The notes under the pieces: model-generated
Seen by the model: only the letters and a program-made list of their open reading frames with translations
The model's database searches: none
Told to the model about the DNA's origin: nothing
Translations under genes and position numbers: made by a program
Part shown: piece after piece, positions 1 through 49,123 of the stretch
How positions within the stretch are numbered: the stretch's first letter is position 1
Layout: each line of letters begins with the position of its first letter
Assembly: GCA_013314715.1 (NCBI GenBank)
Contig: JABUFC010000024.1
Span: forward strand, 1 to 49,123
Length of the DNA stretch: 49,123 nt
Direction of reading: 5' to 3'
From: Bacteroidales bacterium
GTDB taxonomy: Bacteria; Bacteroidota; Bacteroidia; Bacteroidales; GWA2-32-17

Positions 1-45
1 ATTTTTAACCTTTTTTACGTTTAAAAAAATTAAAGGTTTTTACTT

Positions 46-387
46 TTAACCTTTACGAATGGTTTTGTATCCTAATTGATTGAGAATATGTTCTATTTTA
101 TCTCTAAAATCGCCTTGAATAATAATTTCACCATCTTTAGAAGAACCACCGGTTCCGCATTTTGTTTTAAGTAATTTTTCAAGATTGATTAAATCGTCTT
201 GTTTACCGATAAAATTGGAAATAATAGTAACAATTTTTCCATTTCTATTTTTTTTATCAAGACTTAAATATAATTTTTGCTTTTCTGGTGGGAGTGTATC
301 GGGTTCGGTGTTTTCATTTTCAAATTGATATTTAAATTCAGGATTTGTAGAAAAAACAATATTAATTCTATTTTTTTTATTGTTCAT
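46..387 (-). CDS. SUI1/YciH-family translation factor
   Basis: This 113-residue protein belongs to the eIF1/SUI1 family (bacterial YciH). The diagnostic core is visible: KCGTGGSSKDGEI at residues 76-88, followed by IQGDFRDKI and a C-terminal helix (HILNQLGY). The first ~45 residues are a charged, probably disordered extension. Family members bind the small ribosomal subunit near the P site, and bacterial versions are thought to affect initiation fidelity; the role in this phylum is not well defined. Its start overlaps the end of the MerR gene by 11 bp, so the two are probably translationally coupled. The family call is firm; the cellular role is inferred. Confidence 0.9.
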   Translation of the reverse strand: MNNKKNRINIVFSTNPEFKYQFENENTEPDTLPPEKQKLYLSLDKKNRNGKIVTIISNFIGKQDDLINLEKLLKTKCGTGGSSKDGEIIIQGDFRDKIEHILNQLGYKTIRKG

Positions 388-757
388 TATTTATGCTTTT
401 GAAATGTGTTGATATTTCTTTTAAGTTTTCTTTTATAGTAAGCAATTCGTCTTTTATTTGTATGAGTTTAGATAAGATATGAGTTGTTTTATCAATTTCT
501 GTATCACTTTTACTATTAATATAAAGTTTAGCACCATCGATGGTAAGTCCTTTTTCTTTAAGTAAATGATAGATGAGTTTTATGTTATCAATATCTTTAG
601 GTGTGTAGTATCGATTTCCTTTTGCGTTTTTAAAGGGTTTAATAATTTTAAATTCTTTCTCCCAGTATCGAAGTACGGATGCAGCTATACCAAACATATT
701 TGCAACTTCTCCAATGGAGTAGTGTATTTTTTCGATATTTGGTTTTTTATATGGCAT
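377..757 (-). CDS. MerR-family transcriptional regulator
   Basis: This is a 126-residue DNA-binding protein. The MerR winged helix-turn-helix is at residues 12-60: IGEVANMFGIAASVLRYWEK, then the wing with GNRYYTPKDI. A helical C-terminal part (about 85-115) is the likely dimerisation coiled coil. It has no metal-binding cysteines or ligand domain, so it is a minimal MerR of the kind Bacteroidota often carry beside an M23 peptidase gene. It lies 2 bp below the M23 gene and overlaps the SUI1-like gene, which suggests one transcript. Its target promoter cannot be told from the sequence. Confidence 0.9.
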   Translation of the reverse strand: MPYKKPNIEKIHYSIGEVANMFGIAASVLRYWEKEFKIIKPFKNAKGNRYYTPKDIDNIKLIYHLLKEKGLTIDGAKLYINSKSDTEIDKTTHILSKLIQIKDELLTIKENLKEISTHFKSINNEQ

Positions 758-759
758 AA

Positions 760-1737
760 TTAATCTAATGCAATTCCACCTTCTTGTGCAGACATTTCTA
801 TCATTTTATCGTATTCTTCTGGTGAAAGGTCGAGATAAAAGAAATTTATTGGGTTAATGGGTTTATTATTTTTTCTAACTTCATAATGAAGATGAGGTCC
901 TACTGATTTACCTGTACTTCCTACTTTTCCAATTATTTCGCCTCTAGATACCTTTTGTCCTTTTTTAACAAGTATTTTGCTTAAATGAGCATATCGGGTT
1001 TTATATCCAAATCCGTGATCAATAATTACTTCGTTTCCATAACCGCCCTTTGAATAATTGGCTTCAATCACAGTGCCATCACCGGTGGCTCTAACATTTG
1101 TACCTGTTGCACAATTGAAGTCTATACCTTCGTGCATTTTTTTTATGTTGCGGTAAACAGGATCGTATCGAATTCCAAAATGAGAAGTGATTTTAAATTT
1201 GTCTCTTATTAGAATTGGTAAAATTGCTGGCATCGATTTTAACCACTTTTCTTTGTTTTTGGCAAGATAGACTATTTCATCAAAAGATTTTGATTGAATA
1301 TATATTTGTTTCATTATTTGATCAATATGTTTTGAGGTGTGGATAATTAAATCGGAATGTTCTAAATTTTCGAGTTCTTCGTATTTTTTAGCTCCACCTA
1401 TGCCTCCTTTACGAACACTTTCTGGTATGGGTTCTACTTCAAAAAGGCTTCGGTAAATATTGTCATCACGATATTGCAATTCGGCTAATATTTTTTCAAT
1501 ATCTTTTAATTTCTTTTCAAGTTCTTGGTATTGAAAAACCAACATCTTGTTTTCACGTTTTAAAATTTTTTCTTTTGGAGAATCGAAAAATATACTGTAT
1601 AAAAATGCTCCAACTATTGCAAAAAATAAAAATGAAGTAATGGAATATATAACTCTTAAAATTTTGCTTTTAAGGCTACGCTCAACTAAGTGATAGGTTA
1701 GTGTTTCGGGATTGAATTTATATTTGATTTTTGACAT
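760..1737 (-). CDS. M23 (LytM-type) peptidase, membrane-anchored
   Basis: This 325-residue envelope protein has a short cytosolic N-terminus, one transmembrane segment (about residues 28-50), a coiled coil (about 55-95) and a C-terminal M23 domain (about 185-310). The zinc-site motifs are intact: HEGIDF near residue 202, YAHL, and HLHYE near residue 283. M23 enzymes are Gly-Gly or D,D-endopeptidases acting on peptidoglycan cross-links, and some act as activators of other hydrolases; with all motifs present this one is probably active in the periplasm. It sits in the minus-strand run upstream of the MerR gene. The coiled coil before LytM recalls EnvC/NlpD-type division factors, but no partner is visible. 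Confidence 0.92.
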   Translation of the reverse strand: MSKIKYKFNPETLTYHLVERSLKSKILRVIYSITSFLFFAIVGAFLYSIFFDSPKEKILKRENKMLVFQYQELEKKLKDIEKILAELQYRDDNIYRSLFEVEPIPESVRKGGIGGAKKYEELENLEHSDLIIHTSKHIDQIMKQIYIQSKSFDEIVYLAKNKEKWLKSMPAILPILIRDKFKITSHFGIRYDPVYRNIKKMHEGIDFNCATGTNVRATGDGTVIEANYSKGGYGNEVIIDHGFGYKTRYAHLSKILVKKGQKVSRGEIIGKVGSTGKSVGPHLHYEVRKNNKPINPINFFYLDLSPEEYDKMIEMSAQEGGIALD

Positions 1738-1784
1738 ATTTAAAAAGATGTTTATTCACTAAGCTTTGCAAAGATAATAAATAA

Positions 1785-2171
1785 TTACAAATATTTTCCT
1801 AAATATTTAGATTGGTAAAGCTTAAAGAATAAGAATAGAGCCCAACATGTACCTAAACTATCAGCATAAAAATCAGCCATTTCTGCTGAACGTTTAATGA
1901 AAAAATATTTTTGAAAGACTTCAAGGACAAAACCAAATAAAATTATTGTAAAAAAGAGTAAAAAACGAAATTTTAGTTTTACATAAATATATTTTCGATT
2001 TAGCATATATGAATACCATAAAACATACAATACAAAGTACCATATAAAATGTACAACTTTGTCTATATATGGAATGTGTAAAAATTGAAACTGATTTATT
2101 GAATTTCCTGAAATAGCTGAACCTATTAAGATAAATAATGTCCAAACAATTGCTAATCCTAATTTCATCAA
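1785..2171 (-). CDS. VanZ-like integral membrane protein
   Basis: This 128-residue protein has about four hydrophobic segments, with the VanZ-type features IDKVVHFIWYFVLY near residue 38 and a late acidic ADFYADSLGT motif. VanZ-like proteins are small membrane proteins; the original VanZ gives low-level teicoplanin resistance by an unclear mechanism, and most members have no known role. The start overlaps the stop of the 888-residue secreted protein by 4 bp (ATGA type), so translation is probably coupled. Nothing here points to glycopeptide resistance. Confidence 0.8.
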   Translation of the reverse strand: MMKLGLAIVWTLFILIGSAISGNSINQFQFLHIPYIDKVVHFIWYFVLYVLWYSYMLNRKYIYVKLKFRFLLFFTIILFGFVLEVFQKYFFIKRSAEMADFYADSLGTCWALFLFFKLYQSKYLGKYL

Positions 2172-4834
2172 TTGTTAACTTTTATGCTTAGAATTGATTT
2201 TGAGGTTTTAATTTTAATGATGTACAAATTGTTGTCTAACTTATGTTGGATTGGTATAACATTGTTGCCTTCATTTAATACAATGTTAAAATCAACTAAT
2301 TTGATTCCTAATACATTGTAAATGGTAATATTGGCAAGATCGGAACTGCCATCGTTTTTAATGTATAAATTTTGTTTATGATAATAGGCCGATAAATTAG
2401 TATTTAATGCATTTTCTGGAATATTTATGTAAAGAGGATGAACATATTTTGAAATACTATCGGTATCGCAATTATTCCAAACAGTGAGCGTTGTTAAAAC
2501 GCTATCTGAGCTATTATATTGATGAATAGGGGATATTTCTTTTGAAAAGCTACCATCGCCAAAGTTCCATAAGCAAGAGTCCATCCGTTGACTTTGGTTT
2601 TGGAAGTAAACAAAATAACCCGCTTTAGTTGGTGCAATTTCAATAAAATCAGCTTTAGGGGCATCGCATATTTCAATTTTATCGAATGCAAATCCGGTGT
2701 TTTGAACAGTTCCTTTGAAATAAAATCTTAACTTGATATTGCTAGAAACATAATCTTTTAACGAATGTTTAACTTGTTTCCATCCGTTTGAGTTTTCGGT
2801 CCACGAATAACCGGAATTGTACCAATTAGGATCAGAGGCTGAACCTAAAGTATTCCAAATAATGGAAGTGCCATTTTTTACTTGAACCTGGCAATATGTG
2901 GGATAAGTTTCTTGATACCAAATGGCGCTTTTAAAAACGGGATTGTTAAGTGTCGAAAGATCAAAACATGGACTGTAAACATAACTTTCTTCTGCAAGAT
3001 TATGATAGCCCGAAAGGTTGGTAGCCCATACGTTAGTGCCTGAAAATGCCTGAGATAATGCGGTGTCGTTGGGTTGTCCCCATTGCCATGAGTTGTTCAT
3101 GCCAGTGGCATACCAAAAACCATTATTGTTTTCGAAGTCTTCGATGTATGGATAAAGCGTAATACTTGGAAAGTTCATGATGTTGTGTAAAATAGTATCA
3201 TTTAATCGATTTTGATCGTTGGTAAGATTGCAGTATATTTTTAATTGATATAACCCGGCATTAGCAAAATTAAAAGTTGTATGGGTTGTATAGAAAATAC
3301 TTTCATTAAACGATAATGTATCGATAATTTCTTCTTGAACATAATGATTGCCATTATCAATTGAAAAATATACAGGGAAATGGTGTACATCATTGAGTCC
3401 GTTATTGGTAATTTTTACTGTTATTTTTTCATTGCCGGACAAGCCACACGAATCGTATGGGTATGTAACCATATTAATAGAAACATCATTTTGTGGAGAT
3501 TCGCTAATTTTGAAGTTGTCAATAGCGATGCCTTCATTTGTGCCATTAACGCCACCTCTGAATGATATACGTAAAAGAACATTCGATTTTCCTCCTAATC
3601 CATCGAGGGTGTGTTGAGCATGTACCCAACCGCCGGTACTTCCGTTCCATCCCATATCTGAATATCCCGTTGGTGTGTTATACCAGTTAAAGCCTTCGCC
3701 TGTATTGCCAACTCTGTGCCAAGAATAAGCCGAATCAATGCTATATTCGAGTTGTGCAATATCGGCAACTTCTGTTTCATACCATAAATCGAATTCGACG
3801 ATGGGCAATGTTACAGACGAAAAGTCAAAACAGGGGGATAAAATGTATGAATCTTCGGGCGAAAGATAATCACCACTTAGATTGGTTGCCCAGCATTTTG
3901 AGCCGCTCGAGGCATGATTGATAATTGGAGCATTGGGTTGACCCCATTCCCAAGAAGTTGTTGGTTGAAGGTCAGAAATCCATTGGGTATGAAATCCTCC
4001 ATTATCATTTTCAAAATCAGTAAAGAACGGAAATGACGAAATAGCATCGCTATGAAAAATCCACTTGGTAATGGTGTCGTTAATGGAATTTTCGTCATTG
4101 TTCAGATGCACAAACATTTTAATTTTATAAGCATGATTTACGTTAGATAAATCAGCAGGTGTATAAAATGAATAATACAATTCCTGGTTAGGGCTTAAAT
4201 GATGCACACTTGTTTCAATCACAGGAGCATTATTATCAATTTGATAGCCGCATATAACTGTGTCGATGGCTTGTGTTCCATAGTTTTTGTAAACTAGGAG
4301 CATGGGTGTTTGAGCATTTAAGTGACATCCAGAACGGGGTTTAAACATCCAAATAGCGCCCACGTCGTTGGTATGACTTTCGTCCATGTTAATAGAAAAT
4401 CCTGTAGAAGGGAATAAATTAGCAGCATTATAAGTGTCTATAATAATATAATAGGTATGATTTGCTGTTAAGGCTATGTTTGAAAGCTGAGGATTTCCAT
4501 TTGATGCTTCATTTTTGGCTACACAATTCGTAGTAGATTGATCGGGGCAGCCGTCTAAAATAAATAATCCTACTAAAACATTGGTATTGGTGAGCTTTAT
4601 TGTTACATTTATGTTGGAGCTTGGGGTATAGGCAAATACAAAGTCGTTTCCGCTCATATACAAGCTATTGCAAGCCATAGTATCGTTATAGTCATTGCCA
4701 AAACCTTGTGTAGTTTGGCCTGATAAATTAAAAGGTAGGGCATCAATAATATATGGGTTATTACAATCTTTACCAACTTGTGCATACATTAACACAGTTG
4801 ACATAAATAAAATTAAAAATCCAATAGTTTTCAT
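2168..4834 (-). CDS. Modular secreted protein, T9SS type A cargo
   Basis: This 888-residue exported protein starts with a signal peptide (about residues 1-19, ending MYAQ). The layout is: a PPC-like beta domain (about 22-155); then two matching units, each a CARDB-like Ig domain followed by a MAM/jelly-roll-like domain opening with DFENxNG (about 157-445 and 452-725); a PKD domain with WNFGDGS (about 728-800); and a type A sorting domain (about 815-888) with ITIYNVLGIKL and LYIIKIKTS. The sorting domain directs passage through the T9SS and surface attachment or release. No catalytic motif was found, so adhesion or carbohydrate binding is the best guess. It follows the M43 protease gene by 12 bp, suggesting co-transcription. 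Confidence 0.88.
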   Translation of the reverse strand: MKTIGFLILFMSTVLMYAQVGKDCNNPYIIDALPFNLSGQTTQGFGNDYNDTMACNSLYMSGNDFVFAYTPSSNINVTIKLTNTNVLVGLFILDGCPDQSTTNCVAKNEASNGNPQLSNIALTANHTYYIIIDTYNAANLFPSTGFSINMDESHTNDVGAIWMFKPRSGCHLNAQTPMLLVYKNYGTQAIDTVICGYQIDNNAPVIETSVHHLSPNQELYYSFYTPADLSNVNHAYKIKMFVHLNNDENSINDTITKWIFHSDAISSFPFFTDFENDNGGFHTQWISDLQPTTSWEWGQPNAPIINHASSGSKCWATNLSGDYLSPEDSYILSPCFDFSSVTLPIVEFDLWYETEVADIAQLEYSIDSAYSWHRVGNTGEGFNWYNTPTGYSDMGWNGSTGGWVHAQHTLDGLGGKSNVLLRISFRGGVNGTNEGIAIDNFKISESPQNDVSINMVTYPYDSCGLSGNEKITVKITNNGLNDVHHFPVYFSIDNGNHYVQEEIIDTLSFNESIFYTTHTTFNFANAGLYQLKIYCNLTNDQNRLNDTILHNIMNFPSITLYPYIEDFENNNGFWYATGMNNSWQWGQPNDTALSQAFSGTNVWATNLSGYHNLAEESYVYSPCFDLSTLNNPVFKSAIWYQETYPTYCQVQVKNGTSIIWNTLGSASDPNWYNSGYSWTENSNGWKQVKHSLKDYVSSNIKLRFYFKGTVQNTGFAFDKIEICDAPKADFIEIAPTKAGYFVYFQNQSQRMDSCLWNFGDGSFSKEISPIHQYNSSDSVLTTLTVWNNCDTDSISKYVHPLYINIPENALNTNLSAYYHKQNLYIKNDGSSDLANITIYNVLGIKLVDFNIVLNEGNNVIPIQHKLDNNLYIIKIKTSKSILSIKVNN

Positions 4835-4846
4835 AGCTATTTGATT

Positions 4847-6925
4847 TTAAGGAATTATTATTTTCAAATTGCTTGATTTTTCATTAATGGTAAGTGAAAT
4901 AAAATAGATTCCTGATGGTAGATTATTGAGTTCGTGAATTGTTAATGTATTTTCGCCGTTATTTAACACAATGTTTTTGTTAATGATACATTGACCAACA
5001 ATGTTGTTAACTTTCAGATTTAAATTTTCTTCTTTATTAGTTTTAAGCCACAGTTTTGAGTTTTCGTTAATGGGGTTAGGAAAAATTGTTGGCAGGTATT
5101 CTGCATCAAAACTATTAAAATTAATATCGCTTGCTTGGTCTAATTGAATATCGTCGATGTAAATGGGGTTACCATTATGGCTGGTAGCTACAAATTTTAA
5201 TCGGATATATGGTTTATTTAAAAATGTACCAATGCTTATAAATTCTTCTTTCCATTGTTCGGGTTGTGGTACAAAATTATTGATAAAAACTCCATTGGTA
5301 GATTGTAACAAAGAGCCGCTTTTACTTAATCGTGGATACCATGTTTGACCACAATTGAACGAAGCGTAAACATCTAAACGATCGGTAGAATTTTCGTCTA
5401 TTTGTGCATAAGCTACCTTAAATTTAATGATATTAGATGTATTTTGTCCCGCAATAGCTATATTGGATGTAGCAATTTCTGTTATTTCATTATCTTGATT
5501 AAGATTGTTGGGTGCAACCAAACAGGCAGTTCCTGTATAGCTTGCATTCGTAGTTCTATTCCAGTGGTTTGTCGCATTACCACTGATAAACCATGAATAA
5601 TTTAAATCATTAAAATAGGGGAAATTATTATCTTCAAAACTTTCTGTCCATGGTGGCGATAATAAATAATTAGGATCTTGAATTTGAATGATATTATTTT
5701 TTGTAATGGTACTATTGCCAGCAGGATTTGAAACCGTTAATGAAGCGGAGAAAATACCTGCATTGGGGTAAGATACAATGGGATTTTGTTCGTTAGATGT
5801 AGCAGGAGTTCCACCCTGAAATGTCCATTCAATAGAAGAAATAGAATCGGTGTGCCATGTTAAATTTGTATATTGGATTGTGTTATTCACACATCCAAAT
5901 TTTTTATTGTAAGTAAAATCGGCAATCGGTTCACAAATAGCTGGAGAAGTATTATTAGCAACCCCCGTAGCTATTAAATTTTGCTGTGTCCATAGATTAT
6001 TTCTTCCGCTTATAGAGCTATGAAGTGCGGCTCTCATACGTAGCTTTTGTCCTTCTGTGAACATTCTATCGCAATAAGCGTATTCCATATAATTTTGGAC
6101 ATTGTCGAGTGATCCACAGGTTACTGCATATAGGTCACACGAAGTATGCCCAATGGTATTTGGTGTATCGGTTACTTCATCGTCGTCGTTGCAATTTTCA
6201 GCTAAACCTGGTGTGTTAGAGTTTCCCCAAGGATGCATTAAATTTAAATAATGTCCAATTTCGTGTGTAAGCGCTCTTGCTCTTGAATATTGGCCTGTAC
6301 CAATACTACCAACATAATTTGCTAAAATTAAAACTCCATCTAAAGGTACTCCCCAAGAACCATTGACGCTTGATGGATAGTAAGAATAACCTGCAGCTCC
6401 GTTAGCAATAGAAGCTACGGTCCAAATATTTAAATATTTTGTTCTATCCCATGATGGAGCAATCATTTTAGTGTTTTCGTCAGCATTATAAGTAAGTGTA
6501 GAAACAACTCGATCGATTCCATCTGTACAATTTCCGTTGGGATCTATTTTTGCTAACCGAAATTCAATTTTACAATCTGCTGCTATTGCTTTAAATTCAG
6601 GTATAATATCGCTGGTGTCGGCATTTAATTTTCTAAAATCTTCATTTATTACTCGAATTGCGTCTAAAACTTGTTCTTTTGAAATATTTTCGGCTCCATA
6701 ATTGTGTACGATATGAAAAACAACAGGAATTATGATAATAGTATCTTCTTTTGTGCTTTTAGAAATGTACTTTTGAGTAAATTGTTCAAGCTCTTTTTTT
6801 GATTGTAAGGCAAGTGGATTATTTTCTTCTGCCCATTTATTTATTTCTGGGGTTTTACAAGGTAAATGTTGTGCATATGCATGAATGGTAAATAAAAATA
6901 CTATAGATAAAATTAAATGTTTCAT
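4847..6925 (-). CDS. M43 (pappalysin-type) metalloprotease, T9SS cargo
   Basis: This is a 692-residue secreted zinc protease. A signal peptide covers residues 1-18 (ending AYAQ). The catalytic domain runs to about residue 320 and contains HEIGHYLNLMHPWG near residue 222 (zinc site HExxHxxxxxH) and a Met-turn region NYMEYAYCDRMF. A PKD domain (about 333-420), a MAM-like domain with ESFEDNNF (about 425-595) and a type A T9SS sorting domain (about 610-692) follow. Family members are extracellular proteases related to cytophagalysin and pappalysin. The C10 protease gene upstream ends in a hairpin terminator, so this gene probably has its own promoter or relies on read-through. Its substrate is unknown. 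Confidence 0.92.
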   Translation of the reverse strand: MKHLILSIVFLFTIHAYAQHLPCKTPEINKWAEENNPLALQSKKELEQFTQKYISKSTKEDTIIIIPVVFHIVHNYGAENISKEQVLDAIRVINEDFRKLNADTSDIIPEFKAIAADCKIEFRLAKIDPNGNCTDGIDRVVSTLTYNADENTKMIAPSWDRTKYLNIWTVASIANGAAGYSYYPSSVNGSWGVPLDGVLILANYVGSIGTGQYSRARALTHEIGHYLNLMHPWGNSNTPGLAENCNDDDEVTDTPNTIGHTSCDLYAVTCGSLDNVQNYMEYAYCDRMFTEGQKLRMRAALHSSISGRNNLWTQQNLIATGVANNTSPAICEPIADFTYNKKFGCVNNTIQYTNLTWHTDSISSIEWTFQGGTPATSNEQNPIVSYPNAGIFSASLTVSNPAGNSTITKNNIIQIQDPNYLLSPPWTESFEDNNFPYFNDLNYSWFISGNATNHWNRTTNASYTGTACLVAPNNLNQDNEITEIATSNIAIAGQNTSNIIKFKVAYAQIDENSTDRLDVYASFNCGQTWYPRLSKSGSLLQSTNGVFINNFVPQPEQWKEEFISIGTFLNKPYIRLKFVATSHNGNPIYIDDIQLDQASDINFNSFDAEYLPTIFPNPINENSKLWLKTNKEENLNLKVNNIVGQCIINKNIVLNNGENTLTIHELNNLPSGIYFISLTINEKSSNLKIIIP

Positions 6926-6945
6926 TTGAATTATATTAAGTTAAC

Positions 6946-6970
6946 AAAAAAAGGCTGGCAAATGCCAGCC
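6946..6970 (-). terminator. Rho-independent terminator after the C10 protease gene
   Basis: Read on the minus strand, the hairpin GGCTGGC-ATTT-GCCAGCC is followed directly by seven T residues. It lies just past the stop of the C10 protease gene and 20 bp before the start of the M43 protease gene. Confidence 0.85.
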
Positions 6971-6976
6971 CATAAA

Positions 6977-9100
6977 TTATTGATGTATTAATTTATAAAC
7001 AGATTCTTTGTTGTTTATATTTATTCTTACAAAATATAAGCCTTCGGTTAATGTTTGGGATTGAATAATTGTGCTGAGTGAAATTTCTTTATCGCCTTGA
7101 TTCATTGTGGTTTCATAATTTCCTATGGTTTTACCAATAATATTTTCAAGGCTAATTTTAACATTATTATTTTGTTCGTTTAAAGAGAATTTAATGGTAG
7201 CATCGTTTATGAAAGGATTGGGGAATATTTCAACTTTATTTTCGATTAAATTATTTTCAATTCCGGTGAGTGTTGTATTATAGGTTAATTTAAAACCACC
7301 AGCAGTAGTGGTAGAATTGGAGGTAAATTTAACAATAACCTTGCTAGCTCCCTGAATATCGAGTGTAGAAGGAGGTACATTGGCTGACGTATAGGTTCCA
7401 ATTAAATTAGATGTAACGGTAGAATTTTTGTATATTTTAAGGTTATCGGTTTGGTCAGTTGAAGGGAAGTCAAATTCTTGGAAGTTAAGCGTAAAAGCAG
7501 TTGCATTGGCAGGTTGTAAATACCAAGTACAAATTTTAGAATTATCGTAATCGCAGGTTTTACTTCCATCCTCAACTGTACCTGTAACATCTGTTAAATA
7601 TTTTGTTCCTTGACAGGTGGTTGTAGTATAGCTAGCATACCATCCTAAATTATTATCTGAACCATCAGTGACAAAGCGAATAAGCATAGCACTTCCAGAG
7701 CTGTTTAAAATAGTTGTACCTGGTAAGTTAGAATTTGTATAATCGGCTAATAAAGAGTCGGCAGTAGAAGTACCGTCATATACATAAACATGATCGCCAT
7801 TGCCAAGTTCAAAACGGTCGAAGGATAGGCTAACAGAATTAGCACATTCGGGTTGTATTAAATATTTGCAATCTTGGTTGTTTAAATAGTTTTGGTTACC
7901 ACTGCCATCATTGAATGCACCGGCTCTTCCAATAATATTTTTAGTTCCACTACAAAATTCGGGATAGTTATTGGCTGGATAAACATTTATAACAGCACCT
8001 TGATTTTGAGTTAAATCATAGCCTCCAGCAACTAAGCTAGATAAGTCGTAATATCCGTTAGCGCTTCCACTCCATCCCCAATTCATATGAAATTGGTCGC
8101 CATTATAGCCGTCGCAATTCCATGCATGTCCTGAAGTACCATCTGAGCCTTGGTAAGCCATAGGCCATTTGTTGTCGATCTGTTGTTTTAATAAATTTTT
8201 CCAATTGGCATCTGAGTAGCTACTTTTTTGAACATATTGGATATTGGTAGAATAAAAGTAATACGTTTTTAATGCAGTAGCAATTTTAGATGTTTGACTT
8301 CCGGAACCATCAGGACCATAATTCATATCAACAGCAACACTACAATGATATAATAGTTTTGCTACTTCATTGTAATTTGTGGTATTCACAATATTAGGCA
8401 TGCTATACCAATTATAAGTTTGAGTGCCATAGTTTATGGTAAGATTACCATATCCACCATTCCAAATAGAATAATTGGTATGCGAACCAGTTCCTTGGTT
8501 GGGATAATTGTAATATTTCATGAGTTGAGCCATAGAAACAGCAACACATCCAGCATAAACATGTCCTCCAGGACCATTGGCATCGACAGGGCAATAAGCA
8601 TTCCATGGCCAATCTTGATTCCATGTGTGCAGTAATAAAGGCTGTATTGCTTTTTCTTTGGTTAATAATGGTTTTTCTACTAATAAATTATTCCATTCGT
8701 TTTGAATTTCGGAATTGGCTTTAATATTATTACTTTTAGCATATACGATTTGTTCTTTATAACCATTCATCCATTCTGAAAATTGGGGAGGTTGGTTAAA
8801 TAATGGATAAGGACCTTCGAAGCTATATCCAATAATAGGTTTAGCAATATCATCGGCTGAAATAATTACAAAACCTTCGTTTTGGTTTACATTAAAAACA
8901 TAATATACAGGTTCATTATTGAAATATTCAGTATATACCCACGATAATTGGATATCATCAAAAGATTTATTAAAAAGGTTGTTTGCTTTAATGTAATATA
9001 CATTTTTGGCAACTTTTTGGGCAGTTTCAACATCAACTTTTTTGGCAAAAACACCAAAAAATACTATAATTAAAACCAACGATAATAAAAAATGTTTCAT
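6977..9100 (-). CDS. C10 (streptopain-like) cysteine protease with CUB domains, T9SS cargo
   Basis: This 707-residue secreted protease has a signal peptide (residues 1-19), a Spi-like propeptide (about 20-115, containing FVIISADD) and a C10 catalytic domain. The nucleophile is in YAGCVAVSMAQLMKYY near residue 183 and the general base is in GTSGHAWNCDGY near residue 324, followed by FHMNWGWSG. Two CUB-like domains (about 380-493 and 495-610) precede a type A T9SS sorting domain with IFPNPFINDATIKFS (about 625-707). Relatives include SpeB, interpain A and the Bacteroides fragilis Bfp enzymes, which are made as zymogens. The intact pair of catalytic residues suggests activity. The CUB pair probably mediates binding to glycans, proteins or surfaces. 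Confidence 0.93.
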   Translation of the reverse strand: MKHFLLSLVLIIVFFGVFAKKVDVETAQKVAKNVYYIKANNLFNKSFDDIQLSWVYTEYFNNEPVYYVFNVNQNEGFVIISADDIAKPIIGYSFEGPYPLFNQPPQFSEWMNGYKEQIVYAKSNNIKANSEIQNEWNNLLVEKPLLTKEKAIQPLLLHTWNQDWPWNAYCPVDANGPGGHVYAGCVAVSMAQLMKYYNYPNQGTGSHTNYSIWNGGYGNLTINYGTQTYNWYSMPNIVNTTNYNEVAKLLYHCSVAVDMNYGPDGSGSQTSKIATALKTYYFYSTNIQYVQKSSYSDANWKNLLKQQIDNKWPMAYQGSDGTSGHAWNCDGYNGDQFHMNWGWSGSANGYYDLSSLVAGGYDLTQNQGAVINVYPANNYPEFCSGTKNIIGRAGAFNDGSGNQNYLNNQDCKYLIQPECANSVSLSFDRFELGNGDHVYVYDGTSTADSLLADYTNSNLPGTTILNSSGSAMLIRFVTDGSDNNLGWYASYTTTTCQGTKYLTDVTGTVEDGSKTCDYDNSKICTWYLQPANATAFTLNFQEFDFPSTDQTDNLKIYKNSTVTSNLIGTYTSANVPPSTLDIQGASKVIVKFTSNSTTTAGGFKLTYNTTLTGIENNLIENKVEIFPNPFINDATIKFSLNEQNNNVKISLENIIGKTIGNYETTMNQGDKEISLSTIIQSQTLTEGLYFVRININNKESVYKLIHQ

Positions 9101-9132
9101 AAATTATAAAGTTTAAGGTTATTCGTTCGATA

Positions 9133-9163
9133 CAAATATATGTTTTTTATATGACAAAAAAAA
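9133..9163 (-). promoter_or_regulatory. Predicted promoter of the C10 protease gene
   Basis: On the minus strand, TATATTTG (9140 down to 9133) fits the Bacteroidetes -7 box TAnnTTTG. A TTTT sits 19 bp upstream in the -33 position, one base from TTTG. The predicted transcript starts about 25-30 nt before the ATG. Confidence 0.55.
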
Positions 9164-9181
9164 GTTGATAAAAGTTGCATG

Positions 9182-10735
9182 CTATGATGGGAAATCAATA
9201 TTGTAATGTAGGCCAATGCTTTCTTTTCTATCCATGGCGGCTCTTATAATAAGATAAGCAACATTAATAGAATTACGTAATTCGCATAACTGAGGTGAAA
9301 TTTTTGTAGTTTTATAGAGTATTTCTGTTTCGTTATGTAGCATTTTTAATCTTTCGAAAGCGCGTTTTAGTCGTTCATTAGAGCGAACAATTCCGACATA
9401 ATTAGTCATTAATTGTTGCAATTCTTTTAGTGTATGTGTTATTAATATCATTTCTTTTGGGTGGGTGGTGCCTTTATCGTTCCATTGGGGTACATTTGTT
9501 TGATAGTTAATATAATCGATATGGTTTAATGAATCTTCGTAAGCTTTGTGAGCAAATACAATAGCTTCAATGAGTGAGTTAGAAGCGAGCCTGTTGGCAC
9601 CATGAAGTCCGGTAGAAGCGCATTCGCCGGCAGCATAAAGATGTTGTATGCTCGTTTGTGCATTCATATTAACTTTTATTCCTCCGCATAAATAGTGTGC
9701 AGCAGGTGTTACAGGTATGGGTTCGCGTGTTATGTCGATATTGCGTTTTAAACATTTTGCGTAAATTGTTGGAAAATGTTCAATAAGTTCGTTTTTATTT
9801 AAATGTGAGGCATCTAAAAAAACGTATTCATCGCCGGTTTTTTTTAAAATATAATCGATGGCTCTTGCCACAATATCGCGGGGAGCAAGTTCTTCGCGAC
9901 TATCGAAATCTTTCATAAAATAATACCCATCGATGGTTTTGAGTTTAGCTCCAAATCCTCTTAATGCTTCAGTTATTAGAAATGCTGGTCGTTCGGATGG
10001 TAAATAAAAAGCGGTAGGGTGAAATTGTATAAATTCCATATTTTCGCAATAGCCTTTGGCTCTATAAAGCATGGCAATGCCATCGCCAGTAGCAATGCTT
10101 GGGTTTGTAGTTGTTGAATAAATATTGCCAATTCCACCTGTTGCTATGAGTGTTATTTTGGATAGAATGGTAAAAATTTTGTTTTGTTTTAAATCGTGAA
10201 CGTAAACGCCATAACATTCAATATTGGGCATACCACGTTTAACTTCTATTCCTAAATGATGTTGTGTTATTAAATCGATGGCAAAATGATTTTCGAGTAC
10301 AGTAATATTTTTGTTTTCGCGAACTCTTGCTGACAATACACGTTGAATTTCGTCGCCGGTTTTATCTTTGTAATGTAGTATTCTGTATTCACTATGTCCT
10401 CCTTCGCGAACAAGATGAAAACGCCCTTGGGTATCTTTATCGAATTGTATGCCCCATTGAATAAGGTCCTCTATTCGTTTGGGTGCTTCGCTAACAACCA
10501 TTCTTACAACAGTTTCGTTGCATAAACCGGCGCCTGCAACAAGGGTGTCTTTTACGTGTTTTTCAAAGTTATCGGGATTATAGGTAACTGCTGCTATACC
10601 ACCCTGAGCGTAACGGGTATTGGTATCTTCGAGTGTTTTTTTTGTAACAATGCAAACACTTCCTTTTTGAGCTGCTTTTAGTGCAAAAGCTAATCCTGCT
10701 ATTCCTGAGCCTAAAACTAAATAGTCGAATTTCAT
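9182..10735 (-). CDS. nadB: L-aspartate oxidase
   Basis: This 517-residue flavoenzyme oxidises L-aspartate to iminoaspartate, the first step of de novo NAD synthesis. The N-terminal FAD motif is LGSGIAGLAFALKAAQKG (residues 7-24). The active-site stretch TRYAQGGIAAV, FIQFHPTAFYLP and the late FAD contacts ECASTGLHGANRLASNSLIE are all present, and these distinguish NadB from succinate dehydrogenase flavoprotein. Length is normal (about 510-540). nadA and nadC are not in the window. It is flanked by about 80-90 bp on each side and is probably a single-gene transcript. Confidence 0.95.
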   Translation of the reverse strand: MKFDYLVLGSGIAGLAFALKAAQKGSVCIVTKKTLEDTNTRYAQGGIAAVTYNPDNFEKHVKDTLVAGAGLCNETVVRMVVSEAPKRIEDLIQWGIQFDKDTQGRFHLVREGGHSEYRILHYKDKTGDEIQRVLSARVRENKNITVLENHFAIDLITQHHLGIEVKRGMPNIECYGVYVHDLKQNKIFTILSKITLIATGGIGNIYSTTTNPSIATGDGIAMLYRAKGYCENMEFIQFHPTAFYLPSERPAFLITEALRGFGAKLKTIDGYYFMKDFDSREELAPRDIVARAIDYILKKTGDEYVFLDASHLNKNELIEHFPTIYAKCLKRNIDITREPIPVTPAAHYLCGGIKVNMNAQTSIQHLYAAGECASTGLHGANRLASNSLIEAIVFAHKAYEDSLNHIDYINYQTNVPQWNDKGTTHPKEMILITHTLKELQQLMTNYVGIVRSNERLKRAFERLKMLHNETEILYKTTKISPQLCELRNSINVAYLIIRAAMDRKESIGLHYNIDFPS

Positions 10736-10784
10736 GTGTTTATTTTTATTTTTTGAGCTAAGGTTAGATGGAACTCACATAATA

Positions 10785-10816
10785 ATCATTAAATTGTATG
10801 TTTAATATTTAATGAT
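10785..10816. repeat. Inverted repeat upstream of nadB
   Basis: ATCATTAAAT and ATTTAATGAT form a perfect 10-bp inverted repeat with a 12-bp spacer. It lies between the end of the phosphohexomutase gene and the start of nadB. It could be an operator for nadB or a weak AT-rich hairpin ending the upstream operon; it lacks the GC-rich stem and T tract of the other terminators here. Confidence 0.4.
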
Positions 10817-10828
10817 GTTCGTTTCATT

Positions 10829-12559
10829 TTATAGGTTTAAATCTTGTTTTATTAGAGCAATTTTTTGGTCGAGTAATTGGTTGGCAATTTCGTAGTTAGT
10901 ATTTATGGTAGCTTTAGTACCAATATAAAATTTAATTTTAGGTTCTGTGCCACTGGGACGAATGGAGATTATTGTTTCGTCTTCTGTAATAAATTGTAAA
11001 ACGTCTGATTTAGGTAATGAAATAGGGGTTACTTTATTTGTAAAAACTTCTATTTCTTTTTGTTCTAAATAATCTTTTATTTTAATAATGTTGGAATTGG
11101 CTAATTTTTTTGGGGGGTGATTGCGAAAGTTATTCATCATGTTTTTTATTTCTTCTTGTCCGTTTAATCCTTTTTTTGTTATAGAAATCAATGCTTCTTT
11201 GTATAAGCCAAATTCTTTATAAATATCCATGAGGATATCCCATAAGGTTTTATTTTGTTCTTTTGCCCATGCTGCGACTTCTGCAATAAGCATGCATGCC
11301 GAAACTGCATCTTTATCGCGAACGTAGTCGCCAATTAAAAAACCATAACTTTCTTCGCCTCCACAGATGTATGTTTTTTTACCCTCGTTTAAGCGAATAA
11401 TTTCTGCAATGTATTTAAAACCAGTTAAAACGTCGAATACTTCGACCTGATATTTTTGAGCGATTTTAACCAGCAATTCAGTTGTAACAATGGTTTTTAC
11501 AATGTATTCATTACCTTTTAATTTCCCTAATTTTTCCCACTGCTCTAAAATATAATAAGTAAGTAAAGAAGCTGTTTGATTTCCGTTTAGTAAGATAAAT
11601 TCGTTTTTCGAATTTTTAACCGCTATGCCTACTCTATCGGCGTCTGGGTCGGTAGCAAAAACAAGATCGGCATTTATCTTTTGTGCTTTTGATATTGCCA
11701 TTTCAAGTGCTGATTTTTCTTCGGGGTTAGGACTTTTTACGGTTGGAAAGTTACCATCTATGATTGCTTGCTCTTTTACAATTTGAATATTGGTAAAGCC
11801 CATTCTTTTTAATGCTTCAGGAACAAGTTTGATTCCGGTACCATGCAAGGGGGTATATACAAAAGACAAATTATTGTGTTTTTTGATGATTTCTGGTTGT
11901 AAGCATAATTGCGTAACTTCATTAAAATAAAGTTCATCGAACGATGAATTTAAAATATGAATATTATCTTGATGTAGATTTATTTTAACTTCTTCAAATG
12001 ATTGAATAGCTTTAACTTCGTTGATTATATTTTTGTCGTGGGGGGCAATAAATTGTCCTCCATCATTTCCGTATGCTTTGTATCCGTTATATTCTTTGGG
12101 GTTGTGCGAAGCTGTAATCATGATACCTGAAACGCAATTCAATTTTCGAACTGCATACGATAATTCTGGTGTTGGACGGATATCATCGAAAATAAAAACT
12201 TCAAAACCATTCGATGCACATACATTGGCAGTAGTGTGTGCAAATAACTTGCTGTTGTTTCGGCTATCGTAAGAAATGGCAATTTTTTTAGGTTCGTTAG
12301 GAAAGGCTTTTAAAAGGTAGTTACACAACCCTTGTGTAGCCATTTGAACAATGTATATATTCATGCGGTTTGTACCAATGCCCATAATACCTCTAAGACC
12401 ACCTGTTCCAAATTCAAGATTTTCGTAAAACGCTTCAATGAGTTCGTCTGGATTATTGAGCATTTGTTTAATGGCTTCTTTTGATTCGGCATCCATTAAA
12501 TTACTTTGAAGCCATTTTTCGGCTTTAGATAATGCAATTTGGTATCTTTCGGTATTCAT
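10829..12559 (-). CDS. Phosphoglucomutase/phosphomannomutase-family phosphohexomutase
   Basis: This 576-residue enzyme of the alpha-D-phosphohexomutase family interconverts sugar 1- and 6-phosphates. The signature sites are intact: phospho-serine loop ITASHNPKEYNGYKAYG near residue 148, metal loop DPDADRVGIA near 305, sugar-binding loop GGEESYGF near 400, and phosphate-binding loop RPSGTEPKIKFYIG near the C-terminus. Length and motifs match the PgcA/PGM2-like group (about 570-580 residues). It is the last gene of the nucleotide-sugar operon, 6 bp after rfbD, where it would supply glucose-1-phosphate for RfbA and for UDP-glucose. Preference for glucose or mannose cannot be read from the sequence. 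Confidence 0.93.
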   Translation of the reverse strand: MNTERYQIALSKAEKWLQSNLMDAESKEAIKQMLNNPDELIEAFYENLEFGTGGLRGIMGIGTNRMNIYIVQMATQGLCNYLLKAFPNEPKKIAISYDSRNNSKLFAHTTANVCASNGFEVFIFDDIRPTPELSYAVRKLNCVSGIMITASHNPKEYNGYKAYGNDGGQFIAPHDKNIINEVKAIQSFEEVKINLHQDNIHILNSSFDELYFNEVTQLCLQPEIIKKHNNLSFVYTPLHGTGIKLVPEALKRMGFTNIQIVKEQAIIDGNFPTVKSPNPEEKSALEMAISKAQKINADLVFATDPDADRVGIAVKNSKNEFILLNGNQTASLLTYYILEQWEKLGKLKGNEYIVKTIVTTELLVKIAQKYQVEVFDVLTGFKYIAEIIRLNEGKKTYICGGEESYGFLIGDYVRDKDAVSACMLIAEVAAWAKEQNKTLWDILMDIYKEFGLYKEALISITKKGLNGQEEIKNMMNNFRNHPPKKLANSNIIKIKDYLEQKEIEVFTNKVTPISLPKSDVLQFITEDETIISIRPSGTEPKIKFYIGTKATINTNYEIANQLLDQKIALIKQDLNL

Positions 12560-12565
12560 GGTTAT

Positions 12566-13432
12566 TTATTTTAAAAACGTTAAACATTTATTTAAGCTAT
12601 CGCGCCAATATGGTATATCTTGGTTAAAGGTAGTTCTAAATTTTTCTGTATTTAATACACTGTATGCAGGGCGTTGGGCTGGAGTTGGATATGCTTCGGT
12701 TAAAATAGGATTTACTTTACAGGGTAGGTTGAAATAGCTTACTATGTTGTATGCTAAATCGTACCATGAACAAATGCCTTTATTTGCAAAATGATAAATA
12801 CCTCTTTTAAAGGTGTGGTGATTGTTAAAGTGTTGCTCAATAATATTTAAAATAGCACGAGCAAGGTCTTCTGCATAGGTAGGACATCCTATTTGATCGT
12901 AAACAACATTTAACTCATTACGTTCTTTAGCATATTTTAAAATATTTTTTACAAAGTTATTTCCAAATGTAGAATAAAGCCACGAAGTACGTATAATCAT
13001 TGTTTCGGGATGTCGCAACGCTTCTGTTTCGCCTAAAAGTTTAGTTTTTCCATAAACTCCAATAGGATTAGTTGGGTTATCTTCTGTATAGGGTTTATTA
13101 GTTTTGCCATCAAAAACATAATCGGTAGATATATGTATAAGATGACATTTATAGCTTGATGCTAAAAATGATAAGTTTGCAACGCCTTCTACATTAATAA
13201 GTCGGGCTATTTTTTCGTCGTTTTCAGCTTTATCTACTGCGGTGTATGCTGCAGTATTGATAATATAACTGACTTTATTGTTGTTGAAAAAAAGTTTTAA
13301 TTTTGATATGTTTGTAATATCGAGTTCGTCAATATCGGTAAAAGTAAATTTTAGTTTTGGATAATCGGTTGCTAATTTTTTTATTTCACTACCAAGTTGA
13401 CCATTCGAACCAGTTACCAAGATATTGTTCAT
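12566..13432 (-). CDS. rfbD: dTDP-4-dehydrorhamnose reductase
   Basis: This 288-residue extended short-chain dehydrogenase carries out the last step of dTDP-L-rhamnose synthesis. The NAD(P)-binding loop is VTGSNGQLGSEI (residues 6-17), the catalytic YxxxK is in VYGKTKLLGE, and STDYVFDG and RTSWLYS are typical of RmlD/RfbD. It lies 12 bp after rfbC in the same operon. Its substrate requires RmlB, which is not found in the window. Confidence 0.94.
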   Translation of the reverse strand: MNNILVTGSNGQLGSEIKKLATDYPKLKFTFTDIDELDITNISKLKLFFNNNKVSYIINTAAYTAVDKAENDEKIARLINVEGVANLSFLASSYKCHLIHISTDYVFDGKTNKPYTEDNPTNPIGVYGKTKLLGETEALRHPETMIIRTSWLYSTFGNNFVKNILKYAKERNELNVVYDQIGCPTYAEDLARAILNIIEQHFNNHHTFKRGIYHFANKGICSWYDLAYNIVSYFNLPCKVNPILTEAYPTPAQRPAYSVLNTEKFRTTFNQDIPYWRDSLNKCLTFLK

Positions 13433-13444
13433 ATTGTTTATTTT

Positions 13445-13990
13445 TTAAAAATAATGAGCATTTGAAAATAATGGAAGTAATTTATCTTTTTCAGAGACAA
13501 TAACTTTTGGGGTTTCAATTTTCCAATCAATGTTAAGTTGTGGGTCTGAGAAAATAATCCCTCGTTCGGCTTCTTTATTATAAAAATTATCGCATTTGTA
13601 TGAAAAGATAGCTATATCAGACAGTACACTAAATCCGTGAGCAAAACCTCTGGGAATGTAAAACATTTTTTTAGTTTCTTCGTCGAGTTCTATGCCGTAC
13701 CATTTTCCAAAAGTTGGGCTATTTTTTCTTAAATCTACGGCTATATCCAATACTTTACCTTTGATAACCCTTACCAATTTTGCTTGAGCATATGGTTCTA
13801 TTTGATAGTGGAGTCCTCTTATAACCCCAAATACCGATTGTGATTCGTTATCTTGTACAAAATGATTTGTGATTCCAAGTGAATGAAATCGTTTTTCGTT
13901 ATATGATTCAATAAAATAGCCACGATGATCGTTGAAAATATCGGGTTCAATTATTAACAAATCTTTTATTGGTGTTTCAATGATTTTCAT
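13445..13990 (-). CDS. rfbC: dTDP-4-dehydrorhamnose 3,5-epimerase
   Basis: This 181-residue cupin epimerises dTDP-4-keto-6-deoxyglucose at C3 and C5. GVIRGLHYQ carries the catalytic His, and [14 protein letters not shown] and [14 protein letters not shown] complete the RmlC signature. Length is typical. The start overlaps the end of rfbA by 4 bp, indicating coupled translation. Confidence 0.95.
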
Positions 13991-14868
13991 TGCAAAATAT
14001 ATTTGTCATTAGCAATATCTAACAAATATTCTCCATAAGGGTTGTTTCGAAACATTGATGCTAAACTAATAAGTTGTTGCTTATCAATAAACCCTTCTCT
14101 GTATGCAATTTCTTCGATACAGGCAACTTTAAGTCCTTGTCGTTGTTCAATAGTAGCAATAAAATTGGATGCTAATAGGAGCGACTCATGCGTGCCTGTA
14201 TCGAGCCAAGCCATACCTCTACTTAATAGTTTTACGTTTAATTTATTTTCGTTTAAATATAATCGATTAAGATCGGTAATTTCAAGTTCGCCACGTGCTG
14301 AAGGTTTTAATGTTTTTGCTTTTTCAACAACCGTATTATCGTAAAAATATAGCCCTGTAATAGCAAAGTTCGATTTAGGATTTTTGGGTTTTTCTTCGAT
14401 ACTAATGACTTTACCTTCTTTATCAAATTCTGCAACTCCATATCGTTCGGGGTCTTTAACATAATAACCAAAAACGGTAGCTCCTTGTTTTAGCGAAGCA
14501 GCTTCTTTTAACATTTTTCTTAGTCCATATCCGTAAAAAATATTATCGCCTAAAATCATACAAACTTCGCTATTGCCAATAAATTCTTCGCCAATAATAA
14601 AAGCTTGTGCTAAGCCGTCGGGTGAGGGTTGAATTGCATAACTAATTTTTAATCCCAAGTGCGAACCGTCGTGAAATAGGTTTTCATATAACGAAATATC
14701 TTTAGGAGTAGAAATAATAAGAATTTCTTTTATGCCTGCCATCATGAGTACTGACAAGGGATAATAAATCATAGGTTTGTCATAAATAGGCACTATTTGT
14801 TTTGAAATACTGATGGTAATAGGATAAAGTCTTGTTCCCGAACCACCTGCGAGTATTATTCCTTTCAT
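13987..14868 (-). CDS. rfbA: Glucose-1-phosphate thymidylyltransferase
   Basis: This 293-residue nucleotidyltransferase makes dTDP-glucose from dTTP and glucose-1-phosphate. The N-terminus [14 protein letters not shown], then [16 protein letters not shown] and ILGDNIFYG, are diagnostic of RmlA/RfbA. GLYFYDN and GELEITDLN complete the sugar-binding side. It overlaps the UXS-like gene upstream and rfbC downstream by 4 bp each, so the three are firmly in one operon. Confidence 0.96.
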
Positions 14869-15812
14869 AAATTAAGTTCTTTTTTAAAATAGTTTATAGT
14901 TAGTTTTAATCCTTCTTCGAGTGGAACTATAGGTTCCCAATTATTTAGTAGTTGTTTGGCTAATGAAATACTGGGTTGTCGTTGAGTAGGGTCGTCTTCT
15001 GGGAGAGGTTTAAAAACGATTTTTGATTTTGAATGTGTAAGCTGAATTACTTTTTCGGCTAATTCGAGTATGGTAAATTCGCCTGGATTTCCAATATTAA
15101 CAGGTCCTGTAATTGAATCGGGCGTTGCCATCATTCGCATCATGCCTTCGATAAGGTCTGAAACATATTGAAAGCTTCGTGTTTGACTTCCATCGCCATA
15201 TACAGTAATATCTTCGTTTTTTAAAGCTTGTACAATAAAATTTGATACTACTCTTCCGTCGTTGGGGTGCATTCGTGGTCCATAGGTATTAAAAATTCGA
15301 ATGATTTTAATACGCACGTTATTTTGTTTATGATAATTCATAAAGAGCGATTCGGCACATCGTTTTCCTTCATCGTAACACGAACGAACGCCAATGGGGT
15401 TAACATGTCCCCAATAATTTTCTGTTTGAGGGTGGATTTCGGGGTCGCCATAAACTTCGCTTGTAGAGGCCTGTAAAATTTTAGCTCGAATTCGTTTAGC
15501 CATACCAAGCATATTAATAGCCCCCATTACGCTTGTTTTTATGGTTTTTATGGCGTTGTATTGATAATGAATAGGTGATGCGGGACAAGCCAGATTGTAT
15601 ATCTCATCTACTTCTAAAAAGATAGGATTAGTAACGTCGTGGCGAATAATTTCGAAATATGGGTTTTCTATTAAATGACTTATATTTTGTTTAGAGCCAG
15701 TAAAAAAATTATCTAAGCAAATAACTTCGTTGTTTTCATTTAACAAGCGTTCGCATAAATGTGAACCAATAAACCCAGCTCCGCCTGTAACTAAGATTCG
15801 TTTTCGTATCAT
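14865..15812 (-). CDS. UDP-glucuronate decarboxylase (UDP-xylose synthase) family
   Basis: This is a 315-residue extended short-chain dehydrogenase. [19 protein letters not shown] binds NAD, and the UXS-type stretch [20 protein letters not shown] distinguishes it from RmlB and GalE. The catalytic YxxxK is in [11 protein letters not shown], and [20 protein letters not shown] follows. UXS enzymes convert UDP-glucuronate to UDP-xylose. The gene lies 1 bp after ugd, which makes UDP-glucuronate, so the pair forms a complete UDP-glucose to UDP-xylose route. It occupies the place where rmlB often sits in rml clusters, but its sequence is of the UXS type. Confidence 0.9.
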
Positions 15813-15813
15813 T

Positions 15814-17130
15814 TTATTTTCTACCTAATCCATAATATATAAAGCCCGCTTCTCTGATTTCCGAAGGCTCGTATATATTACGACCATCGAAAATAATCAA
15901 TTCTTTCATAAGTTGTTTCATTTTATCAAGGTCGGGAATTCTAAATTCATTCCATTCTGTAACAAGCAATACTGCGTTAACGTTTTGTAGAGCTTCGTAG
16001 GGTGAGTTGGCATATTCAATAGTATTCCCGATTCTACGCTTACATTCGTTCATTGCGACAGGGTCGTAAGCGATTATATTTGCACCGTGTTCTTTTAATG
16101 TTTTAATGATGGCTAAAGATGGGGCTTCACGCATATCATCGGTATTGGGTTTAAATGATAAACCCCAAATAGCAAATTTCTTTCCTTTGATATCTCCTTG
16201 GTAATGTGCTAGTACTTTTTTAGCTAATAATATTTTTTGGTCTTCGTTAACTTTATCGACTGATTGTAATATTTCAAAATTATAATGAAATTCTTTAGAA
16301 GTATTAATAAGTGCTTTAACATCTTTTGGGAAACAAGAACCACCATATCCAACACCTGCATATAAAAATTTATTGCCAATGCGAGGGTCGCTTCCAATTC
16401 CTTTGCGAACCATATTTACATCGGCACCTACTAATTCGCAAACACGAGCAATCTCATTCATAAAACTTATGCGAGTTGCTAACATGGCATTGGCAGCATA
16501 TTTGGTAAGTTCGGCCGAAGCAACGTCCATAAATATTATAGGGTGATTGTTTAAAATAAAAGGTTTGTATAACTTACGCATAACTTTCTCGGCTTGCTCA
16601 GATTCAATCCCAACGACAATTCTATCGGGACGAAGAAAATCTTCGATAGCGTTTCCTTCTTTTAAAAATTCTGGATTAGAAACTACATCAAAGGGAATTG
16701 ATAGATTTCGTTTTTGGAGTTCTTGTTGTATGGTGTTTTTAACTTTTTGAGCTGTACCAACAGGAACTGTGCTTTTGTTAACAATCACCATATAGTGATT
16801 CATATGTTGACCAATTTCTTTGGCAACTCCCAGTACATATTGCAAATCGGCTGACCCATCTTCGTCGGGTGGAGTTCCTACTGCAATAAATACAACCTCG
16901 GCGTCTTTGATACTTTCAGCTATACTCGTAGTAAAGAAAAGTAAACCTCTTTCTTTGTTTTTTTTAACCATCGATTCTAAACCAGGTTCATATATTGGGA
17001 TAATTCCTTGGTTAAGTTTATTAATTTTATTTTCGTCGATATCGACACAAGTAACCGTAACACCTGTTTCTGCAAAACAAGTACCAGATACAAGACCTAC
17101 ATATCCGGTTCCAATCATTGAAATTTTCAT
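15814..17130 (-). CDS. ugd: UDP-glucose 6-dehydrogenase
   Basis: This 438-residue enzyme oxidises UDP-glucose to UDP-glucuronate with NAD. It shows the N-terminal Rossmann motif [20 protein letters not shown], the central [11 protein letters not shown] and [11 protein letters not shown] stretches, and the catalytic Cys in [13 protein letters not shown] near residue 266. [20 protein letters not shown] marks the C-terminal domain. It is the first gene of the operon and follows a near-consensus promoter. Its product feeds the UXS-like enzyme directly downstream. Confidence 0.96.
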
Positions 17131-17157
17131 AAATAAATGATTATTATTTTTAATCTA

Positions 17158-17189
17158 CAAAAATATAAACCTTTATTTTATTAACCAAA
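17158..17189 (-). promoter_or_regulatory. Promoter of the ugd operon
   Basis: On the minus strand there is TTTG (17189 to 17186), a 20-bp spacer, then TATTTTTG (17165 to 17158). This matches the Bacteroidetes -33/-7 consensus at every fixed position. The predicted start of transcription leaves a leader of about 20 nt before ugd. Confidence 0.75.
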
Positions 17190-17270
17190 GAAAGCTATCA
17201 GTTTGAGAAAAAAAAGAAATTAACATGGTTTAGCAACAAAGTTTTAACATTTTAAATGATACAAAAAATA

Positions 17271-17516
17271 AGACCTTTGCAACACTTCTTTTTTTGGTCG
17301 AGGCCAACCCATTTGTCGTCATTTTGAGCTTGTCGAATTGCTCGTCATTCTGAGCTTGTCGAAGAATGACCCCAATGTTTATTTAGGTTTGTGAATGGTT
17401 ATACCTCGACAGGCTCGGTATGACGGTGGGTGTAGGGTTTATTCTTCTAAAAATATTACTATTATTATTAGCCTGATTGTATTTTTTTATTCATCCTACT
17501 TTGGTTAAAAAGGTCT
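17271..17516. mobile_element. MITE-like non-coding element
   Basis: The 246-bp element is bounded by imperfect 13-bp terminal inverted repeats: AGACCTTTGCAAC on the left (17271-17283) and, read inward on the other strand, AGACCTTTTTAAC on the right (17516-17504), with 11 of 13 positions matching. It holds no credible gene. Inside are two direct copies and one inverted copy of a ~20-bp unit (see 17316-17426). I could not find a clear target-site duplication. The ends recall an insertion sequence mobilised in trans. It sits between the ugd and sigma factor promoters without touching either. Confidence 0.55.
17316..17426. repeat. Repeated TCATTyTGAGCTTGTCGAA units (two direct, one inverted)
   Basis: Two 22-bp copies at 17316-17337 and 17342-17363 differ at one base. 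A third, diverged copy is inverted at about 17405-17425 (CTCGACAGGCTCGGTATGACG). The second copy is itself closed by GTCATTC/GAATGAC (17344-17370). The arrangement would fold into a hairpin in RNA or single-stranded DNA, in the manner of REP-type palindromes. Confidence 0.7.
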
Positions 17517-17578
17517 CAAAATATTCGCTAAAAAATTTTGATAAAAAAAGTTAATTAGTTGATTAGTCTAAAATATTA

Positions 17579-17610
17579 TTTGGCAAATAACGTTTTTTGT
17601 ACTATATTCG
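17579..17610 (+). promoter_or_regulatory. Possible distal promoter of the sigma factor gene
   Basis: TTTG (17579-17582), a 20-bp spacer and TATATTCG (17603-17610) resemble the Bacteroidetes promoter with one mismatch in the -7 box. It would give a leader of roughly 155 nt. Confidence 0.4.
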
Positions 17611-17721
17611 CAGTTTGAAATTATGCATCATTTGTTTTTGCAAATAATTAAAAATGAATGTCTTACGAAAATCGCTTCTATAATAAACATTAGTTTTAAA
17701 ACTTTAATTAATAATTTTAGT

Positions 17722-17753
17722 ATTGACATTGGTTAAAAAGCATTGTAATTTTG
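17722..17753 (+). promoter_or_regulatory. Proximal promoter of the sigma factor gene
   Basis: TAATTTTG at 17746-17753 is a perfect -7 box (TAnnTTTG), with ATTG 20 bp upstream (17722-17725). The same place also spells TTGACA (17723-17728), 17 bp from the -7 box. Transcription would begin about 15 nt before the ATG. Confidence 0.65.
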
Positions 17754-17774
17754 TAACGAAAAAAAAATAAATAT

Positions 17775-18635
17775 ATGAGGCAACTAAAAATCACAAAATC
17801 AATTACTAACCGCGAAAGTGCTTCGCTTGATAAGTACTTACAAGAGATTGGTAAAGAAGAATTAATAACGGTTGAAGAAGAAGTTGAACTTGCTCAACGG
17901 ATAAGAAAGGGAGATAGAGAAGCTCTTGAAAAACTTACACGTGCAAATTTGCGATTTGTAGTATCGGTTGCAAAACAATATCAAAATCAGGGCTTGAGTT
18001 TACCTGACTTAATCAATGAAGGTAATTTAGGTTTAATTAGAGCGGCAGAAAAATTTGATGAAACCAGAGGTTTTAAATTTATTTCTTATGCAGTTTGGTG
18101 GATTCGTCAGTCTATATTGCAAGCATTAGCAGAGCAATCGCGTATTGTACGTTTGCCTTTGAATCAAGTAGGTGCTTTAAATAAAATTAATAAGGCGTTG
18201 TCAAAATTTGAACAAGAGTACGAAAGAACACCTACACCTGAAGAATTAGCAGAGTTATTAGATTTACCCAAAGAAAAGGTAATGGATACCTTGCGTGTTT
18301 CTGGACGTCATGTATCTATGGATGCACCTTTTGTTGAAGGAGAAGATAATAGTTTAGTAGATGTTATTGAAAATCCTGACTCGCCTGTAGCTGATGGTAA
18401 ATTGATTAACGAATCACTTAAAAAAGAAATTGAACGTTCGTTAGCAACATTAACAGAACGAGAACGCGATATAGTTCGTTACTTTTTTGGTCTTGGATGC
18501 CCCGAAAAAACTCTTGAAGAAATTGGCGAGGAACTTGGTTTGACTCGTGAACGAGTTCGTCAAATAAAAGAAAAAGCTATTCGTCGTTTACGTCATACAA
18601 GTAGAAGTAAATTATTAAAACAATATTTAGGTTAA
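17775..18635 (+). CDS. rpoD: Primary RNA polymerase sigma factor (Bacteroidetes SigA type)
   Basis: This 286-residue sigma-70 factor starts [20 protein letters not shown], the usual short N-terminus of Bacteroidetes primary sigma factors. Region 1.1 is absent. Region 1.2 ([15 protein letters not shown]), region 2 ([50 protein letters not shown]), region 3 ([14 protein letters not shown]) and region 4.2 ([20 protein letters not shown]) are complete. It directs core RNA polymerase to the -33/-7 promoters found across this window. The gene stands alone, with its own promoters and a strong terminator shared with the convergent gene. Confidence 0.95.
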
Positions 18636-18650
18636 ACGAGTTTTTATAGT

Positions 18651-18694
18651 AAAAAAAAAGAGGCTGATTTAAATTTAAGTCAGCCTCTTTTTTA
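18651..18694. terminator. Bidirectional rho-independent terminator
   Basis: GAGGCTGA (18660-18667) pairs with TCAGCCTC (18680-18687) across a 12-nt AT-rich loop. A run of A on the left and of T on the right makes it work in both directions. It lies between the convergent ends of the sigma factor gene and the Omp28-like gene. Confidence 0.88.
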
Positions 18695-18709
18695 TTGATA
18701 AGCTTTTTC

Positions 18710-20560
18710 TTATTGAATAATAAGTTTTTGAGTAAATGTTTTTTGATTGGATGTATATTGTACCATGTAAATACCTTTGCTAAGACTTGAGATATTGAAA
18801 AATTGTGAAGTTTGATTTACAAAAGCACTATAAACAGTTTTTCCAGTAATGTCAGTAATAGTTAAATAACCATTGCCATTAGAGTTAAGAATTACATAAT
18901 CGGAGGTTGGATTAGGGAATAAGCTGATTTTATTGCCGCTTAATTCTTCTATACCCGAAATGGTTGACATATCCACTTTAGCAACTTGAGTAACTTCTTG
19001 TGTTGCATCGTGTTGAACAAAAGCTACAAATTCACAATTATCTTTTACAAAACCGGTAGTTGAAAAATTAAATGTAAATGTTTGGGTTGTATTTTGTGAA
19101 AAATCTAAATCGGTACCGGCAGCATCGGGAAACATTTTACGAAGAACAAAATCAACTTCTGTTTGATTATACCATGTAACGGCGATGTTAGATTCTGTTA
19201 ATGCAGTATGCAGTTTTAACCCATTGGTAAGGAAAGGATAGGTTTCTTCTACAGTTATTGTTGCTTGGTAGGTATCTACTCCGGTATTTACGATATTAAT
19301 ATTTAAATTTTGTAAGGCTGGAATTGGGTAACGTTCGTTATATAATGGTAAATAAGCAGTATATAAACTTTGTGTAGCATTGCCACCTTCTACTCTTAAT
19401 TTGCCGTCAACAACCATAGTAGGAAATGCTTCAATAGCATAGTATCCGAGACGTTGTTGAGCATCTACGTTTTCGTATGCATCGCCGCTATGATATTCGA
19501 TAGCAACAGCTTCTTTATGGTTAACTTCAATTAGATCGCGTAAGCCCATTGCAGCTCCAGGACAATATTGGCACCATGTACCTGTTCCGCCTTCGAATAA
19601 TACTTTGTTACGTGTAACACCACCAGCAATTGTTACCGATGCAGTATTTGAAGCTTGCGAATATCCGCTCGTACCATATCCAGCTCTTACTATATAATTA
19701 TAGGTATTAGGCCATGGTCCTAAATCGGTATAAGAGTTATTGGTAGTATTTAAGATAACAATACCATTTCTCATTAATTTATAATTATTTGGGGCTGGAT
19801 TGGGGGCTGTCCATGTTACATCAATATCAGCACCATTGATGGTTGCTGTTAAATTTGTTGGTGCTGTTGGAGCATTAACTTGTTCATAAAGTAAATCATC
19901 AACATAGTAACCTTTGGTAGAACCTCCTGTATTAGGAGTAGGTGAGCCTGTACCATCCCATGCATAGAAATTAATGGCGTCTAATTTATGAAGTGTGCCA
20001 GTGCCGAATGATCCTTTGCTCCATTGATAGCTAATCAATTCGTTGCCATCTATAAAGCAGGTTGCATAGTCGTCGTCCACATCGACAATCATTTTAACAC
20101 TATGCCATGTGCCACGTGTAAAGCTTGTGCCGGCAGCAGTAGCTGCACCTGCATCGACATAGATCGAGTCGTTATAAATATATGCTTGAAAAGCCCATTC
20201 GCTATTTGCACCTGCAAAACTATGAAGCAGGTTAAAATATCCGATATGACTAGCGGGAACCAACATTTGCCAACTTAATTCATAGCGTCCGGTCGTTTTT
20301 CCGCCACATTTAAAAATTTGGTCGTTAGAACCAGCAATGTAAATAGAATTAGAAGGGCTAACCGATTGAGCATTCGAAATAATGCCATCTTCGGCGCCGC
20401 CAGGAGCATTCGACCATGTAGTCCACCATGTTGAACCTATGGTTTGAGCTACTTTGGCATTATTGGCATACGAATCGAAATTGTCTGAATACAACACTTG
20501 TGCATTCAAACTAACAAAACCTAGTGTAAAGGTTAATAAAAACAAATAAAGTTTTTTCAT
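18710..20560 (-). CDS. Omp28-like secreted protein with thioredoxin-type CxxC, T9SS cargo
   Basis: This is a 616-residue exported protein. A signal peptide (residues 1-20, ending LNAQ) is followed by a LamG-like beta-sandwich (about 25-225), a fibronectin type III domain (about 231-312) and an Omp28-related domain with FEGGTGTWCQYCPGA near residue 325, then EAFPTMVVDGK, which matches the cis-proline loop of a thioredoxin fold. The C-terminus (about 540-616) is a type A T9SS sorting domain with LFPNPTSDYVILNS. The CQYC pair could be redox-active, but family members have no settled function. It has its own promoter inside the end of purC. Confidence 0.88.
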   Translation of the reverse strand: MKKLYLFLLTFTLGFVSLNAQVLYSDNFDSYANNAKVAQTIGSTWWTTWSNAPGGAEDGIISNAQSVSPSNSIYIAGSNDQIFKCGGKTTGRYELSWQMLVPASHIGYFNLLHSFAGANSEWAFQAYIYNDSIYVDAGAATAAGTSFTRGTWHSVKMIVDVDDDYATCFIDGNELISYQWSKGSFGTGTLHKLDAINFYAWDGTGSPTPNTGGSTKGYYVDDLLYEQVNAPTAPTNLTATINGADIDVTWTAPNPAPNNYKLMRNGIVILNTTNNSYTDLGPWPNTYNYIVRAGYGTSGYSQASNTASVTIAGGVTRNKVLFEGGTGTWCQYCPGAAMGLRDLIEVNHKEAVAIEYHSGDAYENVDAQQRLGYYAIEAFPTMVVDGKLRVEGGNATQSLYTAYLPLYNERYPIPALQNLNINIVNTGVDTYQATITVEETYPFLTNGLKLHTALTESNIAVTWYNQTEVDFVLRKMFPDAAGTDLDFSQNTTQTFTFNFSTTGFVKDNCEFVAFVQHDATQEVTQVAKVDMSTISGIEELSGNKISLFPNPTSDYVILNSNGNGYLTITDITGKTVYSAFVNQTSQFFNISSLSKGIYMVQYTSNQKTFTQKLIIQ

Positions 20561-20588
20561 AGTTAAAAATTAATGGTTAAACTTGGTA

Positions 20589-20619
20589 CAAATATATAAA
20601 TAAATCGATTTAGAAAAAA
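20589..20619 (-). promoter_or_regulatory. Predicted promoter of the Omp28-like gene
   Basis: On the minus strand TATATTTG (20596 to 20589) matches the -7 box, with TTTT 19 bp upstream at the -33 position. The layout is the same as that before the C10 protease gene. Confidence 0.55.
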
Positions 20620-21570
20620 TTAGATAGATATTTTTTGGAGGAAAAACTGGATGTTATTGTAAATTCTTTCTTCAATGTTTTCAATATTTGCTTTTATGAA
20701 TTTTTTCCCGGTAATTTTTTCGTAGAGTTCGATGTAGCGTTCCGATACTTGATTTACAAATTCATCGCTCATTTCGGGAACTTTTTGTCCGGCTTCTCCC
20801 TTAAATCCTTTTTGCATGAGCCATTCGCGGACAAATTCTTTGGAGAGCTGGCGTTGGGGTTCATTTTTAGCAAAACGTTCTTCGTAGCCATCGGCATAAA
20901 AATATCGCGAAGAGTCGGGTGTGTGAATTTCGTCAATTAAATATATTTTTCCATCTTTTTTTCCGAATTCATATTTTGTATCTACTAATATAAGACCTTG
21001 CTGTTTTGCTATTTGGCTTCCACGTTCAAACAAAGCTAAGGCAATTTTTTCGATTTCTAAATATTCATTTTCAGGAATAAGTTGTTGTTTAATGATTTCT
21101 TCGCGTGAAATGTTTTCATCGTGTCCAATATGGGCTTTGGTAGTAGGTGTTAAAATAGGGTGTTCGAATTTTTGATGTTCTTTCATGCCATCGGGTAAGG
21201 GTATTCCACAGATTGAACGTTGCCCCTTTTTATAATCACGCCAGCTTGAACCGGTTAAATAACCTCTAACAATTATTTCGACTGGATATGGTTCGCATTT
21301 GTAGCCGATAGTTACATTTGGGTCGGGCGAGTCTATTTTCCAATTAGGTACAATGTCTTTGGTAGCATCTAAAAACATGGATGCTATTTGGTTGAGCACT
21401 TGCCCTTTGTAAGGAATGCCTTTGGGTAAAACTACATCAAATGCAGATATACGATCGCTAACTACCATCACCAATAATTCGTCGTTGATAGTATATACAT
21501 CGCGAACCTTTCCTTTATAGAAATTAGTTTGACCTTTCAATTTGAAATTGGTTGATACTACTGAATTCAT
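20620..21570 (-). CDS. purC: Phosphoribosylaminoimidazole-succinocarboxamide synthase
   Basis: This 316-residue enzyme (SAICAR synthetase) joins aspartate to CAIR in purine synthesis, using ATP. The N-terminal [24 protein letters not shown] and [16 protein letters not shown], and the later LVDTKYEFG and [13 protein letters not shown], are the family signatures. The length (about 315) fits the longer SAICAR synthase form found in Bacteroidota and yeast rather than the 237-residue E. coli form. It follows phoH by 3 bp and is probably co-transcribed with it; no other pur genes are near. Confidence 0.95.
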
Positions 21571-21573
21571 AAT

Positions 21574-22515
21574 TTATTTATTGTTTTGAAATTTATCATA
21601 TGCTTTTACAATATCTTTAACTAATTTATGCCGAACAATGTCTAATTCATTAAATTCAATTATCCCAATACCTTCTATATCTTTTAGAATTTGTGTAGCA
21701 ATATATAATCCTGATTGTTGTTTATGATTAAGATCGATTTGTGTTATATCTCCGGTAATTATAAATTTGGCATTTTTGCCCATACGTGTTAGAAACATTT
21801 TTAATTGAAGGGTAGTAGCATTTTGTGCTTCGTCGAGAATAACAAAAGCATAATCTAAAGTTCTTCCACGCATATAGGCTAAAGGTGCAATTTCAATAAT
21901 TCCATCTTCGATGTATTCTTCAAGTTTTTTTCGTGGAATCATATCGAGTAGTGCATCGTACAAGGGCTGTAGATAGGGGTCGAGTTTGTCTTTTAAATTT
22001 CCGGGCAAATAACCTAAGTTCTCGCCGGCTTCTACTGCCGGACGACTGAGTATAATACGCTTTATTTCTCTATTTTTAAGTGCTTTAACGGCTAATGCGA
22101 TGGCGGTGTATGTTTTTCCGCTTCCGGCTGGTCCTGTTACTATAACTAAATCGTTTTGAGTAGAAATTTCAATTAATTTTTTTTGATTGGGAGTGTAAGC
22201 TTTTATAGGTTTACCTTCGTTGTTATGAATAATGGTAATTTCTTCCATATTAGAGTATGATGATTGATCGTTGAAAAAATATAAAATTTTCTGCTCTGAT
22301 AATTCTTTAAATTTGTTGAAGAAGCTAATCAATTCATTTATTTTTTTAAATGCATATTCTACTTCGAGTTCTTCTCCTATTATTTTAATTTCATTTCCTC
22401 GTGCTATTATTTTAACTTGGGGTAAGTGTTTTTGAATTAAATGCAGGTTTTTATGTCTTGCACCAAAAAAGAGAATGGGTTTTTCGGTTTCAAGAACAAT
22501 AAGTTTTTCTATCAT
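21574..22515 (-). CDS. PhoH-family ATPase
   Basis: This 313-residue protein has a small KH-like N-terminal part (about 1-85) and a PhoH ATPase domain. Walker A is TGPAGSGKTYTAIALAV near residue 128, SRPAVEAGENLGYLPG follows, and Walker B FVILDEAQNAT is near residue 226, then FLTRMGKNAKFIITGD. PhoH proteins are superfamily 1 helicase-like ATPases linked to RNA metabolism and ribosome maturation. The KH-like domain supports RNA binding. It starts a two-gene run with purC and is transcribed away from the SAM-hydrolase gene. Confidence 0.92.
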   Translation of the reverse strand: MIEKLIVLETEKPILFFGARHKNLHLIQKHLPQVKIIARGNEIKIIGEELEVEYAFKKINELISFFNKFKELSEQKILYFFNDQSSYSNMEEITIIHNNEGKPIKAYTPNQKKLIEISTQNDLVIVTGPAGSGKTYTAIALAVKALKNREIKRIILSRPAVEAGENLGYLPGNLKDKLDPYLQPLYDALLDMIPRKKLEEYIEDGIIEIAPLAYMRGRTLDYAFVILDEAQNATTLQLKMFLTRMGKNAKFIITGDITQIDLNHKQQSGLYIATQILKDIEGIGIIEFNELDIVRHKLVKDIVKAYDKFQNNK

Positions 22516-22790
22516 GAATTTTTTCTTTAATTTTGAGACAAAGAAAATGATTTTTTTTTAGGTATGCATTCAGCATGCAAAAATAATATGATGTTTTTAT
22601 TTTTCTTTATCGTAGTCATTGTCAATTACGTGGGATAGGCAATTTTTGTAGCAAAAGTAATCACGTTCTGATGAGTATCCGTAAAATCTTCTTAACAGAA
22701 TGTTCACCATTCTTTAAAAATTATTGTTAACTTGCACACGGATTAGTTACTTTTTTAGTAGGAGTAAACGAGAGTAAAAAAATATTAACA
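22516..22790. other. Divergent intergenic region between phoH and the SAM-hydrolase gene
   Basis: These 275 bp must hold promoters in both directions. A weak -7-like TTTCTTTG reads towards phoH. On the plus side I see no consensus promoter; a small hairpin AGAATG-TTCAC-CATTCT (22697-22713) lies about 75 bp before the start. No small gene was found. Confidence 0.5.
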
Positions 22791-23555
22791 ATGCCGAATG
22801 TAGTAATAATAAGTGATTGGAATAAAGACGATTACTATCGTGTCATGACAGAAGGAATGCTACTTAAATTACATCCTGACATTAAAATATTTTACCCTAA
22901 TCATTACATAGAGTTGCACGATTTAATGCAAGCAGGCTTTATCTTACGTATAGCATTATTTTCTTATCCCGAAGATACAATATTTATTGTTGGCATTAAT
23001 TCTATAGCTGACGAAGATAAAGGTTACTTGTATGTTAATGTTAATGAGCGACATTTATTTTGTGCAAACAATGGTATTATAGCCTTTATTGACGACATTC
23101 ATAAAAAAAAAGTATATAAGTTACCATTTGATGAAACTACTTTTGCTGAAAAAGATGTGTTTATTCCTAGTATAGGTAAATTAATAGATGATAAAAATAT
23201 TCCATTAGGCGAAGAATGCCATGATTATCAAAAAGTTAAAAAATTTTATCCCGATTTTTCCAATAACATTCTTACGGGAATGGTTATTTTTGTTGATTCT
23301 TACGGTAATGCAATTACAAATATAAGTAGATCTAAGTTTGAACAGTGTAAGGCTGACCGAAATTTTATTATATATCCAGGCACAAAACACGAATGTATTA
23401 AAAAAATTTCAACCTCGTATTACGAACATACGAACGATGAATTATTTGCTATATTTAATTCGGTAGATTTACTCGAATTAGGTATATTTAACGATAATAT
23501 AAGTAAATTATATAATTTATTACCAAGAACCCATATAACCATTGAGTTTTTATGA
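22791..23555 (+). CDS. SAM hydroxide adenosyltransferase (DUF62/SAM hydrolase) family protein
   Basis: This 254-residue protein matches the DUF62 family along its length: N-terminal IISDWNKDDYYRVMTEGMLL (in place of TDFGxxDxYVG), the CANNGIIAFI loop near residue 91 (in place of PDNGL), and a C-terminal beta domain with VIFVDSYGNAITNIS and an FNSVDLLELGIFN loop. Characterised relatives split S-adenosylmethionine to adenosine and methionine. The usual catalytic DPGVGTxRR motif is not present; the matching place reads IVGINSIADED (about 66-76). Activity is therefore uncertain. It overlaps the next gene by 4 bp. Confidence 0.8.
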   Translation: MPNVVIISDWNKDDYYRVMTEGMLLKLHPDIKIFYPNHYIELHDLMQAGFILRIALFSYPEDTIFIVGINSIADEDKGYLYVNVNERHLFCANNGIIAFIDDIHKKKVYKLPFDETTFAEKDVFIPSIGKLIDDKNIPLGEECHDYQKVKKFYPDFSNNILTGMVIFVDSYGNAITNISRSKFEQCKADRNFIIYPGTKHECIKKISTSYYEHTNDELFAIFNSVDLLELGIFNDNISKLYNLLPRTHITIEFL

Positions 23556-23860
23556 TATTAAGAGTAGTTAAAATGAAGGTAGAAAACAATAAGTTAGAAG
23601 CCTTCGAATTGTTTATGAATAATTTGCACGACGAGAAACTAAAATTACCCGGATGTTTGCATTTTGATTTTTTTCATGAACGGCAAAACAAGAATGTTTA
23701 TTATACATATACTATCTGGGAAAACGAGAAATATTTAAAACAATATAAAAAGAGCGATTTATTTAAAGAAGTTGTTTCTACATTAAAAAGTTTATGCTTA
23801 GAAGAGCCTCAGGCTTGGACGATAGAAAATGTGTTTAATCAGGTTAGCCATGAAGAATAA
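23552..23860 (+). CDS. ABM-domain (putative quinol monooxygenase-like) protein
   Basis: This 102-residue protein has the ferredoxin-like antibiotic biosynthesis monooxygenase fold, of the YgiN type: N-terminal LRVVKMKVENNKLEAFELF, then PGCLHFDFFHE and YYTYTIWENEKYLKQYKKSD. Such proteins are small dimers, some acting as cofactor-free oxygenases, many without known substrate. It overlaps the SAM-hydrolase gene by 4 bp (ATGA) and mazG by 11 bp, so the three genes are translationally linked, though no shared pathway is obvious. Confidence 0.82.
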   Translation: MILRVVKMKVENNKLEAFELFMNNLHDEKLKLPGCLHFDFFHERQNKNVYYTYTIWENEKYLKQYKKSDLFKEVVSTLKSLCLEEPQAWTIENVFNQVSHEE

Positions 23861-24632
23861 AGAAAAAGCTGTTGAAAATTTTATTCGTTTGCTCGAAATA
23901 ATGGACGAATTGAGAGAAAAATGTCCGTGGGATAAAAAACAAACGCTCGAAAGTTTAAGAAAACTTACTATCGAAGAAGTTTATGAGTTAGCACAAGCCA
24001 TAGACGAAAAAAATCTCGATGAATTAAAAAATGAATTAGGCGATTTAATGCTTCACATTGTTTTTTATGCTAAAATTGGCGAAGAACTAGCAGCATTTGA
24101 TATGGCAAGTGTACTTGATACCATCAATAATAAACTGATACAGCGTCATCCGCATATATATGGTGATGTAAAGGTGAATAATGACGAAGACGTAAAACGA
24201 AACTGGGAAGATATTAAGCTTAAAAATGGTCGTAAGCGAGTGTTAGAAGGTGTCCCAAAGGGCTTACCGGCTATTGTTAAGGCATATCGTATTCAGGAAA
24301 AGGTTAGGGGAGTGGGGTTTGATTGGGACCAACGTGAGCAGGTATGGGATAAAGTTACAGAAGAAATGAATGAATTAAAAGCCGAAGCGTTAGCTATGAA
24401 TAATAAAGAAAAAATAGAATCCGAATTGGGCGATTTACTATTCTCTATCATTAATGCAGCTCGCTTGTACGATATTGACCCCGAAAAAGCCTTAGAGCAT
24501 ACCAATCGAAAATTTATGAAACGCTTCAATTATTTAGAAGATAAAACTTTGTTAAAAGGTCGTTCGTTGCACGATATGTCATTAGACGAAATGAACGAGA
24601 TATGGGAAGAAGCTAAAAAGTTTGATGAATAG
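23850..24632 (+). CDS. mazG: Nucleoside triphosphate pyrophosphohydrolase
   Basis: This 260-residue MazG hydrolyses NTPs and dNTPs to the monophosphate and PPi, cleaning the pool of faulty nucleotides. It has two tandem MazG domains: CPWDKKQTLESLRKL and EEVYELAQAID with KNELGDLMLHIVFYA in the first; EEMNELKAEAL and ESELGDLLFSIINAARL in the second. The ATG at 23850 is chosen because homology starts at MKNKEKAVENFIRLLEIMD; an in-frame ATG 21 bp upstream only adds residues lying within the previous gene. The gene ends 3 bp from the end of the convergent thioesterase gene. Confidence 0.93.
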   Translation: MKNKEKAVENFIRLLEIMDELREKCPWDKKQTLESLRKLTIEEVYELAQAIDEKNLDELKNELGDLMLHIVFYAKIGEELAAFDMASVLDTINNKLIQRHPHIYGDVKVNNDEDVKRNWEDIKLKNGRKRVLEGVPKGLPAIVKAYRIQEKVRGVGFDWDQREQVWDKVTEEMNELKAEALAMNNKEKIESELGDLLFSIINAARLYDIDPEKALEHTNRKFMKRFNYLEDKTLLKGRSLHDMSLDEMNEIWEEAKKFDE

Positions 24633-24635
24633 TTT

Positions 24636-25019
24636 TTAAATTATACTCTTTAAAAATTGTTCTTTATTAACAACTGCTCGTTTGTGTGTCCCTTCACCGA
24701 TTTTTCCTCTTGAATCGTATGCTTCTACGCTAAAGGTGATTTTATTTTTATATATCTCAATAATTTGAGCTTTACATGTAATGATATCACCGATAGGGGT
24801 TGCTTTTAAATGTTTAACACAAATTTCAATACCTACCGATGTCTCTGAAGAATCGATATGCTCGTTAAGGAGTTCGTTGCTAGTTTGTTCCATAAAGGCA
24901 ACCATTGCAGGAGTGCTAAAAACATCAACAAGGCCAGAACCATATGTCATAGCAGAATGCTTTGGCTCGGATTTTAAGGTTGTTTCGAAACTTAAACCAA
25001 GTTTTAATGTGTCTTTCAT
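24636..25019 (-). CDS. Hotdog-fold thioesterase (FlK-like)
   Basis: This 127-residue protein is a hotdog thioesterase related to fluoroacetyl-CoA thioesterase FlK. It contains YGSGLVDVFSTPAMVAFMEQTS (helix and nucleophile-side loop, here split at about residues 27-48), the SVGIEICVKHLKATPIGD strand and VEAYDSRGKIGEGTHKRAVV. Many bacteria use such proteins on ordinary acyl-CoAs; there is nothing here to suggest fluorinated substrates. It follows the DUF3267 gene by 11 bp and is probably expressed with it. Confidence 0.88.
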   Translation of the reverse strand: MKDTLKLGLSFETTLKSEPKHSAMTYGSGLVDVFSTPAMVAFMEQTSNELLNEHIDSSETSVGIEICVKHLKATPIGDIITCKAQIIEIYKNKITFSVEAYDSRGKIGEGTHKRAVVNKEQFLKSII

Positions 25020-25030
25020 ATTTTGAATTT

Positions 25031-25627
25031 TTAATCAATAAACGGATTTGGATAAACTACTACACCCGGTAAAGTTGGGTGGTCGGCTGCTAAATACGAA
25101 CGTTCATAGTTTCTTATTAAATAAACGCTGTATAAATCATATCCCGAAAATAACAGCCAAAATGACGAAAAATATAAAAATGAGTACATCTGAAAAAAAT
25201 AACTAAGAAAAATAGTGGGCAATAAAATGAGTGAAGAGGTTAATAATATTAAACGGTAATGATGAATATTTATAGGATATTTGCTATGAACATAGGGCAT
25301 TAGCGATGAAAACGAAAAACCTTTTAACTGTTGCGAAAAATTAACTTTAGCAATAAGTTTAAGCATGATGCTTTTTATCAATTCTTGAAAAAAAATACCC
25401 AATAAAAAAATAGGAAGACTATATTTTACCTCAAAAAAGACAGTTTTAAAACCTTCAAAAATAAAAGAAAATGAGTGAAAATTGAAATATAATAGAAAAG
25501 AGTTACATAAAAACCAGAATATAAAAAGAATTATACACACAATATTGCCTTTGAGTGTCGTAAAAACGATCTCTTTTTTAAAAAAATAATTACCTTCGCT
25601 GGTGTTTTCTGTAATCGGAGTTTTCAT
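25031..25627 (-). CDS. DUF3267-family membrane protein with degenerate zinc motif
   Basis: This 198-residue protein has about four hydrophobic segments and the DUF3267 C-terminal pattern SGYDLYSVYLIRNY and AADHPTLPGVVVYP. DUF3267 proteins resemble site-2-type membrane metallopeptidases with an HExxH motif in the second hydrophobic segment. Here the matching place reads FFQELIKSIML (about residues 80-90), so both His ligands are replaced (QELIK). It is therefore probably not a protease, and may be a structural or regulatory derivative. A -7-like TATTTTTG lies just before the start (25639 to 25632), without a clear -33 box. Confidence 0.7.
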   Translation of the reverse strand: MKTPITENTSEGNYFFKKEIVFTTLKGNIVCIILFIFWFLCNSFLLYFNFHSFSFIFEGFKTVFFEVKYSLPIFLLGIFFQELIKSIMLKLIAKVNFSQQLKGFSFSSLMPYVHSKYPINIHHYRLILLTSSLILLPTIFLSYFFQMYSFLYFSSFWLLFSGYDLYSVYLIRNYERSYLAADHPTLPGVVVYPNPFID

Positions 25628-25786
25628 CTCTCAAAAATACGCTACAATTTTGAAATATCATAATACCCTTTTCAAATATTTTTAACAGGCTAATTTTATT
25701 ATTTTCATTAAAAAAAGGCTTTTAATAAGAAATTTTTTTATTAAATCGTTTTCAACATAATGTGGTTAAAAATATGCAAAAAATGT

Positions 25787-25817
25787 TTTGATAAGTCAAA
25801 AAATAAAACTATCTTTG
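25787..25817 (+). promoter_or_regulatory. Promoter of the L31 gene
   Basis: TTTG (25787-25790), a 19-bp spacer and TATCTTTG (25810-25817) match the Bacteroidetes consensus at all fixed positions. Transcription would start about 20 nt before the ATG at 25845. Confidence 0.8.
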
Positions 25818-25844
25818 CGGTTCAAAAATAATATTAAAGATTGT

Positions 25845-26105
25845 ATGAAAAAGGATATTCACCCCAAAAATTACAGACTGGTAGTATTCAAGGATATGTC
25901 GAACGAACATATTTTTATTACCAAATCTACAGCAGCAAGTAAAGAAACCATTGAAATAGATGGTGTAACTTATCCACTCATTAAAGTTGAAATTTCTAAT
26001 ACTTCTCATCCATTTTACACCGGTAAGGTTAAGTTGGTTGATACAGCTGGTCGTGTAGATCGCTTCCGCAATCGTTATCAAAAACATTACGAAAGTAAAA
26101 AATAA
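25845..26105 (+). CDS. rpmE2: 50S ribosomal protein L31, type B
   Basis: This 86-residue protein is the zinc-free (type B) form of L31: [20 protein letters not shown], then [21 protein letters not shown]. The CxxC pairs of the zinc-binding form are absent. The ATG at 25845 is chosen because it is the conserved start and lies downstream of a strong promoter; the reading frame extends upstream to 25788, but that stretch overlaps the promoter. It is a single gene with its own terminator. Confidence 0.95.
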
Positions 26106-26130
26106 ATATCTTTAGATAACCTTATTATAA

Positions 26131-26161
26131 AAAACGGGGTCATTTTTGATCCCGTTTTTTT
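26131..26161 (+). terminator. Rho-independent terminator of the L31 gene
   Basis: ACGGGGTCA and TGATCCCGT form a 9-bp stem (one G-T pair) around a short T loop, followed by seven T residues. An A run precedes it. Confidence 0.87.
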
Positions 26162-26192
26162 ATTAACATTAGATGGTGTAAATCTTCTATTA

Positions 26193-26231
26193 AAAAAAGC
26201 TTAATTCAACAACAAAAAAGCTTTATATTCG
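26193..26231 (+). promoter_or_regulatory. Possible promoter region of the PIN-PhoH gene
   Basis: TATATTCG (26224-26231) resembles a -7 box with one mismatch, about 30 bp before the ATG. Directly upstream are two identical copies of AAAAAAGCTT (26193-26202 and 26214-26223), 21 bp apart, which puts them on the same face of the helix. No clear -33 box is seen. Confidence 0.35.
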
Positions 26232-26260
26232 TAAAAGTTGATAATTTTAAACAAAAGAAT

Positions 26261-27586
26261 ATGGCAAAGAAAAAGATTTTTATTTTGGATACGAATGTTA
26301 TATTACACGATTTTCGTTGTATATATAAGTTTCAAGAAAACGATTTGGTTATCCCCATAGTAGTTTTAGAAGAGTTGGATAAAATGAAAAAAGGAGCGGA
26401 TCTTATAAGTTATAATGCACGTGAGTTTACACGCGAACTCGATCATTTAGCTGGGAAACGGCAATTTAAAGATGGAATTCCGCTTGGAAAAGGTCTTGGA
26501 AAATTATTTGTTGAAACAGGCAAAGAATATTCTAAGAAATTAGCCGAATCTTTTCCCGAAAAAACTCCCGATCATCGTATATTAGCGATTGCCGATTATA
26601 TTGCAGCCAATAATCCGAAAATTCCGGTTATTCTAGTTAGTAAGGACATCAATTTGCGAATGAAAGCCAAATCGTTGGGGTTAGATGCCGAAGATTACGA
26701 ATCGGATAAAGTACAAAACCTCGATCAGGTAAACGATGTAATACCAACTATTGAAGGATTTTCAAGTGGAATTATTCAACGCTTATATGATGATTCAATG
26801 GGTATTCCGTTAGAAGAGATTAAATTACCTCAACCACCAGTGGCACATCAATATTTTATTTTAAAAAATACCAAGTTAAGTGTTTTAGTACATTTCGATC
26901 CTTACACTAAAATGTTTCAGCGAGTAGAAAAACGTAAAGCTTTTGGTATAGAACCACGCAATGCCGAACAAACTTTTGCCATGGATGGTTTGTTCCGCGA
27001 AACGGTACAATTGATGGCAATTACTGGTAGAGCAGGAACTGGAAAAACATTATTAGCCTTAGCTGCAGGTTTACATCAACGCAAAAAGTATAATCAAATA
27101 TTAGTAGCGCGTCCAATAGTGCCTTTGTCGAACAGAGATTTAGGCTTTTTGCCAGGGGATGTTAAAGAAAAAATTGGACCTTATATGCAGCCCCTTTTTG
27201 ATAATTTGAACGTAATAAAATACAAATTTAAAGCCGACTCAGCTGAAATTAAAACTATCGACGAAATGTTGAAAAACGAAACCCTTGTTATTGAACCTTT
27301 GGCATATATAAGGGGACGAAGCTTATCGAATGTTTTTTTTATTGTTGACGAAGCACAAAATTTAACACCTCACGAAGTAAAAACCATTATTACACGTGCC
27401 GGTGAGGGTAGTAAAATTATTTTTACCGGCGATATTGAGCAAATAGATTCGCCCTATTTGGATAGCAAATCGAATGGTTTAACATACTTAACCGATCGAA
27501 TGAAAGGACAAGATTTATTTGCACATGTAAATTTAATTAAAGGCGAACGTAGTTATTTAGCAGAATTGGCAAGTTCTATTTTATAA
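26261..27586 (+). CDS. PIN-domain PhoH-family ATPase
   Basis: This 441-residue protein fuses an N-terminal PIN nuclease domain (about 1-150) to a PhoH ATPase domain (about 235-441). The PIN acidic residues are visible in FILDTNVILHD, VVLEELDKMKKG and DHRILAIADY. Walker A is TGRAGTGKTLLALAAG near residue 256, and Walker B FFIVDEAQNLTPHE follows. Relatives (YlaK, mycobacterial PhoH2) are RNA-unwinding ribonucleases. This is the second PhoH in the window and has a different N-terminal domain. The permease gene starts 3 bp after its stop. Confidence 0.93.
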   Translation: MAKKKIFILDTNVILHDFRCIYKFQENDLVIPIVVLEELDKMKKGADLISYNAREFTRELDHLAGKRQFKDGIPLGKGLGKLFVETGKEYSKKLAESFPEKTPDHRILAIADYIAANNPKIPVILVSKDINLRMKAKSLGLDAEDYESDKVQNLDQVNDVIPTIEGFSSGIIQRLYDDSMGIPLEEIKLPQPPVAHQYFILKNTKLSVLVHFDPYTKMFQRVEKRKAFGIEPRNAEQTFAMDGLFRETVQLMAITGRAGTGKTLLALAAGLHQRKKYNQILVARPIVPLSNRDLGFLPGDVKEKIGPYMQPLFDNLNVIKYKFKADSAEIKTIDEMLKNETLVIEPLAYIRGRSLSNVFFIVDEAQNLTPHEVKTIITRAGEGSKIIFTGDIEQIDSPYLDSKSNGLTYLTDRMKGQDLFAHVNLIKGERSYLAELASSIL

Positions 27587-27589
27587 TCT

Positions 27590-28840
27590 ATGAATATTCA
27601 AATTGTTGCCTTATTAATATTTGTAATTACCTACACGGGTATTATTTTTACCCGCTTGCCTTGGCTTAATATCGATCGACCGTCGGCAGCTTTTTTTGGA
27701 GCTGTGGCTATGATGTTATTTGGGGTTATGACTTTTGAAGAGGCTATTTATGCTATCGATTTCAACACGCTCTCGTTGCTTTTAGGAATGATGATTATTA
27801 TTGCATCGTTACAAGCCGATGGCTTATTCAATTATCTTACCGAAAAATCGATTGTACTAGCAAAAAATCAACGACGATTATTAACTTATGTCGTTTTTAT
27901 TACGGGTATTGCTTCTGCCTTTTTGGTAAACGATGCTGTAGTACTTATGTTTACGCCTATTTTGATTTTTATTTGCAGAGCCTCGAATCTTAACCCTATA
28001 CCATATTTAATTGCTGAAATAATGTCGTCGAATATTGGGTCTGCAATGACTATAACCGGTAATCCACAAAATATGCTTATTGGCTTAAATAGCAATTTAT
28101 CGTATGGTACTTTTATGCTTTATTTGTTGCCTATTTCGTTTATCGGTATGTTAATGGTTATTGTTTTTATTCGATGGTATTACCGATCGGAATTTTTGAC
28201 CCTAAAATTGATTCACCCTCCTGACGAAAATTTAAATTATCGATTTGATTCTTTGCGAATATCTGTTCCTATTTTTTTAGGTGTTATTGTTGCTTTCTTT
28301 TTAGGTAAATTGTTGCATTTGTCTATATCGATGATCGCATTGGCAGGTGCGTCTATTGTAATGATTTTTGGTCATATTAAACCTCGTCGTATTATTGATA
28401 AGGTCGATTGGGTATTGATTTTGTTTTTTGCTTCTTTGTTTGTGGTAGTGAAAGGAGTTGAAAAAGTGGGCTTGTTAGATTATTTTGTACAATATGCTCA
28501 GGTTCAAAATTCGTTTAATGGTGTATGGTCGATACATGTTATGAGCTTGATTGGTTCGCAAATAGTAAGCAATGTGCCTTTTACTATTTTGATGTTACCC
28601 TTTTTAAAAATTGCCAGTACCGATGTGTTGTGGTTGGCTTTGGCATCGGCATCAACATTGGCGGGTAATGCAACAATTATTGGAGCAATAGCAAATCTTA
28701 TTGTCATTGAATCGGCACGAAAATACGGTATTCGTATAAAATTCTGGGAATTTTTGAAGCCAGCATTACCGCTTACTTTAATAACTTTAATTTGGTCCAT
28801 GATTGTATTATATTTTGAAATATGGGTAGGTTGGCTATAA
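27590..28840 (+). CDS. ArsB/NhaD-type anion permease
   Basis: This 416-residue integral membrane protein has about 11 hydrophobic segments. It belongs to the ion transporter superfamily holding ArsB, CitM and SLC13-like carriers: DRPSAAFFGAVAMMLFGVMT near the N-terminus, FLVNDAVVLMFTPI in the first half and SNVPFTILMLP with ASASTLAGNATIIGAIANLI in the second half, which are the two inverted helical hairpin regions. The substrate (arsenite, citrate, sodium/proton or another anion) cannot be fixed. No arsR, arsC or arsA is nearby. Its last 6 bp overlap the end of the convergent propeller/transglutaminase gene. Confidence 0.85.
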   Translation: MNIQIVALLIFVITYTGIIFTRLPWLNIDRPSAAFFGAVAMMLFGVMTFEEAIYAIDFNTLSLLLGMMIIIASLQADGLFNYLTEKSIVLAKNQRRLLTYVVFITGIASAFLVNDAVVLMFTPILIFICRASNLNPIPYLIAEIMSSNIGSAMTITGNPQNMLIGLNSNLSYGTFMLYLLPISFIGMLMVIVFIRWYYRSEFLTLKLIHPPDENLNYRFDSLRISVPIFLGVIVAFFLGKLLHLSISMIALAGASIVMIFGHIKPRRIIDKVDWVLILFFASLFVVVKGVEKVGLLDYFVQYAQVQNSFNGVWSIHVMSLIGSQIVSNVPFTILMLPFLKIASTDVLWLALASASTLAGNATIIGAIANLIVIESARKYGIRIKFWEFLKPALPLTLITLIWSMIVLYFEIWVGWL

Positions 28841-30457
28841 TTCTTTTTTTATTATTGCGAAAACAGAAGCTTTTTTAAGTAAATCGAAAGGATGAATGTT
28901 TGGATGACTTGGTATATTAAGTAAATGAGGGAAGGCTTTGCCGTTATATAATTTAATATGTGTCCAATCAATACCTAAAAACTGACCTTCGCAAAAGCGA
29001 TGTTGATATTCTTTGTTATCGGAACTAGATTCTATTGGTAAACTTACTGCATTTTTGTTATCAAAAACTTCGATCCATGCATGATTATAGTAAATACTCA
29101 TTATACTGTTAGTAGCATTGTAAAATCGTGGAACTTTATAGCCACCTACCGATTGGCAAGCTATGTGATTGAGTGTGTAAAAAATGAGCATAAGTGCTGT
29201 GTAATCGCCGCAAGTACCATAGCCGTCTTTTAAAACTTCTTCAAAATTGCGTGCATCAATATTTTTTTTATATTCTAATTTAGAGTATAATATATTTCTG
29301 AGTTTTTTGGCTTTTTCTATGTTATCAAGCTCATCATGAATAATGAATTGATTAAAATATGGGTTGTTAAGGTCTAATTCATTTTCTTCTTCGGGGGTTA
29401 ATTGGTTTGTAGTATCTAAACTAATATTATTGTTTTTGGGATTTATTTTTATGCTTGTAAGTTGAAGTGTAGCTCTGAAACCAATAGACTTTACAAATGG
29501 ATGATGGATGGTGTATTGGGCATATTTTTTTTGGTTTATTTCAATAATTTCGAAAGGGAGTCCTAAATGAACAATTTTTAGGACTTTTTGGTGTAGGGTA
29601 TCAGGAGGGATTGCCAGTTGTATGGTCATTGGTAGTGAATAATGCTGTAATTCATTTTCAAAAAAGTTTTCTTCGTATATAAAATCTATTTCAAAAGCAT
29701 TAGTGCTAACTATATTATAGTTCTCATGTGGGGTTGTTTGTATTTTAATAGCATGTAAAAAGGGTTTTTGTTCTTGCCAACAACGATTATCGTAGCCAAC
29801 TTCGTTAACTAAACCTCCATAAAGGATAAAATGTTGTTGATTTTTATAGATTTGACCAATGGGGTCGATAAAGGGGGTGATGGCTTCGAATTTTAAACTA
29901 CCGTCAAAGTAATAACATCTTATTGTATTTTCTTCGGAGTCGGTAATATAAAGTTCGTCGTTTATTATATATAATGATGTATTTCCAATGCCCTTGTAAT
30001 TAAAAGAATTTAGTAAGGTTAATGTAGTTTGTTCAATTTGATATTGTATAATTTTTGCCGATTCGCGTTCTGTTACCCATAAATGATCGTTTTCGACAAA
30101 CAAATGATTGATGTTAATATTAAGCTTTGTTTGATGGATAAGCCTTAATGTATTTTTTTCAAACCATAGTATATTTAGAGTTTTGGCATCGAAGGTTAGT
30201 ATAAAATCTTGATAAAATGTGATTCCAATTTTATTTTTCCAAATATCGGTATTATGAGTATTGATTTGAGTTAAATTTTCGTATTCTAAAGAATAGGTAT
30301 ATAAACAGCCATCGATATTATTTAAAAAATATATATCATTGAAATGTTGTGCAATAAATAAGTATCTTTTTTTTTCGTGAGGTGGAATGCTAATGCTGCC
30401 ATCAAAATGTTCAATAACAGTATCGTATTTATTAAGTGGGATATAATGTGTTTTCAT
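28835..30457 (-). CDS. Beta-propeller-like protein with C-terminal transglutaminase-like domain
   Basis: This is a 540-residue protein. Residues about 1-240 are repeated beta-rich stretches of the NHL/propeller kind (LFVENDHLWVTERESAKIIQ, LYIINDELYITDSEENTIRC). A linker with beta-sheet character (250-370) leads to a transglutaminase-like domain (about 375-515) with DGYGTCGDYTALM (Cys near 413), YNHAWIEVF (His near 458) and a likely Asp around 475. There is no signal peptide or membrane segment, so a cytosolic place is inferred. Transglutaminase-like proteins may be peptidases or amidases rather than cross-linkers. I do not recognise a named family for this combination. Confidence 0.7.
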   Translation of the reverse strand: MKTHYIPLNKYDTVIEHFDGSISIPPHEKKRYLFIAQHFNDIYFLNNIDGCLYTYSLEYENLTQINTHNTDIWKNKIGITFYQDFILTFDAKTLNILWFEKNTLRLIHQTKLNININHLFVENDHLWVTERESAKIIQYQIEQTTLTLLNSFNYKGIGNTSLYIINDELYITDSEENTIRCYYFDGSLKFEAITPFIDPIGQIYKNQQHFILYGGLVNEVGYDNRCWQEQKPFLHAIKIQTTPHENYNIVSTNAFEIDFIYEENFFENELQHYSLPMTIQLAIPPDTLHQKVLKIVHLGLPFEIIEINQKKYAQYTIHHPFVKSIGFRATLQLTSIKINPKNNNISLDTTNQLTPEEENELDLNNPYFNQFIIHDELDNIEKAKKLRNILYSKLEYKKNIDARNFEEVLKDGYGTCGDYTALMLIFYTLNHIACQSVGGYKVPRFYNATNSIMSIYYNHAWIEVFDNKNAVSLPIESSSDNKEYQHRFCEGQFLGIDWTHIKLYNGKAFPHLLNIPSHPNIHPFDLLKKASVFAIIKKEL

Positions 30458-30488
30458 AGTTTAAAAGGGTATTAAAATATATAAGATA

Positions 30489-31688
30489 TTATTCAATAAT
30501 GATACTATTATTAGTTGTAGGTGTCCATATAGTTAAACTACTTCCTGTTGTTAAATCGTTTGATTTTAAGTTATTCCATTTTTTAATATCTTCGGGCGAG
30601 CATCTGAAGTCAATAGCTAATTTAGTAAGATAATCGCCTTTTTTTACTGTATAAGAAATAGCTTTTTTCGTATTATTAGAGTTTAGTTGATTGGGGTCTG
30701 GAAAATCATTGTTGTAAATTTCATTTTTATGTTCGATAAAAGCTGATATTTTATCACTAGGTAAAACTAAAGGAACATTTGTGGGCATTTTAGGAATATA
30801 GTCTTGTTTATAAACAGGATTTAAAAAGCGTATGGTTTCGATGTTAATATTGAGTATTTGCGATAGTTTTTGGAAGTATATAGGCTTGTTTACTAATACC
30901 GTATCAATTTGATGGTAATATACCATATTTTCGCTTGGTTGCAATTGATATTCTTTAGCGTAATTCATTAAATAGACCATTGCAATAAATGCAGGTACGT
31001 AATTTTGTGTTTCTTGCGACAAATAAGGTCTTATTTCCCAAAATGTGTTTTTACCACTGCGAATCATTGCATTTTTTACGACGCTAGGACCACCATTGTA
31101 GGCGGCTATGGCTAATTGCCAGTCGTTAAACATATTGTAAAGGTATTCTAAATAGCTACATGCTGCTTCGGTCGATTTAATAGGGTCTTGACGTTCGTCA
31201 ATAAAAGAATTTATTTTTAGGTTTAGTAATTGTGCTGTAGGAAGTAAAAATTGCCATAAACCAACCGCTCCTGATTTACTTCGAGCAAAAGGGTTTAAGC
31301 CCGATTCAACTACCGATAAATATTTTAATTCCATTGGTAAATGGTATTTGTCGAGGTATGTTTCGAAAATGGGAAAATAATATCCAGCATAAGATAATGA
31401 ACGATTTATAACATCTTTGCGTTGAGTTAAAAGATAATGAATATATTTTTTTACATGATCGTTAAAATCGAGACTAATGGGAGTTTGAAAGTTGAGTTCG
31501 CTTAAACGCATTTCTATGGTTAAATCGTCTAAAACGGGCATCTTTGTGATATTTTTATCGGTATAATTTTCGGAGGTAAAAGGCGAAGCCGGTATTTCGG
31601 TCAAAAAATCAATTTTATTGTTAGGTTGAGCTATCAATAGGTTAACCGATTGTAATATAATTAAAACAAGAATAAATACTTTTTGCAT
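30489..31688 (-). CDS. Lytic transglycosylase with LysM domain (MltD-like)
   Basis: This 399-residue periplasmic enzyme cleaves the glycan strand of peptidoglycan. A signal peptide covers about residues 1-20 (ends LLIAQ). The SLT domain has the catalytic Glu in LSVVESGLNPFARSKSG (Glu128), then GLWQFLLPTAQ and AIAAYNGGPSVV. A single LysM domain is at about 350-394 (YTVKKGDYLTKLAIDF, IKKWNNL). The ATG at 31688 is preferred over the one at 31760 because it directly begins the signal peptide; the longer form would put 24 unhelpful residues before it. Confidence 0.92.
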   Translation of the reverse strand: MQKVFILVLIILQSVNLLIAQPNNKIDFLTEIPASPFTSENYTDKNITKMPVLDDLTIEMRLSELNFQTPISLDFNDHVKKYIHYLLTQRKDVINRSLSYAGYYFPIFETYLDKYHLPMELKYLSVVESGLNPFARSKSGAVGLWQFLLPTAQLLNLKINSFIDERQDPIKSTEAACSYLEYLYNMFNDWQLAIAAYNGGPSVVKNAMIRSGKNTFWEIRPYLSQETQNYVPAFIAMVYLMNYAKEYQLQPSENMVYYHQIDTVLVNKPIYFQKLSQILNINIETIRFLNPVYKQDYIPKMPTNVPLVLPSDKISAFIEHKNEIYNNDFPDPNQLNSNNTKKAISYTVKKGDYLTKLAIDFRCSPEDIKKWNNLKSNDLTTGSSLTIWTPTTNNSIIIE

Positions 31689-31776
31689 AGCAAGATATTT
31701 GATTAAAAGTAAGGGCTTTTTAAAAACAAAATAAGTAGATGAAAATAATTTAATTAACAATATAAAATGTTGATTA

Positions 31777-32214
31777 TCAAATATGTGTTAATATTTTGTG
31801 TTGAATATCTTGCCATATTTTTGGGTGGTCGAAAGCTAAAGGTGGTAAGTTATCAATAGAAAACCATTGAGCTTGTAAGGCATCGTCGCCCGATTGAGTG
31901 GGGATGGTTTTGTTTAATAATGCATAATATACAATGCCTATTGTTCTTCCTCGTGGGTCGCGGTTGGGATCGTCGTATATACCAAAAAAAATGAGTTCGT
32001 TTATTTTTATTCCGGTTTCTTCGTATAATTCTCTACGGGCGGTATCGATTAAAAATTCGTTCATGTCCATAAAACCACCTGGGAATGCCCACATGCCTTT
32101 GTAAGGATTATTTTTACGTTTAATAAGTAAAACGTTGGTCTCTAATTTTTGGTGGGCTATTAAAACAATATCGGTGGCTACTGCTGGGCGGGGATATTCG
32201 TAGCAATAAGGCAT
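31777..32214 (-). CDS. NUDIX hydrolase
   Basis: This 145-residue protein carries a complete Nudix box from about residue 46: GGFMDMNEFLIDTARRELYE followed by ETGIKI. The upstream VLLIKRKNNPYKGMWAFP is the usual first strand of the group acting on ADP-ribose, NADH or oxidised nucleotides. The exact substrate cannot be told. It is the last gene of the run uvrD-DUF4290-murA-tlpA-nudix, 3 bp after tlpA. Confidence 0.9.
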   Translation of the reverse strand: MPYCYEYPRPAVATDIVLIAHQKLETNVLLIKRKNNPYKGMWAFPGGFMDMNEFLIDTARRELYEETGIKINELIFFGIYDDPNRDPRGRTIGIVYYALLNKTIPTQSGDDALQAQWFSIDNLPPLAFDHPKIWQDIQHKILTHI

Positions 32215-32217
32215 AAG

Positions 32218-32784
32218 TTATTTAAGCTGTTTTTCGAGTTCTTGTTCTAGAGTTGAGCCTCTTAAATTTTTGGCCACTATTATACCGTTTCCATCGATGA
32301 GCCAGTTGGTAGGTATGCCCATCACTCCGTATAAGCGGGCGGCTTCGCTATTCCAGTACATGAGATCGCTAACATGATTTTCCCATATAAGGCTATCTTG
32401 TTGAATAGCTCTTTTCCAACTTTCGGCGCTTTTGTCGAGCGAAACGCTATAAACGGTAAAGCCTTTGCCGTTTTTAAATTTTTTATCTTTGTATTTTTTG
32501 TATGCGGCTACTACATTTGGGTTTTCGCGTCGGCATGGACCGCACCACGATGCCCAAAAATCTATGAGTACCATTTTCCCTTTTAGGGAACTTAGAGCTA
32601 TTTCTTTACCATCGGGATTTTTTAATTTTAATTCGGGAGCCTTATTCCCAATTTCTGTACCTACCGTAATTTTGTCTTTATTTGATTGAAGCGATTCATA
32701 TTTTTTTGGTACTGATAATTGATGAGGTACCATAAAGCTAATGCTAATAATAGCTGCTAATAAAAGGTATGAAATTTTAATCAT
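32218..32784 (-). CDS. TlpA-like thioredoxin-fold protein
   Basis: This 188-residue exported protein has a hydrophobic N-terminus (residues 4-20) and a TlpA/ResA-type domain with DFWASWCGPCRRENPNV (active-site CGPC at 81-84) and GIPTNWLIDGNGIIV (cis-Pro loop). It has no lipobox cysteine, so it is either soluble in the periplasm or held by an uncleaved signal anchor. It probably reduces disulphides on envelope proteins. It sits 1 bp from the end of murA. Confidence 0.9.
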   Translation of the reverse strand: MIKISYLLLAAIISISFMVPHQLSVPKKYESLQSNKDKITVGTEIGNKAPELKLKNPDGKEIALSSLKGKMVLIDFWASWCGPCRRENPNVVAAYKKYKDKKFKNGKGFTVYSVSLDKSAESWKRAIQQDSLIWENHVSDLMYWNSEAARLYGVMGIPTNWLIDGNGIIVAKNLRGSTLEQELEKQLK

Positions 32785-32785
32785 A

Positions 32786-34093
32786 TTATAAACGTTTTAT
32801 ATTTGCTCCTAAGTTATTTAATCTTTTATCAATTTCTAGATAACCTCTGTCTATTTGCTCGATATTATGAATTTTACTTGTTCCATTTGCCGAAAGGGCA
32901 GCGATGAGGAGGGCAACACCGGCACGAATATCGGGCGAGCTCATTTCGATGGCATGAAGTGGAACACGGCGGTTATGACCTATAACAATAGCTCGGTGAG
33001 GGTCGCAAAGAATAATTTGAGCTCCCATTTCTATTAAACGATCAACGAAGAAGAGGCGACTTTCGAACATTTTTTGATGTATTAGAACGCTTCCTTTGGC
33101 TTGAATGGCAACTACTAAAAAAATGCTCAATAAGTCGGGACTTAAGCCAGGCCATATAGCGTCGGCTATAGTAAGAATGGAACCATCGAGGTAGGTTTCA
33201 ATTTCGTAATGTTTGAGTGGGGGAATATGAATATCGTCTATACCAGAGCGTTCGACAGGGATGCCTAATTTTTTGAACGATTGTGGAATGATACCAAGGT
33301 GTTCGAAACCAACATTTTTAATAGTGATATCGCTTTGTGTTAGAGCAGCTAAGCCTATAAAACTACCTACTTCTATCATATCGGGTAGTATGGTATGTTG
33401 TGTGCCTTTGAGCGATGTAACTCCTTCGATGGTGAGCAAGTTGGAGCCAACTCCATTTATCTTAGCTCCCATTTTGTTTAGCATTCGGCACAGTTGTTGG
33501 ACGTAGGGTTCGCAAGCTGCATTGAAAATGGTAGTAGTACCTTCTGCTAAAACGGATGCCATAATTATGTTGGCAGTTCCGGTAACAGAGGCTTCGTCGA
33601 GGAGCATGTATTGACCTTTGAGTTTCGATGCTTTTACAGAGAATAAGCTTCGGTCGTGATTGAATTTTGATTTTGCTCCTAATTTTTCAAAACCAAAAAA
33701 ATGGGTATCGAGGTGGCGGCGTCCTATTTTATCGCCGCCAGGTTTGGGTATTATGGCTGTCCCAAAGCGAGCTAGTAAAGGACCGACTACCATAATAGAG
33801 CCTCGTAGTTTGGCTGCTTTTTGATAAAAATCGTCCGAATAAATTTGGTTTATGTTTATGTTTTCTGCTTTATACGAATATTTGCCTGTGTCAATTTTTT
33901 TTATTTCAACACCTAAAGTTTGTAGAAGTTCGTTTAATTTTAAAACATCGAGTATTTCGGGAATATTATTAATAATAACTTCTTCTTTTGTAAGTAATGT
34001 GGCGCATATAACTTGTAAGGCTTCGTTTTTAGCTCCTTGCACGCTTATTTCTCCGTATAGTGGTTTACCACCTTCAACAACAAATGAACTCAT
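32786..34093 (-). CDS. murA: UDP-N-acetylglucosamine 1-carboxyvinyltransferase
   Basis: This 435-residue EPSP-synthase-fold enzyme carries out the first committed step of peptidoglycan synthesis, adding enolpyruvate from PEP to UDP-GlcNAc. The N-terminal GGKPLYGEISVQGAKNEAL and RGSIMVVGPLLARFG fit MurA. The loop that normally holds the catalytic Cys (PGGC.IG) reads PKPGGDKIGRR, with Asp at residue 121. Such an Asp is known from fosfomycin-resistant MurA enzymes of Mycobacterium and Chlamydia and keeps activity. The gene lies within a run of adjacent genes separated by 1-3 bp. Confidence 0.95.
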   Translation of the reverse strand: MSSFVVEGGKPLYGEISVQGAKNEALQVICATLLTKEEVIINNIPEILDVLKLNELLQTLGVEIKKIDTGKYSYKAENININQIYSDDFYQKAAKLRGSIMVVGPLLARFGTAIIPKPGGDKIGRRHLDTHFFGFEKLGAKSKFNHDRSLFSVKASKLKGQYMLLDEASVTGTANIIMASVLAEGTTTIFNAACEPYVQQLCRMLNKMGAKINGVGSNLLTIEGVTSLKGTQHTILPDMIEVGSFIGLAALTQSDITIKNVGFEHLGIIPQSFKKLGIPVERSGIDDIHIPPLKHYEIETYLDGSILTIADAIWPGLSPDLLSIFLVVAIQAKGSVLIHQKMFESRLFFVDRLIEMGAQIILCDPHRAIVIGHNRRVPLHAIEMSSPDIRAGVALLIAALSANGTSKIHNIEQIDRGYLEIDKRLNNLGANIKRL

Positions 34094-34095
34094 TA

Positions 34096-34710
34096 TTATT
34101 TGCGTTTATTGTTTTTTTTGATGTTGTTGTTTTTTTTGTTTTTGTATAAAATGTCGCGTGTTTCGTTGAGTTTTACTTCGGGTAGTTGCATTTCATTGTT
34201 TTTAGACATAAGGCGAATATCGGATAATATTTGTTCGTCACTTACGGCTTCTTTATTATAGAGTAAGTATTGTTTTTTCATATGGTTGGCCAAATCAATT
34301 AACATTTGTTGTTTTTCGGGTGTGTCGGGAAGTGATGACAATTTTTGTACCAAAAGTTCTGATATATTGCCATAGTGTTTTAGTTGTGTATTTTTTGTAG
34401 GATAAGGTATTTTTTTACGTTTGAGTTTAAAATCTTCGGTTTTATATATGGGGACAGGGTAATCAATATCTAGCTCGTAATTGGATATTTGTGCTAGTTG
34501 ATTCCATAGTTTAGCTTTGTGTTCGGGGGTATCTTTAACATAAGGAGTGAAGTTGGCCATTATTTGAATAATAACAGCAGCTAAACGGTTTCGTTCTTCT
34601 TTATTGGGTATGGTTTTTACGTAGTTTACCATTTCTTGTACATGCCTTCCGTATTCGGGTAAACGGAGGGGTTCTCTTAATGTGTTGTAATACAAATTTT
34701 TGTCTATCAT
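34096..34710 (-). CDS. DUF4290 family protein
   Basis: This 204-residue protein matches the Bacteroidota-specific DUF4290 family: YYNTLREPLRLPEYGRHVQE at the N-terminus, then NRLAAVIIQIMANFTP and KLWNQLAQISNYELDIDYP. It is helical, without signal peptide or membrane segment, and ends in a basic, Asn/Lys-rich tail. The function is unknown. It lies 2 bp before murA and 1 bp after the helicase gene, which suggests a role linked to growth or cell wall, but that is only context. Confidence 0.88.
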   Translation of the reverse strand: MIDKNLYYNTLREPLRLPEYGRHVQEMVNYVKTIPNKEERNRLAAVIIQIMANFTPYVKDTPEHKAKLWNQLAQISNYELDIDYPVPIYKTEDFKLKRKKIPYPTKNTQLKHYGNISELLVQKLSSLPDTPEKQQMLIDLANHMKKQYLLYNKEAVSDEQILSDIRLMSKNNEMQLPEVKLNETRDILYKNKKNNNIKKNNKRK

Positions 34711-34711
34711 T

Positions 34712-37015
34712 TTATAGAATTGTTAATTTGGCGTATTTTAACAGTAATTGTTTTTGTCCATTTATTTCAAAATCAACAAGAGCCTTAGCGTTTATGTCGT
34801 TTCCTTCAATTTTTAAAATTTTGCCTTTTCCAAATCGTTCGTGCATAACGAGCATTCCTTCGGTAAGATTATGCATATTTACAGGCGATGACGATGTGGA
34901 ATGGTTTTTATTTTGAATGTCGTTCAAAGATACTAACTTTTTTTCATATATGGGTATTTGTATAGTTGATTTTATATTTTGTTGACTGATAAAATTTCGT
35001 TCATTATTAAAAGCATAGTTGTCTATGTTGAAATGGAATGGTATTTTAAGGTAGGTAGGGTTTATTTCGCTAATAAATGGTGAGGGACTCGAAGCTTGAG
35101 GTTTGCCCCATATGTTTCGTTGTTCGGCAAATGAGATAAAGGCTTTGGTTTTTGCACGGGTGAGGGCAACATAAAACAAACGCCGTTCTTCTTCTAAATT
35201 AAGTTCAGAGTCTTTGTGAAATTGTAATGGAAAAATATTTTTCTCAGCTCCAACTATGAAAACTACCTGATATTCGAGTCCCTTTGAAGCGTGAGCTGTC
35301 ATTAATGTAACTTTGTCTTGTTCTTTATTTTTTTCGTTTTGTTCGTCAACACTGCTTAAAAGGCTAACGTGTTCTAAAAAATCTATGATATTGGGAGTTG
35401 TTTGGGTGATTTCTTCTATATTATCTTGAAAATCTTTGATGCTATTTACTAGTTCCTGAATATTTTCTTTGCGATTTAGAGCGTCTTGGGTGTTTTCTTT
35501 GGTAAGCTCATCTACTATTCCGCTTTTATTTATGAGTAGTTCAATAAAATCAAATGCATTTAATGATTTTATATTTTCTGAGAGTTCATTTATTAAATTG
35601 GTAAAAAGTATAATTTTATGGATGATATTAGTTTTTAAATTATGGTATATTATAGCATGGTTGCTAATTATATTCCATATGCATGTTTGCTGTTCGTTGG
35701 CAATTGATTGTATTTTTTCTAAGGTGGTGGGACCTATACCACGGGCAGGAACATTTATAATACGAAGTAATGCTTCGTCGTCGTTGTGGTTTATAGCTAA
35801 TCGAATATAGGCAATGATGTCTTTTATTTCTTTGCGTTGATAAAACGATACACTACCATAGATGCGATAGGGGATATTTTGTCGTCTGAATGAATCTTCT
35901 AATACACGCGATTGAGAATTCATGCGGTACAATACTGCTATTTCGTTGTATGGAATTTTTTTGTTTTGATGTAATTGTTCGGTAATTTTAGCAACAATGT
36001 ACGCTTCTTCGGTTTCTGTCAGTGCTTTTAGAAGTTCTACTTTTTCGCCTTCTGGATTTTCGCTATAAATTACTTTGGGGATACGTTCTTTGTTGTGTTC
36101 TATTAAGCTATTTGCCGCATTTACAATATTTTGAGTAGAGCGATAGTTTTGTTCAAGTTTGTATAGTTTAAAATTGGGGTAATCGTTTTTAAAATTAAGA
36201 ATATTTTCGATGCGTGCACCTCTAAACGAATAGATACTTTGTGAATCGTCGCCTACTACGCAGAGGTTTTTGTGTTGTGCAGATAATTTTTTAATAATAA
36301 GATATTGAGCAAAATTAGTATCTTGGTATTCGTCAACTAAAATATAATCGAAAAGGTTTTGGTATTTGGTTAAAGAGTCAGGAAAATCGCGAAACAAAAT
36401 ATTGGTGTTGAGCAGCAAATCGTCGAAATCCATAGCGTTTGAGTTTTTGAGTCTTATTTGATAGTTTTCGTAAATTTTCCAAAGCATATCCATTTTTCGA
36501 TGGCTATCGGCTTCGAGTAGTTCTTTTTTGTTTTTATACGATTGGTAGGTAATCAGATTGTTTTTGGCTTTACTAATCCGTGCATGAACATCGTTTACTT
36601 TGTATTTTTCGCTATCGAGATTTAAGTCTTTGATTATATGTTTAATAAGGTTTTTACTGTCGTCGCTATCGTAAATAGTAAAGTTGGATGTATAGTTAAG
36701 TTTTTCGGCTTCGTCTTTTAGCATTTTTCGAAAAACGCTGTGAAAAGTACCCATCCATAGTTGACGTGCTTGTTTGTACGAAACCATGTGAGCAATGCGT
36801 TCTTTCATTTCGTCGGCAGCTTTGTTGGTAAAGGTTAGTGCCATTATGCGTGCAGGGTGAATGCCTTGTTGGAGCATATAAGCAATGCGATGGGTGAGTA
36901 CTCGGGTTTTGCCAGAGCCTGCACCTGCTATGATGAGTGTTGGTCCTTGATAGTTAACAACAGCTTCTTTTTGGCTTTGATTTAAAGCTTGTAAAATATC
37001 ATAATTTTTCTTCAT
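34712..37015 (-). CDS. UvrD/PcrA-type superfamily 1 DNA helicase
   Basis: This 767-residue 3'-5' helicase acts in nucleotide excision repair, mismatch repair or removal of stalled complexes. Motifs in order: Q-motif LNQSQKEAVV, Walker A AGAGSGKTRVLTHR (residues 30-43), Ia TFTNKAADEMKER, II LVDEYQDTN, III VGDDSQSIYSFRGA, IV QNYRSTQNIV, V TAHASKGLEYQVVF and VI EERRLFYVALTRAK. The C-terminal RFGKGKILKIEGND is the small Tudor-like domain of PcrA/UvrD, which binds RNA polymerase. It is the first gene of its run, with a likely promoter at 37033-37064. Confidence 0.93.
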   Translation of the reverse strand: MKKNYDILQALNQSQKEAVVNYQGPTLIIAGAGSGKTRVLTHRIAYMLQQGIHPARIMALTFTNKAADEMKERIAHMVSYKQARQLWMGTFHSVFRKMLKDEAEKLNYTSNFTIYDSDDSKNLIKHIIKDLNLDSEKYKVNDVHARISKAKNNLITYQSYKNKKELLEADSHRKMDMLWKIYENYQIRLKNSNAMDFDDLLLNTNILFRDFPDSLTKYQNLFDYILVDEYQDTNFAQYLIIKKLSAQHKNLCVVGDDSQSIYSFRGARIENILNFKNDYPNFKLYKLEQNYRSTQNIVNAANSLIEHNKERIPKVIYSENPEGEKVELLKALTETEEAYIVAKITEQLHQNKKIPYNEIAVLYRMNSQSRVLEDSFRRQNIPYRIYGSVSFYQRKEIKDIIAYIRLAINHNDDEALLRIINVPARGIGPTTLEKIQSIANEQQTCIWNIISNHAIIYHNLKTNIIHKIILFTNLINELSENIKSLNAFDFIELLINKSGIVDELTKENTQDALNRKENIQELVNSIKDFQDNIEEITQTTPNIIDFLEHVSLLSSVDEQNEKNKEQDKVTLMTAHASKGLEYQVVFIVGAEKNIFPLQFHKDSELNLEEERRLFYVALTRAKTKAFISFAEQRNIWGKPQASSPSPFISEINPTYLKIPFHFNIDNYAFNNERNFISQQNIKSTIQIPIYEKKLVSLNDIQNKNHSTSSSPVNMHNLTEGMLVMHERFGKGKILKIEGNDINAKALVDFEINGQKQLLLKYAKLTIL

Positions 37016-37032
37016 ACCTTTAAAATGAACTA

Positions 37033-37064
37033 CAAAAATAATAGTCGTAACCTTATTTACCTAA
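37033..37064 (-). promoter_or_regulatory. Predicted promoter of the helicase-murA run
   Basis: On the minus strand TATTTTTG (37040 to 37033) matches the -7 box fully; the best -33 candidate 20 bp upstream is TTAG, a partial match. It lies 18 bp before the helicase start. Confidence 0.5.
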
Positions 37065-37172
37065 TTAAGTTATGAACAACTTTTTATTGAAAACTTTATG
37101 GTAAAATTTTTTAATATATAAAGATTTTTTTAAATAGATTTAGCTTCTATTTATATTTTATTTATCGTAAGA

Positions 37173-38186
37173 TTATTTTTTAGTCTGGCTTGTAAAATCG
37201 TTTATTGATAATAAAATGGGGTCGAATGTAAAATATTGGCAGAGTGCGGGTGTATTACCATTATAGATGCCGTACATAATATCGGGGTCGTAGGGCATCA
37301 CATTGCCCGAATTATCGATATATTTTTTTATGTTGGGCATACGATGCAAATCGAGGCTATATGTTTCTCCTTTTATAGTTTTAATTTTAATGTGGGCCAA
37401 CGCAGTCGCTTTGTTTAGAGAGTCGATACGGCTTTGGGGCATATCGTAGGTCCATATATCTACTTTGGCTTTTAGAATACCTAATACTGTTTCTTTAGCA
37501 AGCAATGTATCGAATATAGGCATATTGGTATTTTGATAGTTTAGTAATTGATAATCGCGAGCCGATTTACGAATAATGGTATAAGACGAAAGTGGATGTT
37601 CGGGATAACGAACTTGCAATGAGTAGAATGAATTTATAGGAATAGAAAAAAGGCTTACATCGCGCCATTCTTGTTCATCTACAAAATATCGTACTGTAAG
37701 ATAACCATTAAAACCGGGTTTGTGTGTAATGAATGGTACCGAAGAATTTTCGAGTATCATATAGGTGCCAAGGTTATCGGGTGTTGCCGGACCTACATAA
37801 TAGGTTTTTACTTTTTTATTGTTAGCATAGATTTCAACTTTTATGCTACGGGTGGCTAAATGTTTGGTAGCTGTTTCGAAAGCTGATTTAGGAACCGGCG
37901 ATTTTACTTGTACAGAAGCAATGGCATCGAGCAAATTTTTGATAGCGTCGGCACGGGCGTTAAATTTGTTGTTTACTCTCCATGTATGTGCGTTAATACG
38001 CTCAAGTAATACGGCATGGTTATTTTTATCGGCTAAAAATATTTTATTAACTGAAGCTGTATCTTCGTAGGCGAAATCTCGTAGTTCTTTTTTTAATGTA
38101 CTTTTATTATTATTTATAAATACAATTATAGCTAGCGTTAATACTATAACAAAGATTAAATAAAGAATCGTATTTTTCTTTTTCAT
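37173..38186 (-). CDS. DUF4340 domain-containing protein
   Basis: This 337-residue protein has one N-terminal membrane segment (about residues 6-25) and an outside beta-rich part, with the DUF4340 pattern NKIFLADKNNHAVLLERINAHTWRVNNKF followed by YYVGPATPDNLGTYMILENS (long motif shown in two parts, about residues 45-73 and 125-144). DUF4340 proteins are commonly encoded next to GldG-like ABC transporter components, as here, and may be an accessory part of that complex. Function is unproven. It ends the recG-gldF-gldG run. Confidence 0.8.
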   Translation of the reverse strand: MKKKNTILYLIFVIVLTLAIIVFINNNKSTLKKELRDFAYEDTASVNKIFLADKNNHAVLLERINAHTWRVNNKFNARADAIKNLLDAIASVQVKSPVPKSAFETATKHLATRSIKVEIYANNKKVKTYYVGPATPDNLGTYMILENSSVPFITHKPGFNGYLTVRYFVDEQEWRDVSLFSIPINSFYSLQVRYPEHPLSSYTIIRKSARDYQLLNYQNTNMPIFDTLLAKETVLGILKAKVDIWTYDMPQSRIDSLNKATALAHIKIKTIKGETYSLDLHRMPNIKKYIDNSGNVMPYDPDIMYGIYNGNTPALCQYFTFDPILLSINDFTSQTKK

Positions 38187-38237
38187 TTGTAGTTATTTTT
38201 ATTTAAGGTTCTTATTTTTTTATGGCTAATTCATATT

Positions 38238-39998
38238 TTATTTTGAAAATTTATGTTTTCTATACCATGTTAGCGAAAGTCCAAATGCAAGTATAATGAG
38301 TATGGGTAAAATTATATTTATAAGCTGAATAAGGGTTTTATTTTCTTCAATGGCTTGTCGGTCGAGTAGGCGTAATTGTACAATTTTTGAATGTAATTCG
38401 GTAAAGTTTTTATTATCGAGCATATAACTAATTAAGTTCATTAAAAATTCTTTATTCCCAAAAGTTTCGCCTGTGTAACGGTCAAAACCTAACGGCAGTA
38501 TTTCAGTTTTCATACCGAGTCGGCGTATATGGTTTCGAATAATATCTCCATCGCCAATTACAGCTAATTGGGTATATACACTTTGTTCTTTAAATGCTAT
38601 TTCTTTGTGTTCGTACATTTCTGGAGCTAAACGATTTAAGTAGATGCTTTTAAAGCGACCTTCTAACAACAATGCCGTAGGAATATACGATTTAGTAAAA
38701 AAGTCGGGATTGATTTTTTTCTTAATAATACCTAGGTTAATTTGTATAGGTGCATTAAGTGCCCTAGAACTTTGCGAAGTTGTTAGTAATACAGTTTTAA
38801 TAATGGTAGAATCGTCGCCAACAGGATCGACACTAGATACAAATTGTCCTTTAACCAGGTTAACATTTTTGCCAATAGGATGTTTGGTATTGGGCAATAA
38901 AAGTGGAAAATAAACCCAAGGTGATGGGGTAAATTGTGGTTGTGTACCGGCAATAGCAGTGTTTACAGGGATAATTGCACATTGCACATCTTGTACAAGA
39001 TTGGGATTGACACGGGCACCATATTTAAAAAGCTGATCGCTAATATTTAGATTTTTTATAGTTGCCATTACGGTACTTGAATAGGCAAGGCTATCCATAT
39101 TTGCATCCACAGCATCAATTAACCAAATGACTTTACCACCGTACATAATAAATTGGTCGATTATGTACTTATCGAATTCGCTAAACATAGAATCGGGATT
39201 AGCAATAATAGCCAGATCGTATTTGTTAAATACACTTACTTTGTTATTGCTATCGAGTGTCCGGCTGGTTAAACTATATATTTGACTATCGAGACGTACA
39301 CGCTCTACTTGAAAATATTCTGATAATGCGTTGGTAAAATCGGCTACTTCTTCAGCATCGCTTTCGCCATGTCCCTCAATAAAGGCAATGCGTTGACCAA
39401 AATCGTTTTTTAATTTTCGAATCGCATTTATAAGTGTAAATTCAACATCTTCGATAGAGGCATTTAAGTTTTCTTCGGGCGATAAATTTAAGCTGTTATG
39501 TAAAAAGTCAACGGCTATTTCATGACCAGCATAGCTTATAAGGGCTCCTGGAAAAATAATTTTTTCCGTAATTTTACCTTCATCGTCTTTTTCTTGAACA
39601 TTTGTAGGGGTTAAGCCTTTTTGATACAATTGTTTGTATAGTTCTTTTTGTGTTTTTTTATCGCCAGTTTCGGCAGGATTAATGAATTCATATTGTACAT
39701 TGTCGCCAGCATACGATCGAAAATCGTCGAGCATTTCTTTTATGCTGTTGCTTAATCGTTTGAAACCATAAGGTAAATCGCCATCGAGATATACTTTCAC
39801 ATAAACAATATCATTTAAATTGGTTAAAATTTTTTTGGTGGTATTAGTTAGGGTGTAACGTTTTTCGGCTGTTAAATCGATGCGGGTAAAAAAAAATGAT
39901 GCAATATAATTTAGTAAAATAATGGTTATGAATACTATTATTAACTCTTTATATACTTGTCTTTTAAATGACTTACGTTGGTTTTTATTTATTTCCAT
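38238..39998 (-). CDS. gldG: Gliding-associated ABC transporter substrate-binding component GldG
   Basis: This 586-residue protein has a membrane segment at about 18-38, a large soluble part and a second membrane segment at about 560-580. The N-terminal FTRIDLTAEKRYTLTNTTKK, YVKVYLDGDLPYGFKRL and the later FIEGHGESDAEEV are typical of GldG. In Flavobacterium johnsoniae GldA, GldF and GldG form an ABC transporter needed for gliding; homologues are also common in non-gliding Bacteroidota. The start overlaps gldF by 10 bp. The ATPase gene gldA is not in the window. Confidence 0.92.
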   Translation of the reverse strand: MEINKNQRKSFKRQVYKELIIVFITIILLNYIASFFFTRIDLTAEKRYTLTNTTKKILTNLNDIVYVKVYLDGDLPYGFKRLSNSIKEMLDDFRSYAGDNVQYEFINPAETGDKKTQKELYKQLYQKGLTPTNVQEKDDEGKITEKIIFPGALISYAGHEIAVDFLHNSLNLSPEENLNASIEDVEFTLINAIRKLKNDFGQRIAFIEGHGESDAEEVADFTNALSEYFQVERVRLDSQIYSLTSRTLDSNNKVSVFNKYDLAIIANPDSMFSEFDKYIIDQFIMYGGKVIWLIDAVDANMDSLAYSSTVMATIKNLNISDQLFKYGARVNPNLVQDVQCAIIPVNTAIAGTQPQFTPSPWVYFPLLLPNTKHPIGKNVNLVKGQFVSSVDPVGDDSTIIKTVLLTTSQSSRALNAPIQINLGIIKKKINPDFFTKSYIPTALLLEGRFKSIYLNRLAPEMYEHKEIAFKEQSVYTQLAVIGDGDIIRNHIRRLGMKTEILPLGFDRYTGETFGNKEFLMNLISYMLDNKNFTELHSKIVQLRLLDRQAIEENKTLIQLINIILPILIILAFGLSLTWYRKHKFSK

Positions 39999-40723
39999 TT
40001 TCTGCTAGTAAGTTTAGTTTTTGTTAATAATATAAAAATGCTAATAATGCTTAAAAAATAAATAATATCGCGTGTATCAATAACGCCGCGACTAATTGAT
40101 TTATAATGTTCACTAATTCCTAGGTTATATATAATACTAGCAAAGTTTTTAAATATGGGTAATGAACCGATTGCATCGAAACTAAAAAAGAATATAAAGC
40201 AAATAACAGCTCCTAATAAAAATGCTATAATTTGATTTTCGGTTAGTGAAGATGCAAATAAACCAATGGAAACATATATGGCTGCTAAAAAAAATAAGCC
40301 AATGTATGAACCTAAAATGGCACCTGAGTCTAAATTACCAATAGGATTACCGTAATTATATATGGTAATATAATATACGATTGTAGGAATGAGTGCTAAT
40401 AATACTAATAATAAACCCGTTGTAAACTTAGCCAAAACAATAGTTAAATCTGAAATTGGTTTAGCATAAAGCATTTCGAGTGTTCCTGTTTTTTTTTCTT
40501 CACTAAACAATCGCATAGTAACCGCAGGGACTAAAAATAAAAAAATCCATGGCGATAAAATGAATAAACTGTCGATATTGGCATAACCTATTTCGAGTAG
40601 ATTAAATTGTCCGGGGAATACCCATGTAAATAAGCCAATAATGATAAGAAAAATAATGATTACCAGATACCCGGTTATTGAAGCAAAAAAGCTTGATAAT
40701 TCTTTAATTAAGAGTGCTCGCAT
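39989..40723 (-). CDS. gldF: Gliding-associated ABC transporter permease GldF
   Basis: This 244-residue protein has six hydrophobic segments. FLFLVPAVTMRLFSEEKKTG, then TLEMLYAKPISDLTIVLAKF, is the ABC-2 permease loop of the GldF/NosY type. It would form the membrane channel with GldG and a GldA ATPase encoded elsewhere. It follows recG by about 40 bp. Confidence 0.92.
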   Translation of the reverse strand: MRALLIKELSSFFASITGYLVIIIFLIIIGLFTWVFPGQFNLLEIGYANIDSLFILSPWIFLFLVPAVTMRLFSEEKKTGTLEMLYAKPISDLTIVLAKFTTGLLLVLLALIPTIVYYITIYNYGNPIGNLDSGAILGSYIGLFFLAAIYVSIGLFASSLTENQIIAFLLGAVICFIFFFSFDAIGSLPIFKNFASIIYNLGISEHYKSISRGVIDTRDIIYFLSIISIFILLTKTKLTSRKWK

Positions 40724-40765
40724 GTATTGAAATTTTAAAGTGCAAAATTAAATGTTTTTATGGTC

Positions 40766-42862
40766 CTAACTAATTTTACTCCAGTCAATTTTTTCATTCT
40801 TTAATTTTTTTAACTTATTAGCTAGCATGGGGAATTCAGATAAAAAGTTGTTATTGTTTAAAACATGTTGGGCATCGGAGCGTGCGAGATTCATTATGGG
40901 TTCATCGAATGTAAGCGAGGCAATTTTTAATTCAAAGGGCATACCGCTTTGTTGAGTTCCTTCGATATCGCCAGGTCCTCGAAGTTCTAAATCTTTTTCG
41001 GCTATATAAAAACCATCATTCGATTCTACCATAATGGCTATACGTTGGCGTGCTTCTTTGCTAAGCTCTTGTTTAGTCATAAGTATGCAATACGATTGTT
41101 CGTTGCCACGTCCAACTCGTCCGCGTAATTGATGCAATTGCGAAAGTCCAAATCGTTCAGCGCTTTCGATTACCATTACAGAGGCATTGGGAACATTTAC
41201 GCCTACCTCAATTACAGTTGTCGCAATCATTATTTGTGCTTTACCTTCTACAAAATATTTCATCGAGAGTTCTTTATCTTGAGGTTTCATCTGACCGTGA
41301 ACAACAGCAATAAAGTATTGGGGAGGTGGAAATTCACGCGAGTAACTCTCGTATCCATCTTCGAGATCTTTATAATCAAAGGTTTCTGACTCTTTAATGA
41401 GAGGAAAAACTACATATATTTGTCTTCCAAGTGCTATTTGTTCTTTTAAAAATTTAAATAGTGTTAGTCGTTTACTGTCGGTTAAATGGACTGTTTTAAT
41501 AGGTTTTCTACCTGGAGGAAGCTCGTCTATAATAGAAACATCTAAGTCTCCATATACGGTCATTGCTAATGTTCGAGGTATAGGAGTTGCCGTCATTACT
41601 AAAACATGGGGTTCATTGGTGTTTTTTTGCCATAATTTTGCTCTTTGAGCAACACCAAAGCGATGTTGTTCGTCAATTATTACAAGACCTAAATTTTTAA
41701 ATTGTACAGTATTTTCAATTAAAGCGTGAGTACCTAAAATAATGTGTACCTCACCCTTTAAAAGACCGCTATGTATAGTTTTACGTTCTGAGGTTTTTGA
41801 TGAACCTGTTAATAGTTCAATCCGAATAGGTAAGTTTTTACATAGTTCATTAAGAGTAGCAAAATGTTGCTGAGCTAAAATCTCAGTAGGAGCCATTAAA
41901 CATGCCTGATAACCATTATCGATTGCCATCAACATTGCCAAAAGAGCTACAACCGTTTTGCCGCTTCCAACATCTCCCTGTATGAGTCGGTTCATTTGCT
42001 TCCCTGAAGTTACATCTTTGCGTATGTCGCTTAGTACTTTAATTTGAGCTTGGGTAAGCTTAAAGGGCAATTGATGATATAATATTTTCGTGTAGTAATC
42101 TTTTTCTTTTGAAAATATAAAGCCGTTGATGTTGTTTAAACGATATTTTTTTAAACTTAAAATATTGAGCTGAATGTAAAATAACTCTTCGTATTTGAGT
42201 CGATATTGAGCCTTTTTTAACGTTTCGTAATTACTTGGAAAATGAATCTGTTGTAATGCTTCTTGTAAAGGGAGTAAGTTATTTTTATTTATTATTTCAA
42301 TAGGAAGAGGATCTTGAATGAGTGAATAATATTGTTTAATTATGCTTTGTTGAATTTTTAATATGTTTTTTGAGTTTATTTGATGTTTCTTGAGTTTTTC
42401 AGGAATAGAATAATAAGGTTGTAACCCTTTATTTATGTTTTGTTCATAATTTATCCATAGTTCAATATCGGGGTGAGTAATATTAATGGAGCGATTAAAT
42501 AATGTTGGCTTTCCTAAGATAACGATATTGGTATTTAAAGGTACTGATTTTTGAATCCATTGAAATGAATTAAACCAAATAAGCTCGATGGTTCCGGTAT
42601 GGTCGGCAAAAATGCCAACCAATCGTTGAGCTTTACCATCACCCACTATTTTATAGTCGATTATTTTCCCTTTGAGCTGTACATAAGGAAGTTCTTCGTT
42701 TAATTCACTAATACTATAAAATTTGCTTCTATCGATATACTTATAAGGAAAAAAATAAAGCATGTCTTCAATAGTAAAAATATTCAAATACTTAGCAAAG
42801 AGTTCGGCACGTTTAGGTCCAACTCCAGTAACAAATTGAATATTATCGTTGATAGATGCCAT
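40766..42862 (-). CDS. recG: ATP-dependent DNA helicase RecG
   Basis: This 698-residue branch-migration helicase reverses stalled forks and processes recombination intermediates. The N-terminal wedge/OB region (about 1-230) includes VTGVGPKRAELFAKYLNI; Walker A is QGDVGSGKTVVALLAMLMA, DEQHRFG is motif II, and LHQLRGRVGRG is motif VI, followed by the RecG C-terminal stretch RGPGDIEGTQQSG. The ATG at 42862 is chosen: an upstream TTG at 42875-42877 would lie inside the -7 promoter box. Confidence 0.94.
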   Translation of the reverse strand: MASINDNIQFVTGVGPKRAELFAKYLNIFTIEDMLYFFPYKYIDRSKFYSISELNEELPYVQLKGKIIDYKIVGDGKAQRLVGIFADHTGTIELIWFNSFQWIQKSVPLNTNIVILGKPTLFNRSINITHPDIELWINYEQNINKGLQPYYSIPEKLKKHQINSKNILKIQQSIIKQYYSLIQDPLPIEIINKNNLLPLQEALQQIHFPSNYETLKKAQYRLKYEELFYIQLNILSLKKYRLNNINGFIFSKEKDYYTKILYHQLPFKLTQAQIKVLSDIRKDVTSGKQMNRLIQGDVGSGKTVVALLAMLMAIDNGYQACLMAPTEILAQQHFATLNELCKNLPIRIELLTGSSKTSERKTIHSGLLKGEVHIILGTHALIENTVQFKNLGLVIIDEQHRFGVAQRAKLWQKNTNEPHVLVMTATPIPRTLAMTVYGDLDVSIIDELPPGRKPIKTVHLTDSKRLTLFKFLKEQIALGRQIYVVFPLIKESETFDYKDLEDGYESYSREFPPPQYFIAVVHGQMKPQDKELSMKYFVEGKAQIMIATTVIEVGVNVPNASVMVIESAERFGLSQLHQLRGRVGRGNEQSYCILMTKQELSKEARQRIAIMVESNDGFYIAEKDLELRGPGDIEGTQQSGMPFELKIASLTFDEPIMNLARSDAQHVLNNNNFLSEFPMLANKLKKLKNEKIDWSKIS

Positions 42863-42874
42863 TATTTTTGTATG

Positions 42875-42905
42875 CAAACTTACATTTTTTTACTCAATAC
42901 TGAAA
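42875..42905 (-). promoter_or_regulatory. Promoter of recG
   Basis: On the minus strand TAAGTTTG (42882 to 42875) is a perfect -7 box, with TTTC 19 bp upstream at the -33 position. The box lies only 12 bp before the ATG, so the leader would be very short. It lies just past the terminator of the giant surface protein gene. Confidence 0.65.
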
Positions 42906-42916
42906 GCATATAAAAT

Positions 42917-42956
42917 AAAAAAGAGGCTGACTTAATCTGAAGTCAGCCTCTTTTTT
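42917..42956 (-). terminator. Rho-independent terminator after the giant surface protein gene
   Basis: GAGGCTGACTT (42923-42933) pairs with AAGTCAGCCTC (42940-42950) around a 6-nt loop, flanked by A6 and T6. It is symmetrical but only the minus-strand gene ends here. Its stem core GAGGCTGA is the same as that of the terminator at 18651-18694. Confidence 0.9.
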
Positions 42957-42968
42957 ATTATTGTAAGT

Positions 42969-45900
42969 TTAACGAATTACCGATACTGCACCCGATTTGA
43001 TATGTTCAACATTGCTGGGGTCATAGTATTTAACTAACCAAGTATAGGTGCCAATGGGTACATCTTTGTTGTTTTTAGCTCTGCCGTCCCAACCATATTT
43101 AGGAGGATCGTTAGGATCGTATTTGTCGGTTTCGTAAATAATTTCACCCCAACGATCATATATATACATTTTAAAATTCTTGGATGTAATGCCATTGCCA
43201 ACAACATAAAAAATATCATTCAAATCGTCATTATCAGGCGAAATATAGGTAGGAGCGTAGAATGTGTATTCATCACGAACAGGTACATAGCTTCGAGCTG
43301 TGTCTTTACAACCATAATTAGTAACAGCTATCAGTTCTGCCAAATAATTGCCAATATGATGATACCAGTGATATGGATTTTGAGCATTGGATGAATCGCC
43401 ATCGCCAAATGCCCAAATATACATATCGGCATCGGCTGATAGATTTGTAAACAATACTTCTGGGTCAACAATACTGGGCACGAGTGGTGAAAAAATAAAG
43501 CGAGCATCGGGAGTTGGATATACGCGAATCATGTCTTGGTATGTGTATGAGTTTATACATCCATGAGGACTGGTAATAGTTAGAGTAATATCATATAAAC
43601 CATCGTTATTAAAAGTATGTACAGGGTTTTGGTCAAACGATATTTCACTTTGACTGCCATCTCCAAAGTTCCACTGATAGTTTTGACCGGGTGAGCTTAC
43701 TTGTGGATGAAAAGTAACGGTTAGTGGTTCGCAACCGCTTACTATATCGGAGCTAAATTGTACTTCTGGTAAAGGATGTACGGTTATATAAACAGAATCA
43801 TGGGCAACAGAACCGCAAACATCTTTTACATAAAGCATGTAATAGCCCGATTCTTGAGGATAAATGCTTACGGGTGGGGTAACTACTGTTCCGTCTGGCA
43901 ATGTAATTAAATAGGGTGGACCACCTCCAGCATACATATTGGGGGTAAGTTGTACTTCTTGACCCGGACAAACAGCCATTGGAGAGGCCGTTACATCTAC
44001 AACCAGTGGTGAAGAAACAGTTATATTAATGTTTACGGTATTGCTCGTGCATCCATGTGCATCAGTGGCAGAAACGGTGTAAGTGGTATTAGTTGTGGGT
44101 TGTATTCCTATAGAAGAATTCCCTGGGTTGCCATTCCAATAGAAGGTATAATTAGGAGTACCACCTGTGGCATTGGCAGTTAAATAAGCCCATTCGCCAT
44201 TACAAATGTTATATAGGTTTTGAGCACTTACGACCAATGGGCTTGGTTCGTTTATAATAACCGATCCGGTTTTACTACATCCACGGGAGTCGGTAACTGT
44301 AACCGTATAATTACCAGCAGCTAAATGATTGAATTGTGAAATTGTATCGGTTATATTGGGAATACTATAGTACCAAGTTCCAACACCTCCAGTAATATAT
44401 ATAGTTATAGTACCGTCATTTGAACCATTACAGGTTAAATCGGTTTTGTCAATTTGGGTGATGACTAATTCGCTTGGTTCTGGAACCATGGCAGTTGCTG
44501 TAGAAGAACACCCATTGGCGTCAGTAACGGTTACAAAATGTGTACCTGCACATAAAGAATTATTGGTAGGCAAATCCGGTGTACCACTGCTCCAGTTGTA
44601 TGCGTATGGAGGTGTGCCTCCCGATGCGGTTACAGTAGCTGAACCATTGCAATCGCCATAGCATTGTGTAGCTTGAATATTATTTATCTGCGAAGTTAAT
44701 TCAGTGGGTTCATTTATGGTAGCAGAAGTAGTGGCAGTACATCCATTTACATCGAAGACAGTAACATCATATTGTCCTGCACATAAGCTTGTAGCGGTGG
44801 GGTTATTGGTGTTATTGGACCATGAATAAGAATAAGGAGCTACACCATTAGTTATTGTAACAGTTGCAGAACCGGTGCATTGTCCATGACATAATACATC
44901 AATAGTAGATGAAATGTTGGCTATAACTTGTGGTGTCTCTGTTAAAATAAAACTTTGAGTGGCTGTACAGTTGTTGGCATCGGCTACCGTTACATAGTAG
45001 TTGCCAGCACAAAGAGAGTTAATGCTTGGAGTACTAGCTAAGTTAGACCATTGATAAGTGTACGAAGTAGAGGTGCCACCTGTACCAGCTACTTGAATAC
45101 TACCATTACACTGTCCGAAGCATGTTGGGTTAATAGTAGCAATAGTTTGAATATTTACAGCCGACGGTTCTGTTAATGTAAAATCGTGAGTTACTAAGCA
45201 ACCATTTCCATCTGTAATGCTAACAGTATAAGTTCCTGCTGCTAAATTATTGGCAGTATCCGAAGTACTTACATTGTTTGTCCAATTATATGTATAGCTA
45301 CCGGTTCCGCCTGTTACGCTAACGGTTGCCATACCACTATTATTTTGATAACAGGTTAAATTTGTTTGATTAGGAACTACCACAATGGGGTTAGGTTCGG
45401 TAACGGTAAAAGGGTAGGTAAGAGAGCAGTTGTTGACATCGGTAATGGTTACAGAATAAGTGCCGGCTGGGAATGGAGGTCCTGTTGTATTCGACCATTG
45501 ATATGAATATTGAGGAGTGCCACCCGTAACATTGATTGTAACCGTACCATTTGTATCACTTGCACAAGTTACAGGGCTCACATTTACATTAGCATTTAGG
45601 GCAGGAGGTTGATTGATGGTAACGGTTGCTGTGTTAGAGGGACAATGGTTATCTACTATTTGAAGAGATATATTAATATTACCTGGGGTTGTCCAGGTAA
45701 CTTGATAAGGACCTGAGCCCGAGCCCGAAACAATGGTAGCGTCGGTTCCAAAATTCCAGTTATAGTTTGCTGTTCCTGTGGCAGAACCGGTGAAAGTAAT
45801 AGTTGAAGCTTGACCGTAACAATCGATAGGTGTTGCGGTAAACGATGCTACGGGCTGTTGTATAAATGTAATTACAACCGTATCTCTATCTTCGCAACCT

Positions 45901-48506
45901 GTTCCGTTCACTTCGTGCCAATCGTATGAATAAGTTCCTGCCTGACTTACTGTGACCGAGGTGTTTGCAGAATGATTATTTTGAAACGAAGATACTCCAG
46001 GTCCGCTTATTTGAGTCCATGTGCCAACTCCAAGTGAAGCAATAGCTTGAAGATTATAGTTTAAACCACAGATACTATCATCAGCACCAGCATTTGTTGT
46101 TGGCATAATACAACAATAAGGATGCCCATAAGGTAAAACGGTTAGAGTGTGCTGCGTTTGAGTAGAACTACATCCATTTTGCGTAACAGTTAACGAAATA
46201 GTGTAAGCTCCATCGTTGGTATATTGAACCACATAGGGTCCTTGTCCACTTCCGCTAATAACAGTTCCACCACCAAAATCCCATGTATAAGTGGCAGTTG
46301 CAGGTGCTGACCCTGTATACTGGATAGTGGTTGTGCTGTTGATGCAAATAGAATCGTTATAATTAAAAGTTGATGTTGGCTGTTGTATAAATGTAATTAC
46401 AACCGTATCTCTATCTTCGCAACCTGTTCCGTTCACTTCGTGCCAATCGTATGAATAAGTTCCTGCCTGACTTACTGTGACCGAGGTGTTTGCAGAATGA
46501 TTATTTTGAAACGAAGATACTCCAGGTCCGCTTATTTGAGTCCATGTGCCAACTCCAAGTGAAGCAATAGCTTGAAGATTATAGTTTAAACCACAGATAC
46601 TATCATCAGCACCAGCATTTGTTGTTGGCATAATACAACAATAAGGATGCCCATAAGGTAAAACGGTTAGAGTGTGCTGCGTTTGAGTAGAACTACATCC
46701 ATTTTGCGTAACAGTTAACGAAATAGTGTAAGCTCCATCGTTGGTATATTGAACCACATAGGGTCCTTGTCCACTTCCGCTAATAACAGTTCCACCACCA
46801 AAATCCCATGTATAAGTGGCAGTTGCAGGTGCTGACCCTGTATACTGGATAGTGGTTGTGCTGTTGATGCAAATAGAATCGTTATAATTAAAAGTTGATG
46901 TTGGCTGTGGTTCCACTGTAACGTCTTGAGTTGTTACAAAATCGCATAAGGTATCCGTAATAGTTATGGTACCATTGCATTTTAGTTTAAAATCATCAAT
47001 ATTCCATCCTTTGTAAGTTACACTTCCATCGGTAGTTCCAATTCCAAAACGTACCTTAAAATTGGAGTTATTGGTAGCCTGTGGAACCGAATAGGTTCTT
47101 AACGTCCAAGCTGTTTCGTTAAGCGATGAAGTATTAGTCCAAATTTGTTGCCATGCAGAGCCGTTATAAGCTTCAATATACATATGGTCGTAGGTTGGAC
47201 TTTCAACACCGCTATGACTATAAAATTCGATATTACAGGTATTTAAGTTTGCGCAGTTTATAGTTGGGCTTGTAAGCCAATAAGTTTGAGTTAAGCTGTT
47301 TTGATAACATCCACCAAGCCAATTCCCGATAATGTAATTATCGGAAGTAGCTGTATGGTCTTGTGATGGGTCTTGACTTCCGCTACAACCCGAACTTCCT
47401 GTTGCCGATCCCCTTGTCCATTGAGTTCCATAACCTGTCCATCCTTTATCGGTAGAAAAGTCGTCGAAAAAGAAAGTTAACATTCCGGTAGCCGAGTTTG
47501 TAGTAACATAGTAATGGTGGTAAGTAATGGTATGTGTTCCCACGCCTGCAATAGATGGGTCAAATGCATTGCCCGATATTCCTGGACCCGAAAATACTCC
47601 AGGCGTAGGGCTGCCTGTTAAAGTCGAAGGAGCATCGGTTACACAATAAGTATTGTTTAATCCGCTAATAGACATAGTTGGAGGTGGATATACGGCAACA
47701 TATACGCTATCTGATGCAGAAGCTGAGGTAACTGAAACTGTTGCAACAAAATATCCGCTTGTTTGAGCAGTTATGGTTGTGCTATATGTATTATTTGATA
47801 CAACGTTGCCATTGTAAATACCTTGTATTACTTGGCTGGGAGGAGGGCAGAAAATTTGTACATTATCGAGCCCCCAGTGGTCGTAGTTGTTTCCTGATGT
47901 TACATCCTGATACCAGCTAAACCAAACAGTACCATTTACCGGCACGTTTTCGCAATAATGCTGCCAGGTGGTTAATACCGGATCGTATCCTCCATTAGGA
48001 TCCCAATAATTTATATCGATCCATGGACCGCTTGGTCCTGCAGTAGAATATTGTAAATGTACCCCTTCAGTTGATTCGTCGGGTCCTTCGCAGGGTGATG
48101 AATTTGATTCAGAAGCGTATTTCATATCAAAACATATCTGACATTGTGTTGTTACATTGTAACCAACAGTTGTAAGCCTTCGTGGAAAGCTTGTTGCAGG
48201 TCCTATCCATAGGTATGTAGTTCCATCAGATCCTGGTCCGCAAGGATTATTAAACATAGGTGAAGCATTCGATGACCAACCTGTTCCTATGTTTCCGTTA
48301 TTAAAATCGTTGTTCATCATATACGTAGGACATCCGGCATCGGGATAGGCAAAACTAACCTGATCGCCTTGACAAATTTTTATTGTATCAGGGTTTAATA
48401 AAAAATCGCCATTGTAATATACGGTATCAATGGTTAAAGAACATTGCGAAAAACCTTGAAATGACAACAAAGTATATAAAATGACTATCTGAAAAAATCT
48501 ATTCAT
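42969..48506 (-). CDS. Giant surface protein with PKD and SprB-type repeats, T9SS type B cargo
   Basis: This 1845-residue exported protein has a signal peptide (about 1-20), a reelin/MAM-like domain (about 57-215), an Ig-like stretch, a second MAM-like domain (about 345-510), two identical 175-residue PKD-containing units (about 536-885), a further PKD unit, six SprB-type repeats (about 965-1420, each ending in a TDxxGCxxT and EP pattern), further Ig/PKD domains (WNFGDGSQSE, IWAFGDGDSS) and a CHU_C/type B sorting domain (last ~85 residues: DDLNDIFYV, IYDRWGEIIYET, GTYTWLVKY). It resembles the gliding adhesin SprB in kind, though much shorter. Adhesion is the likely role. No PorP/SprF-type partner gene is adjacent. 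It looks richer in G+C than its neighbours. Confidence 0.9.
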   Translation of the reverse strand: MNRFFQIVILYTLLSFQGFSQCSLTIDTVYYNGDFLLNPDTIKICQGDQVSFAYPDAGCPTYMMNNDFNNGNIGTGWSSNASPMFNNPCGPGSDGTTYLWIGPATSFPRRLTTVGYNVTTQCQICFDMKYASESNSSPCEGPDESTEGVHLQYSTAGPSGPWIDINYWDPNGGYDPVLTTWQHYCENVPVNGTVWFSWYQDVTSGNNYDHWGLDNVQIFCPPPSQVIQGIYNGNVVSNNTYSTTITAQTSGYFVATVSVTSASASDSVYVAVYPPPTMSISGLNNTYCVTDAPSTLTGSPTPGVFSGPGISGNAFDPSIAGVGTHTITYHHYYVTTNSATGMLTFFFDDFSTDKGWTGYGTQWTRGSATGSSGCSGSQDPSQDHTATSDNYIIGNWLGGCYQNSLTQTYWLTSPTINCANLNTCNIEFYSHSGVESPTYDHMYIEAYNGSAWQQIWTNTSSLNETAWTLRTYSVPQATNNSNFKVRFGIGTTDGSVTYKGWNIDDFKLKCNGTITITDTLCDFVTTQDVTVEPQPTSTFNYNDSICINSTTTIQYTGSAPATATYTWDFGGGTVISGSGQGPYVVQYTNDGAYTISLTVTQNGCSSTQTQHTLTVLPYGHPYCCIMPTTNAGADDSICGLNYNLQAIASLGVGTWTQISGPGVSSFQNNHSANTSVTVSQAGTYSYDWHEVNGTGCEDRDTVVITFIQQPTSTFNYNDSICINSTTTIQYTGSAPATATYTWDFGGGTVISGSGQGPYVVQYTNDGAYTISLTVTQNGCSSTQTQHTLTVLPYGHPYCCIMPTTNAGADDSICGLNYNLQAIASLGVGTWTQISGPGVSSFQNNHSANTSVTVSQAGTYSYDWHEVNGTGCEDRDTVVITFIQQPVASFTATPIDCYGQASTITFTGSATGTANYNWNFGTDATIVSGSGSGPYQVTWTTPGNINISLQIVDNHCPSNTATVTINQPPALNANVNVSPVTCASDTNGTVTINVTGGTPQYSYQWSNTTGPPFPAGTYSVTITDVNNCSLTYPFTVTEPNPIVVVPNQTNLTCYQNNSGMATVSVTGGTGSYTYNWTNNVSTSDTANNLAAGTYTVSITDGNGCLVTHDFTLTEPSAVNIQTIATINPTCFGQCNGSIQVAGTGGTSTSYTYQWSNLASTPSINSLCAGNYYVTVADANNCTATQSFILTETPQVIANISSTIDVLCHGQCTGSATVTITNGVAPYSYSWSNNTNNPTATSLCAGQYDVTVFDVNGCTATTSATINEPTELTSQINNIQATQCYGDCNGSATVTASGGTPPYAYNWSSGTPDLPTNNSLCAGTHFVTVTDANGCSSTATAMVPEPSELVITQIDKTDLTCNGSNDGTITIYITGGVGTWYYSIPNITDTISQFNHLAAGNYTVTVTDSRGCSKTGSVIINEPSPLVVSAQNLYNICNGEWAYLTANATGGTPNYTFYWNGNPGNSSIGIQPTTNTTYTVSATDAHGCTSNTVNINITVSSPLVVDVTASPMAVCPGQEVQLTPNMYAGGGPPYLITLPDGTVVTPPVSIYPQESGYYMLYVKDVCGSVAHDSVYITVHPLPEVQFSSDIVSGCEPLTVTFHPQVSSPGQNYQWNFGDGSQSEISFDQNPVHTFNNDGLYDITLTITSPHGCINSYTYQDMIRVYPTPDARFIFSPLVPSIVDPEVLFTNLSADADMYIWAFGDGDSSNAQNPYHWYHHIGNYLAELIAVTNYGCKDTARSYVPVRDEYTFYAPTYISPDNDDLNDIFYVVGNGITSKNFKMYIYDRWGEIIYETDKYDPNDPPKYGWDGRAKNNKDVPIGTYTWLVKYYDPSNVEHIKSGAVSVIR
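44248..45610 (-). repeat. Six SprB-type protein repeats
   Basis: About six consecutive units of roughly 75 residues, each with a Cys-containing opening (TCYQNNSG, TCFGQCNG, LCHGQCTG, QCYGDCNG and similar), a GGTPxYxYxWSN centre and a GTYTVTVTDxNGC ending. The units have diverged, unlike the duplicated segment at 45853-46902. Confidence 0.85.
45853..46902 (-). repeat. Perfect 525-bp in-frame tandem duplication
   Basis: 45853-46377 and 46378-46902 read as the same sequence throughout; identity continues 6 bp (GGCTGT) into the right flank. The 525-bp period is 175 codons, so the reading frame is kept. Each unit encodes a PKD-like domain (WDFGGGTVISGSGQGPYVV) plus a Cys-rich beta stretch. Confidence 0.93.
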
Positions 48507-48936
48507 AGAATTCTACTTTAAAATTCACAATTTCAAATTTCGATAATACTGAACTTCGGTTGTTTTGCAATTGTTTAATATATACCATTAGTCCTTTGGG
48601 AGAGGTTTTATCGCAATTCCCTTCGATGCTTTCCGAAGGAGCTAATTCGATGGTATAAGTATTTTCGGAAGTTTTGGGTTTGTCGCATGTTACACATGCG
48701 CCGTTGAGCCAATTATCTATATTCCAACTTATAGTTGCATGCAGGTTAGTAGTATTGACCAATTGTAATTGATAAAATAGCTGATGAATGCCATTTGCAT
48801 TGTCATGACATTCTATTTCGCGAGCGAATATCTGAATACCTTGTTCTTCTTTAATAATCTTTATAGGATTATTTTGGCTCAACATCACTTGTTGACCTAA
48901 TAGGGCAAAAAATGCAAAAACAAAAATGGTTCTCAT
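48499..48936 (-). CDS. Small secreted protein of unknown function
   Basis: This 145-residue protein has a signal peptide (about residues 1-20, ends MLSQ). The mature part is probably all-beta and contains four Cys, among them the pair in NGACVTCDKP and one in SIEGNCDKTS. I do not recognise the family. Its end overlaps the start of the giant surface protein by 8 bp, and it is the first gene after a consensus promoter, so the two are co-transcribed and probably translationally coupled. It has no T9SS sorting domain. A role as periplasmic or surface partner of the giant protein is an inference from context only. Confidence 0.75.
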   Translation of the reverse strand: MRTIFVFAFFALLGQQVMLSQNNPIKIIKEEQGIQIFAREIECHDNANGIHQLFYQLQLVNTTNLHATISWNIDNWLNGACVTCDKPKTSENTYTIELAPSESIEGNCDKTSPKGLMVYIKQLQNNRSSVLSKFEIVNFKVEFYE

Positions 48937-48997
48937 AAAAATTTATTTTTAGACGTTGATTTTCTGAATTGGTTGCCAAGATAGCTATTATTTTGTG

Positions 48998-49009
48998 AGA
49001 CCTTTGCAA
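48998..49009. repeat. Copy of the MITE-like end sequence
   Basis: AGACCTTTGCAA is identical to the first 12 bases of the left end of the element at 17271. No matching partner end lies between here and the window edge. Confidence 0.5.
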
Positions 49010-49037
49010 AATTATATTATTTTTTTGATATATCAAA
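49007..49037 (-). promoter_or_regulatory. Promoter of the small secreted protein/giant surface protein pair
   Basis: On the minus strand TTTG (49037 to 49034), a 19-bp spacer and TAATTTTG (49014 to 49007) fit the Bacteroidetes consensus at every fixed position. A perfect 18-bp AT-rich palindrome (49022-49039, centre GATATATC) overlaps the -33 box and could be an operator. The leader is about 60-65 nt. Confidence 0.7.
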
Positions 49038-49123
49038 AATATTTGCCTAAAATTGAATTTTTAAGGTAATGATTCAAATTGCAGGACGATTTTATTCAAA
49101 AAAACATCTTTTTTAAAGCCAAA

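Follow-up and report, generated by a model that had tools for sequence, protein, structure and literature searches.

In the draft genome of a member of the Bacteroidales (lineage GWA2-32-17; assembly GCA_013314715.1), a two-domain module of 175 codons has, in what we consider a likely reading of the sequence, been multiplied recently and come to be shared by two genes for surface proteins, X and Y, with a chimeric join between them in the contig. The window analysed, meaning the whole stretch of 49,123 nucleotides, is contig C24 (JABUFC010000024.1) of a draft listed as 99.52% complete, which totals 3,000,994 bases over 100 contigs, the smallest having 2377 bases. Two identical copies of the module lie side by side within one open frame of the window, the parts and surroundings of which are as follows:

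48499..48936, minus strand: 145-residue ORF upstream of X, with a homologue at 42-56% identity and no Pfam family
46903..48506, minus strand: X-prefix, the N-terminal ~533 residues of the frame, orthologous to gene X of relatives
46378..46902, minus strand: unit 1 (first in gene direction), 175 codons, from the exact match to unit 2 and Pfam
45853..46377, minus strand: unit 2 (second in gene direction), identical to unit 1
42969..45852, minus strand: Y-suffix, the orthologue of the last part of gene Y in relatives, with SprB repeats, PKD and the type IX secretion signal CHU_C
45846..45972, no strand assigned: C74 fork, 127 bases identical to the first 127 bases of contig C74 of the same genome
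46378..46383, no strand assigned: junction word GGCTGT, repeated at 45853-45858 and 46903-46908

The initial annotation had described the units as an apparently perfect, frame-keeping duplication among SprB-type repeats that have diverged, an observation that is confirmed. At an offset of 525, a base-by-base self-match of the window runs from 45853 to 46383, 531 bases with 0 mismatches; units 45853-46377 and 46378-46902 are thus identical over all 525 bases, silent positions included, which is far beyond chance. Both are in frame on the minus strand within ORF 42969-48506 (1845 residues), at exactly 175 codons each. The identity extends 6 bases past 525, and with GGCTGT (coding strand ACAGCC) present at 45853, 46378 and 46903 the unit-unit junction is ambiguous by 6 bases. 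No other offset gave a shared 30-mer among the direct repeats of the window, so the neighbouring SprB repeats are without comparable identity. The unit pair is absent from the list returned by Tandem Repeats Finder, in which the longest period is 500. There is no N in the window.

Pfam recognises two domains in each unit, PKD (PF18911, E 2.4e-08) and K319L-like PKD (PF22352, E 3.6e-09), and the whole frame carries SprB repeats, PKD domains and a CHU_C signal (PF13585, residues 1752-1839, E 2.6e-14), which was likewise found in C74 and in both X and Y of the relative G003. The genome encodes SprA, the one secretion component searched for (SprA_N, PF14349, at G000:C4:76509-78095, E 1.2e-179; 0/14 control genomes). 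By these domains, the frame is a predicted cargo of type IX secretion with PKD/SprB repeats. The G+C of the surface gene (42969-48506) is 0.403, above the 0.339 of the whole window. An origin of the unit by import from elsewhere is disfavoured by its own G+C (0.406), which equals that of the gene, and, more weakly, by a search of 295 genomes of the order (own included; two candidates scored for each genome listed), in which it was matched only in its own genome, G001 (72%) and G004 (68%), the unit-bearing G003, G005, G006 and G008 being absent among the matches.

The protein was matched somewhere in 55 of 60 genomes, its own included, and in the close genomes the N-terminal and C-terminal halves of the frame map to two different genes, X and Y. 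Over its first 712 residues, protein identity to X is 75% in G003 and 62-65% in G004, G005, G006 and G008, and in G001 it is 75% over 519 residues. For example, X of G003 is a protein of 1449 residues, the start of which matches the N-terminal part of the window frame and residues 675-1449 of which match C74 over all its 776 residues (70%). Y of G003 has 1332 residues; its start matches C78, a further contig of the genome under study (57% over 348 residues), and its remainder matches the C-terminal part of the window frame (68% over 1083 residues), the match beginning within unit 2, after which ~960 residues of the window frame follow. The start and end of Y lie in one frame in five relatives (G003, G004, G005, G006 and G008), and in G001 the contig begins within Y. 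Directly upstream of X, a homologue of the 145-residue ORF was seen in 5/6 X-bearing relatives (not in G005). X and Y of G003 have no 31-mer in common in the fetched regions.

As far as the contigs run, the X genes of the six relatives contain one close unit each (54-73% protein identity) together with weaker related modules; the contig of G001 carries only 148 of the 175 unit residues, and those of G005, G006 and G008 end at the unit or within ~25 residues after it, where further copies are possible. At the unit's place in Y, diverged modules only (35-45%) are found in G001, G003 and G008. Gene order was considered as proof of the join and set aside as uninformative, the downstream order not being conserved: with the filter used, neither the genes of C74 downstream of X nor RecG (window 40766-42877) had a counterpart around X or Y of G003 in the fetched regions, and the G003 neighbours of X and Y map to other contigs of the genome under study. 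No second genome of the species is among the 9 loci in relatives, a listing that may omit records of the genome under study or of one very near it.

The halves of X and Y that the window frame lacks are cut off at the ends of other contigs in this genome: the frame consists of the X-prefix, the two units and the Y-suffix, in this order, and C74 and C78 hold the X-suffix and the Y-prefix, respectively, each at a contig end. Besides the two units themselves, a search of the genome with the unit returned three weaker matches and an exact one of 120 bases at the very start of C74. The full exact match to the window gene takes up bases 1-127 of C74 and lies at window 45846-45972, the end of unit 2, and an overlap of exactly 127 bases recurs in 13 contig-end pairs, the commonest value when 95 starts and 87 ends were compared; 127 is presumably the assembler's k-mer step, typical of SPAdes. 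The start of C74 consequently looks like an assembly-graph fork inside the window contig. On the side of Y, C78 stops short of the repeat: its last 400 bases have no more than 12 bases in common with the gene, and its last 300 have no close match on any other contig of the genome, so the Y side of the link is missing. At the far end of the window, the last 127 bases (48997-49123) are common to the ends of contigs C87, C1, C39 and C29, and the window contig thus stops at a multi-copy repeat.

From the 127-base overlaps, and from its named relatives being metagenome genomes, the draft appears to have been built from short metagenome reads. In metagenome assemblies, according to the review PMC8021871, read pairs come from fragments under 1000 bases and many repeats stay unresolved. 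The exact repeat in the window is ~1056 bases, beyond what a short read pair spans, which makes a false join the likeliest reading; most likely, the 1845-residue frame is chimeric, its two parts having been joined over a repeat that exceeds the reach of short reads. The initial annotation had named an assembly artefact as one case that would undo the duplication, and the suspicion is warranted for the linkage of X to Y. The repeat itself, in contrast, is probably real, as is the existence of reads across the unit-unit junction, since no more than 6 bases are common to the two sides of this junction, far fewer than 127, and N is absent from the window. If the junction is real, the 3' end of the unit is needed in three places in two genes, namely ahead of a unit, of the Y-suffix and of the X-suffix. 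A recent duplication or homogenisation of the module, as was first proposed, is supported by the identical units, by the exact unit 3' end at the start of C74 and by near-identical stretches in paralogues of three relatives.

In those three relatives, G004, G006 and G008, two copies of the module from one genome resemble each other more closely than orthologues from different species do. The X contig of G006 and that of G008 stop at the unit or directly behind it, and the final 141 bases of each recur exactly on a second contig, which bears another surface gene, Z; for G004, the alignment of X with Z covers 765 bases at 92% identity, the last 141 of which are exact and common to a third contig too. 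Over the last 141 bp of the unit, X and Z of one genome are 97.9% (G004), 100% (G006) and 99.3% (G008) identical, with 3, 0 and 1 codon differences, respectively, every one silent, and between these species identity is 73.8-84.4%, with 13-24 silent and 5-8 other codon differences. In the 108 bp just upstream, X-Z identity drops to 80.6% in G004, 80.6% in G006 and 77.8% in G008. In this stretch the X genes of G004 and G006 are 87.0% identical and their Z genes 83.3%, above the X-Z values of those two genomes, and G008 is mixed, its X-Z value exceeding the identity of its X to X of G004 (72.2%) and of G006 (70.4%) and falling below that of its Z to Z of G006 (81.5%). FastTree trees of these short pieces are weakly resolved; in the right piece the G008 pair has a support of 1.000 and the G004 pair 0.326, and in the left (108 bp) piece X and Z of G008 still pair (0.956). 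Such a pattern is what conversion between paralogues would leave. Contig-end bases that are shared over the assembler's k-mer length are one graph node by construction, and beyond it the independent X-Z match runs for 34 bases in G006, for 81 in G008 (past one mismatch) and for most of the 765-base alignment in G004. In the genome under study, the counterpart is the 127 bases exact between window and C74.

The Z genes themselves (L177 on G004:C79, L169 on G006:C119 and L171 on G008:C102) have an N-terminal part of their own, 57-79% identical in protein among the three, and converge on the module found in X. The idea that contig breaks close to the unit mark a repeat in every relative was rejected: the X contig ends of G001 and G005 are without a close or exact match elsewhere and do not count as support.

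The repeat of the window is one of several in its genome. Exact in-frame repeats of at least 100 bp within one open frame occur on five contigs, C24 (the window), C56, C52, C37 and C21, of the ~1.83 Mb searched (1,887,518 bases less three stretches). The repeat frames of C56, C52, C37 and C21 each run off a sequence end; by eye, those of C56 and C52 are Ig- or PKD-like, that of C37 is SprB-like, and that of C21 is not of this kind. Three of the repeats lie in long repetitive frames: 548 bp at an offset of 792 (C56:2212, L101), 137 bp at an offset of 216 (C52:204, L097) and 169 bp at an offset of 474 (C37:29208, L228). On C19 (C19:52104-52838; L211 5536-6270), moreover, a stretch of 366 bp is repeated exactly and in tandem (369 matching bases), and no frame runs through both copies; each copy has a small frame beside sequence that resembles a tRNA 3' end, and by eye this small frame looks like a GIY-YIG nuclease.

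In the mechanism that we favour, the module (PKD plus K319L-like PKD, 175 codons), single in the X gene of relatives, would have been multiplied recently in this genome, and at least its 3' end would now also precede the C-terminal part of Y, a second type IX-secreted surface gene. The tandem pair of copies would belong to X, to Y or to both genes. The tandem pair may have arisen by slippage or unequal crossover and the sharing between X and Y by non-reciprocal recombination, either conversion or module insertion; the assembler, having entered the repeat from X, would then have left it into Y and produced the 1845-residue frame.

Alternatively, the contig may be right, X and Y having truly recombined at the module in the lineage or in part of the population, with C78 and C74 as the reciprocal Y-X hybrid. 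The assembler's path contains no N, and the recurrence of module sharing between paralogues in the family lends such an event some plausibility. In the relatives examined, nevertheless, X and Y are two genes; the unit's 3' end opens C74 as well, which calls for extra copies besides a crossover; and C78 and C74 show no overlap (no word longer than 10 bases in common in the stretches compared). On balance, we regard a true hybrid as unlikely. No less doubtful, and best treated as speculation, is the wider view that PKD-type modules are continually exchanged among the giant type IX-secreted proteins of this family, between different N-terminal heads and C-terminal tails, each genome holding a shuffled, length-variable set of hybrids of which the one in the window, with its two identical units, would be real and freshly made, perhaps in part of the population.

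Less probable again is one real gene of 1845 residues with a fresh tandem duplication, the copy number of which tunes protein length. The exact in-frame units of 175 codons would suit it, and the part of PMC5266723 that deals with W83, TDC60 and ATCC 33277 was counted in its favour, but in relatives the two parts of the frame belong to separate genes, of which X has a single close unit per genome over the length of contig available. The proposal of the initial annotation that copy number could tune the length of this protein is therefore not supported, the frame being probably a join of X and Y. Finally, the tandem pair could be a product of assembly only, with one unit per gene and two unit-bearing paths laid end to end. 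The fork at 45846-45972 does take the contig through an ambiguous place, yet the 6 bases shared at the junction, set against the 127-base overlaps of the draft, and the lack of any N make this very improbable.

The closest known system is that of the hagA, rgpA and kgp genes of Porphyromonas gingivalis, for which PMC5266723 reports identical repeats within and between genes that automated assembly could not fully resolve; its authors describe combinatorial modularity and name gene conversion. The present case is similar in that surface proteins of Bacteroidales have identical repeats within and between genes and a modular domain order, and differs in that the P. gingivalis account concerns cleaved-adhesin domains and compares strains, whereas here a PKD pair is seen in a single draft (PMC5266723). 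There is also a likeness, by domains alone, to SprB-type repeat proteins with CHU_C, given the SprB repeats, PKD and CHU_C in one frame and SprA in the genome, although the duplicated unit is the PKD pair and not an SprB repeat. Among the titles listed in an open-access library, none was on module copying or conversion in PKD/SprB proteins. Our reading is that a module has probably been copied or converted recently between surface proteins secreted by the type IX system, as is known for hagA, rgpA and kgp of Porphyromonas, and we file the case as one that would extend this known kind of repeat sharing to surface proteins with PKD modules.

From the draft, the 1845-residue protein would be annotated as one gene, and it probably does not exist as read; X and Y are probably each cut in half. 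In three relatives, too, the module ends contigs at shared sequence, and the lengths and repertoires of such proteins taken from drafts are thus unreliable there. Should conversion between paralogues prove as common as these four genomes of a single family suggest, it would be a source of surface variation in uncultured Bacteroidales, much as in the gingipains.
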